This document shows positions 1 through 64,000 of a stretch of DNA of 64,000 nucleotides, piece after piece (position 1 is the first letter of the stretch; every line of letters starts with the position of its first letter). Under the pieces are notes generated by a model. That model was not told the origin of the DNA. It saw nothing but the letters and a program-made list of their open reading frames with translations, and made no database searches. The stretch comes from Amycolatopsis balhimycina FH 1894 (GTDB lineage: Bacteria > Actinomycetota > Actinomycetes > Mycobacteriales > Pseudonocardiaceae): positions 6,010,822 through 6,074,821 of the forward strand of contig NZ_KB913037.1 of the NCBI RefSeq assembly GCF_000384295.1, read 5' to 3'. The position numbers and the translations under genes were made by a program.

Positions 1-1
1 G

Positions 2-619
2 CCGGTGCCGCGCCGGCGGCAGCTCGCGCGGTTCCTGCTGAAGCACCCGATCTCCTCGGCGCGGATGCTCAACGGCTACCGCTGGAGCGAGCGCACGGTG
101 ATCCTGCTGGTGATGCAGAGCCTCGACAACTCGATCACCACGTACACGCGGCGCGGCCTCTTCGGCCGGCGCAAGTACACGTCGAAGCAGGGCCACGGCG
201 AGCCGAACCCGAGTTTCATCCCGGCCGGGCACGAGGCGAACGTCCGCGCCGCCGAGCACATCGGCGGCATCGCCGGCGGCACCTGGGGCGAGATCTTCGA
301 CATCCCGCTGACCGCGCACTTCATCGGCGGCGTCCCGATCGGCGCCACGGACGGCGAAGGCGTCATCGACCCGTACCACCGCGTGTTCGGCTACCCCGGG
401 CTGTCCGTCGTGGACGGCGCGGCGATCACCGCGAACCTCGGCGTGAACCCGTCGCTGACCATCGCGGCCCAGGCCGAGCGCGCGTTCTCCTTCTGGCCCA
501 ACAAGGGGGAGGCGGACCCGCGGCCACCGCAGGACGCGCCCTACGCCCGCCTGGAGCCGGTGACGCCGAAGAACCCGGCCGTTCCCGCGGAGGCCCCCGC
601 CGCTCTGCGGCGGTCCTAG
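2..619 (+). CDS. GMC-family FAD oxidoreductase, C-terminal part (ChoD-like)
   Basis: This is the 3' end of a gene whose start lies outside the window; the reading frame is open to the left edge. The visible ~205 residues match the C-terminal domain of glucose-methanol-choline oxidoreductases. The motif LTAHFIGGVPIG carries the active-site-type histidine, and VVDGAAITANLGVNPSLTI is the conserved FAD-contacting C-terminal signature. The end AERAFSFWPNKGEADPRP closely resembles, from memory, mycobacterial ChoD (Rv3409c). A cytosolic or peripheral sterol/alcohol oxidoreductase role is inferred from the family; the substrate cannot be read from this fragment. The Pro/Ala-rich tail after about residue 175 is probably not catalytic. 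Its position a few kb before guaA fits the choD-guaA neighbourhood of mycobacteria. Confidence 0.85.
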   Translation, partial: PVPRRRQLARFLLKHPISSARMLNGYRWSERTVILLVMQSLDNSITTYTRRGLFGRRKYTSKQGHGEPNPSFIPAGHEANVRAAEHIGGIAGGTWGEIFDIPLTAHFIGGVPIGATDGEGVIDPYHRVFGYPGLSVVDGAAITANLGVNPSLTIAAQAERAFSFWPNKGEADPRPPQDAPYARLEPVTPKNPAVPAEAPAALRRS

Positions 620-622
620 ACT
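617..622 (+). promoter_or_regulatory. -10 box TAGACT for a leaderless start at 629
   Basis: TAGACT lies 6 nt before a GTG at 629, overlapping the stop codon of the preceding gene. The string TAGACTCGGG followed by a start codon recurs at 52617, where the spacing is identical. This spacing predicts transcription starting on or next to the start codon. Confidence 0.4.
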
Positions 623-628
623 CGGGCC

Positions 629-847
629 GTGACGGCATCCGAGAAGGCGCATGCGCTGCTCGACGGGATCAGGTCACCGGGGCCGTCGTGGCGCGGATGC
701 GGCTGTCCGAGCTGGCCATCCACCTCGCCGACCTCGACCTCGACGGCGGCGGTCGGCTCCGCCCGGTGTCCGCCTCGCGCCCGCTCTACACTGGGCGTTC
801 CCCGGCGCGAGGAGTCCGATGTGGACAGCATGAGCAGGCAGGGCTGA
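629..847 (+). CDS. small hypothetical protein, possibly frameshifted
   Basis: A 72-codon frame starts with GTG six bases after a TAGACT -10 box and ends three bases before the next gene, which favours a real, leaderless, operon-leading gene. The first residues (MTASEKAHALLDGIR) look like protein. The middle of the frame becomes Ser/Pro/Thr-rich and unconvincing, whereas another forward frame over about 673-770 reads VTGAVVARMRLSELAIHLA, which looks far more like a folded helix. The end (DVDSMSRQG) returns to the first frame. This pattern suggests two compensating indels or a sequencing error. I recognise no family, and the assignment is tentative. Confidence 0.35.
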   Translation: MTASEKAHALLDGIRSPGPSWRGCGCPSWPSTSPTSTSTAAVGSARCPPRARSTLGVPRREESDVDSMSRQG

Positions 848-850
848 GCC

Positions 851-2371
851 GTGGCCGAGCAACCCGCCGGAGAGCCGCACGTCCACCACCATGTGGACGT
901 GGACAGGCGGACGTTCCTGCGGCTCGCGGGTGTTTCGGCGGCCGGTGCCGTCGCCGCCGCGTGCGCGCCGGACGGCTCCCCGGCGCCGGTCGCGTCGACC
1001 GGCCCGACCGCGCCGCCGGCGTCCGGCGCGCCCACCAGCCGGCTGCCCACCGGGCCGCCGAACTGGGACGATCTGCGCAGCCAGCTGACCGGTGACCTGC
1101 TGCGCCCGGGCACCGACGGCTACGACATCGCCAAGCTCGCGTTCAACCCGGCCTTCGACAACAACAACCCGGTCGCCGTCGCGACGGCGTCCAACGTCCA
1201 GGACGTCCAGGCCTGCCTCCGGGCCGCCGCCGGGCGCGTGACCCTCGCCGCGCGCAGCGGCGGCCACAGCTACGCCGGCTACTCGGTGCCGCAAGGCGGC
1301 CTGGTGATCGACCTCGCGGCGTTGAACAAGATCGAGGTCGCGGGCGGCAAGGCCGTGATCGGCGCCGGCGCGAAGCTGAAGGACGTCTACGCCGCGCTGG
1401 GGCGGGCCGGGCGCGCGCTGCCCGCCGGGTCCTGCCCGACGGTCGGGATCGCCGGGCTGACCCTCGGCGGCGGCATCGGCGTGCTCGCCCGCAACTACGG
1501 CCTGACCTGCGACCACCTGAGGTCCGCACAGGTCGTCACGGCCGACGGCCGGAAGCTCACCGCGTCCGCGGACTCCGAGCCGGACCTGTACTGGGCCCTG
1601 CGCGGCGGGGGCGGCGGCAACTTCGGCATTGTGACCGAGTTCACCTTCGACACCGATCCGGCGCCGGACCTGACGGTGTTCACGCTGCGCTTCCCGGCCG
1701 GGGCCGCGGCCGGCGTGCTCACCGCGTGGCAGCAGTGGATCGCCGCGATGCCGCGGGAGCTCTGGGCGAACCTGGTGCTCTCGGGCGGTTCGCCGGTGCA
1801 GTGCCGCGTCAGCGGGTGCTACGTCGGCGGGGCCGCCGGGCTGAACACGCTGCTCAACAACCTGATCACGAACTCGGGTGCGCGGCCGGCGCAGCGCACC
1901 GTGCGCAGCCTGGACTACCTCGGCGCGATGAAGTTCTTCGAGGGCGGTTCGGACCGGCAGGCGTTCGTGGGGTCGTCGCGGATCATCACGACCCCGGTCG
2001 ACGCCGAGAAGGTCGTCGCGCTCGCCGACGGCCGCACCGGCACCGACCTGCTGATCGACAGTCTCGGCGGCAAGGTCGCCGAACCGGCGAAGGACGCGAC
2101 GGCGTTCTGGCACCGCGACGCGCTGGCGAGCGTGCAGGTCTACGCCGACGCGACGGCGAAGGACCGCGACAAGGCGGTCGGGTCGGTCGCCGAGGTCGTC
2201 GCGGGCCTCGCCGCGGCCGGCGCGGGCGGCGGGTACGTCAACTACATCGACCCGGCCCTGCCCGACTGGAAGGCCGCCTACTACGGCGACAACTCGAAGC
2301 GGCTGCAGGACGTCGCCAAGAAGTACGACCCCTTCAACGTCTTCCGGTTCGGGCAGGGCGTCATCAGTTAG
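851..2371 (+). CDS. Tat-exported FAD-binding (BBE-type) oxidoreductase, predicted lipoprotein
   Basis: The 506-residue protein starts with GTG. Residues ~19-42 form a twin-arginine signal (RRTFLRLAG followed by an Ala-rich stretch) ending in VAAAC, so it may be a Tat-dependent lipoprotein held outside the membrane. The PCMH-type FAD domain spans roughly 85-260, and the berberine-bridge C-terminal motif (NYIDP...YYGDN...KYDPFNVFRF) is complete. His139 in RSGGHS and Cys195 in SCPTVG sit where bicovalent flavin enzymes attach FAD by both residues, so two covalent links are predicted. Such enzymes oxidise sugars, alkaloids or aromatic alcohols with oxygen; the substrate here is unknown. It follows the small frame at 629 by 3 bp. 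Confidence 0.85.
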   Translation: MAEQPAGEPHVHHHVDVDRRTFLRLAGVSAAGAVAAACAPDGSPAPVASTGPTAPPASGAPTSRLPTGPPNWDDLRSQLTGDLLRPGTDGYDIAKLAFNPAFDNNNPVAVATASNVQDVQACLRAAAGRVTLAARSGGHSYAGYSVPQGGLVIDLAALNKIEVAGGKAVIGAGAKLKDVYAALGRAGRALPAGSCPTVGIAGLTLGGGIGVLARNYGLTCDHLRSAQVVTADGRKLTASADSEPDLYWALRGGGGGNFGIVTEFTFDTDPAPDLTVFTLRFPAGAAAGVLTAWQQWIAAMPRELWANLVLSGGSPVQCRVSGCYVGGAAGLNTLLNNLITNSGARPAQRTVRSLDYLGAMKFFEGGSDRQAFVGSSRIITTPVDAEKVVALADGRTGTDLLIDSLGGKVAEPAKDATAFWHRDALASVQVYADATAKDRDKAVGSVAEVVAGLAAAGAGGGYVNYIDPALPDWKAAYYGDNSKRLQDVAKKYDPFNVFRFGQGVIS

Positions 2372-2381
2372 CGGTCATCGG

Positions 2382-3836
2382 TCAGAGGTCGATGCCGGTG
2401 AAGACCGTGACGCGTTCCTCCGTCAGGTCGTGCATCGCGGCCAGGACGCCTTCGCGGCCGACGCCGGAGCCCTTGACGCCGCCGTAGGGCATCTGGTCGG
2501 CGCGGTAGGACGGCACGTCGCCGATGATCACGCCGCCCACCTCGAGTTCCGCCGACGCGTGGAAGGCCAGCTGGACGTCGGTGGTGAAGACGCCGGCCTG
2601 CAGCCCGTACGCGGATTCGTTGACCGAGCGGAACGCTTCGTCGACACCGTCCACAACGGACACCGCGAGGACCGGGCCGAAGATCTCCTCGTTCCAGGCC
2701 TTGGTGTCCGCCGGGACGTCGGTCAGCAGGGTCGGGGCGACGGTCGCGCCCTCGCGCGTGCCGCCGGTGAGCACCTTCGCGCCCGCGACGACAGCCTCGT
2801 CGACCCACGCGACGATCCGTTCGGCGGCGGCTTCGTCGACCACCGGGCCGACGTCGGTGTTGCGGTCGTACGGGTCGCCGGTCCGCTGCGCCTCGACGGC
2901 TTCCAGCAGCGCGGGCACGAACTCCTCGGCCACGGCGGCGTCCACGATCACCCGCTGCACCGCGATGCACGACTGGCCGGCCTGGTAGTTGCCGAAGGTG
3001 GCGATCCGGTGCGCGGCGCCTTCGGGGTCGGGCCAGTCGCGCAGCACGACGGCCGCCGCGTTGCCACCGAGCTCGAGCACGACGTGCTTGCGCGGCGCGG
3101 CGTCCTTGAGCGACCAGCCGACCGGGCCGGAGCCGGTGAACGACACGACGGGCAGCCGCGGGTCGGCGACGAGCGCCCGCGTCTCTTCGTTTCCCAGCGG
3201 CAGCACGGAGAACGCGCCTTCCGGCAGGTCCGTCTCGGCCAGGAGCTCGCCGAGGACCAAGGCCGACAACGGCGTCCGCGGCGCGGGCTTGACGATGATC
3301 GGCGCGCCGATCGCCAGCGACGGCGCGACCTTGTGCGCGACCAGGTTGAGCGGGAAGTTGAACGGCGCGATGCCGAGCACCGGCCCGCGCGGGACGCGGC
3401 GGGTCAGCGCCAGCCGCGCCTCACCCGCGGGGTCGGTGTCGAGGCGCTGGACGTCGCCGGTGAAGCGGCGGGCTTCTTCGGCGGCGATGCGGAACACCGA
3501 CACCGCGCGCTTCACCTCGGCTTCGGCCCATTTGAGCGGTTTGCCGTTCTCGGCGGTGATCACCTCGGCGATCTCCTCGGCGCGCGCGGCGAGCCCGCGG
3601 GAGACGTGGTCGAGCGCCCCCGCGCGGACGTGCGCGGGAGTGCGCCGGAACTCCCTGGCGACGGCCGCCGCGGCGGCGACCGCGCGTTCGACCTGCTCCG
3701 GCCCGGGCACGGCGACCGTGGCGACCTCGCTGCCGTCGTACGGGTGGTGCACGACGAGGGTGGTGGCGCCCGGCTCGGGGCGGCCGGCGATCCAGGCGGG
3801 CCGCGGCTCGGGGGTGATCATGTCCATGTGCACCAA
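2382..3836 (-). CDS. NAD(P)-dependent aldehyde dehydrogenase
   Basis: The 484-residue protein has the full aldehyde dehydrogenase fold. The cofactor region PFNFPLNLVAHKVAPSL is followed by VVSFTGSG, the general-base glutamate in VVLELGGN, the catalytic cysteine in YQAGQSC near residue 280, and EEIFGPV near the C terminus. Length is normal for the family. The annotated start (3836) could be replaced by ATGs at 3827 or 3821. It lies 46 bp behind the zinc alcohol dehydrogenase on the same strand, so the pair probably oxidises an alcohol to the aldehyde and then to the acid. The substrate is not evident. It faces the flavin oxidase gene tail-to-tail with only 10 bp between stops. Confidence 0.9.
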   Translation of the reverse strand: MVHMDMITPEPRPAWIAGRPEPGATTLVVHHPYDGSEVATVAVPGPEQVERAVAAAAAVAREFRRTPAHVRAGALDHVSRGLAARAEEIAEVITAENGKPLKWAEAEVKRAVSVFRIAAEEARRFTGDVQRLDTDPAGEARLALTRRVPRGPVLGIAPFNFPLNLVAHKVAPSLAIGAPIIVKPAPRTPLSALVLGELLAETDLPEGAFSVLPLGNEETRALVADPRLPVVSFTGSGPVGWSLKDAAPRKHVVLELGGNAAAVVLRDWPDPEGAAHRIATFGNYQAGQSCIAVQRVIVDAAVAEEFVPALLEAVEAQRTGDPYDRNTDVGPVVDEAAAERIVAWVDEAVVAGAKVLTGGTREGATVAPTLLTDVPADTKAWNEEIFGPVLAVSVVDGVDEAFRSVNESAYGLQAGVFTTDVQLAFHASAELEVGGVIIGDVPSYRADQMPYGGVKGSGVGREGVLAAMHDLTEERVTVFTGIDL

Positions 3837-3882
3837 CGTAATCCGGGTGGGGGTGCGGCCGGCGGACCCCCACCCGGACGGG

Positions 3883-4917
3883 TCACGGCTTGATGAGCAC
3901 TTTCAGCGCTTCGCGGTCCGCCATCGCGCGGTAGCCGTCGGGCACGCCTTCGACGTCGATGGTCCGGTCGAAGACCTTGCCGGGCTGGTACTTGCCGTCG
4001 AGGACGTCCGGCAGCAGCTCCGGGATGTAGTGCCGGGCCGGGGCGACGCCGCCGGTGACGGTGATGTTGCGCCGGAACACGCCCACGCCGATCGGCCCGT
4101 CCTCGTACTGCGGCAGGCCGACCCGGCTGACGGCCCCACCCGCGCGCACGACCCCGATCCCCATCTCGAACGCGCCCTTCGTGCCGACGCACTCCAGAAC
4201 GGCGTGCGTGCCGCGGCCGTTCGTCAGCTCGCGCACCCTCTCGATGCCTTCGTCGCCGCGCTCGGCGACGACGTCGGTCGCCCCGAACTCACGGCCGAGG
4301 TCGGTGCGCGCCCGGTGGCGTCCCATCAGGACGATCCGGTCGGCGCCGAGGCGCTTCGCGGCGAGGACGGCGGAGAGGCCGACCGCGCCGTCGCCGATCA
4401 CGGTGACGTTCTGGCCCTGGCTCACCCGCGCCTTCACCGCGGCGTGGTGGCCGGTGGAGAACACGTCCGAAAGCGTCAGCATCGACGCGAGCAGGTCATC
4501 GTCTTCGGTGTGCGGCAGCTTGACGAGCGTGCCGTCGGCCTGCGGCACCCGCACGGCCTCGCCCTGGCCACCGTCGACGCCCTTCGCACCCCAGCCACCG
4601 CCGTGCAGGCAAGACGTCTGGAGCCCTTCGCGGCAGAACTCGCAGGTGTTGTCGGACCAGACGAACGGCGCGACCGCGAGGTCGCCCTTCTTGACGCTGG
4701 TGACCTCGGCGCCGGTTTCCTCGACGACGCCGAGGAACTCGTGTCCGATGCGGCGCCCGCGTTCGCTCGGCTTCATGTCGGCGTACGGCCAGAGGTCGCT
4801 CCCGCAGATGCAGGACCGCACCACTCGCAGGACGACGTCGGTCGGCTCGACCAGCTTCGGATCGGGGACGGTTTCCACCCGGACGTCGCCGGCGCCGTAG
4901 ATGACTGTCGCTCGCAT
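3883..4917 (-). CDS. Zinc-dependent alcohol dehydrogenase (MDR family)
   Basis: The chosen ATG at 4917 (MRATVIYGAG) has an AAGG-type ribosome site about 7 nt upstream and gives 344 residues; the much longer open frame upstream is not coding. The N-terminal GroES-like domain holds the catalytic zinc motif CICGSD and GHEFLG. The Rossmann motif is VIGDGAVGLSAVLAAK. The structural-zinc lobe reads SDNTCEFCREGLQTSC, so three cysteines are present and the usual first cysteine is aspartate; this DNTCEFC version is known in actinobacterial MDR enzymes and Asp can ligate zinc. The protein is related to threonine and formaldehyde dehydrogenases. It is first in a probable operon with the aldehyde dehydrogenase. 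Confidence 0.9.
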   Translation of the reverse strand: MRATVIYGAGDVRVETVPDPKLVEPTDVVLRVVRSCICGSDLWPYADMKPSERGRRIGHEFLGVVEETGAEVTSVKKGDLAVAPFVWSDNTCEFCREGLQTSCLHGGGWGAKGVDGGQGEAVRVPQADGTLVKLPHTEDDDLLASMLTLSDVFSTGHHAAVKARVSQGQNVTVIGDGAVGLSAVLAAKRLGADRIVLMGRHRARTDLGREFGATDVVAERGDEGIERVRELTNGRGTHAVLECVGTKGAFEMGIGVVRAGGAVSRVGLPQYEDGPIGVGVFRRNITVTGGVAPARHYIPELLPDVLDGKYQPGKVFDRTIDVEGVPDGYRAMADREALKVLIKP

Positions 4918-4989
4918 GCAATGCCTTCCCGTGGAGGTTCGTGACAAACGTCGGGGTACGGCGGCGGTGTCGCGCCTAGATTCTCCGTC

Positions 4990-5595
4990 ATGACCAGGCC
5001 GATCGCAGCCCGCAACCCGTTCGGGGCACTCGCCACGGGACCACGCCGCCCCGTGCTGACGGCCGCGGTGTTCGCCGTGACGCTGGCGTGCGGGATCGCG
5101 CAGCTGGCGCACCGGCCACTGTACGACGCGGTCGTCCGCGACGCGGCCCGCATCGACGCGGGCGAGTGGTACCGCCTGGTCACGGGCATGTTCTTCCAGG
5201 ACGGGTGGGTGTTCGGCCTGGTATCCAACCTGCTCTGGCTGGCGGTGTTCGGCACGCTCGCCGAGCGCGTCTTCGGCCGCGCGAAGTGGCTGCTGCTCTA
5301 CTTCGGCTGCGGACTGTTCGGCCAGTTCATGAGCTACGTCTGGCTGAACCCGGTCGGCGCGGGCAACTCGATGTGCGTCGTGGGCCTGATCGGCGCGCTG
5401 GCCGCCGTGGTCATGGTGGCCTCGCGCCGCTACGGAGTCGTGCCGCCGGTGCAGTTCCGGATCATGGCGTTCGCGGTGCCGGTGCTGGCCGTGATCGACA
5501 CTGTGGTGCACGACAACCACGGCCTGCCCGCGCTGCTCGGCCTGGCGCTGGGCTTCCTGCTGCTACCGGCTCCGGTAAAGGTCGCGCAGCAGTAG
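4990..5595 (+). CDS. Rhomboid-family intramembrane serine protease
   Basis: The 201-residue protein has about six hydrophobic segments. GEWYRLVTGMFFQDGW matches the rhomboid GxxYRxxTxxFxH region with Gln/Asp in place of the usual His. NSMCVVGL supplies the candidate catalytic serine in the Gly-X-Ser setting, and NHGLPALLGLALGF supplies the candidate histidine in the last helix. It is at the small end for rhomboids, which cleave transmembrane substrates inside the lipid bilayer. Its 3' end overlaps the convergent DinB gene by 33 bp. The dehydrogenase operon runs divergently from about 70 bp upstream. Proteolytic activity is inferred from the motif pair. Confidence 0.75.
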   Translation: MTRPIAARNPFGALATGPRRPVLTAAVFAVTLACGIAQLAHRPLYDAVVRDAARIDAGEWYRLVTGMFFQDGWVFGLVSNLLWLAVFGTLAERVFGRAKWLLLYFGCGLFGQFMSYVWLNPVGAGNSMCVVGLIGALAAVVMVASRRYGVVPPVQFRIMAFAVPVLAVIDTVVHDNHGLPALLGLALGFLLLPAPVKVAQQ

Positions 5596-6108
5596 GACCT
5601 CGGCGCAGTGGTGGATCATCTCGCGGTGGATGTGCAGCACCAGCGTGGCCATCGGGTACTCCGCGTACGGCCCCTCCGCCGGTCCGCACGGCCGCGCCAG
5701 GGCTTCCTCGTCGAGGCCTTGGACGCCCGCGACCCACTGCGCGTACAGCTTGTCGAGTTCCGACAGCGCTTCGGCGGCCGTCCCGGGGTAAGGGTAGGTG
5801 TCGTAGCCGATCGGCTCGCCGCCGAAGTGGGACCCGATCCGCGCGCCCAGCACCCCGACCAGGATGTGGCCGAGCCGCCAGGCGATCGTCGTCACCGGTG
5901 GCGGTGCCGGCTCCGGGAAGGCGAAGTCGATGGTGAACGGGCCCGTCCCGGGTTCGTCGTCCGACTTCCGCGGACGCACGGTCCAGCAGCCCGCGACCGG
6001 CTCCCACAGGTACTCGTCGTCGGTCAGCCCCTCGAGCTTCGGGCGCGTGTGCACCTTCCAGTGGAAGTCGAGCTGGTCGGTCAGTTCCTTCGTCCAGTTC
6101 ACAGCCAT
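5563..6108 (-). CDS. DinB-family protein
   Basis: The 181-residue protein starts at MAVNWTKEL (ATG 6108); the longer frame upstream is not supported. The all-alpha DinB-like four-helix bundle is seen in DQLDFHWKV near the start, [12 protein letters not shown] in the middle and [14 protein letters not shown] near the end, which offers the histidines of the expected metal site. DinB proteins act as divalent-metal-dependent thiol transferases or detoxification enzymes, often using mycothiol in actinobacteria. That role is inferred here. The 3' end overlaps the rhomboid gene on the other strand by 33 bp. Confidence 0.8.
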
Positions 6109-6217
6109 ACCGCGCACCGTAGGGCGGATCGAGGACAGCACCGGCCCTGAATCCCGGGTGACCCGGCCCACCTGGGACGATGGGTGCCGAAACCCACTGT
6201 TGCCAGGAGGTCGCCAG

Positions 6218-7774
<1,557 letters not shown>

Positions 7775-7791
7775 TCCTCCCGTGAACAGGG

Positions 7792-7825
7792 CTCGAGGCC
7801 CCGGCGTGGGATCCGGGGCCTCGAG
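7792..7825. terminator. Bidirectional hairpin terminator after guaA
   Basis: A perfect 13-bp inverted repeat (CTCGAGGCCCCGG and its complement) with an 8-nt loop sits between the convergent guaA and the small membrane gene ending at 7832. It is followed by GGGCTTTTC on the + strand. Confidence 0.8.
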
Positions 7826-7831
7826 GGCTTT

Positions 7832-8068
7832 TCAGCGGCGGCGCTTGCCGAACGACGCGCCGAGGAGCAGCAGCCCCACGAACACCGCGCCGCCGGCGAC
7901 GACCCAGCGGAAGTCGAACTGCGGCAGCCAGCTCGCGCCGTCCGAGAGGACGTAGGCCGACACCAGCAGCGTCGCCACCCCGACGATCAGGGTGAAGACG
8001 TCCACGCCGTGCTTGGCGGGCTGGGTTTCCGCCGGGTTGTCGTAGGCGTAAGGGTTCTGGTCAGCCAC
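7832..8068 (-). CDS. Small two-helix membrane protein downstream of PspC gene
   Basis: The 78-residue protein has a polar N terminus (~20 residues), two transmembrane helices (about 25-42 and 55-72) and a basic end GKRRR. It starts with GTG at 8068, and GTGGCTGA overlaps the stop of the upstream PspC/LiaF-like gene by 8 bp, so translation is probably coupled. Its place in the operon suggests a role in the same envelope-stress module. I recognise no domain. Confidence 0.75.
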   Translation of the reverse strand: MADQNPYAYDNPAETQPAKHGVDVFTLIVGVATLLVSAYVLSDGASWLPQFDFRWVVAGGAVFVGLLLLGASFGKRRR

Positions 8069-9356
8069 GCTGCACCTCCACGTTGCCCACCCTGTTCGAC
8101 ACGTGCAGGGTGATCTTCTGGCCGCCGACGCCGTCGGTGCCGGTGTCCGTCCCGGTCAGCGCTTCCTGGCTGACGCCGTTCGCGGACTGGGTGAAGCACG
8201 ACGTGTCGCCGGCGCCGGTGCGGCAGTCGAAGGTGACGTCCGCCGTCTCCGGCACGGTGATCGTGGTGTTGCCCGCGCCGTTGCTCACGGTCGTCGAGTA
8301 GGGCGCCCCGGGGGGCAGCTTGCTCAGGTCGAGGTCGATGTCGCCCGCCGCGTGCTGGTAGAGCGGCTTCACGTCGGCCACCGTGTGCAGGGTCGGCCGG
8401 AGATCGCCGACGCCGCCGCGGAAGTCGAGGTCCTGGAACGGCGCCGTGGTCAGCACCATCCCGGCGATCGACAGCGGCACCGCGAGCCCGATCAGGCCGC
8501 GCCCGCCGCCGGCGAACGCGCCGGTGACCAGGCCGATCCCGACCACGCCGAGGACCAGGCCGATGATGTGCTGCGCGGAGAACCAGCCGGCGCCGTTGAG
8601 GTTCGCCAGCACGCCGGCGCCGGCGGTCACCACGGCGATCGCGAACATCGCCGAGCCCACCTTCGACCGCCGTCGCGGCGCCCGGTACGACGGGGGAGGC
8701 GGCGGCGTGGGCCGCGGCTCCTGGACGGGCGGCGCGTCGGGCAGGTCCCAGCCGGCCGGGTCGGCGGCGAGGGGATCCCAGCCCCGTGCCGTCGACGGCG
8801 CCTCGGCGGTGTCGGTCATGGTGAAGGCTCCGTTTCCGGTGAAGTTTCCGGTGAAGTCCTGGTACGACGTCCGCGCGGTGACCGGCGCGGGGCGGTTCTC
8901 GTGGCCGCGGCTGCGGTGCAGCAGGTAGAGCGCGGCGGCGATGAGCGCGAAGCTGATGAGACCGCCGCCGTCGAACCAGGAGCCGGTGAACGAGCCCCCG
9001 ACGCTGATGACGGTGAGCACCAGCAGCACGACGGCGAACGCGGGCGACACCGACGACCGGCCGCGCCCGATCAGGCCTTCGAAGCCGGACACTTCGTCGC
9101 TCTCACCCGGCAGGAACAGCCACCCCAGTAAGTAGAACGGCACCCCGAAGCCGCCGAAGATCGTGGTCACCACCAGCGCGATCCGCACGACGACGGGATC
9201 GATCCCGTACCGGTACCCGATCGCCGCGGCGACGCCGGCCAGCTTCCGCCCGGCGTGCGGCCGCCGCGGCCGGCTGGCCCAGAAGTCCTTGACGGTCTCC
9301 TCGAAGCCGTTCAACGGACTCTGCTTCGGAGCCCGTGTCTCGCTCGCACCACTCAT
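8061..9356 (-). CDS. PspC-domain membrane protein with LiaF/Toast-rack-like C-terminal domain
   Basis: Translation from ATG 9356 (MSGASETRAPK) gives 431 residues; an ATG at 9368 is an alternative, and the long frame farther upstream is antisense to the kinase. Residues ~25-90 form a PspC domain (RKLAGVAAAIGYRYGIDPVVVRI then a hydrophobic hairpin). A further helix, a Pro-rich linker and a cluster of about four helices follow. The last ~110 residues are a beta-rich, Asp/Thr-rich domain (GDIDLDLSKL, VSNGAGNTTITVPE, HVSNRVGNVEV) like the LiaF/Toast-rack fold. Two cysteines in this part could pair outside the membrane. It is divergent from the PspC-histidine kinase with 135 bp between starts, a usual arrangement for sensor and partner. 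Confidence 0.85.
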   Translation of the reverse strand: MSGASETRAPKQSPLNGFEETVKDFWASRPRRPHAGRKLAGVAAAIGYRYGIDPVVVRIALVVTTIFGGFGVPFYLLGWLFLPGESDEVSGFEGLIGRGRSSVSPAFAVVLLVLTVISVGGSFTGSWFDGGGLISFALIAAALYLLHRSRGHENRPAPVTARTSYQDFTGNFTGNGAFTMTDTAEAPSTARGWDPLAADPAGWDLPDAPPVQEPRPTPPPPPSYRAPRRRSKVGSAMFAIAVVTAGAGVLANLNGAGWFSAQHIIGLVLGVVGIGLVTGAFAGGGRGLIGLAVPLSIAGMVLTTAPFQDLDFRGGVGDLRPTLHTVADVKPLYQHAAGDIDLDLSKLPPGAPYSTTVSNGAGNTTITVPETADVTFDCRTGAGDTSCFTQSANGVSQEALTGTDTGTDGVGGQKITLHVSNRVGNVEVQRG

Positions 9357-9491
9357 GAGGAAAAGCATGCGGCACCAGCCGCGGCGCGACATCCGGGATG
9401 GTCCCTGAGGTTTCCCGGACAGGGGCCTGGGCCGGAGCAGCGACTGGTTCAGGGGTTTCCCCGATGGAACCGCGTGCCCGCGCGTGTGACC

Positions 9492-10793
9492 ATGGACGGC
9501 GTGCAGGAGTCCCTCGACCACGTCACCGCCGAGCAGGCGATCCCGGCCACGACGGCCGAGTCGCCGCCGAAGATGTTCCGGCGGCGGTCCGGGCGGGCGA
9601 TCGCCGGTGTTGCCGGTGGCCTCGCCGATCACCTCGGCATACCGGTCGTCTGGGTGCGGACGGCCTTTGCGCTGCTGGCCGCGCTCAACGGCGCCGGCCT
9701 GCTCGCCTACGGCCTCCTCTGGGTCTTCGTCCAGCAGCAGTCCGAAGAGGCCGCCGACGCCCCGACACCGAAGGAACGGCAGCAGGCCTTCGGCCTGGTC
9801 GCGCTCGGTGTCGGCCTCGCCGTCGCCAGCGGGACGCTCACCGGGTTCATCAGCGGCTGGGTCGCGGTGCCGCTCGCCGTCGCCATGATCGGTCTCGCGG
9901 TCGTCTGGCGGGAGGCCGACGAGTCGCAGCGCCGCCGCTGGCGGTCCGGCGCGAAGGACGGCTTCGCCGGTGCCTTCCTCGGCGGGGGCGGCTGGTCGGC
10001 CGCGATCCGGATCGTCGCCGGCGTCGCGCTGGTGATCACCGGCATCGGGGTCGTCGTGCTCCGCAGCGGCAGCCTCGACCAGGTCCAGTTCGCGCTCATC
10101 GCCGTCATCGCCACGCTCATCGGCGTCGCCGTGCTGACCGTGCCGTTCTGGCTGCGGCTGGTCCGCGACCTCTCCGACGAGCGCAAGGCCCGCATCCGCA
10201 CCGACGAACGCGCCGAGATCGCCGCCCACCTGCACGACTCCGTGCTGCAGACCCTCGCGCTCATCCAGAAGCAGAGCGAGCAGCCGCGTGAGGTCGCGCG
10301 GCTGGCCCGCAGCCAGGAACGCGAGCTGCGCGGCTGGCTCTACGGCCCGAACGGCTACGGCAAGCCGGCCGAGAAGGTCGAGGAAGCGACCGGGCAGCTG
10401 TCCGAGGCACTCGCCACGGCGTGCGGCGAGGTCGAGGACACCTTCGCGATCTCCGTCGGCCAGGTCGTCGTCGGCGACGCCGAGCTGGACGAGTCGCTGG
10501 TGGCGCTCGTCCAGGCCGCCCGGGAGGCGATCGTCAACGCCGCGAAGCACGCCGGTGTCGACGAAGTCAGCGTTTACGCCGAGGTCGAGCCGACGTCGGT
10601 CACGGTGTTCGTGCGCGACCGCGGCAAGGGCTTCGACCCCGACGTCGTCCCGGACGACCGCCACGGGCTCGCCGACTCGGTCCGCGGCCGGATGACCCGG
10701 CACGGCGGCACGTGCAAGGTGCGGACCGCGCCGGGGGAAGGCACCGAAGTACAGCTCGCCATGCCGGTGAAAGCGGGCAAGGGCGCCGCGTGA
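9492..10793 (+). CDS. PspC-domain sensor histidine kinase (LiaS/DesK-like)
   Basis: The 433-residue kinase begins at ATG 9492 (MDGVQESLDH), with GTG 9486 as an in-frame alternative. Residues ~40-90 are a PspC domain (RAIAGVAGGLADHLGIPVVWVR plus a hydrophobic pair). Four more membrane helices follow to about residue 225. The phospho-acceptor is His248 in AEIAAHLHDSVLQTL, the HisKA_3-like type. The ATPase domain shows an N-box (REAIVNAAKHAG) and G-box (DRGKGFDPD, RHGLADSVRGRM). It is an inner-membrane sensor that should phosphorylate the LuxR-type regulator encoded 40 bp downstream. PspC-fused kinases of this kind are associated with cell-envelope stress in actinobacteria. Confidence 0.92.
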   Translation: MDGVQESLDHVTAEQAIPATTAESPPKMFRRRSGRAIAGVAGGLADHLGIPVVWVRTAFALLAALNGAGLLAYGLLWVFVQQQSEEAADAPTPKERQQAFGLVALGVGLAVASGTLTGFISGWVAVPLAVAMIGLAVVWREADESQRRRWRSGAKDGFAGAFLGGGGWSAAIRIVAGVALVITGIGVVVLRSGSLDQVQFALIAVIATLIGVAVLTVPFWLRLVRDLSDERKARIRTDERAEIAAHLHDSVLQTLALIQKQSEQPREVARLARSQERELRGWLYGPNGYGKPAEKVEEATGQLSEALATACGEVEDTFAISVGQVVVGDAELDESLVALVQAAREAIVNAAKHAGVDEVSVYAEVEPTSVTVFVRDRGKGFDPDVVPDDRHGLADSVRGRMTRHGGTCKVRTAPGEGTEVQLAMPVKAGKGAA

Positions 10794-10833
10794 GGCGGCT
10801 ATGCTCGAAGCTCAGGGCTAGCGAGGGAGAGTC

Positions 10834-11502
10834 GTGACTGACAGCCAGCGGGAACCGGTCAAGGTGTTCCTCGTCGACGACCACGCGCTGTTCCGCGCGG
10901 GGGTGCGCACCGAGCTCGATTCGATCACCGACGAGGTCCGCGTGGTCGGCGAGGCCGGTTCGGTCGCCGAGGCCGTCGCCGGGATCGCCCGGACGAAGCC
11001 GCAGGTCGTGCTGCTCGACGTGCACATGCCCGACGGCGGCGGCGCCGAGGTGCTGCGCCGGGTCCGCCCGGAGCTGCCGGACACCGTCTTCCTGGCCCTG
11101 TCGGTCTCCGACGCGGCCGAGGACGTCATCGCGGTCATCCGCGCCGGCGCCCGCGGGTACGTCACGAAGACGATCTCGTCGAAGGAGCTGGTCCGCGCGG
11201 TGGTCCGGGTCGCGGACGGCGACGCGGTGTTCTCGCCGCGGCTGGCCGGGTTCGTGCTGGACGCGTTCGCCGACCGCCCGGGCTCGGCGCCGATCAACGA
11301 CCCCGAGCTGGACCTGCTGACCCCGCGCGAGCGCGACGTCCTGCGGCTGCTGGCCCGCGGCTACGCGTACAAGGAGATCGCGTCGGAGCTGTTCATCTCG
11401 GTGAAGACGGTCGAGACGCACGTCTCGAGCGTCCTGCGGAAGACCCAGCTGTCGAACCGCTACGAGCTCTCCCGCTGGGCCTCCGACCGCCGCTTGGTCT
11501 AG
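10834..11502 (+). CDS. LuxR/NarL-type response regulator
   Basis: The 222-residue regulator starts with GTG behind GAGGGAGA. The receiver domain (1-125) has the acidic pair in FLVDDHALFRAGV, phospho-acceptor Asp62 in VVLLDVHMPDGG and the conserved Lys in GYVTKTISSKEL. The C-terminal GerE/LuxR helix-turn-helix is LTPRERDVLRLLARGYAYKEIASEL with ISVKTVETHVSSVL. It is the cognate partner of the PspC-kinase just upstream. The divergent pspC-like gene is a likely target. Its stop interlocks with that of the convergent exporter gene in the tetramer CTAG. Confidence 0.95.
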   Translation: MTDSQREPVKVFLVDDHALFRAGVRTELDSITDEVRVVGEAGSVAEAVAGIARTKPQVVLLDVHMPDGGGAEVLRRVRPELPDTVFLALSVSDAAEDVIAVIRAGARGYVTKTISSKELVRAVVRVADGDAVFSPRLAGFVLDAFADRPGSAPINDPELDLLTPRERDVLRLLARGYAYKEIASELFISVKTVETHVSSVLRKTQLSNRYELSRWASDRRLV

Positions 11503-12410
11503 ACGCGCTCCTCCGCCAGGAGCGGCACCGGCGCTGCGACCGGCTTCTGGAGCCGGGTCAGCGCGACGCCGCCCAGGACGACCACCATGCCCGCGATCAC
11601 CCGCAGGGTGAGCTGCTCGCCCAGGAACACCGTGCCCAGCAGCACCGACACCACCGGCAGCAGGTAGCCGACGACGGACGCGGCGACCGCGCCTTCGCTC
11701 GCCAGCAGCTGGTAGTTCAGCGCGAACGCGATCCCCGTCGACCCGATGCCGAGCACCAGCACCGCGAGCACCGGCCCGGCGGAAACGTGCACCGGAGTGA
11801 ACCCGCCCGCGGGCAGCGCCAGCACGAGAAACCCGCTGGCCAGCAGCATCTGCCCGGCCGAAGTCGCGTATGGCGACAACGAAGGGTCCGACAGGTACTT
11901 GCCCTCGTAGACGAACGCGAAGCCGTAGCTCGCCGCCGCGGCCAGGCAGGCCAGCGCGCCCCAGCTGAGCAGGCCCGACGCCTGCCACGGCGCGAAGATC
12001 AGCAGGATGCCGCCGAGCCCGGCCAGCAGCCCGGCCAACCGCGTCCCGGTCATCCGCGGCGACGTCCCCATCAGCGGCGCGGCCAGGAGCACCCACAGCG
12101 GCGTCGTCGAGTTGAGCACGCCGGTGATCCCCGAGTCGACGGTCGTCTCGCCGATGGCGAACAACAGGAACGGCAGCGCGTTGTGGAAGAACGCCGCGAC
12201 GGCCAGGTGTCCCCACATCCGCCGTCCGCGCGGCAGCCGTGCCCGGTGCAGGCGGCACAGCACGAGCAACATGGCCGCGCCGAGCACGAGCCGCGCCAGC
12301 ACCAGCTGCACCGGCGAGAACATCCCCAGTCCCAGCTTGATCCAGAAGAAGCTCGAGCCCCACATCAGCGCCAGCGCACCGATCCTCAGCAGGGTCTTCG
12401 TCTCGCCCAC
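11499..12410 (-). CDS. EamA/DMT-family transporter
   Basis: The 303-residue protein has ten predicted membrane helices in two related halves of the EamA type, with the motif GSSFFWIKLGLGMFSP near the start and LGTVFLGEQLTLRVIAGM near the end. Members export amino acids, metabolites or toxic compounds by proton exchange. The substrate is not evident. A LysR-type gene is transcribed away from it across a 102-bp gap and probably controls it. The stop overlaps that of the response regulator by four bases. Confidence 0.9.
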   Translation of the reverse strand: MGETKTLLRIGALALMWGSSFFWIKLGLGMFSPVQLVLARLVLGAAMLLVLCRLHRARLPRGRRMWGHLAVAAFFHNALPFLLFAIGETTVDSGITGVLNSTTPLWVLLAAPLMGTSPRMTGTRLAGLLAGLGGILLIFAPWQASGLLSWGALACLAAAASYGFAFVYEGKYLSDPSLSPYATSAGQMLLASGFLVLALPAGGFTPVHVSAGPVLAVLVLGIGSTGIAFALNYQLLASEGAVAASVVGYLLPVVSVLLGTVFLGEQLTLRVIAGMVVVLGGVALTRLQKPVAAPVPLLAEERV

Positions 12411-12473
12411 CCAGTCCTCCTTCGCCGATCAGCGCCAGCTTCACCCGGGCGTGACGTAAGGACAAGCGAAATT

Positions 12474-12499
12474 AGCTGCAGGAATACTTAAGCGCAGCT
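12474..12499. promoter_or_regulatory. Candidate LysR operator between exporter and lysR genes
   Basis: AGCTGC (12474-12479) and GCAGCT (12494-12499) form an inverted repeat with a 14-nt spacer, directly upstream of the LysR start at 12513 and in the shared divergent promoter region. Confidence 0.4.
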
Positions 12500-12512
12500 G
12501 TACGATCGGAGC

Positions 12513-13415
12513 ATGCTCGACGTCCGCCGCATGCAGGTCCTCCGCGCCGTGATCACCAGCGGGTCGATCACCGCCGCGGCCCGCAACCTGGGCTACACGC
12601 CCTCCGCGATCAGCCAGCAGCTGTCGGCGCTGGAACGCGAGGCCGGCACCGAACTGCTCGAACGCGTCGGGCGCGGCGTCCGGGCGACCCCGGCGGGCTC
12701 GCTGCTGTCCGAGCACGCCGAGACGCTGAGCACCGAGCTCGCCCGGGCCGAGGCGGCGCTGACCGAGCTCAAGGAGGGCCGCATCGGCCGCGTCTCCATC
12801 CGCTACTTCGCGACCGCGGGCGCGTCCCTGGTCCCGCCCGCCATCGCCGCCGTCCGCCGCGAGCACCCCGGTGTGCACCTCGACCTCAAGCTCGTCGAAC
12901 CCGACGACCCGATGGCGGCCGTCGAGGCGGGCCACGCCGACGTCGCGATCACCGTCTACCCCCGCCGGACCCCGCCCGCCAAGGGCGTCGAGCTGGTGCA
13001 CCTGCTCGACGACCCGTACCGGGCCGTGCTGCCGAAGACCCACCCGCTGGCCCGCAAGCGCGTGCTGGACCTGACGGAGTTCGCCGAAGAGCCGTGGGTC
13101 GGCGTGGACGGCATGCCCGGGATCTGCCGCGACATCCTGGACAGCGCCTGCGCGTCCGCCGGGTTCACGCCGAACATCGTCGTGGAGTCCGAGGACTACC
13201 AGACGGCACAGGGGTTCGTCGCCGCCGGCATCGGCGTCGGCCTCATCCCGGAGCTCGGGCTCGGCGCCCAGCACCCCGGAGTGGTCGTCCGGCGGATCCG
13301 CAACCCGGAGCCGGTCCGCGCGATCCACGCCGCGGTCGCCTCGCGGTCCGCGAGCCACCCGGCCGTCCGCACGCTGCTGGCGGCGATGCGCGCGGCGAGC
13401 GTCAAAGTGGCCTAG
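12513..13415 (+). CDS. LysR-family transcriptional regulator
   Basis: The 300-residue protein begins with the winged helix-turn-helix MQVLRAVITSGSITAAARNLGYTPSAISQQLSALE pattern (about residues 5-40), here cited only by its position and key start. The effector-binding domain follows from about residue 90 (VSIRYFATAGASLVPPAIAAV) with a second lobe near LVHLLDDPYRAVLPKTHPLA. It is divergent from the EamA transporter, the classic geometry for autoregulation and control of a neighbouring exporter. The ligand is unknown. Only 10 bp separate its stop from the convergent pseudokinase gene. Confidence 0.93.
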   Translation: MLDVRRMQVLRAVITSGSITAAARNLGYTPSAISQQLSALEREAGTELLERVGRGVRATPAGSLLSEHAETLSTELARAEAALTELKEGRIGRVSIRYFATAGASLVPPAIAAVRREHPGVHLDLKLVEPDDPMAAVEAGHADVAITVYPRRTPPAKGVELVHLLDDPYRAVLPKTHPLARKRVLDLTEFAEEPWVGVDGMPGICRDILDSACASAGFTPNIVVESEDYQTAQGFVAAGIGVGLIPELGLGAQHPGVVVRRIRNPEPVRAIHAAVASRSASHPAVRTLLAAMRAASVKVA

Positions 13416-13425
13416 ACGAAGTGGC

Positions 13426-14595
13426 CTAGACGAAGAACAGTTCCGAAACAAGGATGCCGACCAGCACCGCCGCGAGGATCGCGGCCACGGTGATCAGCGC
13501 CTTCTTCGACACCGGCAGGTTCCACGCCTCGGCCGGCCGGGCCGGGGCGGCCGGCGCCGGCGCGTACTGCGTTGCCTGGTGCGGCGGAGTTGCTTGGTGC
13601 GGCGGAATTGCCTGCGGCGGCGGAACCGGCTGCATCCGCTGGGTCTCCTCGGCCGAGGAGTAACCGGGTGCGGGCGGGGCGACCGGGATCTGCTGCTGGA
13701 ACTGCGGAGCCGACGGCGGCATCGGCGGAAGCGGCTGCGGCACCGGCGGCCCCGCGGCCGCCAGCCCCGGGTTGAACGGCGGCGCCGGCGGGGGTGGGGG
13801 CGGCGGCATCCCGGGCGCGGTCGGCGGAATGAACGCCGTTTCACGGCCCTCGGTGATCGCCTTCAGCGAGCGGACGGTGTCCGCCATCGTCGGCCGGGTC
13901 GTCGGATCCGAGCGCAGCATCTTGCGCAGCGCTTCGGTGAGGACGCCCGCGTTCTGCGGCGGCCGTTCGGACGACTGGCCGTCGTCCCCGAACGGCGGCA
14001 CGCCCTCCACCGAGGTGTAGAGCGTCGCGCCGAGGGAGAAGACGTCGGCGGCCGGCGTGCCCGGCAGCCCGCGCGCGACCTCTGGCGCCACGTACGCCGG
14101 GCTCGGGCCGCCGCCGCTGATGCCGATGTCGGTGAGCTTCACGCCGCCGTCGTCGGCCAGGAGCACCGTGCCCGGCTCGAGGGTGCGGTGGACGAACCCG
14201 GCCGCGTGGATCGCGGCGAGGGCGTTCCCGAGCTGGATGCCCAGCAGCGCCGCCTGGTCAGGGGTGAGCCTGCCGTGCTCGGCGAGGAAGGTCGCCATGC
14301 TGCGCGACGGGATGTACTCCATCACCAGCCAGACGTCCTGGCCGTCCGGCAGCACGTCGAACACCTTGATCGCGCTCGGGTGCTCGATCCGCGCCGCGTC
14401 CTTGCCCTCCTGCATGGCGGCCGCGCGCGCCTGCTCGGCGCGCTCCCCGGCCCCGACCGGCAGGTACATCCGCTTCATCGCGACGGTGCGGAACAGCCGC
14501 GTGTCGAACGCCAGCCACACGATGCCCGCGCGGCCGCGGCCGATCGGCTGGTCCAGCCGGAACCGGCCGCCGACGATGGTGCCTTCAGAACTCAA
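13426..14595 (-). CDS. Membrane-anchored Ser/Thr pseudokinase
   Basis: The 389-residue protein has a protein-kinase fold over residues ~8-265, a Pro/Gln-rich linker and one C-terminal membrane helix (VSKKALITVAAILAAVLVG) with almost no extracytoplasmic tail. The glycine loop GRGRAGIV and ATP-binding Lys41 (VAMK) are kept. The catalytic loop reads HRTLEPGT instead of HRDIKPGN: catalytic Asp is Thr138, Lys is Glu140, Asn is Thr143. The DFG motif is DIG (Asp156). It should therefore bind nucleotide weakly or not at all and not transfer phosphate. It starts with TTG 13 nt after the stop of the active kinase, with CGAGG spaced 6 nt before, so the two are co-expressed. A scaffold or allosteric role is inferred. 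Confidence 0.88.
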   Translation of the reverse strand: MSSEGTIVGGRFRLDQPIGRGRAGIVWLAFDTRLFRTVAMKRMYLPVGAGERAEQARAAAMQEGKDAARIEHPSAIKVFDVLPDGQDVWLVMEYIPSRSMATFLAEHGRLTPDQAALLGIQLGNALAAIHAAGFVHRTLEPGTVLLADDGGVKLTDIGISGGGPSPAYVAPEVARGLPGTPAADVFSLGATLYTSVEGVPPFGDDGQSSERPPQNAGVLTEALRKMLRSDPTTRPTMADTVRSLKAITEGRETAFIPPTAPGMPPPPPPPAPPFNPGLAAAGPPVPQPLPPMPPSAPQFQQQIPVAPPAPGYSSAEETQRMQPVPPPQAIPPHQATPPHQATQYAPAPAAPARPAEAWNLPVSKKALITVAAILAAVLVGILVSELFFV

Positions 14596-14608
14596 GACGT
14601 ACCTCGGG

Positions 14609-16228
14609 TCACGGCGTGGTGGTTGTCGGTGTTGCGGTAGGCGGAGTGGTGGTGGGCGACGGCGGCGTTTCGGAAGTCGACGTCGTGGCCTTCGTGCTGG
14701 GCTTGGTCGGCGTCGGTGTGTCTTCGGTGCTCCGCGGCGTGGTCGTGCGCTTCGACGTGGTCGGCTTCGTCGACGGCAGATCCACCGTGGAGGTGGGCAG
14801 ATCCGTCGTCGACGGGAGCGTTTCCGACGTCGCCGCCGGTGACGGCTTGGTGCTCGGCACCGTCGCCGCCGGTGCCGCCGGGTTGTTCGGGCTCAGCAGC
14901 CAGACGACGAGCGCGACCAGGCCCACGACCACGATGCCGCCGAGGATCGCCGGGCGCTTCCACGCGCCGGGCTTCTCGTCGTCATCGTCGGCGGGGCTGG
15001 TCTGCGGGCGCTGCCGGGGCGGGGGCGGCGGGGCCGGCTCGTCGTCGTAATCGTCGTAGTCGTCGTACTGGTCGTCCGCGTACGGGCCCTGCTCGTGCGG
15101 CGGCACCGGGACGGCGCGGGTCGCGGCCAGCCCGGGCGGCACGCCCCCGTGCTGGTTGTCCGCCGGGTAGCGGTCGTACCTGTCGTAGTCGTCCTCCGGG
15201 TAGCCGGTGGCTTCCGGGTAGTCGTCCTCGTCGTAGTACGGCACGGCCTGGGTCGGCGCCGCGTCGCCGAGCAGCGTGCCCGAGTGACCGGCGGGGACCT
15301 CGTCGAACATCTGGGTCGCGTTCGGGTCGGCGACGGCGGCCGCGCCGAGGACACCGGCGGACGGCGCCAGCATGGTCTCCTCCGCCGGGCCGCCGAGCGG
15401 CGTCTCACCGCGCGCGACGGCGGCGAGCAGCTCTTCGCACTCCTCGGCGGTCGGCCGGTGCTCGACGTCCGGGTGCAGCAGCACGGCCAGCACGCTGGCC
15501 AGCGGTCCGGACTGGCGCGGCGGGTTGATCTGCCCGGCCGCGACCGCGTGCAGCAGGCTGAGCGTGTTCTCGGACAACCCGAACGGCGGCTGGCCCTCGC
15601 AGGCCGCGTACAGCGTCGAGCCGAGGGAGAAGATGTCGGACTCCGGCCCGGGCTCGCCGCCGATCGCGACCTCGGGGGCCAGGTAGGCGGGCGTGCCGGC
15701 GATCATCCCGGTCTTGGTGACCGTGACGTCGTCCTTGGCACGGGAGATGCCGAAGTCGGTGATCTTCACGACGCCGTTGCCGCCGAGGAGGATGTTGCCC
15801 GGCTTGATGTCGCGGTGCACGATGCCGACCGCGTGCGCCTCGCGCAGCGCCGCGGCGACCTGGGCGCCGATGCGCGCCACCTCGGTCGGCGGCAGCGTGC
15901 GGCGTTCCTGCAGCACGGTGGCCAGGCTGGTGGAGTTGAGGTACTCCATGATCAGGCAGGGCTGGCCGTTGTCGTCGGTGACGACGTCGAAGACCGAGAT
16001 CGCGTTCGGGTGGTGCAGCCGGGCCGCGATCCGGCCTTCGCGCATCGTCCGCTGCCGGGCGTCCTCTTTGTCGTGCTCGTCCAGGTGCGGCTGGAGCAGG
16101 AGCTGCTTGATGGCCACGGTGCGGCCCAGGACCTCGTCCTGCGCCTGCCAGACGGCCCCCATCGCGCCCGTGCCGATCCGGCCGACGATGCGATATCGAC
16201 CGGCGACCAGACGACCCTCGTCGCTCAC
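14609..16228 (-). CDS. Membrane Ser/Thr protein kinase (PknB-like catalytic domain)
   Basis: The 539-residue kinase starts with GTG behind GGGAGG. The catalytic domain (about 11-275) is complete: GTGAMGAV, VAIK, HRDIKPGN, TDFGIS, TPAYLAPE. An acidic/Tyr-rich juxtamembrane region (~280-425) leads to one helix (AILGGIVVVGLVALVVWLL) and an outer tail of ~95 residues made almost only of Thr, Ser and Pro. No PASTA repeats are present. The tail is a likely O-mannosylation substrate or wall spacer, by analogy with other actinobacterial secreted Thr/Pro stretches. It heads the two-gene unit with the pseudokinase; two single-pass proteins with matching C-terminal domains lie upstream on the same strand. 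Confidence 0.95.
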   Translation of the reverse strand: MSDEGRLVAGRYRIVGRIGTGAMGAVWQAQDEVLGRTVAIKQLLLQPHLDEHDKEDARQRTMREGRIAARLHHPNAISVFDVVTDDNGQPCLIMEYLNSTSLATVLQERRTLPPTEVARIGAQVAAALREAHAVGIVHRDIKPGNILLGGNGVVKITDFGISRAKDDVTVTKTGMIAGTPAYLAPEVAIGGEPGPESDIFSLGSTLYAACEGQPPFGLSENTLSLLHAVAAGQINPPRQSGPLASVLAVLLHPDVEHRPTAEECEELLAAVARGETPLGGPAEETMLAPSAGVLGAAAVADPNATQMFDEVPAGHSGTLLGDAAPTQAVPYYDEDDYPEATGYPEDDYDRYDRYPADNQHGGVPPGLAATRAVPVPPHEQGPYADDQYDDYDDYDDEPAPPPPPRQRPQTSPADDDDEKPGAWKRPAILGGIVVVGLVALVVWLLSPNNPAAPAATVPSTKPSPAATSETLPSTTDLPTSTVDLPSTKPTTSKRTTTPRSTEDTPTPTKPSTKATTSTSETPPSPTTTPPTATPTTTTP

Positions 16229-16443
16229 GCGACCTCCCTTTGGGCTCCGACTTCACCAGGGCGTGAGGATCGGTGCCTGGTGACGCGGCCACGCGCACGC
16301 CGCTTCGATGGAGCGTATGCACGTGTCGTGGGCTGCGGGCCGGCTTTTCCGAGACCGGCCCGTGACAAGGCTAGGCGCTCACTCTGCGCACACGAATCCG
16401 GTACAGGCACTTGAACCACGGGTGAAGGGGTGATCGCCGAGGG

Positions 16444-17301
16444 CTACATGTACTGGGCCGAGACGAGCTCGGCTTCGGTGATCAGGTTGCCGGTGTCGGC
16501 GACCCGGAACAGCTGGGTGACGCGCACCATCGCGCCGTCCGGCCGGTGCAGAGTGGCGACCGCGAGGATCGAGCCGTCCGGGTTGATCTGCGTGTCGGCC
16601 TCTTGGACGTCGATGGCGTCCATCGCGCTCCAGGTGCGGACCAGCTCGCCGGCCGCGCCGTCGGCCAGCGCCGGGCTCAGCAGCGCCAGTGCGCCCGCCG
16701 AATCCCGGGCGACGGTGGCGTAGAAGTTCTTGACCGCCTGGATCTTCTGGCTCGCGCTGCGCGCGTCGGCCGCCTTGTCCGGCACCGGCTCGGCCTGGCC
16801 CGGCGTCCGGTGGGCCGGTGAACGGCCCTGGGCGGGCGCGGTGGCCGGCGTGGTGCTTTGGGCGTGCGCTCCCGGCGTCGCGGGCTCGTTCTGCTCCGGC
16901 GAGCCGCCACCGGCCTGGTGCTGCGGCACGGCGAGGCCGCCGAGCTCGGCGGCTCCGGTGAAGCCGGCGGGCGTCGACTGGCCGCCGGACGCGGCGCGGT
17001 GCGAGCTGGTCAGCATCGGCGCGGCGATCACCGCGCCTGCGACGAGCGCACCGGCGGTGACGAGCCCGGCCAGCTTGGCGCGGCGGGCGACCCGGCTCTC
17101 CGGCTCACCGCCGTCCTCGGCCTGCGCCGGCTCGCGGACCGGCTCGGGCCGCGGCGGCAGGAACTTCTGCGGGTCGCGGAAGACCTGCTCGAGATAGTCG
17201 CGGTCGGCGTCGTCGACGCCGTCGAGAATCTCGGCCGGGATGACGTCCTCGACGCGGACGGCGTGGGGTGATTCCCGCCGTGTGCGCTGCCGATCAAGCA
17301 C
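16444..17301 (-). CDS. Single-pass membrane protein with NTF2-like outer domain (paralogue of 17562 gene)
   Basis: I place the start at GTG 17301 because CGAGGAC lies 8 nt upstream; the longer frame to 17433 lacks a site. The 285-residue protein has a cytoplasmic N terminus (~75 residues, basic then acidic), a helix (LAGLVTAGALVAGAVIAAP), a Pro/Ala/Gln-rich spacer and a C-terminal ~95-residue domain. That domain (KNFYATVARDSAGALALLSP ... LVSAQYM) aligns by eye with the end of the protein encoded at 17562-18791 and has the helix-then-strands pattern of NTF2-like folds. It lies 215 bp upstream of the Ser/Thr kinase on the same strand, suggesting a partner or substrate. No known family is recognised. 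Confidence 0.75.
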   Translation of the reverse strand: MLDRQRTRRESPHAVRVEDVIPAEILDGVDDADRDYLEQVFRDPQKFLPPRPEPVREPAQAEDGGEPESRVARRAKLAGLVTAGALVAGAVIAAPMLTSSHRAASGGQSTPAGFTGAAELGGLAVPQHQAGGGSPEQNEPATPGAHAQSTTPATAPAQGRSPAHRTPGQAEPVPDKAADARSASQKIQAVKNFYATVARDSAGALALLSPALADGAAGELVRTWSAMDAIDVQEADTQINPDGSILAVATLHRPDGAMVRVTQLFRVADTGNLITEAELVSAQYM

Positions 17302-17519
17302 GAAAGTCCTCGCTCTGGGGTGCCGGGGACGGCCACTCGGCCGTTCGGCCGGATGCCCGTTGGTCCGGTTGGCCGGTTCGTGGCCGGTTCCGGATCCGCT
17401 GTCGTCAGGTAACCCTGTGCGGACGGCGACCACCAGGCTCTGTCGCCGGAATGCCGTCGCGACACGACGAGCGGCAGCTTATGTCACCCACCCGGACCAG
17501 GCATAACCGCTCGGCGCAT

Positions 17520-17554
17520 CGCACGTGCATCAGAACGGGCAAACCGCACGTGCG
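17520..17554 (-). terminator. Hairpin after the 17562 gene
   Basis: CGCACGTGC (17520-17528) and its complement (17546-17554) form an inverted repeat just past the stop at 17562. A shorter self-complementary core around GCACGTGC with flanking AAACC/GGGTTT could also fold. It may end transcription of the upstream membrane protein gene or lie in the promoter of the next. Confidence 0.35.
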
Positions 17555-17561
17555 GGTTTGA

Positions 17562-18791
17562 CTACCGGCCGTCAGCGGTGATCTTGTCGCCGTCTCCGAA
17601 GGTCAGCGTGCGGACCTCGGTCGTCTTGGTCCCGTCGGTGTGGGTCACCTCGACGGTGTTCACCGTGACGCCGCGCTGCTGGTCGATGCTGACCTTCTTG
17701 ACCTCGAAGTACGCGATGCCGGCGTACCGCTGGGCGAGCGCCCGCGGTCCTTGGTCGTGGAGCTCGCCGGTGGTCACCGACGAAGCCGCGCCGGGGTCGG
17801 TCGTGACGGTGTTGAAGAACCTCTCCGAGTTGTCCCCCATGGTCTGGGCGTCCGGCGGGAAGGAGTACCACCACGGCGGTTTGACCGGGGTTTCGCGCTG
17901 GGCGGGCGTGACCGGTGGCTTCGCCGGGGCGGCGCTGGGCGCAACCGCGTCGGTCGGCGCCACCGGCCCGGTGGTGCCGTCGTCGCTGCCGGCGGGCGGG
18001 GGCACCACGCCGTCGACCGGGCCGGCCCCACCGCCGCCGCTGGTCTTCCCGGCGGCGTTCGCCGGCCGGGACGCGGTTTCCGGCCCCGCCGCGGACCCGC
18101 CCTCCGAGGGGGGACGGTGCTCGCCGGTCGGGTCGACGAGCGCCGGCGCGCCCTGGTAGCCGGGCCACGCGCCCTGCACGGCCTGATCCATCGGCGGCTT
18201 GCCGACCAGGAACGACCCGGCGCACAGCAGTCCGACGACCACGGCCCCGGACGCGCCGGTGGCGAACCAGGCCGCCTTCCGCCAGGTCTTCGGCGGGGTC
18301 ACCGACGCGGGCACCGAGCCGATGGTGAAGCCGCCCAGCCCGTCGATCGGCGGGGCCGGGTAGATGCGGACGTCGTCGTCATCGAGGTCCGTGCGGCGCG
18401 GGGCCGGGGTGGCCAGCGAGACGCGGGTGCGGCGGGCGGCCTGGTCGGCGCGGGACTCGGTGAGCGGCGCCTCGGCGCCGTCGTCTTCGAAGCTGTTTTT
18501 GAAGCGGTCTTTGCAGCCGCCGGCCTCGAAGCCGTCGAGCGGGAGGCTGCCGTGCACGGCCGGGAACAGCGGCGGCGCGGGCCGCCGGTCACGGGGCTGC
18601 GGCAGCGACGGCTGGGGGAGCGGGAGCGAGCCCGACATCGGCGGGTCGGCCGGCGGCGAGCCGGCCGCGTGGTGCCGCACGGGGCGGTGCTGCGGCAGCG
18701 GGGGCGTCCAGCTCTCCGCGCCGCCGCGCCGGTGCCGGCCGGGATGCGCGGGCGCCGCGGCGCGTCCGGGGAACTCCGTGCCATTGCTCAT
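17562..18791 (-). CDS. Single-pass membrane protein with NTF2-like outer domain (paralogue of 16444 gene)
   Basis: The 409-residue protein starts at ATG 18791. Residues 1-175 are cytoplasmic, Pro/Arg-rich, with many potential phospho-acceptor Ser/Thr. One helix follows (AAWFATGASGAVVVGLLCAG), then a Gly/Pro/Ser-rich spacer of ~110 residues and a C-terminal domain of about 85. The domain opens with ERFFNTVTTDPGAASSVTT and ends with LTFGDGDKITADGR; the same spacing of Phe-x-Thr-Val, Asp-Gly and Ile-Thr occurs in the neighbour at 16444. Topology (disordered inside, folded outside) suits a receptor or kinase substrate. I know no name for it. Confidence 0.78.
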   Translation of the reverse strand: MSNGTEFPGRAAAPAHPGRHRRGGAESWTPPLPQHRPVRHHAAGSPPADPPMSGSLPLPQPSLPQPRDRRPAPPLFPAVHGSLPLDGFEAGGCKDRFKNSFEDDGAEAPLTESRADQAARRTRVSLATPAPRRTDLDDDDVRIYPAPPIDGLGGFTIGSVPASVTPPKTWRKAAWFATGASGAVVVGLLCAGSFLVGKPPMDQAVQGAWPGYQGAPALVDPTGEHRPPSEGGSAAGPETASRPANAAGKTSGGGGAGPVDGVVPPPAGSDDGTTGPVAPTDAVAPSAAPAKPPVTPAQRETPVKPPWWYSFPPDAQTMGDNSERFFNTVTTDPGAASSVTTGELHDQGPRALAQRYAGIAYFEVKKVSIDQQRGVTVNTVEVTHTDGTKTTEVRTLTFGDGDKITADGR

Positions 18792-19128
18792 GCGGGCTCG
18801 ACCATCCGGCCCCGGGGTCCTGACGCCGTTCGGCCCGGGAACGACCCGATCGGAGCACCCTCACGCGCGGAATCCTGTTCGGAATCCTGCGCAAATGCAC
18901 GCGCACGCGACAGTGGGCGCGCGGGGCCGGTGCCCCCGCGCGTCCTCCGCCGGGCATCACCCGACCCAGACGCAAGGGTCCTCACGGCGTCAACAGTAAA
19001 AGCATCCGGCGGCGAAAGTCGCCCCCAAACCTGCAAGTTGCAGCGGTTTCACTCGGTCGGGCGCGACCGAACGGGCGAAGGTTACGCTGCGAAGTTTCAC
19101 GCAGCGAAGTCGGCGCAGTTCAGCGCCT
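18792..19128. other. 337-bp intergenic region with short repeats
   Basis: No gene is supported here. CGGAATCCTG is directly repeated near 18867 and 18879. CTGCAAGTTGCAG at 19031-19043 is a perfect 13-bp palindrome. GCTGCG (19086-19091) and CGCAGC (19100-19105) form a small hairpin that could follow the gene ending at 19129. The left part should hold the promoter of the gene starting at 18791. Confidence 0.5.
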
Positions 19129-19443
19129 TCAGCCGCCCGAACGGTAACGGTCGCGCGTGGACTGCAGCGCCTTCGTCGCCACCGCGCCGCTACCGGCCGC
19201 GACGATGATCGCCACGATGTCGAGGCCCGTACCCCCGGACGTGAGCAACCACGCGAACAGCGAAGCCGCGGTGGTACCGCCGGCAACGGCCCACCGGCTG
19301 CGGACGTACTGCGCGACCGGAGCACCCCCGGCACGCTTACCCGCGGCGTTGTTCAGCAGCGCCAGATACCCCACATGGCCCAGCGCGGCCAGCACGCTCG
19401 CGAGCGCGACGATGACGGCGATGAGGTTCACGAGCCAGTCCAT
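19129..19443 (-). CDS. Small membrane protein, three predicted helices
   Basis: The 104-residue protein has hydrophobic helices at about 3-32, 50-68 and 72-90 joined by a basic loop (GKRAGGAPVAQYVRSRW) and ends with STRDRYRSGG. I do not recognise the family. It is a single-gene unit between the kinase cluster and the chorismate mutase gene, all on the minus strand. Confidence 0.65.
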   Translation of the reverse strand: MDWLVNLIAVIVALASVLAALGHVGYLALLNNAAGKRAGGAPVAQYVRSRWAVAGGTTAASLFAWLLTSGGTGLDIVAIIVAAGSGAVATKALQSTRDRYRSGG

Positions 19444-19507
19444 GTCCCCAGTCTGCCCGCAGCCGGGCCGCCGGTGCCTCGGGGAAGTCCCCGAATTCCC
19501 GCGACTG

Positions 19508-19804
19508 TTACCGGCCGAGCCGCCCGCGTCCGAGGTTCAGCAGCGCCATGGCCAGCTGACGGCCTTCCGGGCCGAGTTCGCGGTAGCGCGCGAGCACGTC
19601 CATCTCGCGGTTGTAGACGATGCGCGTGCCGCCGGCGGCCATCCGCGCGGCGCCGATCGTCTTGGACACCGCGACCCTGCGTTTCACGAGCCGGAGGATC
19701 TCCTTGTCCAGCCAGTCGATCTCCTGCCGGAGCGACGCGATGTCGTCACCGGCGGGGGTTTCCTCGGCGGGCTGGCCGTCGGCGTTGGTCGTTTTCGCGT
19801 TCAT
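19508..19804 (-). CDS. Chorismate mutase, AroQ type
   Basis: The 98-residue protein is an intracellular AroQ-fold chorismate mutase, converting chorismate to prephenate for Phe and Tyr synthesis. The first helix IASLRQEIDWLDKEILRLVKRR, referred to here by its start and end, carries the conserved Arg and Asp-x-x-Ile, and RIVYNREMDVLARYR supplies the second active-site helix. GGAAGAGG precedes the ATG. Length and location next to uvrD/pcrA match mycobacterial Rv0948c, which needs DAHP synthase for full activity; that dependence is only inferred. A leader of 160 bp with strong alternative hairpins precedes it. Confidence 0.88.
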   Translation of the reverse strand: MNAKTTNADGQPAEETPAGDDIASLRQEIDWLDKEILRLVKRRVAVSKTIGAARMAAGGTRIVYNREMDVLARYRELGPEGRQLAMALLNLGRGRLGR

Positions 19805-19850
19805 CGAGACCTCTTCCTCGAATCGCGGACCCGGCCCCAGGGACGGCGAA

Positions 19851-19934
19851 AGCCCCGGGTCCGTGGACTCCGGGGCTGACGTGATGGCTGTTCGGGCACT
19901 ACGCGATCACGGGAGCCGGAGTCCGGATCCCGTG
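19851..19934 (-). promoter_or_regulatory. Structured leader of chorismate mutase gene, possible attenuator
   Basis: On the minus strand the leader has hairpin 1 (19908-19914 with 19928-19934, inner CCGG/CCGG) followed by hairpin 2 (19851-19858 with 19870-19877, AGCCCCGG and complement, then CTTTC). The segment 19916-19924 inside hairpin 1 is perfectly complementary over 9 nt to 19865-19873 inside hairpin 2, so the two folds exclude each other. The core is in the interval between the DUF1707 gene and the chorismate mutase start. A regulatory switch is inferred from this geometry. Confidence 0.45.
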
Positions 19935-19964
19935 AAAAATCGTCCCGCGTGGTGCCGCACACGA

Positions 19965-20390
19965 TCAGTATGGCACAGCGGCGCCGGCGCGCTCCCGGAA
20001 CGAGCGGGCCCTGGCGTGCACCAGGACGCTCACCGCGAGCCAGAACAACGGGAACGCCGGCCAGAAGAATCCCGCGCCCAGCACCGCCCAGCGGACGATC
20101 ACCAGCACCGCGACCGCGACCACCACGGCGAGGTGGACGCGCAGCGCGGGGTGCCGCCGCAGGGCATCCCGGGTGAGCGGGAAACCGGGCCGCGGCGGCG
20201 CGGGCCGCGGCAGGTCGGCGGTGAGCTCCGTCAGGTCGTCGGTGAACCGGGCGGCGTAGACGCGGGTGAGGCGCTCTTCGACCTCGTCGAGGGTGAGCCG
20301 GCCTTCGGAACCGGCGGTCTGGACAACGGTGGCGACGCGCTCGCGGTCGGCGTCGGCGGCCCGGACACGGGCGGTGTGGGTGGTTTCCAT
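19965..20390 (-). CDS. DUF1707 SHOCT-like protein with 2TM domain
   Basis: The 141-residue protein starts at ATG 20390 (METTHTARV). The N-terminal DUF1707 domain is seen in RAADADRERVATVVQ and GRLTLDEVEERLTRVYAARFTDDL, and two helices (VHLAVVVAVAVLVIVRW, FFWPAFPLFWLAVSVLV) form a 2TM module. DUF1707 proteins are common in actinobacteria near envelope genes; no biochemical role is established to my knowledge. A CATACT hexamer at its very end could be a -10 for the chorismate mutase transcript. Confidence 0.85.
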   Translation of the reverse strand: METTHTARVRAADADRERVATVVQTAGSEGRLTLDEVEERLTRVYAARFTDDLTELTADLPRPAPPRPGFPLTRDALRRHPALRVHLAVVVAVAVLVIVRWAVLGAGFFWPAFPLFWLAVSVLVHARARSFRERAGAAVPY

Positions 20391-20486
20391 GTCCGCCGAT
20401 GCTCCGCGCGCCCGCCCCGCCGCGCGTCGGTTGCCAGGCGACACCTTCCGCTACGCCCGCTGCGGTAGCCCACCGCGTCCGACGCC

Positions 20487-20533
20487 GTGAACGACTCGTT
20501 CATGACGTCCGACGTCAGGAACGAGTCGTTCAC
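20487..20533. repeat. Paired palindromic repeat upstream of uvrD
   Basis: Fifteen-base arms (20487-20501 and 20519-20533) are perfect inverted complements around a 17-nt spacer containing two GACGTC copies. Each arm contains the 13-bp palindrome GAACGA-S-TCGTTC, so the element can also be read as two near-identical tandem units each ending in GACGTC. It may be a dispersed intergenic repeat of this genus or a regulator site. Confidence 0.6.
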
Positions 20534-20597
20534 GACGTCGCGGCGACACCCGGCATCCCCACACCGACGACTGTGCCGGGCCCCGGCCCGCCCGGGG

Positions 20598-20603
20598 TAG
20601 CGT
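20598..20603 (+). promoter_or_regulatory. -10 box TAGCGT of uvrD
   Basis: TAGCGT sits 9 nt before the ATG at 20613, so the transcript is expected to begin at or within a few bases of the start codon, that is, leaderless. No Shine-Dalgarno sequence is present. Confidence 0.5.
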
Positions 20604-20612
20604 GGACGCACG

Positions 20613-23027
20613 ATGGACACCCTCTTCGATCTCCCCGCCGCGACCCCTGTGCGCAAGCCCGCCGCCGGCGGGCAGGCCGAGCTGCTCGACGACCTGAACC
20701 CCGCCCAGCGCGAAGCCGTCACCCACGCCGGTGGCCCGCTGCTGGTGGTGGCGGGCGCGGGATCGGGCAAGACCCGGGTGCTGACCCGCCGGATCGCCTA
20801 CCTGCTCGGCCACCGCCGGGTGCACCCCGGCGAAATCATGGCGATCACGTTCACCAACAAGGCCGCCGCCGAGATGCGCGAGCGCGTCGCCGCGCTCGTC
20901 GGGCGCCGCGCCAACGCGATGTGGGTGTCGACGTTCCACTCGATGTGCGTGCGGATCCTGCGCCGCGAGGCCAAGACGCTGGACATGTCGTCGAGCTTCT
21001 CCATCTACGACTCCGACGACACCAAGCGGCTGATCACGTTGGTGGCGCGGGATCTCGACATCGACCCGAAGCGCTACGCCGCCCGCACGCTCGCCGTGCA
21101 CATCTCGAACCTGAAGAACGAGCTCACCGACCCGGAGACGGCGGCGGCGAACGCGGGCAACGACCTCGAGCGCCGCGTCGCCGAGGTTTACGTGGAGTAC
21201 CAGCGGCGGCTCAACCAGGCCAACGCCTTCGACTTCGACGACCTGATCATGCGCACGGTCTCGCTGCTGCAGGCGTTCCCGGACGTCGCCGAGTACTACC
21301 GGCGGCGGTTCCGCCACGTGCTGGTCGACGAGTACCAGGACACGAACCACGCGCAGTACACGCTGGTCCGCGAGCTGGCCGGGACCGTGCCGAACGAAGC
21401 GGGCGTCGAGCCGGCCGAGCTGGTCGTCGTGGGTGACGCGGACCAGTCGATCTACGCCTTCCGCGGCGCGACGATCCGCAACATCGAGGAGTTCGAGCGG
21501 GACTTCCCGAACGCGCACACCATCCTGCTGGAGCAGAACTACCGCTCCACGCAGACGATCCTGTCCGCGGCCAACGCCGTCATCGAGCGGAACCCGAACC
21601 GCCGCGCGAAGCGGCTGTGGACCGACTCGGGCGAGGGCGAGAAGATCGTCGGCTACGTCGCGGACAACGACCACGACGAAGCCGCGTTCGTCGCCGGCGA
21701 GATCGACGCGCTGGCCGAGAAGGGCGAAGCCGACTACTCCGACGTCGCCGTCTTCTACCGCACCAACAACCAGTCCAGGGTCTTCGAAGAGATCTTCATC
21801 CGGCTCGGCCTGCCGTACAAGGTCGTCGGCGGCGTGCGGTTCTACGAGCGCCGCGAAGTCCGCGACATGATCGCGTACCTGCGCGTGCTGGCGAACCCGG
21901 AGGACACGGTCAGCCTGCGGCGCGTGCTGAACGTGCCGAAGCGCGGCATCGGCGACCGCGCGGAAGCCGTCGTGGCGACACACGCCGAGCGCGAGCGGAT
22001 TTCGTTCGCGCAGGCGCTGCGGGACGCCGTCGAGGGCAAGGTGCCGCTGCTGAACCCGCGCTCGGTCAAGGCGATCGGCGGGTTCGTGGCGCTGCTCGAC
22101 GAGCTGGGTGCCCTGGTGTCCGAGGGCGCCGAGGTGCACGACGTCCTCGAAGCGGTGCTGGACAAGACCGGCTACCGCGCCGAGCTCGAGGAGTCCGAAG
22201 ACCCGCAGGACCACACGCGCGTGGAGAACCTGGACGAGCTCGTCACGGTGGCGCGGGAGTTCACCGAGATCACCGCCGCGGTCGTCGCGGACGAGAACGC
22301 CGAGCTGGTCGTGGAGGACGGCGTCCCGGCGCCGGGCTCGCTGCCGGCTTTCCTCGAGCGTGTGTCGCTGGTGGCGGACGCCGACTCGGTGCCTTCGCCC
22401 GACGGCGGCGACGAAGGCGACGGCGGCGCGGGTGTGGTCACGCTGATGACCGTGCACACCGCGAAGGGCCTGGAGTACCCGGTGGTGTTCTGCACCGGCT
22501 GGGAGGACGGCGTCTTCCCGCACATGCGGGCACTCGGCGACCCGACGGAGCTGGCCGAGGAACGGCGGCTGGCGTACGTCGCGATCACGCGGGCCCGGAA
22601 GCGCCTGTACGTCTCGCGGGCGATCACGCGCTCGGCGTGGGGCCAGCCGTCGATGAACCCGGCTTCCCGGTTCCTCGACGAACTGCCGCCGGACCTCGTC
22701 GACTGGCGGCGGCTGGAGCCCTCCAGCGGCGGTTTCGGCTCGTTCGGTGCCGGCTCGCGGGGGACACCGCGGGCGGCGACCACCTGGGGCGGCCGCCGGT
22801 CTTCTGCACCGGCTTCTTCCGGCACGCCGTCGTTCGGCAAGGGCTGGAAGGACACGGTGGCGCTGAAGCTGGACGTCGGCGACCGGGTCAGCCACGACAA
22901 GTACGGCCTGGGCACGGTGATCTCCTGCGACGGCGTCGGCCCGCGCGCCACGGCGACGATCGACTTCGGCGCGGCCGGCAAGGTCCGCCTGATGCTCATC
23001 GGCAGCGTCCCGATGGTGAAGCTCTAG
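20613..23027 (+). CDS. uvrD: ATP-dependent DNA helicase UvrD/PcrA
   Basis: The 804-residue superfamily 1A 3'-5' helicase acts in nucleotide excision repair and replication restart. Motif I is VAGAGSGKTRVLTRR, motif Ia ITFTNKAAAEMRERV, motif II LVDEYQDTNHAQY, motif III GDADQSIYAFRGA, motif IV LEQNYRS, and motifs V/VI VMTVHTAKGLE-like and VAITRARKRLYVS. The C-terminal Tudor-like segment LDVGDRVSHDKYGLGTVISC binds RNA polymerase or Ku in relatives. All helicase motifs look intact. The position between chorismate mutase and an M23 peptidase matches mycobacterial uvrD1 (Rv0949). No LexA box precedes it; one lies just after it. Confidence 0.97.
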   Translation: MDTLFDLPAATPVRKPAAGGQAELLDDLNPAQREAVTHAGGPLLVVAGAGSGKTRVLTRRIAYLLGHRRVHPGEIMAITFTNKAAAEMRERVAALVGRRANAMWVSTFHSMCVRILRREAKTLDMSSSFSIYDSDDTKRLITLVARDLDIDPKRYAARTLAVHISNLKNELTDPETAAANAGNDLERRVAEVYVEYQRRLNQANAFDFDDLIMRTVSLLQAFPDVAEYYRRRFRHVLVDEYQDTNHAQYTLVRELAGTVPNEAGVEPAELVVVGDADQSIYAFRGATIRNIEEFERDFPNAHTILLEQNYRSTQTILSAANAVIERNPNRRAKRLWTDSGEGEKIVGYVADNDHDEAAFVAGEIDALAEKGEADYSDVAVFYRTNNQSRVFEEIFIRLGLPYKVVGGVRFYERREVRDMIAYLRVLANPEDTVSLRRVLNVPKRGIGDRAEAVVATHAERERISFAQALRDAVEGKVPLLNPRSVKAIGGFVALLDELGALVSEGAEVHDVLEAVLDKTGYRAELEESEDPQDHTRVENLDELVTVAREFTEITAAVVADENAELVVEDGVPAPGSLPAFLERVSLVADADSVPSPDGGDEGDGGAGVVTLMTVHTAKGLEYPVVFCTGWEDGVFPHMRALGDPTELAEERRLAYVAITRARKRLYVSRAITRSAWGQPSMNPASRFLDELPPDLVDWRRLEPSSGGFGSFGAGSRGTPRAATTWGGRRSSAPASSGTPSFGKGWKDTVALKLDVGDRVSHDKYGLGTVISCDGVGPRATATIDFGAAGKVRLMLIGSVPMVKL

Positions 23028-23045
23028 CCCACTCGGACGGGTGAA

Positions 23046-23076
23046 TCCGGCGGCGATCCTCGCGATCGCCGCCGGA
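23046..23076 (+). terminator. Hairpin after uvrD
   Basis: TCCGGCGGCGAT and its complement form a 12-bp stem with a 7-nt loop starting 18 bp after the uvrD stop. There is no clear T-run, so it is a weak or Rho-assisted terminator. Confidence 0.55.
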
Positions 23077-23111
23077 ATCGTCGTACCCACCCGCTACAAC
23101 TGATCCCGTAA

Positions 23112-23127
23112 TCGAACACGAGTTCGA
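23112..23127 (+). promoter_or_regulatory. LexA (SOS) box
   Basis: TCGAACACGAGTTCGA matches exactly the actinobacterial/Gram-positive LexA operator TCGAAC-N4-GTTCGA. It ends 17 bp before the GTG of the small Cys-rich gene at 23145, so it would cover that gene's core promoter. Confidence 0.85.
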
Positions 23128-23144
23128 CGAGGGGGTAGTGCGGT

Positions 23145-23570
23145 GTGGACGCGGTGCTGTTTGGGCTCCTGGCCGAAGGGGTACAGAAATACCTGCGAGG
23201 AGTCCTGGAGTCGACGGTTCCGGATCGGGGTCGGGAGCCTTCGGGGGCTTCAGGAATTCCTTCGCGTGCGGGAGCGGAGGCGTGCCGGCTGGCCGCCGCC
23301 TGGCGCGCGCTGCTCAGGCAGCACGAGCTCGGTACGGACGGGCAATGCGTCACCTGTTGGCGCTGTTCCTGTAGGCGCTGTGATTCCTGCGGCCGGGGAC
23401 GCCGCTGGACGACCAGGGCTCGGAATGCCGCGCGTGTCCGCTCCGCGGGGGGCGCAGGGGGACCTGTGCCCTGGGGTTGGCTGCCGGTGCGCAGGCCCGC
23501 GGGGCTGTGCCCGGTGTGGCAGGTCGCGGTGGCGTACTTCATCCGGCGCCTGCCGGGCGGGCAGCGGTAG
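23145..23570 (+). CDS. Cys-rich small protein, predicted SOS-regulated
   Basis: The 141-residue frame starts with GTG behind GAGGGGG. It begins MDAVLFGLLAEGVQKYLRG, has a helical segment RLAAAWRALLRQHEL, then a cysteine-rich patch (QCVTCWRCSCRRCDSCGRG) and ends with CPVWQVAVAYFIRRLPGG. The CxxC pairs plus the late Cys-Pro-Val-Trp suggest a zinc-binding or redox fold; I recall similar LRQHE...CPVW small proteins in Amycolatopsis but no function. A perfect LexA box directly upstream predicts DNA-damage induction. Codon use in the middle (Arg/Gly-rich) is less protein-like than at both ends. It sits right after uvrD. Confidence 0.6.
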   Translation: MDAVLFGLLAEGVQKYLRGVLESTVPDRGREPSGASGIPSRAGAEACRLAAAWRALLRQHELGTDGQCVTCWRCSCRRCDSCGRGRRWTTRARNAARVRSAGGAGGPVPWGWLPVRRPAGLCPVWQVAVAYFIRRLPGGQR

Positions 23571-24033
23571 GCGGTTCCGGGCGCTGAGGCGCCTGTGGGC
23601 GGTTTTCCCGGCTCGGAAGTGGTTCCCGGTCGTCCGGCGGGTTTCGGCCCGGCCTGGGGCGCTTCTGGTGACGGACGCGTTCGGTCTCGGGCTCGGGTGG
23701 GACCCGAAGAGCTTCCGCGCGGCCGGCGCTCGCGGGGAAGCGATCTTGCCCGGACCGCTCGATGTCGTCCGGTCGCCTCGGTCGTCTCAGTCAGCTCAGT
23801 CGCCTTCGCCGGAGAGCGGAGACGTACCCGATCCGGGGGTTTGCGGTGGGCTCGCCGTGGCGAACCTTGATCTCGTGACCGGTTCCCACGCACGAGCGGC
23901 TCAGCGGAGCGCGTGCCTTCAGCGCTCTTCGCCGGCGGCTGCCGTTGCCCGCGCTGTCCCGGCCGGAGCGGATGGTCGCTCTACGGCCGGGTTTCCGCGG
24001 GTGGGGCTTGCTCCCGCGCGGGGAGCGAGCGGA
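23571..24033. other. 463-bp G-rich stretch without supported gene
   Basis: Open frames exist on both strands but none has a plausible start, ribosome site or protein-like composition. The + strand is strongly G-rich with runs of GGG, and 23770-23815 carries a short degenerate repeat of GTC/CAGTC units. Both flanking genes point into it. Confidence 0.45.
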
Positions 24034-24861
24034 TCAGACGACGATGCCGCGCGCGGCCAGCCAGGGCCGGGGGTCGATCTTCTTGGTGCCGCCCTGCCAC
24101 ACCTCGAAGTGCAGGTGCGGGCCGGTGCTCGCGCCGCGGTTGCCGATCTCGGCGATCTGCTGGCCGCACTTGACCTTCTGGCCCTCCTTGACGGAGAAGC
24201 TGTTCATGTGGCCGTAGACCTGGATCGTGCCGTCGTCGAGCTGGATCCGGACCCAGAGGCCGAAACCGCTGGCCGGGCCGGCCTCGATCACGGTGCCGTC
24301 GGAGGCGGCGTAGATCGGGGTGCCGATCGAGTTGGCGATGTCGATGCCGAGGTGGCTCGTGCCCCACCGGGCACCGAAGCCCGAGGTGAAGGTGCCGTGC
24401 GCGGGCAGGCAGGTCTTGGGGCGATTGGCTTCTTCGGCGGCCCTCTTGGCTGCGTCGGCTTCGCGCTGCTCACGGGCTTGCGTGATGGAGGCGCTGTCGG
24501 CCAGCTTCGCGGCTTCGGCGGAGGCGTCGACGGTGTGGCCGGTCGGCAGGAGTTCCGGGGCACCCCCGGAGCCCGCACCTCCCGCGGTCAGCGAAGCGCT
24601 GGCGTCCTGGCTGTTGGCCAGGGGAGTCACGGCGGTGTCGGAATCGGTGACTGTCTTGAGAGTCGAGCCCGCAGCAGCAGCGGCGAACGCACCAGCCGCG
24701 ACGGCGGCAACCACGACACGGCCTCGAAGGGCCGAAGAGGGCGGGGCGATGCGGTGCGCACCCCGGACACGAACGACCGCACCTTCCAGTGCGTCCTTCA
24801 ATGCCGGGGAAGGAGCTTGGCCGCCGGGGGAGCGGTGTGAAGCCAAGACAGGGCCTTCCAT
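24034..24861 (-). CDS. M23-family peptidoglycan endopeptidase, membrane-anchored or secreted
   Basis: The 275-residue protein has a polar N terminus (~45 residues), a signal-anchor helix (GRVVVAAVAAGAFAAAAAGS), an Ala/Glu-rich coiled region (AAKLADSASITQAREQREAD) and a C-terminal LytM/M23 domain. The zinc ligands are in SHLGIDIA and GPHLHFEVW, with YGHMNSF contributing the usual catalytic His. It should cut or bind peptidoglycan cross-links outside the membrane. The location after uvrD and before sucC matches Rv0950c. The start at ATG 24861 has no clear ribosome site, so a downstream start is possible. Confidence 0.9.
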   Translation of the reverse strand: MEGPVLASHRSPGGQAPSPALKDALEGAVVRVRGAHRIAPPSSALRGRVVVAAVAAGAFAAAAAGSTLKTVTDSDTAVTPLANSQDASASLTAGGAGSGGAPELLPTGHTVDASAEAAKLADSASITQAREQREADAAKRAAEEANRPKTCLPAHGTFTSGFGARWGTSHLGIDIANSIGTPIYAASDGTVIEAGPASGFGLWVRIQLDDGTIQVYGHMNSFSVKEGQKVKCGQQIAEIGNRGASTGPHLHFEVWQGGTKKIDPRPWLAARGIVV

Positions 24862-25261
24862 CGTCGGGGAATCAGATCGAGGACTACGGGCGGGGGAACC
24901 CGGTGAACGAACCTCGGGGGTGGTTCGCTCGGTGTCCTACTTCGTGACCTGACTGTAATGGGGACCCCGGGACAGTAACGAAGGGGTACCGCTGTCGGCA
25001 AGACGTGCCTCCCGCGACGGCCGTTCGGGTGGAGTTCACGAATCTCTCACCTGTGGAAATCACCCAAAGTTAGAGGGGGTTTACGGCGTTCGATGTGACT
25101 TGCCTTACAGGCGAGAGAGGTGGTTGAAGGCGTCTGAAGGGCCTCCGAGGGGCATCACGGCCCGGAATAACGGTTTGCGGACGGGTGTTGAGGCCCGTTC
25201 GACGACTCGCGCCCCCGGCGACGGCTCTTGCTCGCCCGGACTTGCTAGCGTCGCGGGCAAT
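24862..25261. other. 400-bp divergent promoter region between M23 peptidase and membrane protein genes
   Basis: No gene is supported. On the peptidase side, CGAACC (24908-24913) pairs with GGTTCG (24922-24927), and an ACTGT/ACAGT pair encloses GGGG/CCCC near 24950-24976, so the peptidase mRNA leader is likely structured. On the other side a TAGCGT -10 abuts the start at 25262. I looked for a c-di-AMP riboswitch, which often precedes such peptidases, and could not align one convincingly. Confidence 0.5.
25246..25251 (+). promoter_or_regulatory. -10 box TAGCGT, near-leaderless transcript
   Basis: TAGCGT lies 10 nt before the ATG at 25262 with no ribosome site between, the same arrangement as at uvrD and xth. 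Confidence 0.45.
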
Positions 25262-27358
25262 ATGCCCCCACGTTCAGAACCCCCCACCGGCAGCACCCCG
25301 CACGATTCCGCGGCCGAAGGCCCCACCGGCAAGCGGTCGGACCCGGACGCGACCGAGCCGGCGGGATCCGCGCCCGTCGACGCCACCGGGGACACGAGGG
25401 ATTCGGTTGCGCCGCCCACCGACTCCACCGGCGCCGGCCGGAGGCCTGGCGAGGCAGTGGAGGGCGCGCGGGATTCGGTCGGGTCGCCGCGGCCGGGCAG
25501 CAGCGGAACCGCGAAAGGCGAGTCCACCGGCACCGCCCGGAGGTCCGGCAAACCTGCCGGTCCCACGCCGCGATCCGCCGTTTCCCCCGCAACCCGTCAA
25601 CCGGCGCCGAACTCGGCCTGGGCCGCCGAGGACACCGACGACGCAAGCCTCTCGCCTCTCCTGAGCGCGGCCCTCGGACTCGTCGCCCTCGGCGCCGTCG
25701 CTCTCGCCGTCGCCGGGATGGTTCCCGTCTCGCCCGCCGCCGCGCCCGGGTTCGCCGGCTGGCCGTGGCTGGCCGTTCTCGCGCTCGCTCCGGCCGTGGC
25801 CGCCGGCTGGGCCGCCGTCACGAAACACCCGCGGCTCGGCGGGGGGATCGTCCTCGGCCTCGCCGCCCTGGCGCCCGGGCGGCTCGTGCTCGACCTCCAG
25901 TTCGCCGTCAACGGCCCGCTCACCATCCGGCCCGAGCTGTACCTGCCCGACCGGTTCCTCGGCGGCTCGGCCGTCGGCGCCGGGTTCTGGCTGCTCGTCG
26001 CCGGGCACGTCCTCACCTGCGCCGCCGGGGTGCTCGCCTGGCGGGCGCACCGGAGCCACGAAGAACCCGAACGCCGTCGCTGGCGGCTGCTCGCGCCGCT
26101 GCTCGCCGTCGTCGCCGGGGTCGGGCTGCTGACCGCTCCCGTCGACTCCGACAACGGCTTCCTCCTGGCCCGCGCCGCCTTCGAAGGGCCCTGGCCCGCC
26201 CTCGGCGGGTACCTCCTGCTCGCCGCCGCGTTGCCGCTGGCCGCCGCGCTCGCTCTCGCCGCTCCGTCCGAAAGCACCGCCCGCGGGGCACTCGCCGGGC
26301 TGACCGCCGGGGCCTTCGGGGTCGCCGTGCCGCCCGTGCTGGCCGGTCTCTACCGCTCCGACCTGCACGTCACCTGGGGACCCGTCCTGGTGCTCGGGGC
26401 GACCGCCGTCATCGGCGGCCTCGCCTTCACGCCGCTCGCCGAGAAGACCGAGAAGCCCGAAGCGGACCTCGCCGGCGCCGCGAAGCTGCCCGGCCTCTTC
26501 TGGTGGCGGCTCACCACCGGGCTGCTGGGCCTGGCCACCGCGATCGCCGCCGTCATCGGCAGCGTCACGTCGCAGGTCGCCGTCACCGCACTGAACCCGG
26601 GCGCCACCACGCCGGTCAGTGCCGCCGCCGCGAGCCCAGCCCGGTGGTTCCTGCTCACCGCCGCGCTCGTGCTCGCCGTGCTCGCCGTCGGCACGCTGGT
26701 CCCGAAAACCGCGCCGGCGGCGCGGCCGCTGCTCGGGCTCGCCTGGGCCGGGATCGTCCTGGCCGGCACGGCCGTCCTCACCACGGCGCTGACCGCCACC
26801 CAGGCCGGCAACCTCGCCGGGTTCGGGGGAACCGGCGCCACCCCGGCCTTCACCTACGACCTCGGCGCCGGCGCGGCCTGGACGTTCGCCGCGCTCGTGC
26901 TCGCCGCTCTCACCGCGCTCGCCGCCGCCGGGACCGGCGTCGTCGAACGGGAGGACACCGGGGAAGAGGCCGGGCCGGGCAAGAACGTGCTCACCCCCGT
27001 CGTGGCCGGCGGGGTGCTGGCGGTCGCCGCGTTCGGGCTGCCCGTCTTCGGCGTTCCCGGCTACGTCGCGCCCGGGCTCTGGTCGAACTTCGACACCCCT
27101 TCGTGGGGACTGCTGACCGCCGCCGCGGTCGTCCTCGGCGCCGCGCTGCTGGCGCTGCGTTCCCGGCCGAAGCCGGCGGCGGCGCTGCTGTCCGGTGCTG
27201 CCCTGCTCGTCGCGCTGCACGCCGCGGAGCTGCCGCTCGTCGGCGGCGCGCTCGGCGACGCGAGCCCGTCGACGGGCTTCTGGGTCGCCCTCGCGGCCGT
27301 GGCGGCGCTGCTCGTCGCGGCGGGCATGTCCGCCGCGGGCGGGCGCGAAGCACCGTGA
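25262..27358 (+). CDS. Polytopic membrane protein with long Pro/Ser/Thr-rich N terminus
   Basis: The 698-residue protein has a disordered, Pro/Gly/Thr-rich cytoplasmic region (~1-125) and then about 14 hydrophobic segments rich in Ala and Leu, with no obvious polar catalytic loop. I recognise no transporter or enzyme signature. ATG 25262 follows a TAGCGT box closely. Its stop overlaps the GTG of the next gene by four bases (GTGA), so it is translated together with the B12-like protein and may form one functional unit with it. Confidence 0.75.
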   Translation: MPPRSEPPTGSTPHDSAAEGPTGKRSDPDATEPAGSAPVDATGDTRDSVAPPTDSTGAGRRPGEAVEGARDSVGSPRPGSSGTAKGESTGTARRSGKPAGPTPRSAVSPATRQPAPNSAWAAEDTDDASLSPLLSAALGLVALGAVALAVAGMVPVSPAAAPGFAGWPWLAVLALAPAVAAGWAAVTKHPRLGGGIVLGLAALAPGRLVLDLQFAVNGPLTIRPELYLPDRFLGGSAVGAGFWLLVAGHVLTCAAGVLAWRAHRSHEEPERRRWRLLAPLLAVVAGVGLLTAPVDSDNGFLLARAAFEGPWPALGGYLLLAAALPLAAALALAAPSESTARGALAGLTAGAFGVAVPPVLAGLYRSDLHVTWGPVLVLGATAVIGGLAFTPLAEKTEKPEADLAGAAKLPGLFWWRLTTGLLGLATAIAAVIGSVTSQVAVTALNPGATTPVSAAAASPARWFLLTAALVLAVLAVGTLVPKTAPAARPLLGLAWAGIVLAGTAVLTTALTATQAGNLAGFGGTGATPAFTYDLGAGAAWTFAALVLAALTALAAAGTGVVEREDTGEEAGPGKNVLTPVVAGGVLAVAAFGLPVFGVPGYVAPGLWSNFDTPSWGLLTAAAVVLGAALLALRSRPKPAAALLSGAALLVALHAAELPLVGGALGDASPSTGFWVALAAVAALLVAAGMSAAGGREAP

Positions 27359-27645
27359 TCCGCGTGCTCGTCGTCGAGTTCACCCGCCTCGACCCGGCCG
27401 CCGTCGCGCTCGGGCGCTTCCTGCGTGACGAAGGCCTCGAAGTCATCCACGCCGGACCCCTCGGCACCGTTGAACAGATCCTTCGCACCGCCGAACAAGA
27501 GGACCCGGACGCGGTCGTAGTCCTCGGTGACGAGCCGCCGGACCTGCCCGGTCTCCGTGTCTTCACCGACCCGGAAGAAGCCGCGGAGTGGGCTTCCGGT
27601 GGGCGGTCTCACACCGGTGACGCACCGTCTGACCGCGTACGGTGA
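27355..27645 (+). CDS. Degenerate cobalamin-binding-like (methylmalonyl-CoA mutase C-terminal type) protein
   Basis: The 96-residue protein [19 protein letters not shown] continues [18 protein letters not shown] and [14 protein letters not shown], which follows the Rossmann-like pattern of the MCM small B12 domain (GLDGHDRGAK, LRDAGFEVIYTG). The Asp-x-His-x-x-Gly ligand motif is replaced by Asp-Pro-Ala-Ala-Val-Ala, so the cobalt-ligating His is missing and cobalamin binding is unlikely in base-off form. It starts with GTG overlapping the stop of the membrane protein. Roughly 120 bp downstream begins sucC. Function unknown. Confidence 0.7.
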
Positions 27646-27763
27646 CCGACTTCACCAGGTGCGGAGTCCCCTGCGTCTGCGCAGGTCGCTAACCTCGACT
27701 GGTCCGACAGCGCGGTCCGGTCGCGGACCACCTGCAGTGGCGTGTCGTCAGGAGACTGGAGTA

Positions 27764-28933
27764 GTGGACCTCTACGAGTACCAGGCGAGGGATCTCTTCG
27801 CCGCCCACGGAGTACCGGTTCTGCCGGGCTCGGTGGCTAGCACCCCCGAAGAAGCCAAGACCGCCGCGGAGCAGATCGGCACCCAGGTCGTCGTCAAGGC
27901 GCAGGTGAAGGTCGGCGGCCGCGGCAAGGCGGGCGGCGTCAAGCTGGCCCAGACGCCGGACGAGGCGAAGGAGAAGGCGGAAGCCATCCTCGGTCTCGAC
28001 ATCAAGGGCCACATCACGCGTCGCGTGCTCGTGGCCGAAGCCTCGGACATCGCGTCCGAGTACTACTTCTCCTTCCTGCTGGACCGCGCGAACCGCACGT
28101 TCCTGGCGATGGCGTCCTCCGAGGGCGGCATGGAGATCGAGCAGCTCGCGGTCGAGCGGCCCGACGCGCTCGCGAAGATCCCCGTCGACGCGATCGCCGG
28201 TGTGGACAAGGCGAAGGCGCTCGAGATCCTGAAGGCCGGCAACTTCCCGGCCGACATCATCGACGAGGCCGCCGACGTCGTCGTGAAGCTCTGGGAGACC
28301 TTCGTCTCCGAGGACGCCACGCTGGTCGAGGTCAACCCGCTGGTCCGCGACCCGCAGGACAAGATCATCGCCCTCGACGGCAAGGTCACCCTCGACGAGA
28401 ACGCGGACTTCCGCCAGCCGGGCCACGAAGCCCTGGTGGACAAGGACGCGGAGAACCCGCTCGAGGCGAAGGCCAAGGCCAAGAACCTCAACTACGTCAA
28501 GCTCGACGGCCAGGTCGGCATCATCGGCAACGGCGCGGGTCTCGTGATGTCCACTTTGGACGTCGTGGCGTACGCGGGCGAGAAGCACGGCGGCGTCAAG
28601 CCCGCCAACTTCCTCGACATCGGCGGCGGCGCGTCGGCCGAGGTCATGGCGGCCGGGCTGGACGTCATCCTCAACGACACCGACGTGAAGAGCGTCTTCG
28701 TCAACGTCTTCGGCGGCATCACCGCCTGCGACGCGGTGGCGAACGGCATCGTCGAGGCCCTGAAGATCCTGGGCGACGAGGCCGCCAAGCCGCTGGTCGT
28801 CCGCCTGGACGGCAACAACGTCGTCGAGGGTCGCCAGATCCTGGCCGACGCGAACCACCCGCTGGTCACCGTGGTGGACACAATGGACAACGCGGCCGAC
28901 AAGGCTGCCGAGCTCGCCGCGGCAGGTGCGTGA
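27764..28933 (+). CDS. sucC: Succinyl-CoA synthetase, beta subunit
   Basis: The 389-residue subunit starts at GTG 27764 ([16 protein letters not shown]) after CAGGAGACTGG. The ATP-grasp domain occupies about 1-235 ([21 protein letters not shown]) and the CoA-ligase-type domain the remainder, with [15 protein letters not shown] and [15 protein letters not shown] contributing to the phosphate site. It forms the alpha/beta enzyme that interconverts succinyl-CoA and succinate with NTP formation in the TCA cycle. sucD follows immediately. Order and neighbours match Rv0951-Rv0952. Confidence 0.98.
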
Positions 28934-28935
28934 AG

Positions 28936-29826
28936 ATGTCGATCTTCCTGAACGAGAACAGCAAGGTCATCGTGCAGGGGCTCACCGGCTCCGAGGGCAT
29001 GAAGCACGCGACCAAGATGCTGAAGTCCGGCACGAACATCGTGGGTGGCGTCAACGCCCGCAAGGCCGGCCAGACCGTCACCATCGATGGCAAGGACCTC
29101 AAGGTCTTCGGCACCGTCGAAGAGGCGATCAAGGAGACCGGCGCCGACGTGTCGGTCATCTTCGTGCCGCCGAAGTTCGCCAAGGACGCGGTCCTCGAGG
29201 CGATCGACGCCGAGATCCCGCTCGCCGTGGTGATCACCGAGGGCATCCCGGTGCACGACTCGGCCTACTTCTGGGCCCACGCCGTCGCCAAGGGCAACAC
29301 GACCCGGATCATCGGGCCGAACTGCCCCGGCGTGATCAGCCCGGGCAAGTCGAACGCCGGCATCATCCCGGCCGACATCTCCGGCCCGGGCCAGATCGGC
29401 CTCGTGTCGAAGTCCGGCACGCTGACCTACCAGATGATGTACGAGCTGCGGGACATCGGCTTCTCCACCGCGGTCGGCATCGGCGGTGACCCGATCATCG
29501 GCACCACGCACATCGACGCCCTCGAGGCGTTCGAGGCGGACCCCGAGACCAAGGTCATCGTGATGATCGGCGAGATCGGTGGCGACGCCGAAGAGCGCGC
29601 CGCGGCCTACATCAAGGAGAACGTGACGAAGCCGGTCGTCGGTTACGTCGCGGGCTTCACCGCGCCCGAGGGCAAGACCATGGGCCACGCGGGCGCCATC
29701 GTGTCGGGCTCCTCCGGCACGGCCGCCGCGAAGAAGGAGGCCCTCGAGGCCGCCGGCGTCAAGGTCGGCAAGACCCCGAGCGAGACCGCCGTCCTCGCGC
29801 GTGAGCTGTACAACAGCCTCGGCTGA
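28936..29826 (+). CDS. sucD: Succinyl-CoA synthetase, alpha subunit
   Basis: The 296-residue subunit is taken from ATG 28936 ([21 protein letters not shown]), the usual family start; a GTG at 28930 that overlaps the sucC stop is the alternative and would couple translation. The CoA-binding Rossmann domain is N-terminal (~1-125). Phospho-His251 in [13 protein letters not shown] is present, as is ITEGIPVHD. It carries the phosphohistidine intermediate of the complex. A 13-bp hairpin ends the operon. Confidence 0.98.
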
Positions 29827-29847
29827 GCACGAACAGTAATTGCAGGT

Positions 29848-29878
29848 AGAGCCGGGCACCTTCACGGTGCCCGGCTCT
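29848..29878 (+). terminator. Terminator of sucCD
   Basis: AGAGCCGGGCACC pairs perfectly with 29866-29878 around a 5-nt loop, starting 22 bp after the sucD stop. TGCCGCGTTTC follows. Confidence 0.8.
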
Positions 29879-30029
29879 GCCGCGTTTCGGCACGAAACCT
29901 GCCGAGGTATTCACGCGTCTGGTGGGCTGGCGGCTTGCGAGTGCGCTAGCGTTCTGCGCACACAAGCCGCCTCGTCTTCCTTGGGCGCCGCGCGTCCGAA
30001 GTGCCGGTCGAACCGACAGGAGTGCATCG

Positions 30030-30806
30030 ATGACCTTCCCCAGCGGCGGGCCTGGCTACCCCCAGCAGGGTGGCGGCCAGCAGCCCCCCGGACCGCCGTC
30101 CAGTGGCTTCCCGGCGCAGCAGCAGCAGCCGCACTCGCACCAGGCGCCGTCCGGTGGCGGTCCCGCGGGCCTGCCGCAGAACCTGCCGCTGCTGCTCGCC
30201 CTGGTCGTCGCCGTCTTCGCCGTCGTGCAGTACTTCCTCGGCTTCTCCGACAACGGCGACGTCGGCCTCGGCGGGACGTTCCTGCTGGGCGGTGGCCTGC
30301 TCGCCGCGATGCACGCCCTGCCGAAGGGCCCGAAGACGCTGCCGTTCGCGGCCCTGTTCAGCGTCCTCGGCGCGCTCGAGGTCCTGGACTCGCTGGTCGG
30401 GATGCAGACTTCGCCCGGCATCGTCACCGTCATCCTGATCCTGGGGATCCTGCAGATGATCGCCGCGGTCGGCGCGCTGCTGATCGAGCACGACGTCATC
30501 AAGCCGCCGGCGCCGAAGCCCGCCGCGCCGTCCTACGGCGGCCAGTACGGACAGCCCGGTCAGCAGCAACAGCAGCAGTACGGCCAGCCCGGTCAGCAGT
30601 TCGGCCAGCAGGGCCACGGCCCGGCCGGTGAGCAGCAGGCGGCGCCGTTCTCGCAGCCGGGCCAGTACGGTTCGCCGAACCCGCCGTCGACCACTCCGCC
30701 GCCGGGGCAGCAGGCCACGACGTACGCCCCGCAGCAGGGCCAGTTCTTCCAGCAGCCGCCGTCGGACAACCCGGGCACCCCGCCCGGTGGCTTCGGCAAG
30801 AGCTGA
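30030..30806 (+). CDS. DUF5336 four-helix membrane protein (Rv0954-like)
   Basis: The 258-residue protein has a Gly/Pro/Gln-rich N terminus (~45 residues), four membrane helices (about 48-165) and a Gln/Pro/Gly-rich C-terminal tail with YGQPGQQ repeats. Composition, topology and the position after sucCD match the mycobacterial 34-kDa antigen family (Rv0954), reported as a divisome-associated membrane protein. A TAGCGT -10 at about 29948 gives a leader of about 75 nt. GACAGGAG precedes the ATG. Confidence 0.85.
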   Translation: MTFPSGGPGYPQQGGGQQPPGPPSSGFPAQQQQPHSHQAPSGGGPAGLPQNLPLLLALVVAVFAVVQYFLGFSDNGDVGLGGTFLLGGGLLAAMHALPKGPKTLPFAALFSVLGALEVLDSLVGMQTSPGIVTVILILGILQMIAAVGALLIEHDVIKPPAPKPAAPSYGGQYGQPGQQQQQQYGQPGQQFGQQGHGPAGEQQAAPFSQPGQYGSPNPPSTTPPPGQQATTYAPQQGQFFQQPPSDNPGTPPGGFGKS

Positions 30807-30820
30807 CTCAGCCGCTCCCG

Positions 30821-30859
30821 AAACACCCGCTGTGACCCTCCGTGGCACGGCGGGTGTTT
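30821..30859 (+). terminator. Rho-independent-like terminator
   Basis: AAACACCCGC (30821-30830) pairs with GCGGGTGTTT (30850-30859) and is followed by a further T. It lies 15 bp after the DUF5336 gene. Confidence 0.75.
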
Positions 30860-30961
30860 TGCGTTCGCGGGTTACCCGACCGGGTGGGTTAGCTTCCCCA
30901 CGTCTCCGCGCGGCGGCGAGCCTCACCCGGATGGACCAGCCCGGATGTCAGGGTGCGGATC

Positions 30962-32419
30962 ATGGAACTGCTCACCGACGACCCCCGCCCACCGGGTGAC
31001 GTCGTGGGCAGCCCCGGCACCGGGCTCTCCCGGGCGGCCCGGCTGCGGGTGCTGTTCGCCGCCGCGCTGGGCCCGCTGGTCACCGGCTACGCCGCCGTCG
31101 CGACGGTGCTGGCCCTGGTCACCCTGACCGCCGAACGCACTGCCTTCTCCGCCACCGGGGTGCTGCTGGCCGCCGGGCCCGGCTGGCTCGCCGCCCTTCA
31201 GGTGCGTGTCGGCCTAGGCGGCCATCCGCTCGGTGTGCTGCCGCTGCTGCCGACGCTCGGCGCGTTCGCCTTGGCCGCGCGGACGGCGTCCGGCGCCGTC
31301 CAGCGCCTCGGCTGCCGGTCGTTCCGCGAAGCGCTGCCCGTCCTCGTCGCGGTCGCCGGCGCGCACGCGGTGTTCGGGCTGGTCGTCGCCCTGGCGGCGC
31401 AGGGCTCGGCGGTGACGGCGAACCCGCCGGCCGCGTTCGCCGTGCCCGGGCTGCTCGCCGCAGTGGCCTCCTTCGCGGGCATCACCTGGTCATGCGGGCT
31501 GCCGGACGTCGTCGCCGAACGCCTCGACCCGCTGGCCGTGCGCGGGCTGCGGGCCGGTGCGCTGGGGCTCGCGGTGCTGCTGGCCTGCGGCGCGGCCGTG
31601 TTCACCGTCGCGACCGCCGTTTCGTGGGCGACGGTGTCCGACATCTACGAGCCCGCCTTCGGCACCAGCTTCGGGCTCTTCGTGCTTTCCGTCCTGTACC
31701 TGCCGAACGCCGTGACGGCTGCGCTGTCCTTCGTCACCGGGCCGGGGTTCTCGATCGGCTCGCTGAACGTCGGCATGTTCGGCTACCGCGGCGCCGCCGT
31801 GCCCGGCGTCCCGGTGCTCGGCGGCCTGCCCGACCACCACGCCGCGTGGTGGCCCGCGCTGCTGGTGCTGCCCACGGCGGCCGGGGTGCTGGTCGGCTGG
31901 TCGCTGCGCAAGGCCGACGCCGATCCGGCCCAGCGCATCCGCGCGGTGGCGGTGGCCGGCGCGGTCGTCGCGCTCGGCTGCGTCGTGCTGGGCACGCTGT
32001 CCGGCGGACGGCTCGGCGACGGCCCGTTCGACCCGGTGAGCGTCCCGGTCGGCGTCGCTTCGGTCGTCGCCTTCTGCTGGATCGTCATCCCGGGCTCCTT
32101 TACCGCCTTCTTCGCCGGCGAGCACGAGCCGCCCGCGCCGCCGCCGGAAGCGCTCGAAGACAACCAGGCCTTCGAGGATGCCGAAGACGTCGACGCCGAT
32201 GAAGCGGCCGAAGCAGTCGAGGAACTCGAAGCGTCCGAAGAGGACGAAGAAGCCGAAGTCACCGAAGAAGAGACCGACGAGGACGCCGAGTTCGAAGCCG
32301 AGGCCGACGCCGAACTCGGCCTCGAAGAACCGGCCGAAGACGCCCCCGCCGTCGACGAGGCTGTGACCGGAGGCACCGAGACCTGCGGCGACGTCGAGCC
32401 GGACGAGGCCGACCGTTAG
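30962..32419 (+). CDS. DUF6350 polytopic membrane protein (Rv0955-like) with acidic tail
   Basis: From ATG 30962 (GTG 30953 is possible) the protein has 485 residues. About ten hydrophobic segments span residues 20-380. The last ~105 residues are extraordinarily acidic, mostly Glu, Asp and Ala (for example EELEASEEDEEAEVTEE), and contain no hydrophobic segment, so they should be a flexible cytoplasmic tail. Family assignment rests on topology and on the slot between the Rv0954-like gene and purN, as in mycobacteria. No enzymatic motif is seen. Confidence 0.82.
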   Translation: MELLTDDPRPPGDVVGSPGTGLSRAARLRVLFAAALGPLVTGYAAVATVLALVTLTAERTAFSATGVLLAAGPGWLAALQVRVGLGGHPLGVLPLLPTLGAFALAARTASGAVQRLGCRSFREALPVLVAVAGAHAVFGLVVALAAQGSAVTANPPAAFAVPGLLAAVASFAGITWSCGLPDVVAERLDPLAVRGLRAGALGLAVLLACGAAVFTVATAVSWATVSDIYEPAFGTSFGLFVLSVLYLPNAVTAALSFVTGPGFSIGSLNVGMFGYRGAAVPGVPVLGGLPDHHAAWWPALLVLPTAAGVLVGWSLRKADADPAQRIRAVAVAGAVVALGCVVLGTLSGGRLGDGPFDPVSVPVGVASVVAFCWIVIPGSFTAFFAGEHEPPAPPPEALEDNQAFEDAEDVDADEAAEAVEELEASEEDEEAEVTEEETDEDAEFEAEADAELGLEEPAEDAPAVDEAVTGGTETCGDVEPDEADR

Positions 32420-32484
32420 GGTTGACGCGACCTGGTGAAGCGCCGTGCGCCCGGCTGCGCACCGCCCGCGGCAAGGAGCCCGCT

Positions 32485-33114
32485 CTGTCTCAACGGTTGG
32501 ACCTGCCCACTCCGGTGAAGCTCGTCGTGCTCGCGTCGGGCTCCGGCACCCTCCTGCAGGCGCTGCTGGACGCCACCGGGCGGTCCGGCTTCCCGGCCAA
32601 GGTCGTCGCCGTCGGCGCCGACCGCACCGGCATCGAGGCCCTCACCCGCGCCGAGCGCCTGAGCATCCCGTCGTTCACCGTCCGCGTCGCCGATCACCCC
32701 GACCGCGCCGCGTGGGACAAGGCGCTGACCGAGGCCGTCGCGGCGTACCGCCCCGACCTGGTCGTCTCCGCCGGGTTCATGAAGATCCTCGGGGGTGAGT
32801 TCCTCGGCCGCTTCACGGTGATCAACACGCACCCGGCGCTGCTCCCGTCCTTCCCCGGGATGCACGCGGTCCGCGACGCGCTGGAGGCCGGGGTCAAGGT
32901 CACCGGCTCGACCGTGCACTTCGCGGACGCCGGGGTCGACACCGGGCCGATCATCGCCCAGGAGGCGGTCGTCGTGGAGAGCGACGACGACGAAAACGTC
33001 CTGCACGAACGGATCAAGGCCGTCGAACGCAGGCTGCTGGTGGAAACGATCGAGCGACTCGGCCGCGGTGGCTGCGCCGTGGACGGACGAAAGGTGACAT
33101 TTCGTGAGCACTGA
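32485..33114 (+). CDS. purN: Phosphoribosylglycinamide formyltransferase
   Basis: PurN transfers the formyl group of 10-formyl-THF to GAR in purine synthesis. The fold starts at [18 protein letters not shown], and the catalytic set is visible as the Asn-x-His pair in [16 protein letters not shown] and Asp in [14 protein letters not shown]. No ATG or GTG is well placed. AAGGAG at 32473-32478 points to CTG at 32485 (reading [11 protein letters not shown]), giving 209 residues; TTG at 32497 or GTG at 32515 are alternatives. The stop lies inside purH (11-bp overlap), so the two are translated together. Confidence 0.93.
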
Positions 33115-34672
33115 CCTGGGACGGCGCCCGGTCCGCCGGGCGCTGATCGGCGTCTCGGACAAGGCGGGCCTCCTGGACCTCGCGACCGGCCTGCACGCGG
33201 CCGGCGTCGAGATCGTCTCCACCGGCGGCACGGCGAAGGTCATCGCCGACGCGGGTGTCCCGGTCACGCCGGTCGAGCAGGTCACCGGGTTCCCGGAGTC
33301 GCTGGACGGCCGCGTGAAGACGCTCCACCCGCACGTGCACGCCGGCCTGCTGGCCGACCAGGGCAACCCCGACCACGTCGAGCAGCTGCGCAACCTGGAC
33401 ATCGCGGCGTTCGACCTGCTGGTGGTCAACCTGTACCCGTTCGCGCAGACCGTCGCCTCCGGCGCGAGCCCCGAGGACTGCGTCGAGAACATCGACATCG
33501 GCGGCCCGGCCATGGTCCGCGCGGCGGCGAAGAACCACGGCAGCGTGGCGGTCGTCGTCGACCCGGCCCGCTACGGCTGGGTGCTCGAGCGCGTCGCCGA
33601 CGGCGGCTTCGAGTTCGAAGACCGCAAGCGCCTCGCTGCCCAGGCGTACGCGCACACGGCGGCGTACGACACGGCCGTCGCTTCGTGGTTCGCCAGTGCG
33701 TACGCCCCCGACGAGAACACTGTCGACGCCGGCTTCCCGGACTTCCTCGGCGCCACCTGGGAACGCGCCGACGTCCTGCGTTACGGCGAGAACCCGCACC
33801 AGAAGGCCGCGCTGTACAAGAGCGACCGGCCCGGCCTGGCGCACGCCGAGCAGTTGCACGGCAAGGCCATGTCGTACAACAACTACGTCGACACCGACGC
33901 AGCGCGCCGCGCCGCGTACGACTTCGCCGAGCCCGCCGTCGCGATCATCAAGCACGCCAACCCGTGCGGCATCGCGATCGGCGCGGACATCGCCGAGGCG
34001 CACCGCAAGGCGCACGCGTGCGACCCGGTTTCGGCCTACGGCGGCGTCATCGCGACGAACCGGCCGGTCAGCCGCGAGGCGGCCGAGCAGATCGCCGAGG
34101 TCTTCACCGAGGTCGTGCTGGCGCCGGACTTCGACGCCGAAGCCCTGGAGATCCTGCAGCGCAAGAAAAACATCCGGCTGCTGAAGCTGCCGGCGGCCCC
34201 GGCATTCCCGGTCGAATTCCGCCCGATCTCCGGCGGTGTCCTGCTGCAGACGGCCGACGCGATCGACGCCGCCGGGGACGACCCGGCTTCGTGGACGCTG
34301 GCCACCGGCGCGGCGGCCGACGAGCAGACCCTGCGCGACCTCGAGTTCGCGTGGCGCTCGCTGCGCGCGGTCAAGTCGAACGCCATCCTGCTGGCCGCCG
34401 ACGGCGCGACCGTCGGCGTCGGCATGGGCCAGGTCAACCGGGTCGACTCGTCGCGGCTCGCGGTGGCGCGGGCCGGCGACCGGGCCAAGGGCTCGGTCGG
34501 TGCGTCGGACGCGTTCTTCCCGTTCCCGGACGGCCTGGAGGTGCTGGTCGAGGCGGGTGTCCGCGCGATCGTGCAGCCGGGCGGATCGGTCCGCGACGCC
34601 GAGGTCATCGCGGCCGCGGAGAAGGCGGGGATCACCATGTACCTGACGGGGACACGCCACTTCGCGCACTGA
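33104..34672 (+). CDS. purH: Bifunctional AICAR formyltransferase / IMP cyclohydrolase
   Basis: The 522-residue enzyme performs the last two steps of IMP synthesis. The N-terminal cyclohydrolase (MGS-like) domain begins [14 protein letters not shown] and includes [16 protein letters not shown]. The formyltransferase domain has [14 protein letters not shown] and the catalytic Lys-His in [23 protein letters not shown] and the end [10 protein letters not shown] are family signatures. GTG start at 33104 overlaps purN by 11 bp. Length is normal. Confidence 0.97.
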
Positions 34673-34698
34673 CCCCGCGCTTCGAGAGGGAGGGCTCG

Positions 34699-35475
34699 AT
34701 GCAGCAACCGCCGCAGTACGGCCAAGGTCGGCAGGGGTACCCGGGCCATCCCCAGCAGCCCGGGTACCCGCCTCAGGGCTACCCGCGGCAGCCGGGGTAC
34801 CCGCCGCCGGGCTATCCCCAGCAGGGCTACCCTCCGCCCGGCTACGGCGGGCCGGTGGGGCCGCCGAAGAAGAAGCGCACCGGGCTGATCCTCGGCATCG
34901 TCGGTGCTGTCGTCGTGCTGGTGGGCGCGGGTATCCCGCTGGCGATCATCGCGGGCGACTACTTCGCGAGCACCGGCGCGCAGCCGTCGTCGTCGCCGGT
35001 GCCCGCCGAGTGCCAGGTCCCGGCGCAGGTGCTGGAGAAGGCCGGCTTCCCGAGCTACGCCGGCACCAGCCCCGTCGGCACGTCGTCGCCGCTGCCCGGG
35101 CTGAAGCAGATCGGCTGCGGGTTCAAGCCGGGACCCGACGAGAACGTCCGCGACGCCACCATGAGCGTCCGGATCGTCGAGTACTCCGGAGAAGACGCGC
35201 TGCAACAGGCGAAGGACAACTTCATGCCGACGAGGCCCGAGGTGGCGCCGACCGAGGTGCGCGGCCTCGGCGACAAGGCGGCGCTGGTGCACCTGGTCAC
35301 GAAGAGCGCGTTCAGCGGCGCCGAGCTGCACGTGCTCAAGGGGACGAACGTCGTCACGGTCGAAGTGAACGGCTGGGACAAGGGGTTCTTCTCGAACTCG
35401 CCGATCCCGCAGCAGGAGTCGGACGACGCCGTGAAGGCGGTCGCCGCCGAGGTCGTCAAGAAGCTGCCGCGCTAG
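34699..35475 (+). CDS. Membrane-anchored protein with PGYPP-repeat N terminus
   Basis: The 258-residue protein starts at ATG 34699 behind GAGGGAGGG. Residues 1-55 are tandem Tyr-Pro-x-x-Pro-Gly repeats, followed by KKKR, one membrane helix (TGLILGIVGAVVVLVGAGIPLAII) and an outer domain of ~165 residues with two cysteines (AECQVPAQVLE, IGCGFKPG) that probably form a disulphide. The domain has the DUF3558-like pattern of small actinobacterial extracytoplasmic proteins. Its stop interlocks with the convergent gene as CTAG. Function unknown. Confidence 0.75.
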   Translation: MQQPPQYGQGRQGYPGHPQQPGYPPQGYPRQPGYPPPGYPQQGYPPPGYGGPVGPPKKKRTGLILGIVGAVVVLVGAGIPLAIIAGDYFASTGAQPSSSPVPAECQVPAQVLEKAGFPSYAGTSPVGTSSPLPGLKQIGCGFKPGPDENVRDATMSVRIVEYSGEDALQQAKDNFMPTRPEVAPTEVRGLGDKAALVHLVTKSAFSGAELHVLKGTNVVTVEVNGWDKGFFSNSPIPQQESDDAVKAVAAEVVKKLPR

Positions 35476-36230
35476 GCCGGCGCGGGCAGCGCCTTGCAGA
35501 GCGCGACCGGGAACTTCTTTTCGGCCGCCTGGATCTCGGCGCACCCGGCCGACTTGACCTGCGCGAACGCCGTCCAGCCGCCGTCGCTCCAGCGGAAAAC
35601 CGAGCGGGACGGCGGTTCGGTCTGGCGCATCAGCAGGTCGAGGACCAGCCAGCCGGGGTCGCAGACGCGGGTGGTGCCCGTGCTTTCGGCACCCACGGCG
35701 GACACCGCCGCGCCGATCCACGCCGGGTCGCAGTGGTCGGCGGGCGGGGCGCAGGTGCCCTGGCGGTCGCAGTGGCCCCAGCCGGCGCCGAGCTTGTGCC
35801 AGGCGTTCGCGGCGTCGGCGTTGAGGATCACGGTCCGGTCCGCGACCGGGTCCGACGTGCTCAGCCGCAGCTCCGCGGGCACCTTGTCCTGGCAGCCGCC
35901 CGCGGCGGGCCGGGTCGAGTAGACGACGTCGGCGCGGATGTCGGTCTTCGCCTCGACGAGCTGCTCGATCCGTGGCTCCCGGACGCAGCCGGGGTCCTTG
36001 CCGGGCAGGGCGACCTCCACGAACAGGCTGTTCAGGTCCGGGCCCGGGCGGATCCCGGTGACGTCGGCGCGGAACGAGCGCCACTCCGCGCCGATGGTCG
36101 TCGGCGCCGGGGCGGCGGCCGTGGCGCCGGGCACGCCACCGCCGGCGGTCAGCACGACGGCGAGCACCGCTCCCGCCGCGACGAGGGCGCCGGCGATCCA
36201 CAGGATCGGCCGGCTCCGCTGTTCGGTCAT
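35472..36230 (-). CDS. Cys-rich membrane-anchored exported protein
   Basis: From ATG 36230 (MTEQRSRPILW) the protein has 252 residues: a short basic N terminus, one helix (AGALVAAGAVLAVVLTAGG) and an exported domain with eight cysteines (for example PGCVREP, AGGCQDK, GHCDRQGTCAPPADHCDP, RVCDPGW), which fits several disulphides outside the cell. I recognise no family. Convergent with the PGYPP-repeat gene and in line with the GNAT gene upstream (43 bp). Confidence 0.75.
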   Translation of the reverse strand: MTEQRSRPILWIAGALVAAGAVLAVVLTAGGGVPGATAAAPAPTTIGAEWRSFRADVTGIRPGPDLNSLFVEVALPGKDPGCVREPRIEQLVEAKTDIRADVVYSTRPAAGGCQDKVPAELRLSTSDPVADRTVILNADAANAWHKLGAGWGHCDRQGTCAPPADHCDPAWIGAAVSAVGAESTGTTRVCDPGWLVLDLLMRQTEPPSRSVFRWSDGGWTAFAQVKSAGCAEIQAAEKKFPVALCKALPAPA

Positions 36231-36273
36231 CGCCACCCCCAAGTCCACCGGCAATCTAGCCGACGCCGCAGCG

Positions 36274-36822
36274 TCAGCCGGGCGGCCCGGATTTCTCGCG
36301 CAGCGTGACGTCCTTGTCCAGGGGCACCGCTTTCTCCAGGTGCACCGCGCCGCGGATGTGGCCGCCGGTCGCGGGGGCGTGGGTGAGCCGGTAGCCGGCC
36401 CGCTGGTACAGCGCGATGTTGCGGGCGCTGCGGGACCCGGTGAACAGGGTGAACCGGCGGGCTTCGGCGGGTGCCGGCGCTTCGGCGTGCGCGAGCAGCC
36501 GCCGGCCCAGCCCGCGCCCGGCGAGGTCCGGCGCGACCATCAGCCTGCCGAGCTCCCAGCGGTCGCCGTCCAGCCGGGCGCGCACCGCGCCGACGAGCCG
36601 GTGGTCGTGCCGCAGGACCCACACCGACCACGTCTTCACCCAGTCGCGCACGTCCTCGAGCGTTTCGTGCAGGGCGGGGACGTCGAGGGTGTCGTTGAGG
36701 ACGGCCTCCTCGACCCAGCAACAGCGTTGCAGGACCAGCAGTTCCGGGCAGTCTCCGGGCCGGGCTTCGGTGAGCTCCACGCCGGTGTGTCTATCGACCG
36801 GCCCGGGCGACGGCAACTTCAT
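36274..36822 (-). CDS. GNAT-family N-acetyltransferase
   Basis: The 182-residue protein starts at ATG 36822 (MKLPSPGPVDRH). The acetyl-CoA binding motif is LMVAPDLAGRGLGRRLLAHAE and the C-terminal SRSARNIALYQRAGYR is typical of the fold. The substrate is unknown. It is divergent from the imuA' operon, so its promoter region borders the LexA box but does not contain it at a position clearly suited to control it. Confidence 0.9.
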   Translation of the reverse strand: MKLPSPGPVDRHTGVELTEARPGDCPELLVLQRCCWVEEAVLNDTLDVPALHETLEDVRDWVKTWSVWVLRHDHRLVGAVRARLDGDRWELGRLMVAPDLAGRGLGRRLLAHAEAPAPAEARRFTLFTGSRSARNIALYQRAGYRLTHAPATGGHIRGAVHLEKAVPLDKDVTLREKSGPPG

Positions 36823-36959
36823 TACGGTGGCGGGGTGACCGGCTTGCCTTGCTGCGCCTGGGTTCGCTCCCCTGCCGCAAGGCTGGGCGCGGCCGGCTTT
36901 CCGGGCCGCAGACCCCACTACCGGGTGACTTGACACTCCGAGCGGTTCACGGTTGACTG

Positions 36960-36989
36960 TTCCTTGTCGAACAAGTGTTCGACAAGGAA
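36960..36989 (+). promoter_or_regulatory. LexA (SOS) box of the mutasome operon, 30-bp perfect palindrome
   Basis: TCGAACAAGTGTTCGA at 36967-36982 matches the LexA consensus exactly. The symmetry extends to 13-bp perfect arms (36960-36972 and 36977-36989) around AAGT. It is about 95 bp before the chosen imuA' start and would govern imuA', imuB, the 178-aa gene and dnaE2. Confidence 0.92.
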
Positions 36990-37082
36990 CCGCCGCCTTC
37001 CCCGCGGCGAACCAGCGCCGTCGGTCGCGTTTTTGGGAGAGGCTCGACCGCCGGCCTTGTCCGTGGTGGGGAGGTGCGTGCG

Positions 37083-37823
37083 GTGACCGCTGTGGCGGCC
37101 GCTTTGACAGAGCCGCCGGTGGCCCGGCTGGCGGCCCTGCCCGGGGTCAGCACGGCGAGCCGGGTGGCGGCCCAGGCCGAGCGGGCCCGGGCGACGGGAA
37201 GGGTGCTCCCGGTCGCCCCGGCGCTGGCCGGGCTGCTGCCCGCCGCCGGGCTCCGGCGCGGGAGCACGGTGGCGGTCCACGGGGGGACGTCGCTGCTGCT
37301 CGCGCTGCTCGCCGAGGCCACCGCCACGGGGTCGTGGGCGGCGGTGGTCGGCATGCCGTCACTGGGGCTGGCGGCCGCGGCCGAGTACGGCGTGGACCTC
37401 ACCAGGGTGGCGCTGGTGCCGCGGCCGGGCGCGGAGCTCCCGGCGGTGGTCGCGGCGTTGCTCGACGGCGTGGACCTGGTGGCGGTCCACTCGGAGACGG
37501 TGCACGCCACACTGCAGCCGGCGGTGGCGCGGCGGCTGTCCGCACGGGCCCGCCACCGTGGCGCGGTATTGCTGGCATTCGGCGCCTGGCCGGGCGCGGA
37601 CGTCGAGCTGTCGTGCCGCCGCGAGTCGTGGTCGGGTCCCGAGGGCGGCTCGGGTCCCAACATAGGCTACGGCCACCTCCGGGAGCGCCGGGCCCTGGTC
37701 CGCGCCCGAGGCCGCGGCGCGGCGGCCCGTCCGGTCACGGCGGAGCTCTCCCTCCCGGCCGCGGACGGCTCGGTGACCCAAGCGGTCCCGCGCCTCCAGC
37801 TCCACGAGGAGGCCACGGCATGA
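37083..37823 (+). CDS. imuA': ImuA'-like SOS mutagenesis protein
   Basis: The 246-residue protein begins at GTG 37083, supported by GGGGAGG 8 nt upstream; the frame is open back to 36975, inside the LexA box, so that part cannot be used. It is a RecA-like protein in outline: the region LLPAAGLRRGSTVAVHGGTSLLLALLAEA (about residues 41-70) resembles a Walker-A area without a canonical GKT, and AAVVGMPSLGLAAAAEYGVDLTRVALV follows. The fold matches mycobacterial ImuA' (Rv3395c), which recruits ImuB and DnaE2 for error-prone synthesis after damage. Identification relies strongly on its LexA box and position before imuB. Confidence 0.85.
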   Translation: MTAVAAALTEPPVARLAALPGVSTASRVAAQAERARATGRVLPVAPALAGLLPAAGLRRGSTVAVHGGTSLLLALLAEATATGSWAAVVGMPSLGLAAAAEYGVDLTRVALVPRPGAELPAVVAALLDGVDLVAVHSETVHATLQPAVARRLSARARHRGAVLLAFGAWPGADVELSCRRESWSGPEGGSGPNIGYGHLRERRALVRARGRGAAARPVTAELSLPAADGSVTQAVPRLQLHEEATA

Positions 37824-37889
37824 CGCCCCAGTTTCGTCCAAACAGGACAGTCACCGCTTCCCGCCACTGCGGCCTGACGCCGTGTCGTC

Positions 37890-37997
37890 CCCCCAATCAC
37901 GCGTGTCGGCTCTCCAATCACACGAGTCGACGGTCTGATCACGCGAGTTCGCTTCCGGGGTGCGCGATCCGGCGGTCCGAGTGCGCGAGCCGACCGT
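37890..37997 (+). repeat. Degenerate 21-22-bp tandem repeats between imuA' and imuB
   Basis: About five units follow the pattern (A/G)RTSACGCGAGTCGRCSGTC with a period of 21-22 bp, for example AATCACGCGTGTCGGCTCT, AATCACACGAGTCGACGGT, GATCACGCGAGTTCGCTT and AGTGCGCGAGCCGACCGTC. Divergence between units increases to the right. Mycobacterial imuA' and imuB abut, so this 244-bp spacer is extra. It contains no supported gene. Confidence 0.6.
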
Positions 37998-38067
37998 CTG
38001 GGTGCGGCCGCGGTTCACTCCGTCACCGCAGCACTGGCTGCGTTCGGGGCCGGCTCCGGGAGGCCAC

Positions 38068-39675
38068 ATGACCGTCCCGGCTCAACGCGCCGCCGCCGAC
38101 ACCCCCACCCGGATGCTGGTCCTGTGGTGCCCCGACTGGCCCGTCGTCGCGGCCGCGGCTGCCGGTGGGGCACCCGCGACCCAGCCCGCCGCTGTCTTCA
38201 GCGCCAACCGGGTCGTTGCCTCGAACGCCGTCGCGCGGCGGGGTGGGGTCCGGCGGGGGATGCGGCGGCGGGAGGCGCAGTCGAACTGTCCGGAACTGGC
38301 CGTCTTCAGCGCGGACGACGGCCGGGACGCGCGGCTCTTCGAAGCCGTCGCGCGGGCCGTCGAGGCGCTCGTTGTCGGCGTCGAGGTCGTTCGGCCGGGC
38401 TTGGTGGCGGTGCCCGTCGCGGGCGCCGCGGGCTACTTCGGTGGTGAACACGCGCTGGTCGAGCGGCTCGTCGACGAGGTGTCCGCCGCGGCCGGCGTCG
38501 AGAGTCAAGCGGGTGTCGCCGAGGGGCTGTTCGCCGCGACGCTCGCCGCCCGGCGGGGCACGTTCGTCGACCCCGGGTGCGTTGCCGAGTTCCTCGCGCC
38601 GTTGCCCGTCACCGAGCTCGACCAGCCCGGTAGCGACCGTGCGGAACTGGCCGACCTGTTGCGCCGCCTCGGTTTGAAGACGCTCGGTGCGTTCGCCGCC
38701 CTCTCGGAGCGCGACGTCGCCAACCGGTTCGGCACGGCCGGGGTGCTCGCTCACCGGCTGGCGCGCGGACATTCCGAACGGCCGCCGCTGCGCCGCCGGC
38801 CGCCGCCGGAGCTGACTCTGGCCGAGGAGTTCGACCCGGTCGTCGAGCGGGTCGACGTCGCCGCGTTCCTCGCCAAGGGCCTCGCGACGCGGTTCTGCGC
38901 CGGTCTCGCCGGGCACGGCCTGGCCTGCACCCGGCTCGGCATCTACGCGGTCACCGAAGAAGGCGAACACCTCGGCCGGGTGTGGCGGTGCGCGGAACCG
39001 CTGACCCCCGCCGGCGTCGCCGACCGCGTGCGCTGGCAGTTCGAGGGCTGGCTGCGCGCCGCGCCGGGGCAGCGCCCGACGTCCGGCGTGGTGCGGCTGC
39101 GGCTGGAGCCCGAGGAACTCGTCGAAGGCCGGTCACTGCAGCTCGACCTGTGGCAGAACGGCGGTTCCGACGAAGCCGACGAACGCGCGGCTCGCGCGTT
39201 CGTCCGGGTCCAGGGCCTGCTCGGCCCCGAAGGCGTGGTGACGCCGGTGCTCGAGGGCGGCCGCGACCCGGCGGGCCGCGTCCGGCTGGTGGCCTGGGGC
39301 GACCCGCGCGAGCGGACGACGCCACCGGACGCGACCTGGCCGGGACGGCTGCCGGCCCCGTCCCCGGCGACGGTGCTCGATCGGCCGGTGCCCGCCCAGG
39401 TCTTCGACGCCGAGGGCCGGCCCGTCGGGATCACCGGCCGCGACCAGGTCACCGCGCCCCCGCACCGGCTGAGCATCGCCGGCGGGCCGCGCCGGGACAT
39501 CGTCGCCTGGGCGGGCCCCTGGCCGACGGCGGCCGGCCGCCGTCGCCCGGGCCCACGGCGCGCACGGTTGCAGCTGGTGCTGGCGGCGGAGGAAGGCGAG
39601 CCACCCGAGGCGGTGCTGGCGTACTGCGCGGGCACGGAAAATCCACTGTGGACGGTCGAGGGAGTGTACGACTGA
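38068..39675 (+). CDS. imuB: ImuB, catalytically inactive Y-family polymerase homologue
   Basis: From ATG 38068, with GGGAGG upstream, the protein has 535 residues. The Y-family fold is visible (RMLVLWCPDWPV at the start, AVFSANRVVASNAVARRGGVRRGM, a helix-hairpin-helix LLRRLGLKTLGAFAAL), but the metal-binding acidic residues of active polymerases are absent, as in other ImuB proteins. The beta-clamp motif QLDLW is at residues 358-362, close to the QLPLW position in mycobacterial ImuB. ImuB tethers ImuA' and DnaE2 to the sliding clamp. The gene lies in the LexA-controlled operon. Confidence 0.95.
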   Translation: MTVPAQRAAADTPTRMLVLWCPDWPVVAAAAAGGAPATQPAAVFSANRVVASNAVARRGGVRRGMRRREAQSNCPELAVFSADDGRDARLFEAVARAVEALVVGVEVVRPGLVAVPVAGAAGYFGGEHALVERLVDEVSAAAGVESQAGVAEGLFAATLAARRGTFVDPGCVAEFLAPLPVTELDQPGSDRAELADLLRRLGLKTLGAFAALSERDVANRFGTAGVLAHRLARGHSERPPLRRRPPPELTLAEEFDPVVERVDVAAFLAKGLATRFCAGLAGHGLACTRLGIYAVTEEGEHLGRVWRCAEPLTPAGVADRVRWQFEGWLRAAPGQRPTSGVVRLRLEPEELVEGRSLQLDLWQNGGSDEADERAARAFVRVQGLLGPEGVVTPVLEGGRDPAGRVRLVAWGDPRERTTPPDATWPGRLPAPSPATVLDRPVPAQVFDAEGRPVGITGRDQVTAPPHRLSIAGGPRRDIVAWAGPWPTAAGRRRPGPRRARLQLVLAAEEGEPPEAVLAYCAGTENPLWTVEGVYD

Positions 39676-39677
39676 GC

Positions 39678-40214
39678 ATGGACGAGGACTACGCACGGAA
39701 GCTGCGAAACTGGCTGCGCGCCGAACCGGGGGCAACACCTCGCCGGCCCGCGGAGGAGCGCGAGTGGCTACGGGAAATTCCGGAGCCCGGCTCCGCCGCG
39801 GACGAACGGGAACGGCCGCCCGGCCGGCAGCTCCCGGGAACCGAGCTTGCTGCCGATGCCGGCCGGCCAGTCGACCGGCGGATTTCCGAGCCCGGCTCGG
39901 ACGGAACCTGGTCGGTCCGCGGGCAACTGCCTGCCGCACACCCCGCCACCGACGAAGAGTGGATCTGCCCGGTGATCGCTCTTCCGGTCCCACGCTCCTC
40001 CCGGGAAAACGGCTGCCGCATGAGCGAGGCCGAAGCCAGCAGCCGGCGGAACCACCCGACGAACCGGGCCCGCCGCGAAGAACCGACAGACGCGCCCGAT
40101 CGTCGCCCGATGAGCGAAGCCGAGGCTCGCAGCCGCTGGAACCACCCGACGAACTGGCACCGCCGCCGCCGCGAAGCCGGCCAGCCGCAGCGAGACAACC
40201 CCGGGAGCCGGTGA
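39678..40214 (+). CDS. 178-aa hypothetical protein embedded between imuB and dnaE2
   Basis: ATG 39678 is two bases after the imuB stop, and the TGA at 40212-40214 directly precedes the dnaE2 ATG, so the gene is tightly packed in the SOS operon. The protein is hydrophilic, rich in Arg, Glu and Pro, with no membrane segment. It starts MDEDYARKLRNWLRAEPG, has two EPGS motifs and ends in two 30-residue repeats, MSEAEASSRRNHPTN (from residue 115) and MSEAEARSRWNHPTN (from residue 145). I know no homologue and M. tuberculosis has no equivalent beside dnaE2. A mutasome accessory role is inferred from context only. Confidence 0.75.
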   Translation: MDEDYARKLRNWLRAEPGATPRRPAEEREWLREIPEPGSAADERERPPGRQLPGTELAADAGRPVDRRISEPGSDGTWSVRGQLPAAHPATDEEWICPVIALPVPRSSRENGCRMSEAEASSRRNHPTNRARREEPTDAPDRRPMSEAEARSRWNHPTNWHRRRREAGQPQRDNPGSR

Positions 40215-43200
40215 ATGGGCTGGAACAACCCACCCGTCCGGTGGAAGGATCTCGCCCGCACCCTGGCCGGTGGCGTCGGTCTCCCGCCCGGCGATCACGG
40301 TGACAGTCCCGCCTGGGGCCGTCACCGCGAGGGCTACCGGCGGCCCGATGACCTCCCCGCGCGCAGCACCGACGACGGCGGCGAAGCCGTCCGCGTGCCC
40401 TACGCCGAGCTGCACTGCCACTCCAACTTCAGTTTCCTCGACGGTGCCAGCCATCCCGAGGAGCTCGTCGAAGAGGCCGCGCGCCTCGAGCTGGACGCCA
40501 TCGCCCTCACCGACCACGACGGCATGTACGGCGTCGTGCGCTTCGCCGAGGCAGCCCGGGAACTGGGCGTCAACACCGTGTTCGGCACCGAACTCAGCTT
40601 CGGGCTCCCCGGCCCGCAGAACGGCGTCGCCGACCCCGAAGGCGAACACCTCCTCCTGCTGGCCCGCGGCGACCAGGGCTACCGGGCCCTCTGCCGCGCC
40701 ATCACCGCCGGCCAGATCCACGAGCGGGCCGAGAAGGGGAAACCGACCTACGACCTCGGTGCGGTCGCCGAGGAGGTCGCCGGGCAGTGCGTGGTGCTGA
40801 CCGGGTGCCGCAAAGGCGCGGTGCGCTCGGCGCTCGTCACGCACGGCCCGGCGGCGGCCGCCGACAAGCTGAAAGAACTCGTCGACCGGTTCGGCCACGA
40901 CAACGTCTACGTCGAGCTCACCGACCACCGCCAGCCGCTCGACAGCACCCACAACGACCTCCTCACGCGACTCGCCGAGGACCTGAAGCTGCCGACCGTC
41001 GCCACCACCGCCGCGCACTACGCCCGGCCCGAACGCGCCCCGCTGGCCGACGCGCTCGCCGCCATCCGGGCGCGCCGCGGTATCGACGAACTCGAAGGCT
41101 GGCTCCCCGCCGCCGGGACGGCGTTCCTGCGCAGCGGCGCCGAAATGGACGTCCTGTTCCGGCGCTATCCCGGCGCGGTCCGCCGCGCCGCACTCCTGGG
41201 CATGGAATGCGCGTTCCCGCTCAAGCTGATCGCCCCGAAGCTGCCGCCCTTCGACGTCCGCGATGGCCACACCGAGACGACCTACCTGCGCCATCTAACA
41301 AAAGAAGGTGCGAAGGAGCGGTTCGGCGGCAAAGAGCACGAGGAGAAAGCCAAGGCACAGATCGAGCACGAACTGGCCATCATCGAGGAACTCGGCTTCC
41401 CCGGGTACTTCCTGATCGTCTGGGACATCGTGCGGTTCTGCAACGAAAACAAGATCCTCTGCCAGGGCCGCGGCTCGGCCGCGAACTCGGCCGTCTGCTA
41501 CGCCCTCGGCATCACGAAGGTCGACTCGGTGGCCAACAAGCTGCTCTTCGAACGCTTCCTCGCCCCCGACCGCGACGGCTATCCCGACATCGACCTCGAC
41601 ATCGAGTCCGACCGCCGCGAGGAGGCCATCCAGTACGTCTTCGAGAAACACGGCCGCCTGCGCACCGCCCAGGTCGCGAACGTGATCACCTACCGCGCCC
41701 GGTCCGCCGTCCGCGACGCCGCGAGAGCGCTGGGCTACTCACCGGGCCAGCAGGACGCCTGGAGCAAGCAGATCGACCGCTGGGGCTCGTTGCGCAGCAC
41801 GGAAAAAGACCACGACCACGACATCCCGGACGACGTCGTCCAGCTCGCCTTCGCGCTCGAGGACTTCCCACGGCACCTCGGCATCCACTCCGGCGGGATG
41901 GTCATGTGCCACGAGCCGGTGAGCCAGGTCGTGCCGGTCGAGTGGGCGCGGATGGCGAACCGCAGCGTGATCCAGTGGGAGAAGGAGGACTGCGCCGCCG
42001 CCGGGCTCGTCAAGTTCGACCTGCTCGGGCTCGGCATGCTCTCGGCGCTGCACTACATGCTCGACCTCGTCGAGGAGTACAAGGGCGAGAAGGTCGACCT
42101 CGCCGAGCTGGACCTCACCGACGGCAACATCTACGACATGCTGTGCCGCGCCGACGCGATCGGCGTGTTCCAGGTGGAGAGCCGGGCGCAGCTGGCCACG
42201 CTGCCCCGCCTCAAACCCACGACGTTCTACGACCTCGCCGTCGAGGTCGCGCTGATCCGGCCCGGCCCGATCCAGGGCGGCTCGGTGCACCCGTACATCC
42301 GCCGCAAGCAGGGGATCGAGGAGTGGGACTTCGACCACCCGCTGCTGGCGACGGCCCTGGGAAAGACCCTCGGCGTGCCGCTGTTCCAAGAGCAGATGAT
42401 GCAGATCGCGCTGGACGTCGCGAACTTCACCGCGGCCGAAGCCGACCAGTTGCGGCACGCGATGGGCTCCAAACGGTCCGACCGGAAGATGGACCGGCTG
42501 CGGCAGCGGTTCCTCGACGGCGCCGTCGCGAACGGCGTCGACGACGAACTCGCGCAGAAGATCTTCCTGAAACTCAAGGCCTTCGCGAACTTCGGCTTTC
42601 CCGAGAGCCACGCGCTGAGCTTCGCGCACCTGGTCTTTTCCAGTGCCTACTTCAAGTTCTACCACCCGGACGCGTTCCTGGCGGGCCTGCTGCGCGCGCA
42701 GCCGATGGGGTTCTACTCACCGCAGTCGCTGGTCGCCGACGCGCGGCGCCACGGCGTCACCGTGCACGGCCCGGACATCAACCGCAGCCTGCCGCACGCC
42801 ACCCTGGAACCGGGCACCGGGAAGTTCCACGACGTGCGCACTGGGCTGAGCACCGTGCGCAAGATCGGGGAAGACGTCGCGGAGCGGATCGTGGCCGAGC
42901 GAACCGGGCACGGCCACTACACCGACATGGCCGACGTCGCCCGCCGCGTGCGGCTGACGACCCCGCAGATCGAAGCCCTGGCCACGGCCGGTGCGTTCGC
43001 CGGCTTCGGCGGCGACCGCCGCCAGGCGCTGTGGACCGCGGGCGCGGTCGCCGGGGAACGCCCGGAGAAGCTGCCCGGCCTGGTCGGCGCGCCGGCGCCG
43101 GTGCTGCCCGGGATGGACGGCCTCGACGTCGCGGCCGCGGACGTCTGGGCGACGGGCGTGTCGCCGGGCAGCTACCCGACCGAGTTCATCCGCGACCGCC

Positions 43201-43526
43201 TCGACGAGCTCGGCGTCGTCACGGCGAACCGCCTGGCCGCCCTGGACGACGGCGCGCGCGTGCTGATCGGCGGCGCCGTCACGCACCGGCAGCGCCCCGC
43301 CACCGCCGGCGGGGTCACCTTCCTCAACATCGAGGACGAGACGGGGATGGTCAACGTGATCTGCACGCTCGGCCTGTGGCAGCGCTACCACCGCGTCGCG
43401 CGCGCCAGCCCGGCGTTGCTGATCCGCGGGGTGGTGGAGAAGGCCGACGGCGTCGTCAGCGTCCTCGCCGACCGCGTCGAGGCACTGCCGATGCGGATCA
43501 AGGCGAAGTCGCGGGACTTCCGGTGA
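40215..43526 (+). CDS. dnaE2: Error-prone DNA polymerase III alpha subunit DnaE2
   Basis: The 1103-residue C-family polymerase begins MGWNNPPVRW, like mycobacterial DnaE2. The PHP domain is at about 60-300 (YAELHCHSNFSFLDGASHPEE, ALTDHDGMYG). The polymerase core has ILCQGRGSAANSAVCYALG and the catalytic aspartates in PDIDLDIESD; KFDLLGLGMLSALH and PGPIQGGSVHPYIRRK follow. A C-terminal OB domain is seen in GVTFLNIEDETGMVNVICT. It carries out damage-induced mutagenic synthesis with ImuA' and ImuB. It belongs to the operon behind the LexA box at 36960; no second box is visible directly before it. Confidence 0.97.
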   Translation: MGWNNPPVRWKDLARTLAGGVGLPPGDHGDSPAWGRHREGYRRPDDLPARSTDDGGEAVRVPYAELHCHSNFSFLDGASHPEELVEEAARLELDAIALTDHDGMYGVVRFAEAARELGVNTVFGTELSFGLPGPQNGVADPEGEHLLLLARGDQGYRALCRAITAGQIHERAEKGKPTYDLGAVAEEVAGQCVVLTGCRKGAVRSALVTHGPAAAADKLKELVDRFGHDNVYVELTDHRQPLDSTHNDLLTRLAEDLKLPTVATTAAHYARPERAPLADALAAIRARRGIDELEGWLPAAGTAFLRSGAEMDVLFRRYPGAVRRAALLGMECAFPLKLIAPKLPPFDVRDGHTETTYLRHLTKEGAKERFGGKEHEEKAKAQIEHELAIIEELGFPGYFLIVWDIVRFCNENKILCQGRGSAANSAVCYALGITKVDSVANKLLFERFLAPDRDGYPDIDLDIESDRREEAIQYVFEKHGRLRTAQVANVITYRARSAVRDAARALGYSPGQQDAWSKQIDRWGSLRSTEKDHDHDIPDDVVQLAFALEDFPRHLGIHSGGMVMCHEPVSQVVPVEWARMANRSVIQWEKEDCAAAGLVKFDLLGLGMLSALHYMLDLVEEYKGEKVDLAELDLTDGNIYDMLCRADAIGVFQVESRAQLATLPRLKPTTFYDLAVEVALIRPGPIQGGSVHPYIRRKQGIEEWDFDHPLLATALGKTLGVPLFQEQMMQIALDVANFTAAEADQLRHAMGSKRSDRKMDRLRQRFLDGAVANGVDDELAQKIFLKLKAFANFGFPESHALSFAHLVFSSAYFKFYHPDAFLAGLLRAQPMGFYSPQSLVADARRHGVTVHGPDINRSLPHATLEPGTGKFHDVRTGLSTVRKIGEDVAERIVAERTGHGHYTDMADVARRVRLTTPQIEALATAGAFAGFGGDRRQALWTAGAVAGERPEKLPGLVGAPAPVLPGMDGLDVAAADVWATGVSPGSYPTEFIRDRLDELGVVTANRLAALDDGARVLIGGAVTHRQRPATAGGVTFLNIEDETGMVNVICTLGLWQRYHRVARASPALLIRGVVEKADGVVSVLADRVEALPMRIKAKSRDFR

Positions 43527-43527
43527 C

Positions 43528-44250
43528 TCAGGGCCGCCGGACGATCGTGATGATCTCCGGGCTGGTCTCCGTCACCGGGCCGCGGTCCCAGTAGCCGTAC
43601 TGCTCGTCGACCACCAGCCCGGCTTCCGCGACGAACTCGCCCAGCGACGCGACGTCGAGGAACCGCAAGGTGGTCTCGCTGAACTGGGGTGCGTCCCAGC
43701 TCGGGCTCTCGTACGTCGTCTTGAAAGTGACGTACCCATCCTCGAACGCCCCGGCGTCGTTCCACGACCGGACCTCCCCGGCTTCCCAGACGTTCGAAGG
43801 CGTCCAGCGCTCCCAGGCGCGGGCCGCGGGGTTGCGCGTGTCGAAGCCGAACCGGCCACCGGGACGCAATGCGCGACGGATCGCCGCGAAGGCCGTGCGC
43901 AGTTCGTCGTCGGTGAGCAGCACCTGGAACGCGTGCCCGGTCATCACGGCGAAGTCGAACTCGCCGTCCCAGGCCGCGGTCGACAAATCCCCGTGCACCC
44001 ACTCGATGTCGTCGCGACGGCGGGCCTGGGCGAGCATGCCTGCCGCCGGGTCGATGCCGGCGAGCCGTCCGGCGTGGCCGGACTCGCGCGCCCAGTGCAG
44101 CAGCGATCCGGTGCCGCAGCCGACGTCAAGGACGGACTCGGCGGCCATGATCATGGGGAGGTAGAACTCGTAGTCGCCGCCGCTCTCCCGCGGGTTGAAG
44201 GCGTCGTACAGCGAGGCGAGCTCGTGGTCGGCATACGCGTGGTCGGGCAT
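43528..44250 (-). CDS. Class I SAM-dependent methyltransferase
   Basis: The 240-residue protein has the motif I loop VLDVGCGTGSLLHWA, motif II GIDPAAGMLAQARRR, then VHGDLSTAAWDGEFDFAVMTG and RALRPGGRFGFDTRN. The substrate is not evident. It is convergent with dnaE2, with one base between the stop codons. Confidence 0.9.
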   Translation of the reverse strand: MPDHAYADHELASLYDAFNPRESGGDYEFYLPMIMAAESVLDVGCGTGSLLHWARESGHAGRLAGIDPAAGMLAQARRRDDIEWVHGDLSTAAWDGEFDFAVMTGHAFQVLLTDDELRTAFAAIRRALRPGGRFGFDTRNPAARAWERWTPSNVWEAGEVRSWNDAGAFEDGYVTFKTTYESPSWDAPQFSETTLRFLDVASLGEFVAEAGLVVDEQYGYWDRGPVTETSPEIITIVRRP

Positions 44251-44325
44251 TCCGTCACCGTAATGATCTCCACGCGAGGCCTCATCCGGTTTTCGCGGCG
44301 GCCAGGATCTGACCTATTATCGGTC

Positions 44326-44484
44326 ATCGGCCGGGACACCGCCGGCCGGGTGCGCGACCCGTTCGGCAACCTCTGGTGGATCCAGACCCGGCTGGAGAAC
44401 CTGGACGAAGCCGAGATGACGCGTCGCGCGCAGCTGCCCGAGTACGTCGAGGCGATGAACTACGTCCAGGGCGCGAAGCTCTAG
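44326..44484 (+). pseudogene. Remnant of a VOC (glyoxalase/bleomycin-resistance-like) protein
   Basis: The reading frame ending at 44484 encodes GRVRDPFGNLWWIQTRLEN followed by MTRRAQLPEYVEAMNYVQ, which is the C-terminal end typical of PhnB-like VOC proteins. Upstream of about 44326 the frame becomes unrelated sequence and the beta-alpha-beta-beta-beta modules with metal ligands are missing. It is therefore a 3' fragment of a lost gene. No start or ribosome site is present. Confidence 0.65.
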
Positions 44485-44508
44485 TCGCAGGTGTGGCACC
44501 CTGGGGCC

Positions 44509-45096
44509 GTGCTGGAGACCGGGGAGGACTACCGCGAAGCGGTGTTGTCCGGGCAGTGGTGGGAAAAGCGCCGGTTCACCGGCTGCGACTTCACCGGAGC
44601 GGACCTGAGCGGGCTGCGGACGCGCGGCTGCACCTTCGACGACTGCGTGTTCGGCCGGGCCGACCTGTCGCGCTCGCGGCACGACGCGTCGGCGTTCCGC
44701 TCGTGCACCTTCGACCGGACGGTGCTGGTGGAAAGCCGCTGGACGGCGTGTTCGCTGCTGGGCTCGTCGTTCACCGACAGCGGGTTCGGCGGGATCGCGC
44801 TCACCGAGTGCGATCTCTCCCTGGCGTCGCTGGCGAAGGCGCGGCTGCGCCGGCTGGGGCTGTCGGGCCTGCGGCTGCGGGAAGCCAACCTGACCGAAGC
44901 CGACCTCACCGGCGCCGACCTGCGCGGCAGCGACCTGACCGGCGCCCGCCTGCAGGGCGCGAAGTTCGAGGGCGCCGACCTGCGCGGCGCGCGTCTCGAC
45001 GCGAACGCCCTGGTCCAGGCCGACCTGCGGGGTGCCGAGGTCGACGTCGAGACGGCGATCGCCTTCGCCGCCGCCCACGGCCTCGTCATCCGCTGA
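44509..45096 (+). CDS. Pentapeptide-repeat protein
   Basis: The 195-residue protein starts with GTG 44509 (VLETGEDYREAVLSG). From residue ~30 it is built of A(D/N)LXX-type units: CDFTGADLSGLRTRGCTFDD and, near the end, ANLTEADLTGADLRGSDLTG with ARLQGAKFEGADLRGARL. This forms a right-handed square beta helix. MfpA/Qnr relatives imitate DNA and protect gyrase from quinolones, but many pentapeptide proteins have no known role; the resemblance is at fold level only. Confidence 0.9.
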   Translation: MLETGEDYREAVLSGQWWEKRRFTGCDFTGADLSGLRTRGCTFDDCVFGRADLSRSRHDASAFRSCTFDRTVLVESRWTACSLLGSSFTDSGFGGIALTECDLSLASLAKARLRRLGLSGLRLREANLTEADLTGADLRGSDLTGARLQGAKFEGADLRGARLDANALVQADLRGAEVDVETAIAFAAAHGLVIR

Positions 45097-45109
45097 AAAC
45101 CGTTGAAAC

Positions 45110-45143
45110 GGGAAGACCGGCGGCCGGAGCCGCCGGTCTTCCC
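45110..45143. terminator. Bidirectional hairpin terminator
   Basis: A perfect 14-bp stem (45110-45123 with 45130-45143, GGGAAGACCGGCGG and complement) with a 6-nt loop separates the convergent pentapeptide and TNT-domain genes. Confidence 0.8.
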
Positions 45144-45151
45144 GGATCGAG

Positions 45152-47986
45152 TCAGTCGACCGGGGGCTCGCCCGGGTCGAGTTCGATCAGGTCACCCTCG
45201 GCGAGGAGTTCCTCGATCGACGCCGGCAGCAGGTACGCCGACCCGCCGCCCGGCTGGTTGAACCACGGGATCGCGACGCCCGCCAGCGCCTCCAGGGGCC
45301 GTTGCACCCGGTAGACGTGGTACGGGCGGTTCACCCACTCGGGCACCAGCGAACGCTCGGCGAACGGGGTGCCCGCCGCGTACGTCAGGTTGCCGTTCGG
45401 GCCGCCGAAGCGGTCCAGTTCGCTGCCCGCGGGCAGCTCGCGCAGCTCCTTGCCGCGGAACAGCGTCAGCGGCGGTTCGCCGCCCATCGGCGCGATCGGC
45501 CACTGCTGCTGGCCACCGCCTCCGCCGCCGTTGACCCCCGGGCGAGCCGGTTCTTCCCGGCGCGGCGGCGCGGGCAGCGCCGGCGGCGGGACCGGCGGCG
45601 CCGCAGGTGTCATTGCCGGCGCCAGGATGGTCGGAGCCGAAGCCGGCGGCTCACGCCGGGGCGGCGGCCCGGCGGCGGGCGGCGGACCCGCCTGCTGCCG
45701 GTCACGCACCGGTTCCGGTCCGGCCGGGACCGGCGCGGGCGGGGCGGGCTGACGCGGCGGCGCCGGCGGCTCGTCGTCCTCGAGGTCGCCGAACAGCTCG
45801 TCGGCGCTGGTGAACGCCGTCTGCTCCTGGGCGGGCACCGGTTCGGGCTTGCGGACCGGGTACGACCCGGTCGCGATCTCGGGCGACAGCGTCGCGACGA
45901 CCCGCTGCGGCGCCGGCTCGGGTTCGGGTTCCGGCTCGGGCTCCGGCGGCTCCTCGGCGGGCACGTGGCCCTCCGGGTGCAGCAGCAGCTTGCCGAGCAT
46001 GAACGCGGCCGCGTCTTCGGCGTCGCCGAACACGGCGGGGTTGCTGAGCTTGCCGTCGTACCAGCCGACGCGCCAGCCGTCCTCGACCTCCTCGACGCTC
46101 CACCCGTGTTCGGCGGGTTCGCCCAGCTTGTAGCTGCTTTCGGGCACGTCGAGGTCGTCCAGTTTGGTCTGGAGGCCGGCGAGCACCGGGTGGTCCGGGG
46201 TTTCGCGGCGCAGCGCCCGGCGGCCGGACCGGGGAGCCTGCGGCGGTGCGGGCGGCTCCGCCTGGGCGGCGGGCTGGGGGAGCACCGGCTCGGGCACCGG
46301 CAGCACGCCCGGCACCTCGGGCTGGGTGATCATGGTCGGCGGGCCGGGGTCGAACGCGGGCTGTTCGTCGCGCCGCGGCGGCTGGAAGGCGTGCTCGTCT
46401 TCGTGCCGCGGCGGCGGGCCCGGGTCGAACGCCGGCTGCTCCTCCCGCCGCGGCGGGAGGAAGGCATGCTCGTCATCGTGGTGCGACGGCGGGCCGGCGT
46501 CGAACGCGGCGTGCGCCGGCTCCTCGGCCGGCGGCCCGGCGTCGAACGCGGCCGGCTCGTCCGCTTCCTCGTGCCGGGACGGACCCGGATCGAACCCAGC
46601 CGGCTCGGCCGCCTGGAAGCCGTGTGACGGGGTGTCGTCGCGCGGCGGCTGGAACGCGGCGTGCTCGTCGTCCGCCCGGGCCGCGAAGGACTCGTCGCGC
46701 GGCGCCTCCTCCTCGTGCCCGATCGGCTGGTCGGGCACGTACACCGCGGTCTCGTCGAGGTCGGGCACCCGGCCCGGCTCCGGCGACGTGCCGTTCGAGC
46801 CCACGGCGTGCTCGGGGTGCTCGTACTCCTCGCCGTAGGAGTCCTCCTCGGCGAAGCGGTCGTCGAACTCCTGGTCGTCGTAGCCCTCCTCGGCGTACTG
46901 ACCCTCTTCGACGTATTCGTGCTCTTCGGCCGGGGCCTCCGGCTCGGGGGCGTGCGCCGCGAGCGGCGGCTCCACCGGCGCGGGCGGCTCCGACTGTTGC
47001 GGCTGCTGCTGTGGCGGCGCGGCGGGCGGGACCGGGGCGGCCATGGCCGGCGGCGGGCCCGCGGGGACCAGCTGCTGCGGGGGCGGACCCTGCGGCGGCA
47101 GGCCTTGCGGCGGGGGCCCCTGGGGCGGCGGCCCGGCCGGGCGCTGCTGCTGAGGTGGCGGCTGGCTGCCCCGCGTCAGGTACGCGGCGGCGGCCTGCAG
47201 CGTCGGCTCGTCGATCGGCGGCAGCGAGAAGCCGACCGAACGGACGTGCTCGACGAGGTCCGGTTCGGGCGAAACGCCGTACTTGTGCAGGTAGAAGTTG
47301 ACGGCGGCGGGCCAGATCCACTGGCCGTCGCTGTGGAAGGCGACCGGGACGGTGGCCTCCGGCGTCGCGGCGAGGCGGTCGATGTCGTAGCCGCGCTCGG
47401 GCACCACCAGCGGCGCGTGCTCCAGGTACTCCAGCAGGCGGTCCTGCTCGTCGACCTCGAGGTCGGGCCGGTTGATCACGGGTCGGCCCGCCGGGCCGAC
47501 GGTGTCGAAGATCCGGGCGATCCGGAAGTGCGGCCCCGGCTGCTCCGGGCCGAGCCCGGACATCCGGCGGATCAGCCATTCGGGGACGTTCTCCTCGGTG
47601 CGCGGGAACATCCGCAGCTCGTCGGAGTAGGCCTGCGGCGGTGGCGCGAGGTTCCACACCGGTTCGTCGCGGTTGTACTCGAGGTTGTAACTGGACGGAT
47701 GGTCGAGCTGGTAGCGCGCGTTGAACCAGGTGCCCCGGCCGTCGCGGTACATGCCCCCGCGCAGCCTGCCGAAGAGGGTCGCGATGTCATGGGTGGCGAG
47801 CCACTCGTGCACCGTGCCGTCCTCGGTGACGATCTCGCCGGTCAGCTCGTGGTACCTGCCGACGGCTCGGTACTCCGCGGTGACCTTGCGCCAGTCGCGC
47901 GGGGCGGCACGGAGCAGAGCAAGTCCGATCTGCTTGACCAGGGTGTCCTGCTCGGTCGCGTTCAGCTGCGTCGTCGGTTGTGCCAC
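45152..47986 (-). CDS. Large TNT-domain (NAD glycohydrolase toxin-like) protein
   Basis: The chosen GTG at 47986 (VAQPTTQLNATEQ) gives 944 residues; the long open frame farther upstream is antisense to folD. Residues ~20-290 hold two repeat-like alpha/beta modules (DWRKVTAEYRAVGRYHEL...). A ~480-residue Pro/Glu/Ala-rich low-complexity region follows. The C-terminal ~110 residues match the TNT fold of the CpnT toxin: SELDRFGGPNG (Arg859), AGTPFAERSLVP, PYHVYRV (His890), PWFNQPGGGSAYLL. The Gln that follows GGG-x in toxins is Ala917 here. No signal peptide or secretion tag is visible, and no immunity gene is adjacent. It may be an intracellular NAD-related protein or a disarmed toxin. Confidence 0.85.
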   Translation of the reverse strand: MAQPTTQLNATEQDTLVKQIGLALLRAAPRDWRKVTAEYRAVGRYHELTGEIVTEDGTVHEWLATHDIATLFGRLRGGMYRDGRGTWFNARYQLDHPSSYNLEYNRDEPVWNLAPPPQAYSDELRMFPRTEENVPEWLIRRMSGLGPEQPGPHFRIARIFDTVGPAGRPVINRPDLEVDEQDRLLEYLEHAPLVVPERGYDIDRLAATPEATVPVAFHSDGQWIWPAAVNFYLHKYGVSPEPDLVEHVRSVGFSLPPIDEPTLQAAAAYLTRGSQPPPQQQRPAGPPPQGPPPQGLPPQGPPPQQLVPAGPPPAMAAPVPPAAPPQQQPQQSEPPAPVEPPLAAHAPEPEAPAEEHEYVEEGQYAEEGYDDQEFDDRFAEEDSYGEEYEHPEHAVGSNGTSPEPGRVPDLDETAVYVPDQPIGHEEEAPRDESFAARADDEHAAFQPPRDDTPSHGFQAAEPAGFDPGPSRHEEADEPAAFDAGPPAEEPAHAAFDAGPPSHHDDEHAFLPPRREEQPAFDPGPPPRHEDEHAFQPPRRDEQPAFDPGPPTMITQPEVPGVLPVPEPVLPQPAAQAEPPAPPQAPRSGRRALRRETPDHPVLAGLQTKLDDLDVPESSYKLGEPAEHGWSVEEVEDGWRVGWYDGKLSNPAVFGDAEDAAAFMLGKLLLHPEGHVPAEEPPEPEPEPEPEPAPQRVVATLSPEIATGSYPVRKPEPVPAQEQTAFTSADELFGDLEDDEPPAPPRQPAPPAPVPAGPEPVRDRQQAGPPPAAGPPPRREPPASAPTILAPAMTPAAPPVPPPALPAPPRREEPARPGVNGGGGGGQQQWPIAPMGGEPPLTLFRGKELRELPAGSELDRFGGPNGNLTYAAGTPFAERSLVPEWVNRPYHVYRVQRPLEALAGVAIPWFNQPGGGSAYLLPASIEELLAEGDLIELDPGEPPVD

Positions 47987-48215
47987 CCGCACATTTTGAC
48001 TGTTCGCGCGCGTGAGTGCACCCCGCATGTGGGTTTTGCCGCCCGGCCCCCCGGTGGCACACGCTCTGACCTCGCGTGATGCGACATGTCTTAGATCACA
48101 GCTTGATCGCGGCCGGTGTCGCGAATGGACCGTCTGGGGTAGCGAGCACTCTACGCGCTGCGACCGGTCACGCCTGGAAGCGACGCGCGGGGGTCGCTTT
48201 GCCAGAATGGGGCGC

Positions 48216-49070
48216 GTGACGGCGAAGATTCTCGACGGCAAGGCGACCAAGAACGCCATATTCGCGGAGCTCGAGCCCCGCGTCGCGGCACTGGCCGCGA
48301 AGGGGGTGACGCCGGGCCTGGGCACCGTCCTGGTCGGCGACGACCCGGGCTCGCACTCGTACGTGCGGATGAAGCACGCCGACAGCGGGAAGATCGGGAT
48401 CAACTCGATCCGCCGTGACCTGCCTGCCGACATCAGCCAGGAGAAGCTCGAAGCTGTCATCGACGACCTGAACGCCGACCCGGCCTGCCACGGCTACATC
48501 GTGCAGCTGCCACTGCCGAAGCACCTGGACGCGAACCGCGTGCTGGAGCGGATCGACCCGGAGAAGGACGCCGACGGCCTCGCGCCGGTCAGCCTCGGCC
48601 GCCTGGTGCTCGGCCAGCGCGGCGCGCTGCCGTGCACGCCGTACGGGATCATCGAGCTGCTCAAGCGCCACGGCGTCGAGCTGAACGGCGCGCGTGTCAC
48701 CGTCGTCGGCCGCGGCATCACCGTCGGCCGGACGCTGGGCCTGCTGCTGACCCGCCGCAGCGAGAACGCCACGGTGACCCTGTGCCACACCGGCACCCGC
48801 GACCTCGCGGCCGAGGTCCGCCGCGCCGACGTCGTGGTCGCCGCGGCCGGGGTACCCGGGATCATCACGCCGGACATGGTCGCCCCGGGTGCCGCGGTGC
48901 TCGACGTCGGCGTGTCCCACGTGGACGGCAAGCTCACCGGCGACGTCCACCCGGGAGTCGCCGAGGTCGCGGGCTGGATCTCGCCGAACCCGGGCGGGGT
49001 CGGCCCGATGACGCGGGCGATGCTCGTCAGCAACGTCGTCGAGGCGGCGGAACGCTCGGTTCAAGGCTGA
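48216..49070 (+). CDS. folD: Methylenetetrahydrofolate dehydrogenase / cyclohydrolase
   Basis: The 284-residue bifunctional enzyme interconverts methylene-, methenyl- and 10-formyl-THF, feeding PurN and PurH. GTG 48216 ([13 protein letters not shown]) is the usual family start. Catalytic Tyr49 and Lys53 lie in [27 protein letters not shown], the nucleotide motif [16 protein letters not shown] and the ending [13 protein letters not shown] are all present. The next gene starts by overlap (TGATG). Confidence 0.97.
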
Positions 49071-49393
49071 TGACCGTGACCGGGGACCGGCGGGACATCG
49101 GCGACCGCCGGAGCGGGCAAGGCCGGTTCACCCAGCTGCCGTTCGCGATGGTGCTGCTGGTGGTGGCCGTCGCCGCGTTGCGGATCTTCCAGTACCACTG
49201 GCGGGAGGGCGCGGCGCTGATCGGCGCCGCGCTCCTCCTCGCCGCGGTGCTGCGGGCGGTGCTGCCGACCGCCAGGGCCGGCCTGCTCGCGATCCGCGGC
49301 AAGGTCGTGGACATCGTGACCTTCACCGGGCTCGCGGCGGCCGTGCTCTACGTGGCCCTGACGATCATCGGCGGCCCGTTCGGCTCCTCTTAG
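49070..49393 (+). CDS. DUF3017 small membrane protein
   Basis: The 107-residue protein starts at ATG 49070, one base inside the folD stop (TGATG), so translation is coupled. It has a polar N terminus of ~20 residues and three hydrophobic helices (PFAMVLLVVAVAALRIF, GAALIGAALLLAAVLRAVL, IVTFTGLAAAVLYVALTII). The pairing with folD is typical for DUF3017 in actinobacteria. Function unknown. Its stop interlocks with the convergent MFS gene. Confidence 0.85.
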   Translation: MTVTGDRRDIGDRRSGQGRFTQLPFAMVLLVVAVAALRIFQYHWREGAALIGAALLLAAVLRAVLPTARAGLLAIRGKVVDIVTFTGLAAAVLYVALTIIGGPFGSS

Positions 49394-50577
49394 GACGCCA
49401 TCGCGAGTTCACGTCGGCGCTCCACCTTGGCTTCGCGGCGGTCCAATGTGCCCGATACGACGGCCAGCGTGAGTCCGAAGACGGCGAGGAGCGCGCCGAC
49501 CCAGTTGGGGGCGACCAGGCCGAGGCCGCCGGCGATCACCAGGCCGCCGAGGTAGGCCCCGATCGAGTTGGCGATGTTGAACGCGGACTGGACGGCGGCC
49601 GACACCAGGGACGGAGTGCCGCCCGCCTTCTCCATGATCCGCGCCTGCATCATCGGGCCGATCATGAACCCGGCGACGCCGACGAAGAAGATCGTGATCG
49701 CGGCGCCGACCTTGCCCTGCGCGGTGATGGTGAAGATGCCCAGCACGGACGCCAGCGCCAGCAGGGCGATGTAGAGGCTCGGCATCAGCGCGCGGTCGGC
49801 CAGCCGGCCGCCGAGCAGGTTGCCGATCGTCATGCCGACGCCGGCCAGCGACAGCAGCAGCGTGACGTTCGACGGCGAGTAGCCGGCGACGTCGGTCAGC
49901 ATCGGCGTGATGTAGGACAGGCAGGCGAACACGCCGCCGAGTCCGAACGTGACGATCGCCAGCGCCAGGTGCACCTGCGGGCGCTTGAACGCACCGATCT
50001 CGTTGCGCAGCGACGCCTCCGCGGTGGGCTTGCCCTGGTGCGGGACGAGCTTCGCGATGGCCGCGATGGCGACCAGCCCGATCACGGCGACGACGCCGAA
50101 GGTGGCGCGCCAGCCGACCTGCTGGCCGAGCAGCGTGCCCAGCGGCACGCCGATGACGTTCGCCAGGGTCAGGCCGAGGAACATCATCGACACGGCCTTG
50201 GCGCGTTCGCCGTGGCCGACGAGGCTCGAGGCGACGACGGCCCCGGCGCCGAAGAACGCGCCGTGGGGCAGGCCGGCGAGGAACCGGAACGCGATGCCGA
50301 ACTCCTGGTTCGGGGACAGCGCGAAGAGGGCGTTGCCCACCGTGAACAGGCCCATCATGGCCAGCAGCATGGTTTTGCGCGGCAGCCGGACGGCGACCGC
50401 GGTGAGCAGCGGGGCGCCGACGACGACGCCGAGGGCGTAAGCGGAGATGAGGTGGCCGGCGGTCGGGATGTCGACGCCGAAGTCGGCGGCCGCCTGGGGC
50501 AGCACGCCCATCATGACGAACTCGGTGGTCCCGATGCCGAAAGCTCCGATGGCGAGCGCGAGCAGCGCGACGGGCAC
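49390..50577 (-). CDS. MFS transporter (DHA1 type, AraJ/YdhP-like)
   Basis: The 395-residue protein starts with GTG behind AAGGAG and has twelve predicted helices. The N-terminal helix AIGAFGIGTTEFVMMGVLPQ and GRLADRALMPSLYI (loop motif A of the second half) are typical of drug/sugar efflux pumps of this subfamily. The substrate is not evident. The stop overlaps that of the DUF3017 gene by four bases (TTAG). Confidence 0.9.
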   Translation of the reverse strand: MPVALLALAIGAFGIGTTEFVMMGVLPQAAADFGVDIPTAGHLISAYALGVVVGAPLLTAVAVRLPRKTMLLAMMGLFTVGNALFALSPNQEFGIAFRFLAGLPHGAFFGAGAVVASSLVGHGERAKAVSMMFLGLTLANVIGVPLGTLLGQQVGWRATFGVVAVIGLVAIAAIAKLVPHQGKPTAEASLRNEIGAFKRPQVHLALAIVTFGLGGVFACLSYITPMLTDVAGYSPSNVTLLLSLAGVGMTIGNLLGGRLADRALMPSLYIALLALASVLGIFTITAQGKVGAAITIFFVGVAGFMIGPMMQARIMEKAGGTPSLVSAAVQSAFNIANSIGAYLGGLVIAGGLGLVAPNWVGALLAVFGLTLAVVSGTLDRREAKVERRRELAMAS

Positions 50578-50760
50578 GGCACTCCTTCCAGGGTGGGTAA
50601 ACGATTACTGGGCCGATCTCTGGATCGGTTCAGTAAGGGGGCATAAAGAGAGGCAGTCATCCGGCCCCAGCGCCGTGAGCTGCCTACGTCCTAGTTCAAC
50701 AAGCGAAGGGGGCTGTTGTCATCCCGATATCGCGTGACGATCCACACCGTAACGCCGTGA

Positions 50761-51093
50761 TCAGCGCCGAGCGGCCAGAACGCCGTCCAGCAGGCCCGGG
50801 AACAGGGCGTCAAGATCGTTGCGCCGCAACGAGTTGAACCGCGTGGTGCCTTCCTGGCGGCCGGCGACGACGCCGGCCTGGCGCAGGATGCTGAGGTGGT
50901 GGGTGATTGTGGACTTCGTCACCGGCACGGTCAGGCCGCTGCACGAGATTTCCCGATCGGCCGCCGCGAGCTGGCGGACGATGGCCAGCCGCACCGGGTC
51001 GGCGAGGGCGCGGAGCACGCCTTCGACGGTGATCTCCTCCTGCGCCGGGTAGTAGAGCGGCGGCAGGGTTCCGTGCTTGGCCATGGCGTCCAT
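50761..51093 (-). CDS. ArsR-family winged-helix repressor
   Basis: The 110-residue protein (ATG 51093, or 51084) has the HTH LADPVRLAIVRQLAAADREI and recognition helix VTKSTITHHLSILRQAGVVAGR. No metal-binding CxC motif on the DNA-binding helix is visible, and only one cysteine (ISCSGL) is present, so it is probably not a metal sensor. It is divergent from the MFS gene at 51194, which it likely represses. Confidence 0.9.
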   Translation of the reverse strand: MDAMAKHGTLPPLYYPAQEEITVEGVLRALADPVRLAIVRQLAAADREISCSGLTVPVTKSTITHHLSILRQAGVVAGRQEGTTRFNSLRRNDLDALFPGLLDGVLAARR

Positions 51094-51193
51094 TGTACGA
51101 CGGTGGTCGAAATTATGGCAGCACCGTAGTACGGTGACTGTCGAACTACGATGTCCGTCGAACCAATCGCCTGCTCGCTTGGGGGCTCAGCCC
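51094..51193. promoter_or_regulatory. Shared ArsR/MFS promoter region with GTCGAA half-sites
   Basis: The 100-bp gap contains GTCGAA-type half-sites near 51107, 51139 and 51167; the last two are in TGTCGAACTACG and CGTCGAACC. They are plausible ArsR contact sites for autoregulation and control of the exporter. ACTACG/CGTAGT complements also occur. Confidence 0.4.
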
Positions 51194-52369
51194 ATGTCCG
51201 CACCTGCTTCGCCGAGGATTTCGGTCCTCGCCTTCGGCGCCTTCGGTGTCGGGACCAGCGGCTACATCGTCGCCGGGCTGCTGCCCGCGCTGACCGGCGA
51301 GCTGCACGTCTCGGCCACCGCGGCGGCCCAGCTCGTGACCGCCTTCGCCATCGCGTACGCGATCGGTTCGCCGCTGTTCGCCGCCGCCACCGGCACCTGG
51401 GAACGCCGGACGCTGCTGGTCGCCGCGCTCGCCGTCACCGGCGCCGGCAACCTGTTCGCCGCGCTCGCGCCCGGCTACGGCTCCCTGCTGGTGGCCCGGG
51501 TGGTCACCGCGGTCGGCGCCGCGGTGTTCACCCCGGCGGCGAGCGCGGTGGCGGCCGAGCTGACCGCGCCCGAACGCCGTGGCCGCGCCGTCGCGCTGGT
51601 GTTCGGCGGCCTGACGGTCGCGCTCATCTTCGGCGTCCCGCTCGGCAGCCTCATTTCGCAGCACCTCGGCTACCGGACGGCGTTCGCGCTGGTCGCGGTG
51701 TTCTCGCTGGCGAGCGCGCTGGCCGTGCGGTTCGCGCTGCCTCCGGTCGCCGCCCCACCGCGGGTTGGTCTCGCCGAGCGGTTCGCCGCGGGCCGCGACC
51801 CGCGGGTGCTCGTCATGCTGGCCACGACGGTGCTCGCCTGCCTGGCCGCGTTCATGGTCTACACGTTCGTCTCGCCGCTGCTGGCCGCGACCGCGGGCGT
51901 GCACGGCACGACCGTGACGGTGCTGCTCTTCTGCTACGGCGTCGGCGGCGCGGTCGGCAACTTCGCGGGCGGCCGGGTGACCGACCGCTGGGGCTCGCGG
52001 ACGCCGCTGCTCGTGGTCACCGTGGCCATCACCGCCATCATGGCGTTGCTGCCGCTGACGACGGTGACGCCGGTCGCGGCCGGGATCTCGCTGTTCGTGT
52101 GGGGCCTGGCGACCTGGTCGTTCAACCCGCCGGTGCAGCACCGCCTGATCGAGCTGGCGCCGGGACACGCCGGTCTGGTGCTCTCGCTCAACGCGTCCGC
52201 GATCTACCTCGGCGTCGGCCTGTCCGGCGTCGTCGGCGGCGCGGTGCTGGCGGGTGGCGGGCCGCTGCTGCTGCCCGAGGTCGCGGCCGCGCTGACCCTC
52301 GTGGCCCTGCTGCTGGTGGGCGTGGCGTGGGGGCGCGCCCGCGAGCCCCGGGAACAGGTCGCGGTCTAG
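51194..52369 (+). CDS. MFS transporter (DHA1 type)
   Basis: From ATG 51194 (MSAPASPRISVLAFG) the protein has 391 residues and twelve helices. GTSGYIVAGLLPALTGEL and GRVTDRWGSRTPLLV (motif A) identify the drug:proton antiporter-type MFS. It is controlled, by position, by the divergent ArsR gene. The substrate is unknown. It is distinct from the MFS gene at 49390. Its stop interlocks with the DUF1918 gene in CTAG. Confidence 0.92.
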   Translation: MSAPASPRISVLAFGAFGVGTSGYIVAGLLPALTGELHVSATAAAQLVTAFAIAYAIGSPLFAAATGTWERRTLLVAALAVTGAGNLFAALAPGYGSLLVARVVTAVGAAVFTPAASAVAAELTAPERRGRAVALVFGGLTVALIFGVPLGSLISQHLGYRTAFALVAVFSLASALAVRFALPPVAAPPRVGLAERFAAGRDPRVLVMLATTVLACLAAFMVYTFVSPLLAATAGVHGTTVTVLLFCYGVGGAVGNFAGGRVTDRWGSRTPLLVVTVAITAIMALLPLTTVTPVAAGISLFVWGLATWSFNPPVQHRLIELAPGHAGLVLSLNASAIYLGVGLSGVVGGAVLAGGGPLLLPEVAAALTLVALLLVGVAWGRAREPREQVAV

Positions 52370-52554
52370 TCGGCGTGCGTCAGGACTTCGCAGTCGGGCC
52401 CGGGATAGACGAGTCCTTCGTGCCCGTCGGCGAACCGCACCAGATAGGGCGGCGCGCCATCGGGCCCGCGGACCTCGAGGATCTCGCCGTGCTGCTCGGC
52501 CGAGCCGACCGTCCGGCCGTGCACCTGGATCTCGTCTCCTACTCCTGCGTGCAT
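52366..52554 (-). CDS. DUF1918 small protein
   Basis: The 62-residue protein starts at ATG 52554 (MHAGVGDEIQVHGRTVG) with GGAGG 9 nt upstream; longer versions are unsupported. The SH3-like beta-barrel pattern with RRxxGEILEVRGPDGAPPYLVRF-like segment is the DUF1918 signature. Function unknown; members are common in actinobacteria. Confidence 0.88.
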   Translation of the reverse strand: MHAGVGDEIQVHGRTVGSAEQHGEILEVRGPDGAPPYLVRFADGHEGLVYPGPDCEVLTHAD

Positions 52555-52616
52555 GGGCTTCACCTCCGTGTCCAGGGTAAGAGCGAAACCGGCCACGGGG
52601 ACCCCCGCGAACGGGT

Positions 52617-52670
52617 TAGACTCGGGACATGGTCAGCGAATTCGGAGGCGCCGCGCCTCGGCGCCGGTGA
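52617..52670 (+). promoter_or_regulatory. -10 box and 13-residue leader ORF before SpoU methyltransferase
   Basis: TAGACT at 52617-52622 is 6 nt from ATG 52629, matching the arrangement at 617/629. The ATG opens a 13-codon frame (MVSEFGGAAPRRR) whose TGA (52668-52670) overlaps the GTG of the methyltransferase as GTGA. This fits a leaderless mini-ORF that couples translation to the downstream gene. Confidence 0.4.
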
Positions 52671-53185
52671 GCCCTTCGGTCCGGGTCCGTACGCCCAGTG
52701 AGCTGCGGAACACCCGGCGGAGCAAGGCACATTCCTGTTGGGGTCACCTGGTGGCCGCCCCGCTGTGGCCGTTGCACGGCGCGAACCTCGGCACCCTCCT
52801 GCGCACGTGCGACGCCGTCGGCGCGTGCCTCGCCGCACCGCGGTACCCGTGGGTGCCCGAAGCGTTGCGGAGAGGAAACACGTTGCGGCGCCCGGCATGC
52901 GTGCACTGGGTCCACGACCCGCCGGGGTGGCTGGCGCGCGAGCGGGCGGCGGGCACGAAGGTGGTCGGCGTCGAACTCGCCGAGGAAGCGGTCCGGCTGG
53001 CCGACCTGCCCGCGGCCCGCGGCCGCACGATCGTCGTGCTCGGCCACGAGCAGACCGGGATCCCACCGGAAGCCCTCGACCTGCTCGACACCGTCGTGGA
53101 GATCCCGATGGTGGGCACCGGCGCCAGCCTGAACGTCGCCGTGGCGGGCAGTCTCGTGCTGTACAAGCTCGCCGGTCTGCTGTGA
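52667..53185 (+). CDS. SpoU-family (TrmH-type) RNA 2'-O-methyltransferase
   Basis: From GTG 52667 the protein has 172 residues. The SPOUT knot motifs are complete: motif 1 NLGTLLRTCDAVG, motif 2 IVVLGHEQTGIPPEALDLLD, motif 3 IPMVGTGASLNVAVAGSLVLYK. It lacks a long N-terminal extension and resembles the small TrmL/TrmH-like enzymes. Target (tRNA or rRNA) is not evident. It is preceded by a mini-ORF that overlaps its start. Confidence 0.9.
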   Translation: MSPSVRVRTPSELRNTRRSKAHSCWGHLVAAPLWPLHGANLGTLLRTCDAVGACLAAPRYPWVPEALRRGNTLRRPACVHWVHDPPGWLARERAAGTKVVGVELAEEAVRLADLPAARGRTIVVLGHEQTGIPPEALDLLDTVVEIPMVGTGASLNVAVAGSLVLYKLAGLL

Positions 53186-53259
53186 GAAGTCTCGAGTGGA
53201 CGGTCGCGGAAAACGCGGCGTGGTGCGACCTGGTGTGCGCCGTCGCCGAGCTGGGTGCG

Positions 53260-53841
53260 TCAGCCCGGCTTGGCCGCGGCTTTGGCGGCCTTCTTGAACG
53301 CGCGGACCTCGCCGAGGGTTTCGGCGCTCGTGACGTCCGCGATCGACCGGCGCGAGCCGCGGTCGCCGTACGCGCCCGCCGCCTCGCGCCAGCCCTTCGG
53401 CTGGATGCCGCGCTGCTTTCCCAGCAGGGCCAGGAAGATCTTGGCCTTCTGCTCGCCGAACCCGGGCAGGGCCCGCAGCCGCTTCAGGACTTCCGGGCCG
53501 TCGGGTTTCGGGCGCCCGTCGAGCCAGATGCCCTCCGTGCGGCCGTCGTACGTCTCGATGATGTGCTGCGCGAGCGCGTGGACGCGGCGGGCCATCGAAC
53601 CGCCGTAGCGGTGGATCGCCGGCGGCACCACGCACATCTCGACGAACTTCTCGACGTCGGTCGCGGCGATCTTCGCCAGGGAGAAGCCGTCCATCCGGTC
53701 GGCGATCTTCCGCGGGCCGGCGAACGCGTGCTCCATGGGGAACTGCTGGTCCAGGAGCATCCCGACGAGCAGGGCGAACGGGTCGTCGTTCAGCAGCTTG
53801 TCGGCCGCCGGGTCGCCGGTCAGGTGCAGTTCGCGCAGCAT
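53260..53841 (-). CDS. HhH-GPD-type base-excision DNA repair protein
   Basis: The 193-residue protein has an HhH-GPD core: DDPFALLVGMLLDQQFPMEHAF, then LRALPGFGEQKAKIFLALLGK as the helix-hairpin-helix. Family members are DNA glycosylases, but this short actinobacterial branch lacks the usual long C-terminal part and has no Fe-S cysteines. Which base it removes is unknown. It is co-directional with the DUF2165 gene just upstream (4-bp gap). Confidence 0.88.
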   Translation of the reverse strand: MLRELHLTGDPAADKLLNDDPFALLVGMLLDQQFPMEHAFAGPRKIADRMDGFSLAKIAATDVEKFVEMCVVPPAIHRYGGSMARRVHALAQHIIETYDGRTEGIWLDGRPKPDGPEVLKRLRALPGFGEQKAKIFLALLGKQRGIQPKGWREAAGAYGDRGSRRSIADVTSAETLGEVRAFKKAAKAAAKPG

Positions 53842-53845
53842 GCCG

Positions 53846-54349
53846 TCATCTTGACACAGCTTCCCGTTCCGGCAGGTGGGCGACGACCAGCGCGACGGTC
53901 GCGACGAGGAAGTTCTGCAGCGCCGGCTGCAGCCCGTTCCACTTGTCCGACTGCCACATCTGGAACCACTCGCCGCCGATGGCGAGGAAGCCGACGCCGA
54001 ACAGCAGCACCCACATCACCCAGCCGAGTGTCGAGAGGCGCCGCGCTGTCGCGTCCCTCGCGCGGAACCACGCCACCAGCGCCGCGATCAGCACCAGCGC
54101 GGTCAGCGTCTCCCACGCGATGATCACGATGTAGGCCGTGTCCTGCAGACCCGGGCTGGTGATCGCGCGCCACGTCATGTCCGGCGAGCGGAACGTCGTG
54201 TCCATCGCGAGCACGTGCTGCACGAAGGCCTGGTTCGTGCCGAAGCCGGTGATGTTGCCGAACGCGATGAGCGTCATCTGGAGCGCGGTCATGGCGGTGA
54301 GGACGGTGACCGCGAACCGCAGGCCGCCGATCCTGGCGAGGAACCCCAT
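53846..54349 (-). CDS. DUF2165 small membrane protein
   Basis: The 167-residue protein has four hydrophobic segments. FGNITGFGTNQAFVQHVLAMD and GGEWFQMWQSDKWNGLQPA are conserved DUF2165 stretches. No function is established. It precedes the HhH-GPD gene by 4 bp on the same strand. Confidence 0.88.
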   Translation of the reverse strand: MGFLARIGGLRFAVTVLTAMTALQMTLIAFGNITGFGTNQAFVQHVLAMDTTFRSPDMTWRAITSPGLQDTAYIVIIAWETLTALVLIAALVAWFRARDATARRLSTLGWVMWVLLFGVGFLAIGGEWFQMWQSDKWNGLQPALQNFLVATVALVVAHLPEREAVSR

Positions 54350-54370
54350 CTCCGGATCGTAACGGCGCCG

Positions 54371-55147
54371 TCACCGGGTTTTCGCGTACCGCGACGGCGT
54401 CGTGCCCAGGTACCGCTTGAAGTGCCGGGTCAGGTGGGCCTGGTCGGTGAACCCGGCGGTGGCGGCGACCTCGGCGGCCGGGGCGCCGTCGAGCAGCAGG
54501 CGGCGCGCGCGGTCGACGCGCCGGCCGGTCAGGTAGCGGTGCGGCGGCAGGCCGAACCGCGCCCCGAAGCAGCGGACGAGGTACGCCGGGTGCGCGCCGA
54601 GCGCCTCGCCGGCTTCGGCCAGCGTCAGCGCGTCCGGCAGGCGAGCGTCGAGAAGTTCCCTCAGGTCGTCGGCGAGGCCGCGCTTCGGCTCGTGGGCGGC
54701 CGGCCGGCCGAGGTGGGTGCGCAGCCGGTCGGCGACCAGCACGAGCCGGCTCTCGGCTTCCAGGGCGTCGCCGGGCTCGACGAGGGACTCGTGCAGCTGG
54801 TGGATCCGGGTGCGCAGCAGCCCGTCGGCGACGCTGGGCCGGTCGACCGCGGCGCCGACGAGGTCTTCGCCCAGCACGGACGTGTCCAGGTACAGCACGC
54901 GCTTGCGGAAGCCGTGGCTCGTCGCGGCCCGCCCGTCGTGCGCGACGTTCGGCGGCAGCAGCGTCACGGCCGGGCCGAGCGCGCCGTGGTGGTGGCGGTC
55001 GAGGTCGTAGCGGATGACGCCGTCGTCGACGATCAGCAACGTCCACGTGTCGTGCGTGTGGAGCGGGTAGGCGTGCGTGGTGAAGCGGGCGTGGAAGACC
55101 TCGGCGATCCCCGGGACCGCCGGCCGCCAAGCTTCCACGTGGGCCAT
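54371..55147 (-). CDS. AraC-family transcriptional regulator
   Basis: From ATG 55147 (MAHVEAWRPAV) the protein has 258 residues; the longer frame is antisense to the DUF2000 gene. An N-terminal cupin-like sensor (FTTHAYPLHTHDTWTLLIVD, LLPPNVAHDGR) precedes two HTH motifs (LTLAEAGEALGAHPAYLVRCFGARFG and AEVAATAGFTDQAHLTRHFKR). The divergent DUF2000 gene 50 bp away is a likely target. Confidence 0.93.
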   Translation of the reverse strand: MAHVEAWRPAVPGIAEVFHARFTTHAYPLHTHDTWTLLIVDDGVIRYDLDRHHHGALGPAVTLLPPNVAHDGRAATSHGFRKRVLYLDTSVLGEDLVGAAVDRPSVADGLLRTRIHQLHESLVEPGDALEAESRLVLVADRLRTHLGRPAAHEPKRGLADDLRELLDARLPDALTLAEAGEALGAHPAYLVRCFGARFGLPPHRYLTGRRVDRARRLLLDGAPAAEVAATAGFTDQAHLTRHFKRYLGTTPSRYAKTR

Positions 55148-55196
55148 GTCAAGAACGTACAAGACGCGGGCGTCGCGGCCGGGCGAGTCTGGCGGC

Positions 55197-55610
55197 ATGA
55201 GTTCCTTCGACACGAAGATCGCCGTCCTGCTCCGCGACGACCTGGCGTCCTGGCAGCGGCTGAACGTCACCGCGTTCCTGGTGAGCGGAATCGCCCACGT
55301 GACGCCGGAGCTGATGGGCGAGCCGTACCTCGACGCCGACGGCACGGAGTACCTGCCGATGTTCGGCCAGCCGATCATGGTATTCGCCGGCGGCGCGGAC
55401 GTCCTGACCGCGGCGCACGGCCGGGCGCTGGGCCGCGGGCTGCGGTTTTCGATCTTCACCGACGAGCTGTTCCGCACCGGCAACGACGCCGACAACCGGG
55501 CGGCGGTCCGCGCGGTGCCGGGGGAGAAGCTGGCGCTCGCCGGGCTGGCGGTGCACGGGCCGAAGAACGCCGTCGACAAGATCCTCAAAGGGGCGTCGCT
55601 GCACCGCTGA
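55197..55610 (+). CDS. DUF2000-family protein
   Basis: The 137-residue protein starts at ATG 55197 (MSSFDTKIAVLLRDDLASWQ). The region LPMFGQPIMVFAGGADVL and EKLALAGLAVHGPKNAVDKILKG match DUF2000, a small alpha/beta protein with peptidyl-tRNA hydrolase-like fold. It is divergent from the AraC gene and overlaps the following convergent methyltransferase gene by 26 bp. Confidence 0.88.
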   Translation: MSSFDTKIAVLLRDDLASWQRLNVTAFLVSGIAHVTPELMGEPYLDADGTEYLPMFGQPIMVFAGGADVLTAAHGRALGRGLRFSIFTDELFRTGNDADNRAAVRAVPGEKLALAGLAVHGPKNAVDKILKGASLHR

Positions 55611-56229
55611 GGTCGGGAGCCGTGGCGTGCACCAGGAAGACGCTGCGGACCCGATCGCCGCCGTCGACCGTGAACGTCCGCGCCGAGACGTCCGCGAACC
55701 CCGCCGACGAGGCCAGCGCGGCGGCCCCGGCCTCGTCGAGCGGGAACGACAGGTCCCTCGGCACGAAGCCCGCGAACGGCCCGGACGGCTTGAACCGCGC
55801 TCCCGACACGACCGAGAACGCCAGCCGTCCGCCCGGCTTCAGCACCCGCAGCCAGTCGGCGAACGCCACCGCGCCCAGGAAATGCAGCGAAGAAGCGCAC
55901 AGCACGACGTCGGCCGAGTGGTCCTCGGCCGGCATCGGCACCGCCGGCCCGACACGCCACTCGATCCGCCCGTCCGGGTCCTGCGTGGGCGTCTTCGCCT
56001 CGGCCCGCGCGACCATGGCCGGCGACAGGTCGACAGCCAGCACGCGTGCGGGTTTCAGCCGTAGCGCCGCGTACGCCGCGAAGCCCGTCCCGGTGGCGAC
56101 GTCGAGCACGAGTCCCGGTGCGTCGGGGAGCGGCTCGACCAGGGCCTCCGCCACCGAGGCGTGGAAGGTGTCTTCGTCGTAGTGCTCGGCCGTGCTGTCG
56201 AAGAAGGCGGCCCGGGATTCGTCGTTCAC
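55585..56229 (-). CDS. Class I SAM-dependent methyltransferase (UbiE-like)
   Basis: The 214-residue protein starts with GTG 56229. SAM-binding motif I is VLDVATGTGFAAYAALRL, motif II is VLAVDLSPAMVARAEAK, and VLKPGGRLAFSVV follows. The substrate is not evident. Convergent overlap with the DUF2000 gene. Confidence 0.9.
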   Translation of the reverse strand: MNDESRAAFFDSTAEHYDEDTFHASVAEALVEPLPDAPGLVLDVATGTGFAAYAALRLKPARVLAVDLSPAMVARAEAKTPTQDPDGRIEWRVGPAVPMPAEDHSADVVLCASSLHFLGAVAFADWLRVLKPGGRLAFSVVSGARFKPSGPFAGFVPRDLSFPLDEAGAAALASSAGFADVSARTFTVDGGDRVRSVFLVHATAPDLSGAATPL

Positions 56230-56238
56230 GAACTCAAC

Positions 56239-56619
56239 CTAGCCGGGCCGACCAGCGATTTTCAGCGGACGGCGGCCCGGGAAACCCAGGTCCGCGCGGT
56301 GGTACCAGCTCAGTTCGCGGTCGCCTTCGAGCCAGCACAGCAGCACGTCGGTGCCGTCCAGTTCGGCGGGGAAGTCGATCAGCAGCGGCGCGAACCCCTT
56401 GAGCTCGGCGCCGGTGCGCTGGACGGTCGTCATCAGGTCGTCGAGGCGGGCCTGCGCGGCCTTCCACTCCGGCAGGCCACCCAGCCCGGTGGCGCGTCCA
56501 CCCGGCCGCAGCGACGCCGCGAGTTCGGCCGCGTCGGCGCGGACGCGCACCAGTTCGTCGAGGGCCGGCCGCAGCCGCGCCAGTTCGTCCCGTGCCTCCG
56601 CGACGGTGAACAGTCCCAT
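56239..56619 (-). CDS. DUF2203-family protein
   Basis: The 126-residue protein starts at ATG 56619 (MGLFTVAEARDELARLRPAL). The first half is a coiled helical pair; the second carries GFAPLLIDFPAELDGTDVLLCW and ELSWYHRADLGFPGRRPL, the DUF2203 signature. No function is known. It is 9 bp upstream of the methyltransferase gene on the same strand. Confidence 0.88.
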   Translation of the reverse strand: MGLFTVAEARDELARLRPALDELVRVRADAAELAASLRPGGRATGLGGLPEWKAAQARLDDLMTTVQRTGAELKGFAPLLIDFPAELDGTDVLLCWLEGDRELSWYHRADLGFPGRRPLKIAGRPG

Positions 56620-56746
56620 CCGCCGATACTCTACCGATCGTTACCAATCCGACCGGCAGTCACGGCGGAACGGGTGCCGGTGCGCGGGTGACTCGCCGAC
56701 CGTGTCCGCCTACTTTCGGCCGGATCGGTAACCCACCGGCGCGGAC

Positions 56747-57256
56747 TCAGGCTTCGCGCCGCCGCCGGACCAGCGCGTTGGCCAGCCCGCTGCCGACCAG
56801 GAGGAAGCCCACGCCGAGCAGGCCGCCGATGAAGAGGAAGTCCATGACGCCGTACGCGATGTCGCTCTTCGGCATCAGGTTCACCAGCCGGAATCCCCAT
56901 TCGGGGACGGCCATCGCGGCGACGCCGGGCAGCACGCCGTAGAACAGTCCGCCGAGGATCGGGCCGGCCGCCGACAGCGCCCCGAGCGCGGCGACGACGA
57001 GCAGCAGGATCGCCCCGCCGGCCAGCAGCGCGATGCCCAGCGGGTCGCGGTTGGTGCTCAGCGTCGCCTGGATCAGCTGCTGCTGGCGCAGCCCGCCCCA
57101 GCTCAGCAAGCCGAGGCCGACCGGGGTGAGCAGGAGCCCGCCCAGCGCGCTGACCAGGTGCGCGACGCCGCGGCGCGGCCGCTCGTCGAGCACGTCCGGG
57201 GTCTCTTCGTACTCTTCGTAGTCGTCTTCGTACTCGGCGTACCGATGGGTCGACAT
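56747..57256 (-). CDS. Four-helix membrane protein
   Basis: From ATG 57256 (MSTHRYAEYEDDYEEYEE), with GGGAGG upstream, the protein has 169 residues: an acidic Tyr/Glu-rich N terminus of ~35 residues and four membrane helices. I recognise no family. It is divergent from icd across a 253-bp region. Confidence 0.8.
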   Translation of the reverse strand: MSTHRYAEYEDDYEEYEETPDVLDERPRRGVAHLVSALGGLLLTPVGLGLLSWGGLRQQQLIQATLSTNRDPLGIALLAGGAILLLVVAALGALSAAGPILGGLFYGVLPGVAAMAVPEWGFRLVNLMPKSDIAYGVMDFLFIGGLLGVGFLLVGSGLANALVRRRREA

Positions 57257-57396
57257 GGCCGTCACCTCCCGCATGCTGAATTCACGGGTGGCATCGTGCC
57301 TCGGTTCACCGCCGGGCGCGATGCCCGCTCGGCGAGCGGTCGTCTCGGCGGACCGGGCGGCGCCCGGTGATCCGTACCACAAAGCGCGGGTGGAGA

Positions 57397-57427
57397 CTTG
57401 ATGCCGACCACTACTGGAACCATCAAG
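57397..57427. promoter_or_regulatory. Candidate operator or hairpin upstream of icd
   Basis: CTTGATG (57397-57403) and CATCAAG (57421-57427) are inverted complements about 85 bp before the icd start. A regulator site is possible; nothing else supports it. Confidence 0.3.
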
Positions 57428-57509
57428 CTCCGTCAAGCAGTACGCTTGTACCGCTACCGGCGAGACGTATGAAGCAACGCGAAGATCCGCGGAAGGAGCA
57501 CCGCTGCTC

Positions 57510-58733
57510 ATGGCCAAGATCAAGGTCCAGGGCACCGTCGTCGAACTCGACGGCGATGAGATGACCCGAATCATCTGGCAGTTCATCAAGGACAAGCTGA
57601 TCCACCCGTACCTGGACGTGAACCTGGACTACTACGACCTGGGCATCGAGGAGCGGGACCGCACCGACGACCAGGTCACGGTCGACTCGGCGAACGCCAT
57701 CAAGAAGCACGGCGTCGGCGTCAAGTGCGCCACCATCACCCCCGACGAAGCACGCGTCGAAGAGTTCGGCCTCAAGAAGATGTGGCTGTCCCCGAACGGG
57801 ACCATCCGCAACATCCTCGGTGGCGTGATCTTCCGCGAGCCGATCGTCATCCAGAACATCCCGCGGCTGGTGCCGACGTGGACGAAGCCGATCATCATCG
57901 GCCGCCACGCCCACGGCGACCAGTACAAGGCCACCAACTTCAAGGTGCCCGGCCCGGGCAAGCTGACCATCAGCTACACCCCGGACGACGGCTCCGAGCC
58001 GATGGAGTTCCAGGTCGCGCAGTTCCCCGAGGGCGGCGGCGTCGCCATGGGGATGTACAACTTCAGGAAGTCCATCGAGGACTTCGCGCGCGCCTCGCTC
58101 CAGTACGGCCTCGACCGCGGCCTGCCGGTGTACCTCTCCACCAAGAACACCATCCTCAAGGCCTACGACGGCCAGTTCAAGGACGTGTTCGAGGAGATCT
58201 TCCAGGCCGAGTTCAAGGCCGACTTCGACGCCAAGGGCATCTCCTACGAGCACCGCCTGATCGACGACATGGTCGCCGCGGCGATGAAGTGGGAGGGCGG
58301 CTACGTCTGGGCGTGCAAGAACTACGACGGTGACGTCCAGTCCGACACGGTCGCGCAGGGCTTCGGCTCGCTCGGCCTGATGACGTCGGTGCTGCGCACG
58401 CCGGACGGCCGGACCGTCGAGGCCGAGGCCGCGCACGGCACGGTCACCCGGCACTACCGCCAGCACCAGCAGGGCAAGCCGACGTCGACGAACCCGATCG
58501 CGTCGATCTACGCCTGGACCCGGGGCCTCGAGCACCGCGGCAAGCTGGACGGCAACCAGGAGCTGATCGGCTTCGCGAACAAGCTGGAGCAGGTCGTCGT
58601 CGAGACCGTCGAGAGCGGCCAGATGACGAAGGACCTCGCGCTGCTCATCGGCAAGGACCAGCCGTGGCAGACGACCGAGGAGTTCCTCGCGACGCTGGAC
58701 GACAACCTGGCGAAGAAGATCGCCCAGGGCTGA
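57510..58733 (+). CDS. icd: NADP-dependent isocitrate dehydrogenase, type II homodimer
   Basis: The 407-residue TCA-cycle enzyme starts at ATG 57510 behind GGAAGGAG. It is the eukaryote-like form (Rv3339c-type): [45 protein letters not shown], the metal/substrate region [30 protein letters not shown] (cited by its ends) and [12 protein letters not shown]. All catalytic stretches are intact. A very strong terminator follows. Confidence 0.98.
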
Positions 58734-58744
58734 GTCCCGGTTCG

Positions 58745-58782
58745 AAAGGGCCCCTTCCCGGTTTGCCGGGAAGGGGCCCTTT
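58745..58782 (+). terminator. Strong terminator after icd
   Basis: AAAGGGCCCCTTCCCGG pairs perfectly over 17 bp with 58766-58782 around a 4-nt loop, 11 bp after the icd stop. It ends in TTTGT. Confidence 0.9.
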
Positions 58783-58914
58783 GTCTGGGCACAGTGCGTG
58801 ATCGGCGAGTGACTTCGCTGGCGCCTCCGGGTGGTTGCGGCGTTCGGCGCTGTCGGTCCGGGTAAAGGATTGCCTACCCTGACAAGGGGACGGGATACGC
58901 GGTGGGAGGAAGAC

Positions 58915-59226
58915 GTGATCCTCGGTATGTCGAAGAAGACGGCGCTCGTCGTCGGTGCCGTCATCGCGATCATCGTCATTTTCGCGTTGAACGACGGAAA
59001 GCAGCAGGCCTCCGGGGCTTCGGCCACCGGCTGCAAGGTGACGGTGACCGCGGACGTCCTGAACGCCCGCGAAACGGCGGACGGCAACGCCAAGGTCGTC
59101 GGCAAGTACCTGCGTGACGCCCAGTTCGACACCCTGCCCGGTGTGCAGAACGGCTTCCGGAAGGTGGCCGACGCCAAGTGGGTGGCCGCCGAGTTCACCC
59201 AGCCGGTCGCCGGTTCCGCCTGTTGA
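58915..59226 (+). CDS. Membrane-anchored SH3-like small protein
   Basis: GTG 58915 has GGGAGGA 5 nt upstream and gives 103 residues; ATG 58927 lacks a site. A helix (KTALVVGAVIAIIVIFAL) anchors an outer domain of ~70 residues whose ADVLNARETADGNAKVVGKYL pattern (Val-Leu-Asn-x-Arg, Gly-Asn) is that of bacterial SH3 domains. One cysteine follows the helix and one is last; they may pair. A wall-binding role is inferred. Confidence 0.75.
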   Translation: MILGMSKKTALVVGAVIAIIVIFALNDGKQQASGASATGCKVTVTADVLNARETADGNAKVVGKYLRDAQFDTLPGVQNGFRKVADAKWVAAEFTQPVAGSAC

Positions 59227-59256
59227 GTCCCGCCGGTTGAGTCCCGGCGGGGTGAA

Positions 59257-59805
59257 TCAGACGCCGATCAGGTCGGCCGCGAGGGTGACCACACCGAACG
59301 CCGCGGCCGACAGGCCGAGCGTGCGTGCGCGCTTCGGGTCGCGTTTCGCCGCCGCGCGCCAGTAGAGGCCGATCCCGACGGCCAGCATCAGCAGTTCGGC
59401 GACGGCCGACACGACCGGCAGCCGCCAGAGCCCGAAGCCGAACGTGGGCAGGTCGCCCGCGTTGCCGGGCAGGATCGGCAGGTCGGCGCGGTGCACGACG
59501 AGGTCGAGCAGCCAGTGCGAGAACACGACGCCGCCGAGGACCAGCCCGGCCTCGCGGCCGAGCCGCCACGCCGCGACCGCCCCGAACAGCGCGGACAGGA
59601 CGAGGGCGCCGACGAGCGAGTGCGTGTAGTCGGCGTGGATCACGCCACCGCCGTAGCCTTCGCCGTCGATCGTCTCGATGCCGCTCAGGTAGAGCGGCAC
59701 GAAGACGACGTCGAGCCAGGCCGTGGCGAGCATGAGTGCCCACACGGGAATCGCCGGCCGGCCGGCCTTGACCGCGGCCGCCAGCCCGAAGTGCCCGGCG
59801 ATCAT
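59257..59805 (-). CDS. Integral membrane protein, YdjM/DUF457-like metal-dependent hydrolase family
   Basis: The 182-residue protein has five hydrophobic segments and the histidine pattern MIAGHFG near the start, HADYTHSL in the middle and SHWLLDLVVHR later, which is that of inner-membrane YdjM-like putative metal-dependent hydrolases. The activity is not proven for the family. Its ATG (59805-59803) overlaps the TGA of the 28-codon ORF as ATGA, so it is the third gene of a translationally coupled TetR unit. Confidence 0.8.
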   Translation of the reverse strand: MIAGHFGLAAAVKAGRPAIPVWALMLATAWLDVVFVPLYLSGIETIDGEGYGGGVIHADYTHSLVGALVLSALFGAVAAWRLGREAGLVLGGVVFSHWLLDLVVHRADLPILPGNAGDLPTFGFGLWRLPVVSAVAELLMLAVGIGLYWRAAAKRDPKRARTLGLSAAAFGVVTLAADLIGV

Positions 59806-59888
59806 CGGTGCGCCTCCGTCCAGGGGAAGCGGGCGTCGAGCACGCCCAGTCCGACGGTGAAGAGGAGTACGGCGAGGATGAAGGTCAT
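59802..59888 (-). CDS. 28-aa membrane microprotein between TetR and YdjM-like genes
   Basis: ATG 59888 overlaps the tetR stop and its TGA overlaps the start of the next gene (ATGA at both ends). AAGGAAAG lies 10 nt before the ATG. The peptide MTFILAVLLFTVGLGVLDAR continues FPWTEAHR: one hydrophobic helix and a short polar end. The double overlap makes a chance frame unlikely. A regulatory or accessory role for the membrane protein is inferred. Confidence 0.6.
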   Translation of the reverse strand: MTFILAVLLFTVGLGVLDARFPWTEAHR

Positions 59889-60466
59889 TTTTCTGCTTTC
59901 CTTGCGTAGGCCGTGAGGCCTTGGACGAGCATGGTTTTGAGGACTTCGAAGCTCTTGTCGACGTCTTCCGGGCGGCCGAAGCCGCCGGACGCTTCGAGCC
60001 CGGCGAAGCCCTGGACGGCGGCGCGGAGGCACCGGGTTCCGTGCACGGCCTGGGCGTGGTCGAAGCCGAACGGCCGCAGCACGGCGAAGACGACTTCCGC
60101 GACGGCGTGGGTGGCCCGGCTGAGTTCGGTGTCGCTTTCGTCCGGAGCGGTGACGAGGGCCTGGCTGCGGTTCGGGTGCCGCCGCAGGTAGGCGCGGTAG
60201 GCGTCGGCGATGGCGGCGACGGCGTCCCCGCCCTCGCGGCCGGTGGCCGAGGTGCGGAGCGTTTCGGTCATCTCTTTGACGACTTTGAGGTCGATCAGCC
60301 GCCGGAGATCGGCGAGGTTCTTGACGTGCTTGTAGAGCGAGGGCGCGGCAACCCCGGCGCGTTCGGCGACCTTGGCCAGGGTGAGCGCGTCCGGGCCGGC
60401 TTCGTCGACGAGGGTCAGCGCGAGATCGACCACGGCGTCGGTGGTCAGGCCGGCTCTAGGGGACAT
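59885..60466 (-). CDS. TetR-family repressor
   Basis: The 193-residue protein has an N-terminal HTH (TLAKVAERAGVAAPSLYKHVKNLADL) and a C-terminal WHG/TetR_C_33-like domain (SRATHAVAEVVFAVLRPFGFDHAQAVHGTRCLRAA, given by its ends). It starts at ATG 60466. A palindromic operator is centred 28 bp upstream, so it very probably represses its own operon with the microprotein and YdjM-like gene. The ligand is unknown. Confidence 0.92.
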   Translation of the reverse strand: MSPRAGLTTDAVVDLALTLVDEAGPDALTLAKVAERAGVAAPSLYKHVKNLADLRRLIDLKVVKEMTETLRTSATGREGGDAVAAIADAYRAYLRRHPNRSQALVTAPDESDTELSRATHAVAEVVFAVLRPFGFDHAQAVHGTRCLRAAVQGFAGLEASGGFGRPEDVDKSFEVLKTMLVQGLTAYARKAEK

Positions 60467-60475
60467 CGGTGTGAT

Positions 60476-60513
60476 AGCTACTGGTCATAGCTTTAAAGCT
60501 ATTACTCGTAGCT
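60476..60513 (-). promoter_or_regulatory. TetR operator, nested palindromes
   Basis: ATAGCTTTAAAGCTAT (60487-60502) is a perfect 16-bp palindrome. AGCTAC (60476-60481) and GTAGCT (60508-60513) are inverted complements with exactly the same centre. The element lies just before the tetR start and is AT-rich compared with its surroundings. Confidence 0.75.
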
Positions 60514-60936
60514 TCGGGCGTCAAGGCACCGTTTTTGTCGGTGGTGGGTGCTAGAACTGATCACGTCTGAAAGTGCAGGTGGGCGGCTTGGCCGCGGGAG
60601 AGGAGGAGACGTCCGGGGGCGGGCGGCAACTGAATGCGGCACGGGTGCGAGGCGGTGTCCGCGGGGTCTCCAGGGGGAGTTCCGCGGGCAGGTGGGCCGG
60701 GCGGCGGTGCCGGGGGATCGGCGTGGCAGGGCCGGGCTCGGACGGGGGTCCGAGCCGGGCTTCGGGCGGGCCGGGTGGCGTGTGAGGCCGGGATCTTTCC
60801 GGGGATGCGTTCTGACGGGGGTCGGAGCGCGGGGGAGTTGCCGGTGGTCGCCGCTGGCTCCGGGGCGCTCCGGGGGCGAGGGGTCTCCGGAGCCGAGCCT
60901 GGTGAGCCTTCCGGTGCTGTGGCCTGGACCGTGTAG

Positions 60937-60968
60937 TGCCACGCCCGGCTCATGAGCCGGGCGTGGCA
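60937..60968. terminator. Perfect hairpin upstream of xth
   Basis: TGCCACGCCCGGCTC and its complement (60954-60968) form a 15-bp stem almost without a loop. No T-run follows. It may insulate xth from upstream transcription or mark the end of an unrecognised transcript. Confidence 0.5.
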
Positions 60969-61051
60969 GGGCCGGCGACCGGGTTTCGCCGTCCAGCCGC
61001 CGTCCAGCCGCCGCACCCGGCCCCGATGCCGCGGAAGCGCCGGCCCGGCCG

Positions 61052-61057
61052 TAGCGT
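61052..61057 (+). promoter_or_regulatory. -10 box TAGCGT of xth, leaderless
   Basis: TAGCGT lies 7 nt before the GTG at 61065 with no ribosome site, so transcription should start at the start codon. Confidence 0.5.
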
Positions 61058-61064
61058 GCACGGC

Positions 61065-61874
61065 GTGCTGACCGTCTCCACCGTGAATGTCAACGGCCTC
61101 CGCGCCGCCGCCAAGAAGGGCTTCGTCGAGTGGCTCGCCGCCACGAAGGCCGACGTGGTCGCCTGCCAGGAGGTGCGCGCCGAAGCGAGCCAGCTGCCCG
61201 CGGAGGTCGTCGAGCCCGGCGGGTGGTTCTCGGTGCACGCGCCGTCGGCCGTGAAGGGGCGCAACGGCGTCGCCGTGTACAGCCGCGTCGAGCCCGAAGA
61301 GGTGCGCGTCGGCTTCGGGGAGCCCGAGTTCGAGGACAGCGGGCGCTACCTCGAGGTCCACCTGCCGAACGTCGTCGTCGCGAGCCTTTACCTGCCCAGC
61401 GGCGACGTCGGCACCGAACGCCAGGACGAGAAGGAACGCTTCATGGCCGCGTTCCTGCCCTACCTCGTCGAGCTGCGGGCGAAGGCCGCCGCGGCCGGAC
61501 GGGAGGTCGTGGTCGCCGGGGACTGGAACATCGCCCATGACACCGTCGACCTCAAGAACTGGCGCGGCAACCGCAAGAACTCCGGCTTCCTGCCGGAGGA
61601 GCGCGCCTGGCTCGGCCGGGTCTACACCGAGGCCGGCTTCACCGACGTCCAGCGCCGGCTCGACCCCGAAGGCCCCGGCCCCTACACCTGGTGGTCCTAC
61701 CGCGGCCAGGCGTTCGACAACGACTCCGGCTGGCGCATCGACTGCCAGCTCGCGACGCCCGGTCTCGCCGAGAAGGTCGTCGAAGTCGTGGTCGAGCGCG
61801 CGGCCGCCTACGACCAGCGCTGGTCCGACCACGCGCCGGTCACCGCCACCTACGACATCGACTTCCCCGGCTAG
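61065..61874 (+). CDS. xth: Exodeoxyribonuclease III / AP endonuclease
   Basis: The 269-residue enzyme cuts DNA at abasic sites in base-excision repair. GTG 61065 (MLTVSTVNVNGLRAAAKKG) is supported by the -10 box. The catalytic residues are in VNVNGLRA, ACQEVRAEA, VVAGDWNIAHDTVDLKNW, WRIDCQLAT and RWSDHAPVTATY; all metal and nuclease residues are present. Its stop interlocks with the cupin gene as CTAG. Confidence 0.95.
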   Translation: MLTVSTVNVNGLRAAAKKGFVEWLAATKADVVACQEVRAEASQLPAEVVEPGGWFSVHAPSAVKGRNGVAVYSRVEPEEVRVGFGEPEFEDSGRYLEVHLPNVVVASLYLPSGDVGTERQDEKERFMAAFLPYLVELRAKAAAAGREVVVAGDWNIAHDTVDLKNWRGNRKNSGFLPEERAWLGRVYTEAGFTDVQRRLDPEGPGPYTWWSYRGQAFDNDSGWRIDCQLATPGLAEKVVEVVVERAAAYDQRWSDHAPVTATYDIDFPG

Positions 61875-62362
61875 ACGGAGACGGCGCGGGCGGCGCGCCA
61901 GGTCGCGCTGTCCACGAAGTGGTTGTCGAACCGGTCCTGCGACGCCAGGATCTCCTCCGGCGCGGCCTCGCCCCGCCGGATCCGGTCGATCATCCGGAAG
62001 TACTCGAAGCGCTCGACGCCGGGTGTGAACACGATCAGCACGTCCGCGCCCGACCGCTCGGTCGCGCCGAAGGCGTGCGTCGTGTGCGGCGGCACGAAGA
62101 GCATGTCGCCCGTGCCGGCCGTCACGACCTTCTCGTCGCTGAGGATCTGCAGCTCGCCGTCGACGATGAAGAACATTTCCGCCGACGACGTGTGGAAGTG
62201 CGGCGTCGCGCCGTCGCGTCCCCGGCTCAGGGTGGTGCGGGTCGTGCTGAGGTGCCCGCCGGTCTGGGAGACGTCGGCGAGCAGCGTCATCGTGTCGGGC
62301 GTCGAGCCGAGCTGCTCGGCTTCGTCGTGGCGGACCAGCAGGGTTTCGAGGTTCGTCGTCAT
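61871..62362 (-). CDS. Cupin-domain protein
   Basis: The 163-residue protein contains the cupin signature DGATPHFHTSSAEMFFIVDGEL (motif 1, HFH..E) and FVPPHTTHAFGA (motif 2). The metal ligands His, His, Glu and His are present. It is divergent from a MarR gene over an 80-bp operator-rich gap and probably regulated by it. The substrate is unknown; quercetinase-like dioxygenases share this layout. Confidence 0.88.
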   Translation of the reverse strand: MTTNLETLLVRHDEAEQLGSTPDTMTLLADVSQTGGHLSTTRTTLSRGRDGATPHFHTSSAEMFFIVDGELQILSDEKVVTAGTGDMLFVPPHTTHAFGATERSGADVLIVFTPGVERFEYFRMIDRIRRGEAAPEEILASQDRFDNHFVDSATWRAARAVSV

Positions 62363-62384
62363 GGGAAGGATGATTCCACGGCTT

Positions 62385-62419
62385 ATAGTTCGCTGTCAAA
62401 CTATCTCCTGTCGAATAGT
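62385..62419. promoter_or_regulatory. Candidate MarR operators
   Basis: ATAGTT (62385-62390) and AACTAT (62399-62404) are inverted complements with an 8-nt spacer. ACTAT (62400-62404) and ATAGT (62415-62419) form a second, overlapping pair, and GTCGAATAG is repeated at 62410 and 62425. They fill the divergent cupin/marR promoter region. Confidence 0.5.
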
Positions 62420-62442
62420 GCTGCGTCGAATAGACTGCGTGG

Positions 62443-62943
62443 GTGACTGACGAAGACGCTGTCGACGCCGTCGTGTCGGCGTGGCACCGCGAACGCCCCG
62501 ACCTGGACCTGACCGCGATCGGCGTCGCCGGCCGGATGGGCAGGCTGGCGCTCGTGCTCGGCCCGGCCCAGGAGCGGGTGTTCGGCAAGTTCGGCCTGCA
62601 GCGCGGCGAGTTCGACGTCCTGGCCGCGCTTCGCCGGTCCGGGCCGCCCTACACGCTCATCCCGTCCGAGCTGTCGACGACGCTGATGCTGTCCCGGGCC
62701 GGCATGACCAGCCGTCTCGACCGGCTGGAGAAGGCCGGGTTCGTCGAGCGCGCGCTCGACCCGAACGACCGGCGCAGCTTCCGCGTCCGCTTGACCGGCA
62801 AGGGCTTCGAGGCCGTCGACGCCGCGATGACCGAGCACACCGCGAACGTGTCGGAGCTGCTGTCCGGCCTCTCCGGCGAAGAGCTGGCCCTGCTCGACGA
62901 AATCCTGCGCAAGCTCCTCCGCGGGCTCGATCCTTCGGCGTAG
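62443..62943 (+). CDS. MarR-family transcriptional regulator
   Basis: The 166-residue protein starts with GTG. The winged helix is seen in LQRGEFDVLAALRRSG, LIPSELSTTLMLSRAGMTSRLDRLEKAGFVERALDPNDRRSFRVRLT (cited by its ends, about residues 66-112), with the conserved Asp-x-Arg wing. It probably controls itself and the divergent cupin gene. Confidence 0.93.
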   Translation: MTDEDAVDAVVSAWHRERPDLDLTAIGVAGRMGRLALVLGPAQERVFGKFGLQRGEFDVLAALRRSGPPYTLIPSELSTTLMLSRAGMTSRLDRLEKAGFVERALDPNDRRSFRVRLTGKGFEAVDAAMTEHTANVSELLSGLSGEELALLDEILRKLLRGLDPSA

Positions 62944-63164
62944 GCGCTACTGAAGGTGCCGGGCCGACCACTATCGAGTTAACGGTGGCCGGAGTGAACT
63001 CCGGGGGCGCCCGGGCCGTATCCCTGGTTGGGCGCTAGTCTCGGCTCCCGAGTCGATCACTACCGACAGGTCTTGACACGCTCGGTAGTTTTTTGACCAG
63101 TAGCATGCAGCGTCTCACTCGAATGGGTGAAACACAGCGCTCGTCACTCGCGGGAGGCACTCCG

Positions 63165-64000
<836 letters not shown>

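What the first reader, a model, noticed from the sequence alone, without database searches (positions are those of the whole stretch)
39678..40214. Unknown 178-aa gene embedded in the SOS mutasome operon between imuB and dnaE2
The gene begins 2 nt after the imuB stop and ends one codon before the dnaE2 ATG, so all three are translated together under LexA control. It is absent from the familiar mycobacterial cassette and carries a 30-residue duplication (MSEAEA...NHPTN). The last repeat and the dnaE2 start share a similar GCTGGAAC-rich DNA stretch, so the gene may have grown from the dnaE2 5' end. It could be a new mutasome component.
Basis: partly seen in the sequence, partly recalled or inferred. 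Interest (0 to 1): 0.72.

Follow-up and report, generated by a model that had tools for sequence, protein, structure and literature searches.

The report
Unannotated peptide gene inside mutasome operon
Between two genes of a DNA-damage-induced, error-prone DNA-copying machine, many bacteria of one actinobacterial family carry a tiny, unnamed protein gene with a conserved ten-residue motif; in this genome's group the protein has grown several-fold, and it may be an overlooked part or regulator of the machine.

Summary
The ORF is real: 178 aa at 39678-40214, 2 nt after the imuB stop, its TGA directly followed by the dnaE2 ATG, in a cassette with a perfect SOS box at 36967-36982. It is not an isolated oddity. 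Of 68 imuB-dnaE2 gaps of 6-1000 nt (67 loci plus the window), 66 hold an ORF starting near the imuB stop; 64 of the 66 carry a core [ILVM]PxPR (consensus LIPxPRRSPEN; shuffles: mean 1.9, maximum 6), the other two a PxQR variant. Lengths run from 24 aa (Lentzea) to 270 aa (294 aa among database homologues). Codons vary while residues hold (dN/dS 0.18-0.32 in conserved blocks). It was found in one family-level group and in 0 of 25 sampled loci elsewhere in the order; an ImuB tree fits one gain and about five losses. The window's protein is the enlarged form: its tail, with a constrained terminal repeat, was gained once in the A. mediterranei clade. Growth from the dnaE2 5' end is not supported: that similarity is at chance level. 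Best reading: a disordered adaptor or regulator peptide of the mutasome. Main rival: a translation-coupling ORF, favoured by its absence from all eight loci with imuB and dnaE2 split. Function is untested.

The parts
36967..36982 (+). SOS (LexA) box, perfect match to TCGAACNNNNGTTCGA
   Evidence: in relatives a box (at most 1 mismatch of 12) lies within 500 nt upstream of the imuA' match in 60 of 68 loci tested, the window not among them
37083..37823 (+). imuA' (start codon not resolved; GTG 37083 used)
   Evidence: NF058630 ImuA', E 4.2e-53
38068..39675 (+). imuB
   Evidence: Pfam IMS PF00817 E 1e-12; orthologues
39658..39664 (+). GAGGGAG, Shine-Dalgarno-like stretch for the slot gene inside the imuB end
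   Evidence: sequence
39678..40214 (+). slot gene, 178 aa (P0001): enlarged member of the Pseudonocardiaceae imuB-dnaE2 slot peptide family
39678..39791 (+). conserved N-terminal block (MDEDYARKLRNWLRAEP...REIPEPG)
   Evidence: start pattern in 88 of 88 homologues; dN/dS 0.18 among 10 sequences
39948..40025 (+). core block TDEEWICPVIALPVPRSSRENGCRMS; the family motif LPVPRSSREN is at 39981-40010
   Evidence: 87 of 88 homologues; equivalent LIPxPRRSPEN in short slot peptides; dN/dS 0.32
40015..40076 (+). inner repeat copy
   Evidence: 82% identical to the second copy
40105..40166 (+). terminal repeat copy, constrained tail (MSEAEARSRWNHPTNWHRR)
40203..40207 (+). GGGAG, likely ribosome-binding site of dnaE2 inside the slot gene's last codons
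   Evidence: sequence
40215..43526 (+). dnaE2
   Evidence: NF004225 error-prone DNA polymerase, 1478.6 bits

Best explanation
The gene is the enlarged A. mediterranei-clade form of a lineage-specific, SOS-regulated slot peptide of the ImuA'-ImuB-DnaE2 cassette. Shown: a conserved coding gene, in the same slot, with a variable linker rich in disorder-promoting residues, a core motif [LIV]PxPR-x-[S/A/P]-x-[E/D], and here a tail whose terminal repeat is under selection. Inferred: it is translated by coupling to imuB, so it is made together with the mutasome, and its short linear motifs bind ImuB and/or DnaE2 (or ImuA' or the clamp), acting as an adaptor, chaperone or regulator that helps assemble or tune the error-prone polymerase. 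The tail adds a second binding element.
For: Position: 64 of 66 nearest-start slot ORFs, chosen without motif information, carry the core, against a mean of 1.9 and a maximum of 6 for residue shuffles (200 sets). By fixed frame the core occurs in 59, 1 and 5 of 68 slots forward and 1, 2 and 0 reverse; five of the six in the second and third forward frames are again the slot ORF itself. The core Arg is written with five codons (CGC 26, AGA 18, CGG 10, AGG 6, CGA 4), and the acidic position, not used to pick the motif, is E/D in 63 of 64. dN/dS is 0.18 for the 50-63-aa form in 9 loci and 0.18 / 0.32 / 0.25 for the N / core / tail blocks of the long form, against 0.41 over all its columns and 0.69 for the last residues. 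The frame is kept to the dnaE2 start in all 10 tailed members despite lengths of 147-270 aa. The terminal repeat keeps both Trp in 80 of 87 proteins, inner copies in 2 of 83. SOS box upstream of the cassette in 60 of 68 loci tested. The tail is one clade, support 100.
Against: No binding or phenotype evidence. Eight of 74 adjacent cassettes lack it (6 with no room, L038, L039), and so do two further f1 loci, L112 and L146 (no ORF of 25 aa or more), so it is not essential to every mutasome of this type. All 6 split cassettes lack it, one of them in this same genome, and so do L053 and L080, which a pure protein-subunit role does not predict. No convincing partner signal: the only conserved column that changes in three of four losing lineages is ImuB Pro314, and 37 of 200 mock sets do as well. 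The complex could not be modelled.
Confidence: 0.5

Rival explanations
1. Translation relay: the ORF mainly carries ribosomes from the imuB stop to the dnaE2 start and sets DnaE2 dosage; the peptide itself matters little.
For: Start overlaps or nearly abuts the imuB stop (offset -1 in 40 of 66, +2 in 20 of 66); the end lies within 6 nt of the dnaE2 start in 58 of 66; only 35 of 66 have an SD-like sequence just before dnaE2. It is absent from 6 of 6 split cassettes and from L053 and L080.
Against: Residues are conserved through codon change; in six no-room loci imuB couples directly to dnaE2 by TGATG, so no relay is needed; in L061, L100 and L101 the ORF ends 467-900 nt before dnaE2 yet keeps the core or, in L101, a PxQR form; growth to 294 aa is not explained.
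Confidence: 0.25
2. A brake: the peptide inhibits or destabilises the mutasome (for example competes for an ImuB or DnaE2 surface) to limit mutagenesis.
For: Same genetic evidence as the adaptor; repeated losses with the cassette kept fit a dispensable modulator.
Against: No direct evidence for the sign of an effect.
Confidence: 0.15
3. The gene grew out of a duplicated dnaE2 5' end.
For: 13 of 16 nt and WNHP/WNNP similarity in the same codon phase.
Against: Chance level in shuffles (86 of 300 DNA; 354 of 1000 protein; 111 of 2000 tail only; 502 of 1000 by profile); a shorter orthologue without the tail surrounds the tailed clade on the trees.
Confidence: 0.03
4. Chance ORF in high-GC DNA.
For: This DNA gives many long ORFs (39 of at least 100 aa overlapping 36000-45000).
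Against: Conservation, dN/dS, frame retention and motif tests.
Confidence: 0.01

Closest known systems
ImuA'-ImuB-DnaE2 cassette (mycobacterial / actinobacterial mutasome)
   Same: Same operon type, SOS box, ImuA' (NF058630), ImuB and DnaE2
   Different: An additional gene between imuB and dnaE2, not mentioned in the passages seen of PMC12926913, PMC11791113, PMC6511836, PMC3765255 and PMC10421592
Small accessory subunits of Y-family mutasomes: YolD/YqjX, UmuD', stand-alone ImuB-C
   Same: Small protein encoded beside an error-prone polymerase; YqjX-type subunits can be linked only by an unstructured N-terminal arm (PMC12926913, passages)
   Different: No Pfam match for P0001 at E up to 1; most members are too short to hold an SH3-like or ImuB-C barrel
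Translationally coupled leader / relay ORFs (recalled kind)
   Same: Overlapping or abutting stop and start codons on both sides
   Different: Amino-acid sequence is under purifying selection

Membership tests
ImuA'-ImuB-DnaE2 cassette, extra gene | lies between imuB and dnaE2, same strand, near-zero spacing | tested here: met
ImuA'-ImuB-DnaE2 cassette, extra gene | SOS box in front of the cassette | tested here: met
   60 of 68 relatives tested
ImuA'-ImuB-DnaE2 cassette, extra gene | required for induced mutagenesis | not testable with these tools
   needs deletion mutants
Pseudonocardiaceae slot peptide family (defined here) | core [ILVM]P-x-[P/Q]-R followed by an acidic residue | tested here: met
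   LPVPRSSREN
YolD / UmuD-like small subunit | sequence match to a curated family | tested here: not met
   P0001: 0 Pfam and 0 NCBIfam families at E up to 1; 31 short members at E up to 0.1: only Prok-E2_A (2 members, best 0.044) and DUF4096 (1 member, 0.057) in Pfam, none in NCBIfam
Stand-alone ImuB-C | about 80-residue domain with a conserved C-terminal Trp (PMC3765255, passages) | tested here: not met
   many members of 24-60 aa are too short; no family hit; fold itself not modelled
Translation relay ORF | no selection on the peptide | tested here: not met
   dN/dS 0.18-0.32 in blocks
Translation relay ORF | couples imuB to dnaE2 translation | not testable with these tools
   layout fits; needs reporter assays

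The most novel reading that the evidence does not exclude
A fourth dedicated subunit of the actinobacterial DnaE2 mutasome: a peptide as short as 24 residues whose LIPxPRRSPEN motif docks on ImuB/DnaE2 and sets mutasome assembly or activity, and which one clade has enlarged with repeat-built, multivalent tails.
Probability: 0.3. Interest if true: 0.78.

Novelty: new variant of a known kind. Interest (0 to 1): 0.6.

Why it matters
How ImuB and DnaE2 are held together and brought to the clamp is an open question for a machine that drives induced mutagenesis. A family-wide, in-operon peptide with a ten-residue conserved motif gives a concrete handle: a minimal natural ligand or regulator that can be deleted, point-mutated and pulled down. 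It also shows how a micro-ORF can persist as a gene and then grow by tail gain and repeat duplication, with only the last repeat copy kept under constraint.

Tried and rejected
Origin from dnaE2: BLOSUM62, DNA-window and profile tests were at chance. RNA or Shine-Dalgarno explanation of the core: rejected, because the core lies 47-155 residues before the end in the 10 tailed members and its Arg and Pro codons vary; in short forms, by contrast, the E-N codons can overlap an SD-like stretch, and the final PGS(R/H) residues of the long form overlap the likely dnaE2 SD and evolve with little constraint. Curated families and solved structures: nothing for P0001 in Pfam or NCBIfam; the short-form profile's only PDB match has E 0.49. 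Partner clues from co-varying residues: ImuB Pro314 (62 of 65 carriers) differs in three of four losing lineages, but 37 of 200 mock sets give as many such columns; none in ImuA' or DnaE2. A first joint alignment (A3) was discarded because slot-only rows looked misplaced. Literature: six searches listed no paper that by title or abstract start treats this gene; PMC4176160, the only paper with imuB, dnaE2 and Amycolatopsis, names Amycolatopsis for a DinB homologue (passages).

Rows dropped before counts: one search used 76 of 81 sequences (L008, L027, L060, L062, L071 lacked a usable imuB or dnaE2 match; L060 was later seen to hold a slot ORF). The 80 loci are the best of 324, so they lean to close relatives. 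The match list was capped, and the 60 stretches were picked from it by hand. Eleven of the 31 f1 loci repeat records, judged by equal contig length. One search left out 12 rows set by hand as repeats or near-repeats (one, L086, is a different record with the same peptide as L016) and kept two identical rows (L097, L074); its labels were partly set by hand and count PxQR forms as slot.

Full report
What is there. The ORF 39678-40214 encodes 178 aa, starts 2 nt after the imuB stop, and its TGA is followed at once by the dnaE2 ATG, in the same frame. The cassette is imuA' (NF058630), imuB, this gene and dnaE2 (NF004225), behind a perfect SOS box at 36967-36982 (consensus recalled). P0001 has no Pfam or NCBIfam match at E up to 1. 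It holds two 62-nt repeats, 82% identical, 90 nt apart.

Homologues. A search of about 5.8 billion proteins gave 88 proteins at E up to 0.01, the query included. Those whose source names an organism are Amycolatopsis, except one labelled Streptomyces; product names say hypothetical or uncharacterized, except one labelled DnaA (P0086). They are 102-294 aa long. The N-terminal pattern is present in 88 of 88, the core in 87 of 88, the tail pattern in 81 of 88; copies of the repeat motif run from 0 to 4. The last repeat copy keeps both Trp residues in 80 of 87 proteins; inner copies do in 2 of 83. So the terminal copy is the constrained one and inner copies look like decaying duplicates.

The same slot in relatives. 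The 80 best of 324 DnaE2 loci, plus the window, gave 76 sequences with usable imuB and dnaE2 ends. In 6 the imuB stop overlaps the dnaE2 start, in 2 (L053, L080) the genes lie over 3 kb apart, and 68 have gaps of 6-1000 nt. In 66 of these 68 there is an ORF of at least 15 aa near the imuB stop that ends by dnaE2; choosing the one with the nearest start, 64 of 66 carry [ILVM]PxPR and 62 the fuller motif, against a mean of 1.9 (maximum 6 of 66) in 200 sets of residue shuffles. The two others have LIPAQRVPQEN (L025) and LIPSQRLSAEN (L044). Two gaps have no ORF (L038, L039). The family thus runs from 24 aa in Lentzea (MQDEYWDLLETLIPLPRKAPEQGI) over 50 aa in A. orientalis to the long forms here. 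A profile search with 31 short members returned 114 proteins at E up to 10 (best 2.3e-6), among them 'hypothetical proteins' named from Amycolatopsis, Prauserella, Actinophytocola, Labedaea, Actinokineospora and Lentzea; their genome position was not checked.

Protein-level selection. In 64 loci the core Arg uses five codons and the acidic position is E/D in 63. dN/dS is 0.18 among nine short forms of the orientalis clade, and 0.18, 0.32 and 0.25 for the N, core and tail blocks of ten long forms, against 0.41 over all columns and 0.69 for the last residues; the three-sequence rubida set gives 0.59 on few changes. The last residues overlap the likely dnaE2 ribosome-binding site.

Distribution and history. 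In the window's own family-level group f1, of 31 first-copy loci 22 hold a core ORF, 3 a PxQR form (L101, L106, L107), 1 an ORF without core (L112), 1 no ORF, and 4 no imuB within 1.6 kb. Eleven of these 31 repeat records; of the 20 others, 12 have the core, 3 the PxQR form, 1 an ORF without core and 4 no imuB nearby. Of four second-copy loci one (L116) has the core and three have no imuB within 1.6 kb. In 25 loci of other families none has the core: 9 have no imuB nearby, 4 no room, 7 room but no ORF, 5 an ORF without core. On a DnaE2 tree of 80 rows the tailed form is one clade (support 100) nested among short forms, and absence needs 4 changes. On an ImuB tree of 109 rows, presence against absence needs 6 changes, in keeping with one gain inside the family and about five losses (FastTree, several long branches, basal forks weak).

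The awkward result. Six cassettes in which 1.8-5.3 kb separate imuB and dnaE2 have no slot peptide: no coding-strand ORF of 25 aa or more with the core, save three weak matches in unrelated ORFs of the 5.3-kb spacer of L147. L053 and L080 also lack it. One of the six is a second imuA'-imuB-dnaE2 cassette in this very genome; on the ImuB tree it and its counterpart L149 fall, with starred support (96), inside a set of 66 rows of which 56 bear the slot gene, though their exact place is open. Adjacent cassettes can lack it too: 8 of 74, and L112 and L146. So the peptide goes with adjacency of the two genes but is not demanded by it. This favours a role tied to coupled translation, or to co-assembly of freshly made ImuB and DnaE2, over a subunit needed by any such polymerase.

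How it most likely works. Shown: conserved coding sequence, tight coupling layout, SOS box, composition rich in disorder-promoting residues (0.69 of P0001). Inferred: the peptide is made with ImuB and DnaE2 and binds one or both through its LIPxPR motif, as adaptor, assembly aid or regulator. DnaE2's own N-terminal arm, with its conserved GWNNPPxxW, is predicted disordered when alone, as one would expect of a partner-binding arm. Residue covariation with loss gave no usable partner signal. I put 0.5 on the adaptor or regulator reading, 0.25 on a mainly translational relay and 0.15 on a brake.

What is known. In the passages I saw, PMC12926913 describes DnaE2 modules and PolY-associated small subunits, PMC11791113 the RecA-NT motif of ImuB, PMC6511836 mutasome variants, PMC3765255 ImuB-C and SRAP, and PMC10421592 the mycobacterial mutasome, whose text has no occurrence of Amycolatopsis or Pseudonocardia; none of these passages mentions this gene. 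Six searches listed none on it. It is a new variant of a known cassette; the peptide family appears undescribed within these searches.

Noticed in passing
window 23112-23127 and 23145-23570: A second perfect SOS box (TCGAACACGAGTTCGA) lies about 85 nt after what reads as the end of a UvrD/PcrA-type helicase gene (recalled from the sequence, not scanned) and just before a 141-aa GTG ORF rich in Cys and Arg with no Pfam match: a candidate further SOS gene.
   Followed up: partly
L142 (G000:C1:3258500-3267500): The window's genome has a second imuA'-imuB-dnaE2 cassette (ImuB 62-64% identical) with an SOS-like box (1 mismatch) and a 1.8-kb insert holding a 409-aa ORF between imuB and dnaE2, and no slot peptide. 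G117 has a similar one with a 2.6-kb gap (L149).
   Followed up: partly
L058, L061 and P0116, P0136, P0148, P0154, P0157, P0165, P0171, P0190: Actinophytocola-type slot peptides carry an extra N-terminal Cys module, about CPECR...GSCRQFVIGHPNPVCVAGYP (shorter in L058), that looks like a possible metal site.
   Followed up: no
L048, L013, L002: The linker before the core has grown by Pro-rich tandem repeats in separate lineages (for example RPVQSDSASP in L048, EPGARAAHDRLP in L002).
   Followed up: no
L143, L144, L147: Where dnaE2 is split from imuB, dnaE2 has its own SOS box about 30 nt before the start.
   Followed up: no
window 40212-40217 and L001-L007, L012, L077: In all 10 tailed loci the slot stop is followed directly by the in-frame dnaE2 ATG, so one stop codon separates them; L012 uses a stop other than TGA, which argues against a conserved TGA readthrough.
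   Followed up: partly
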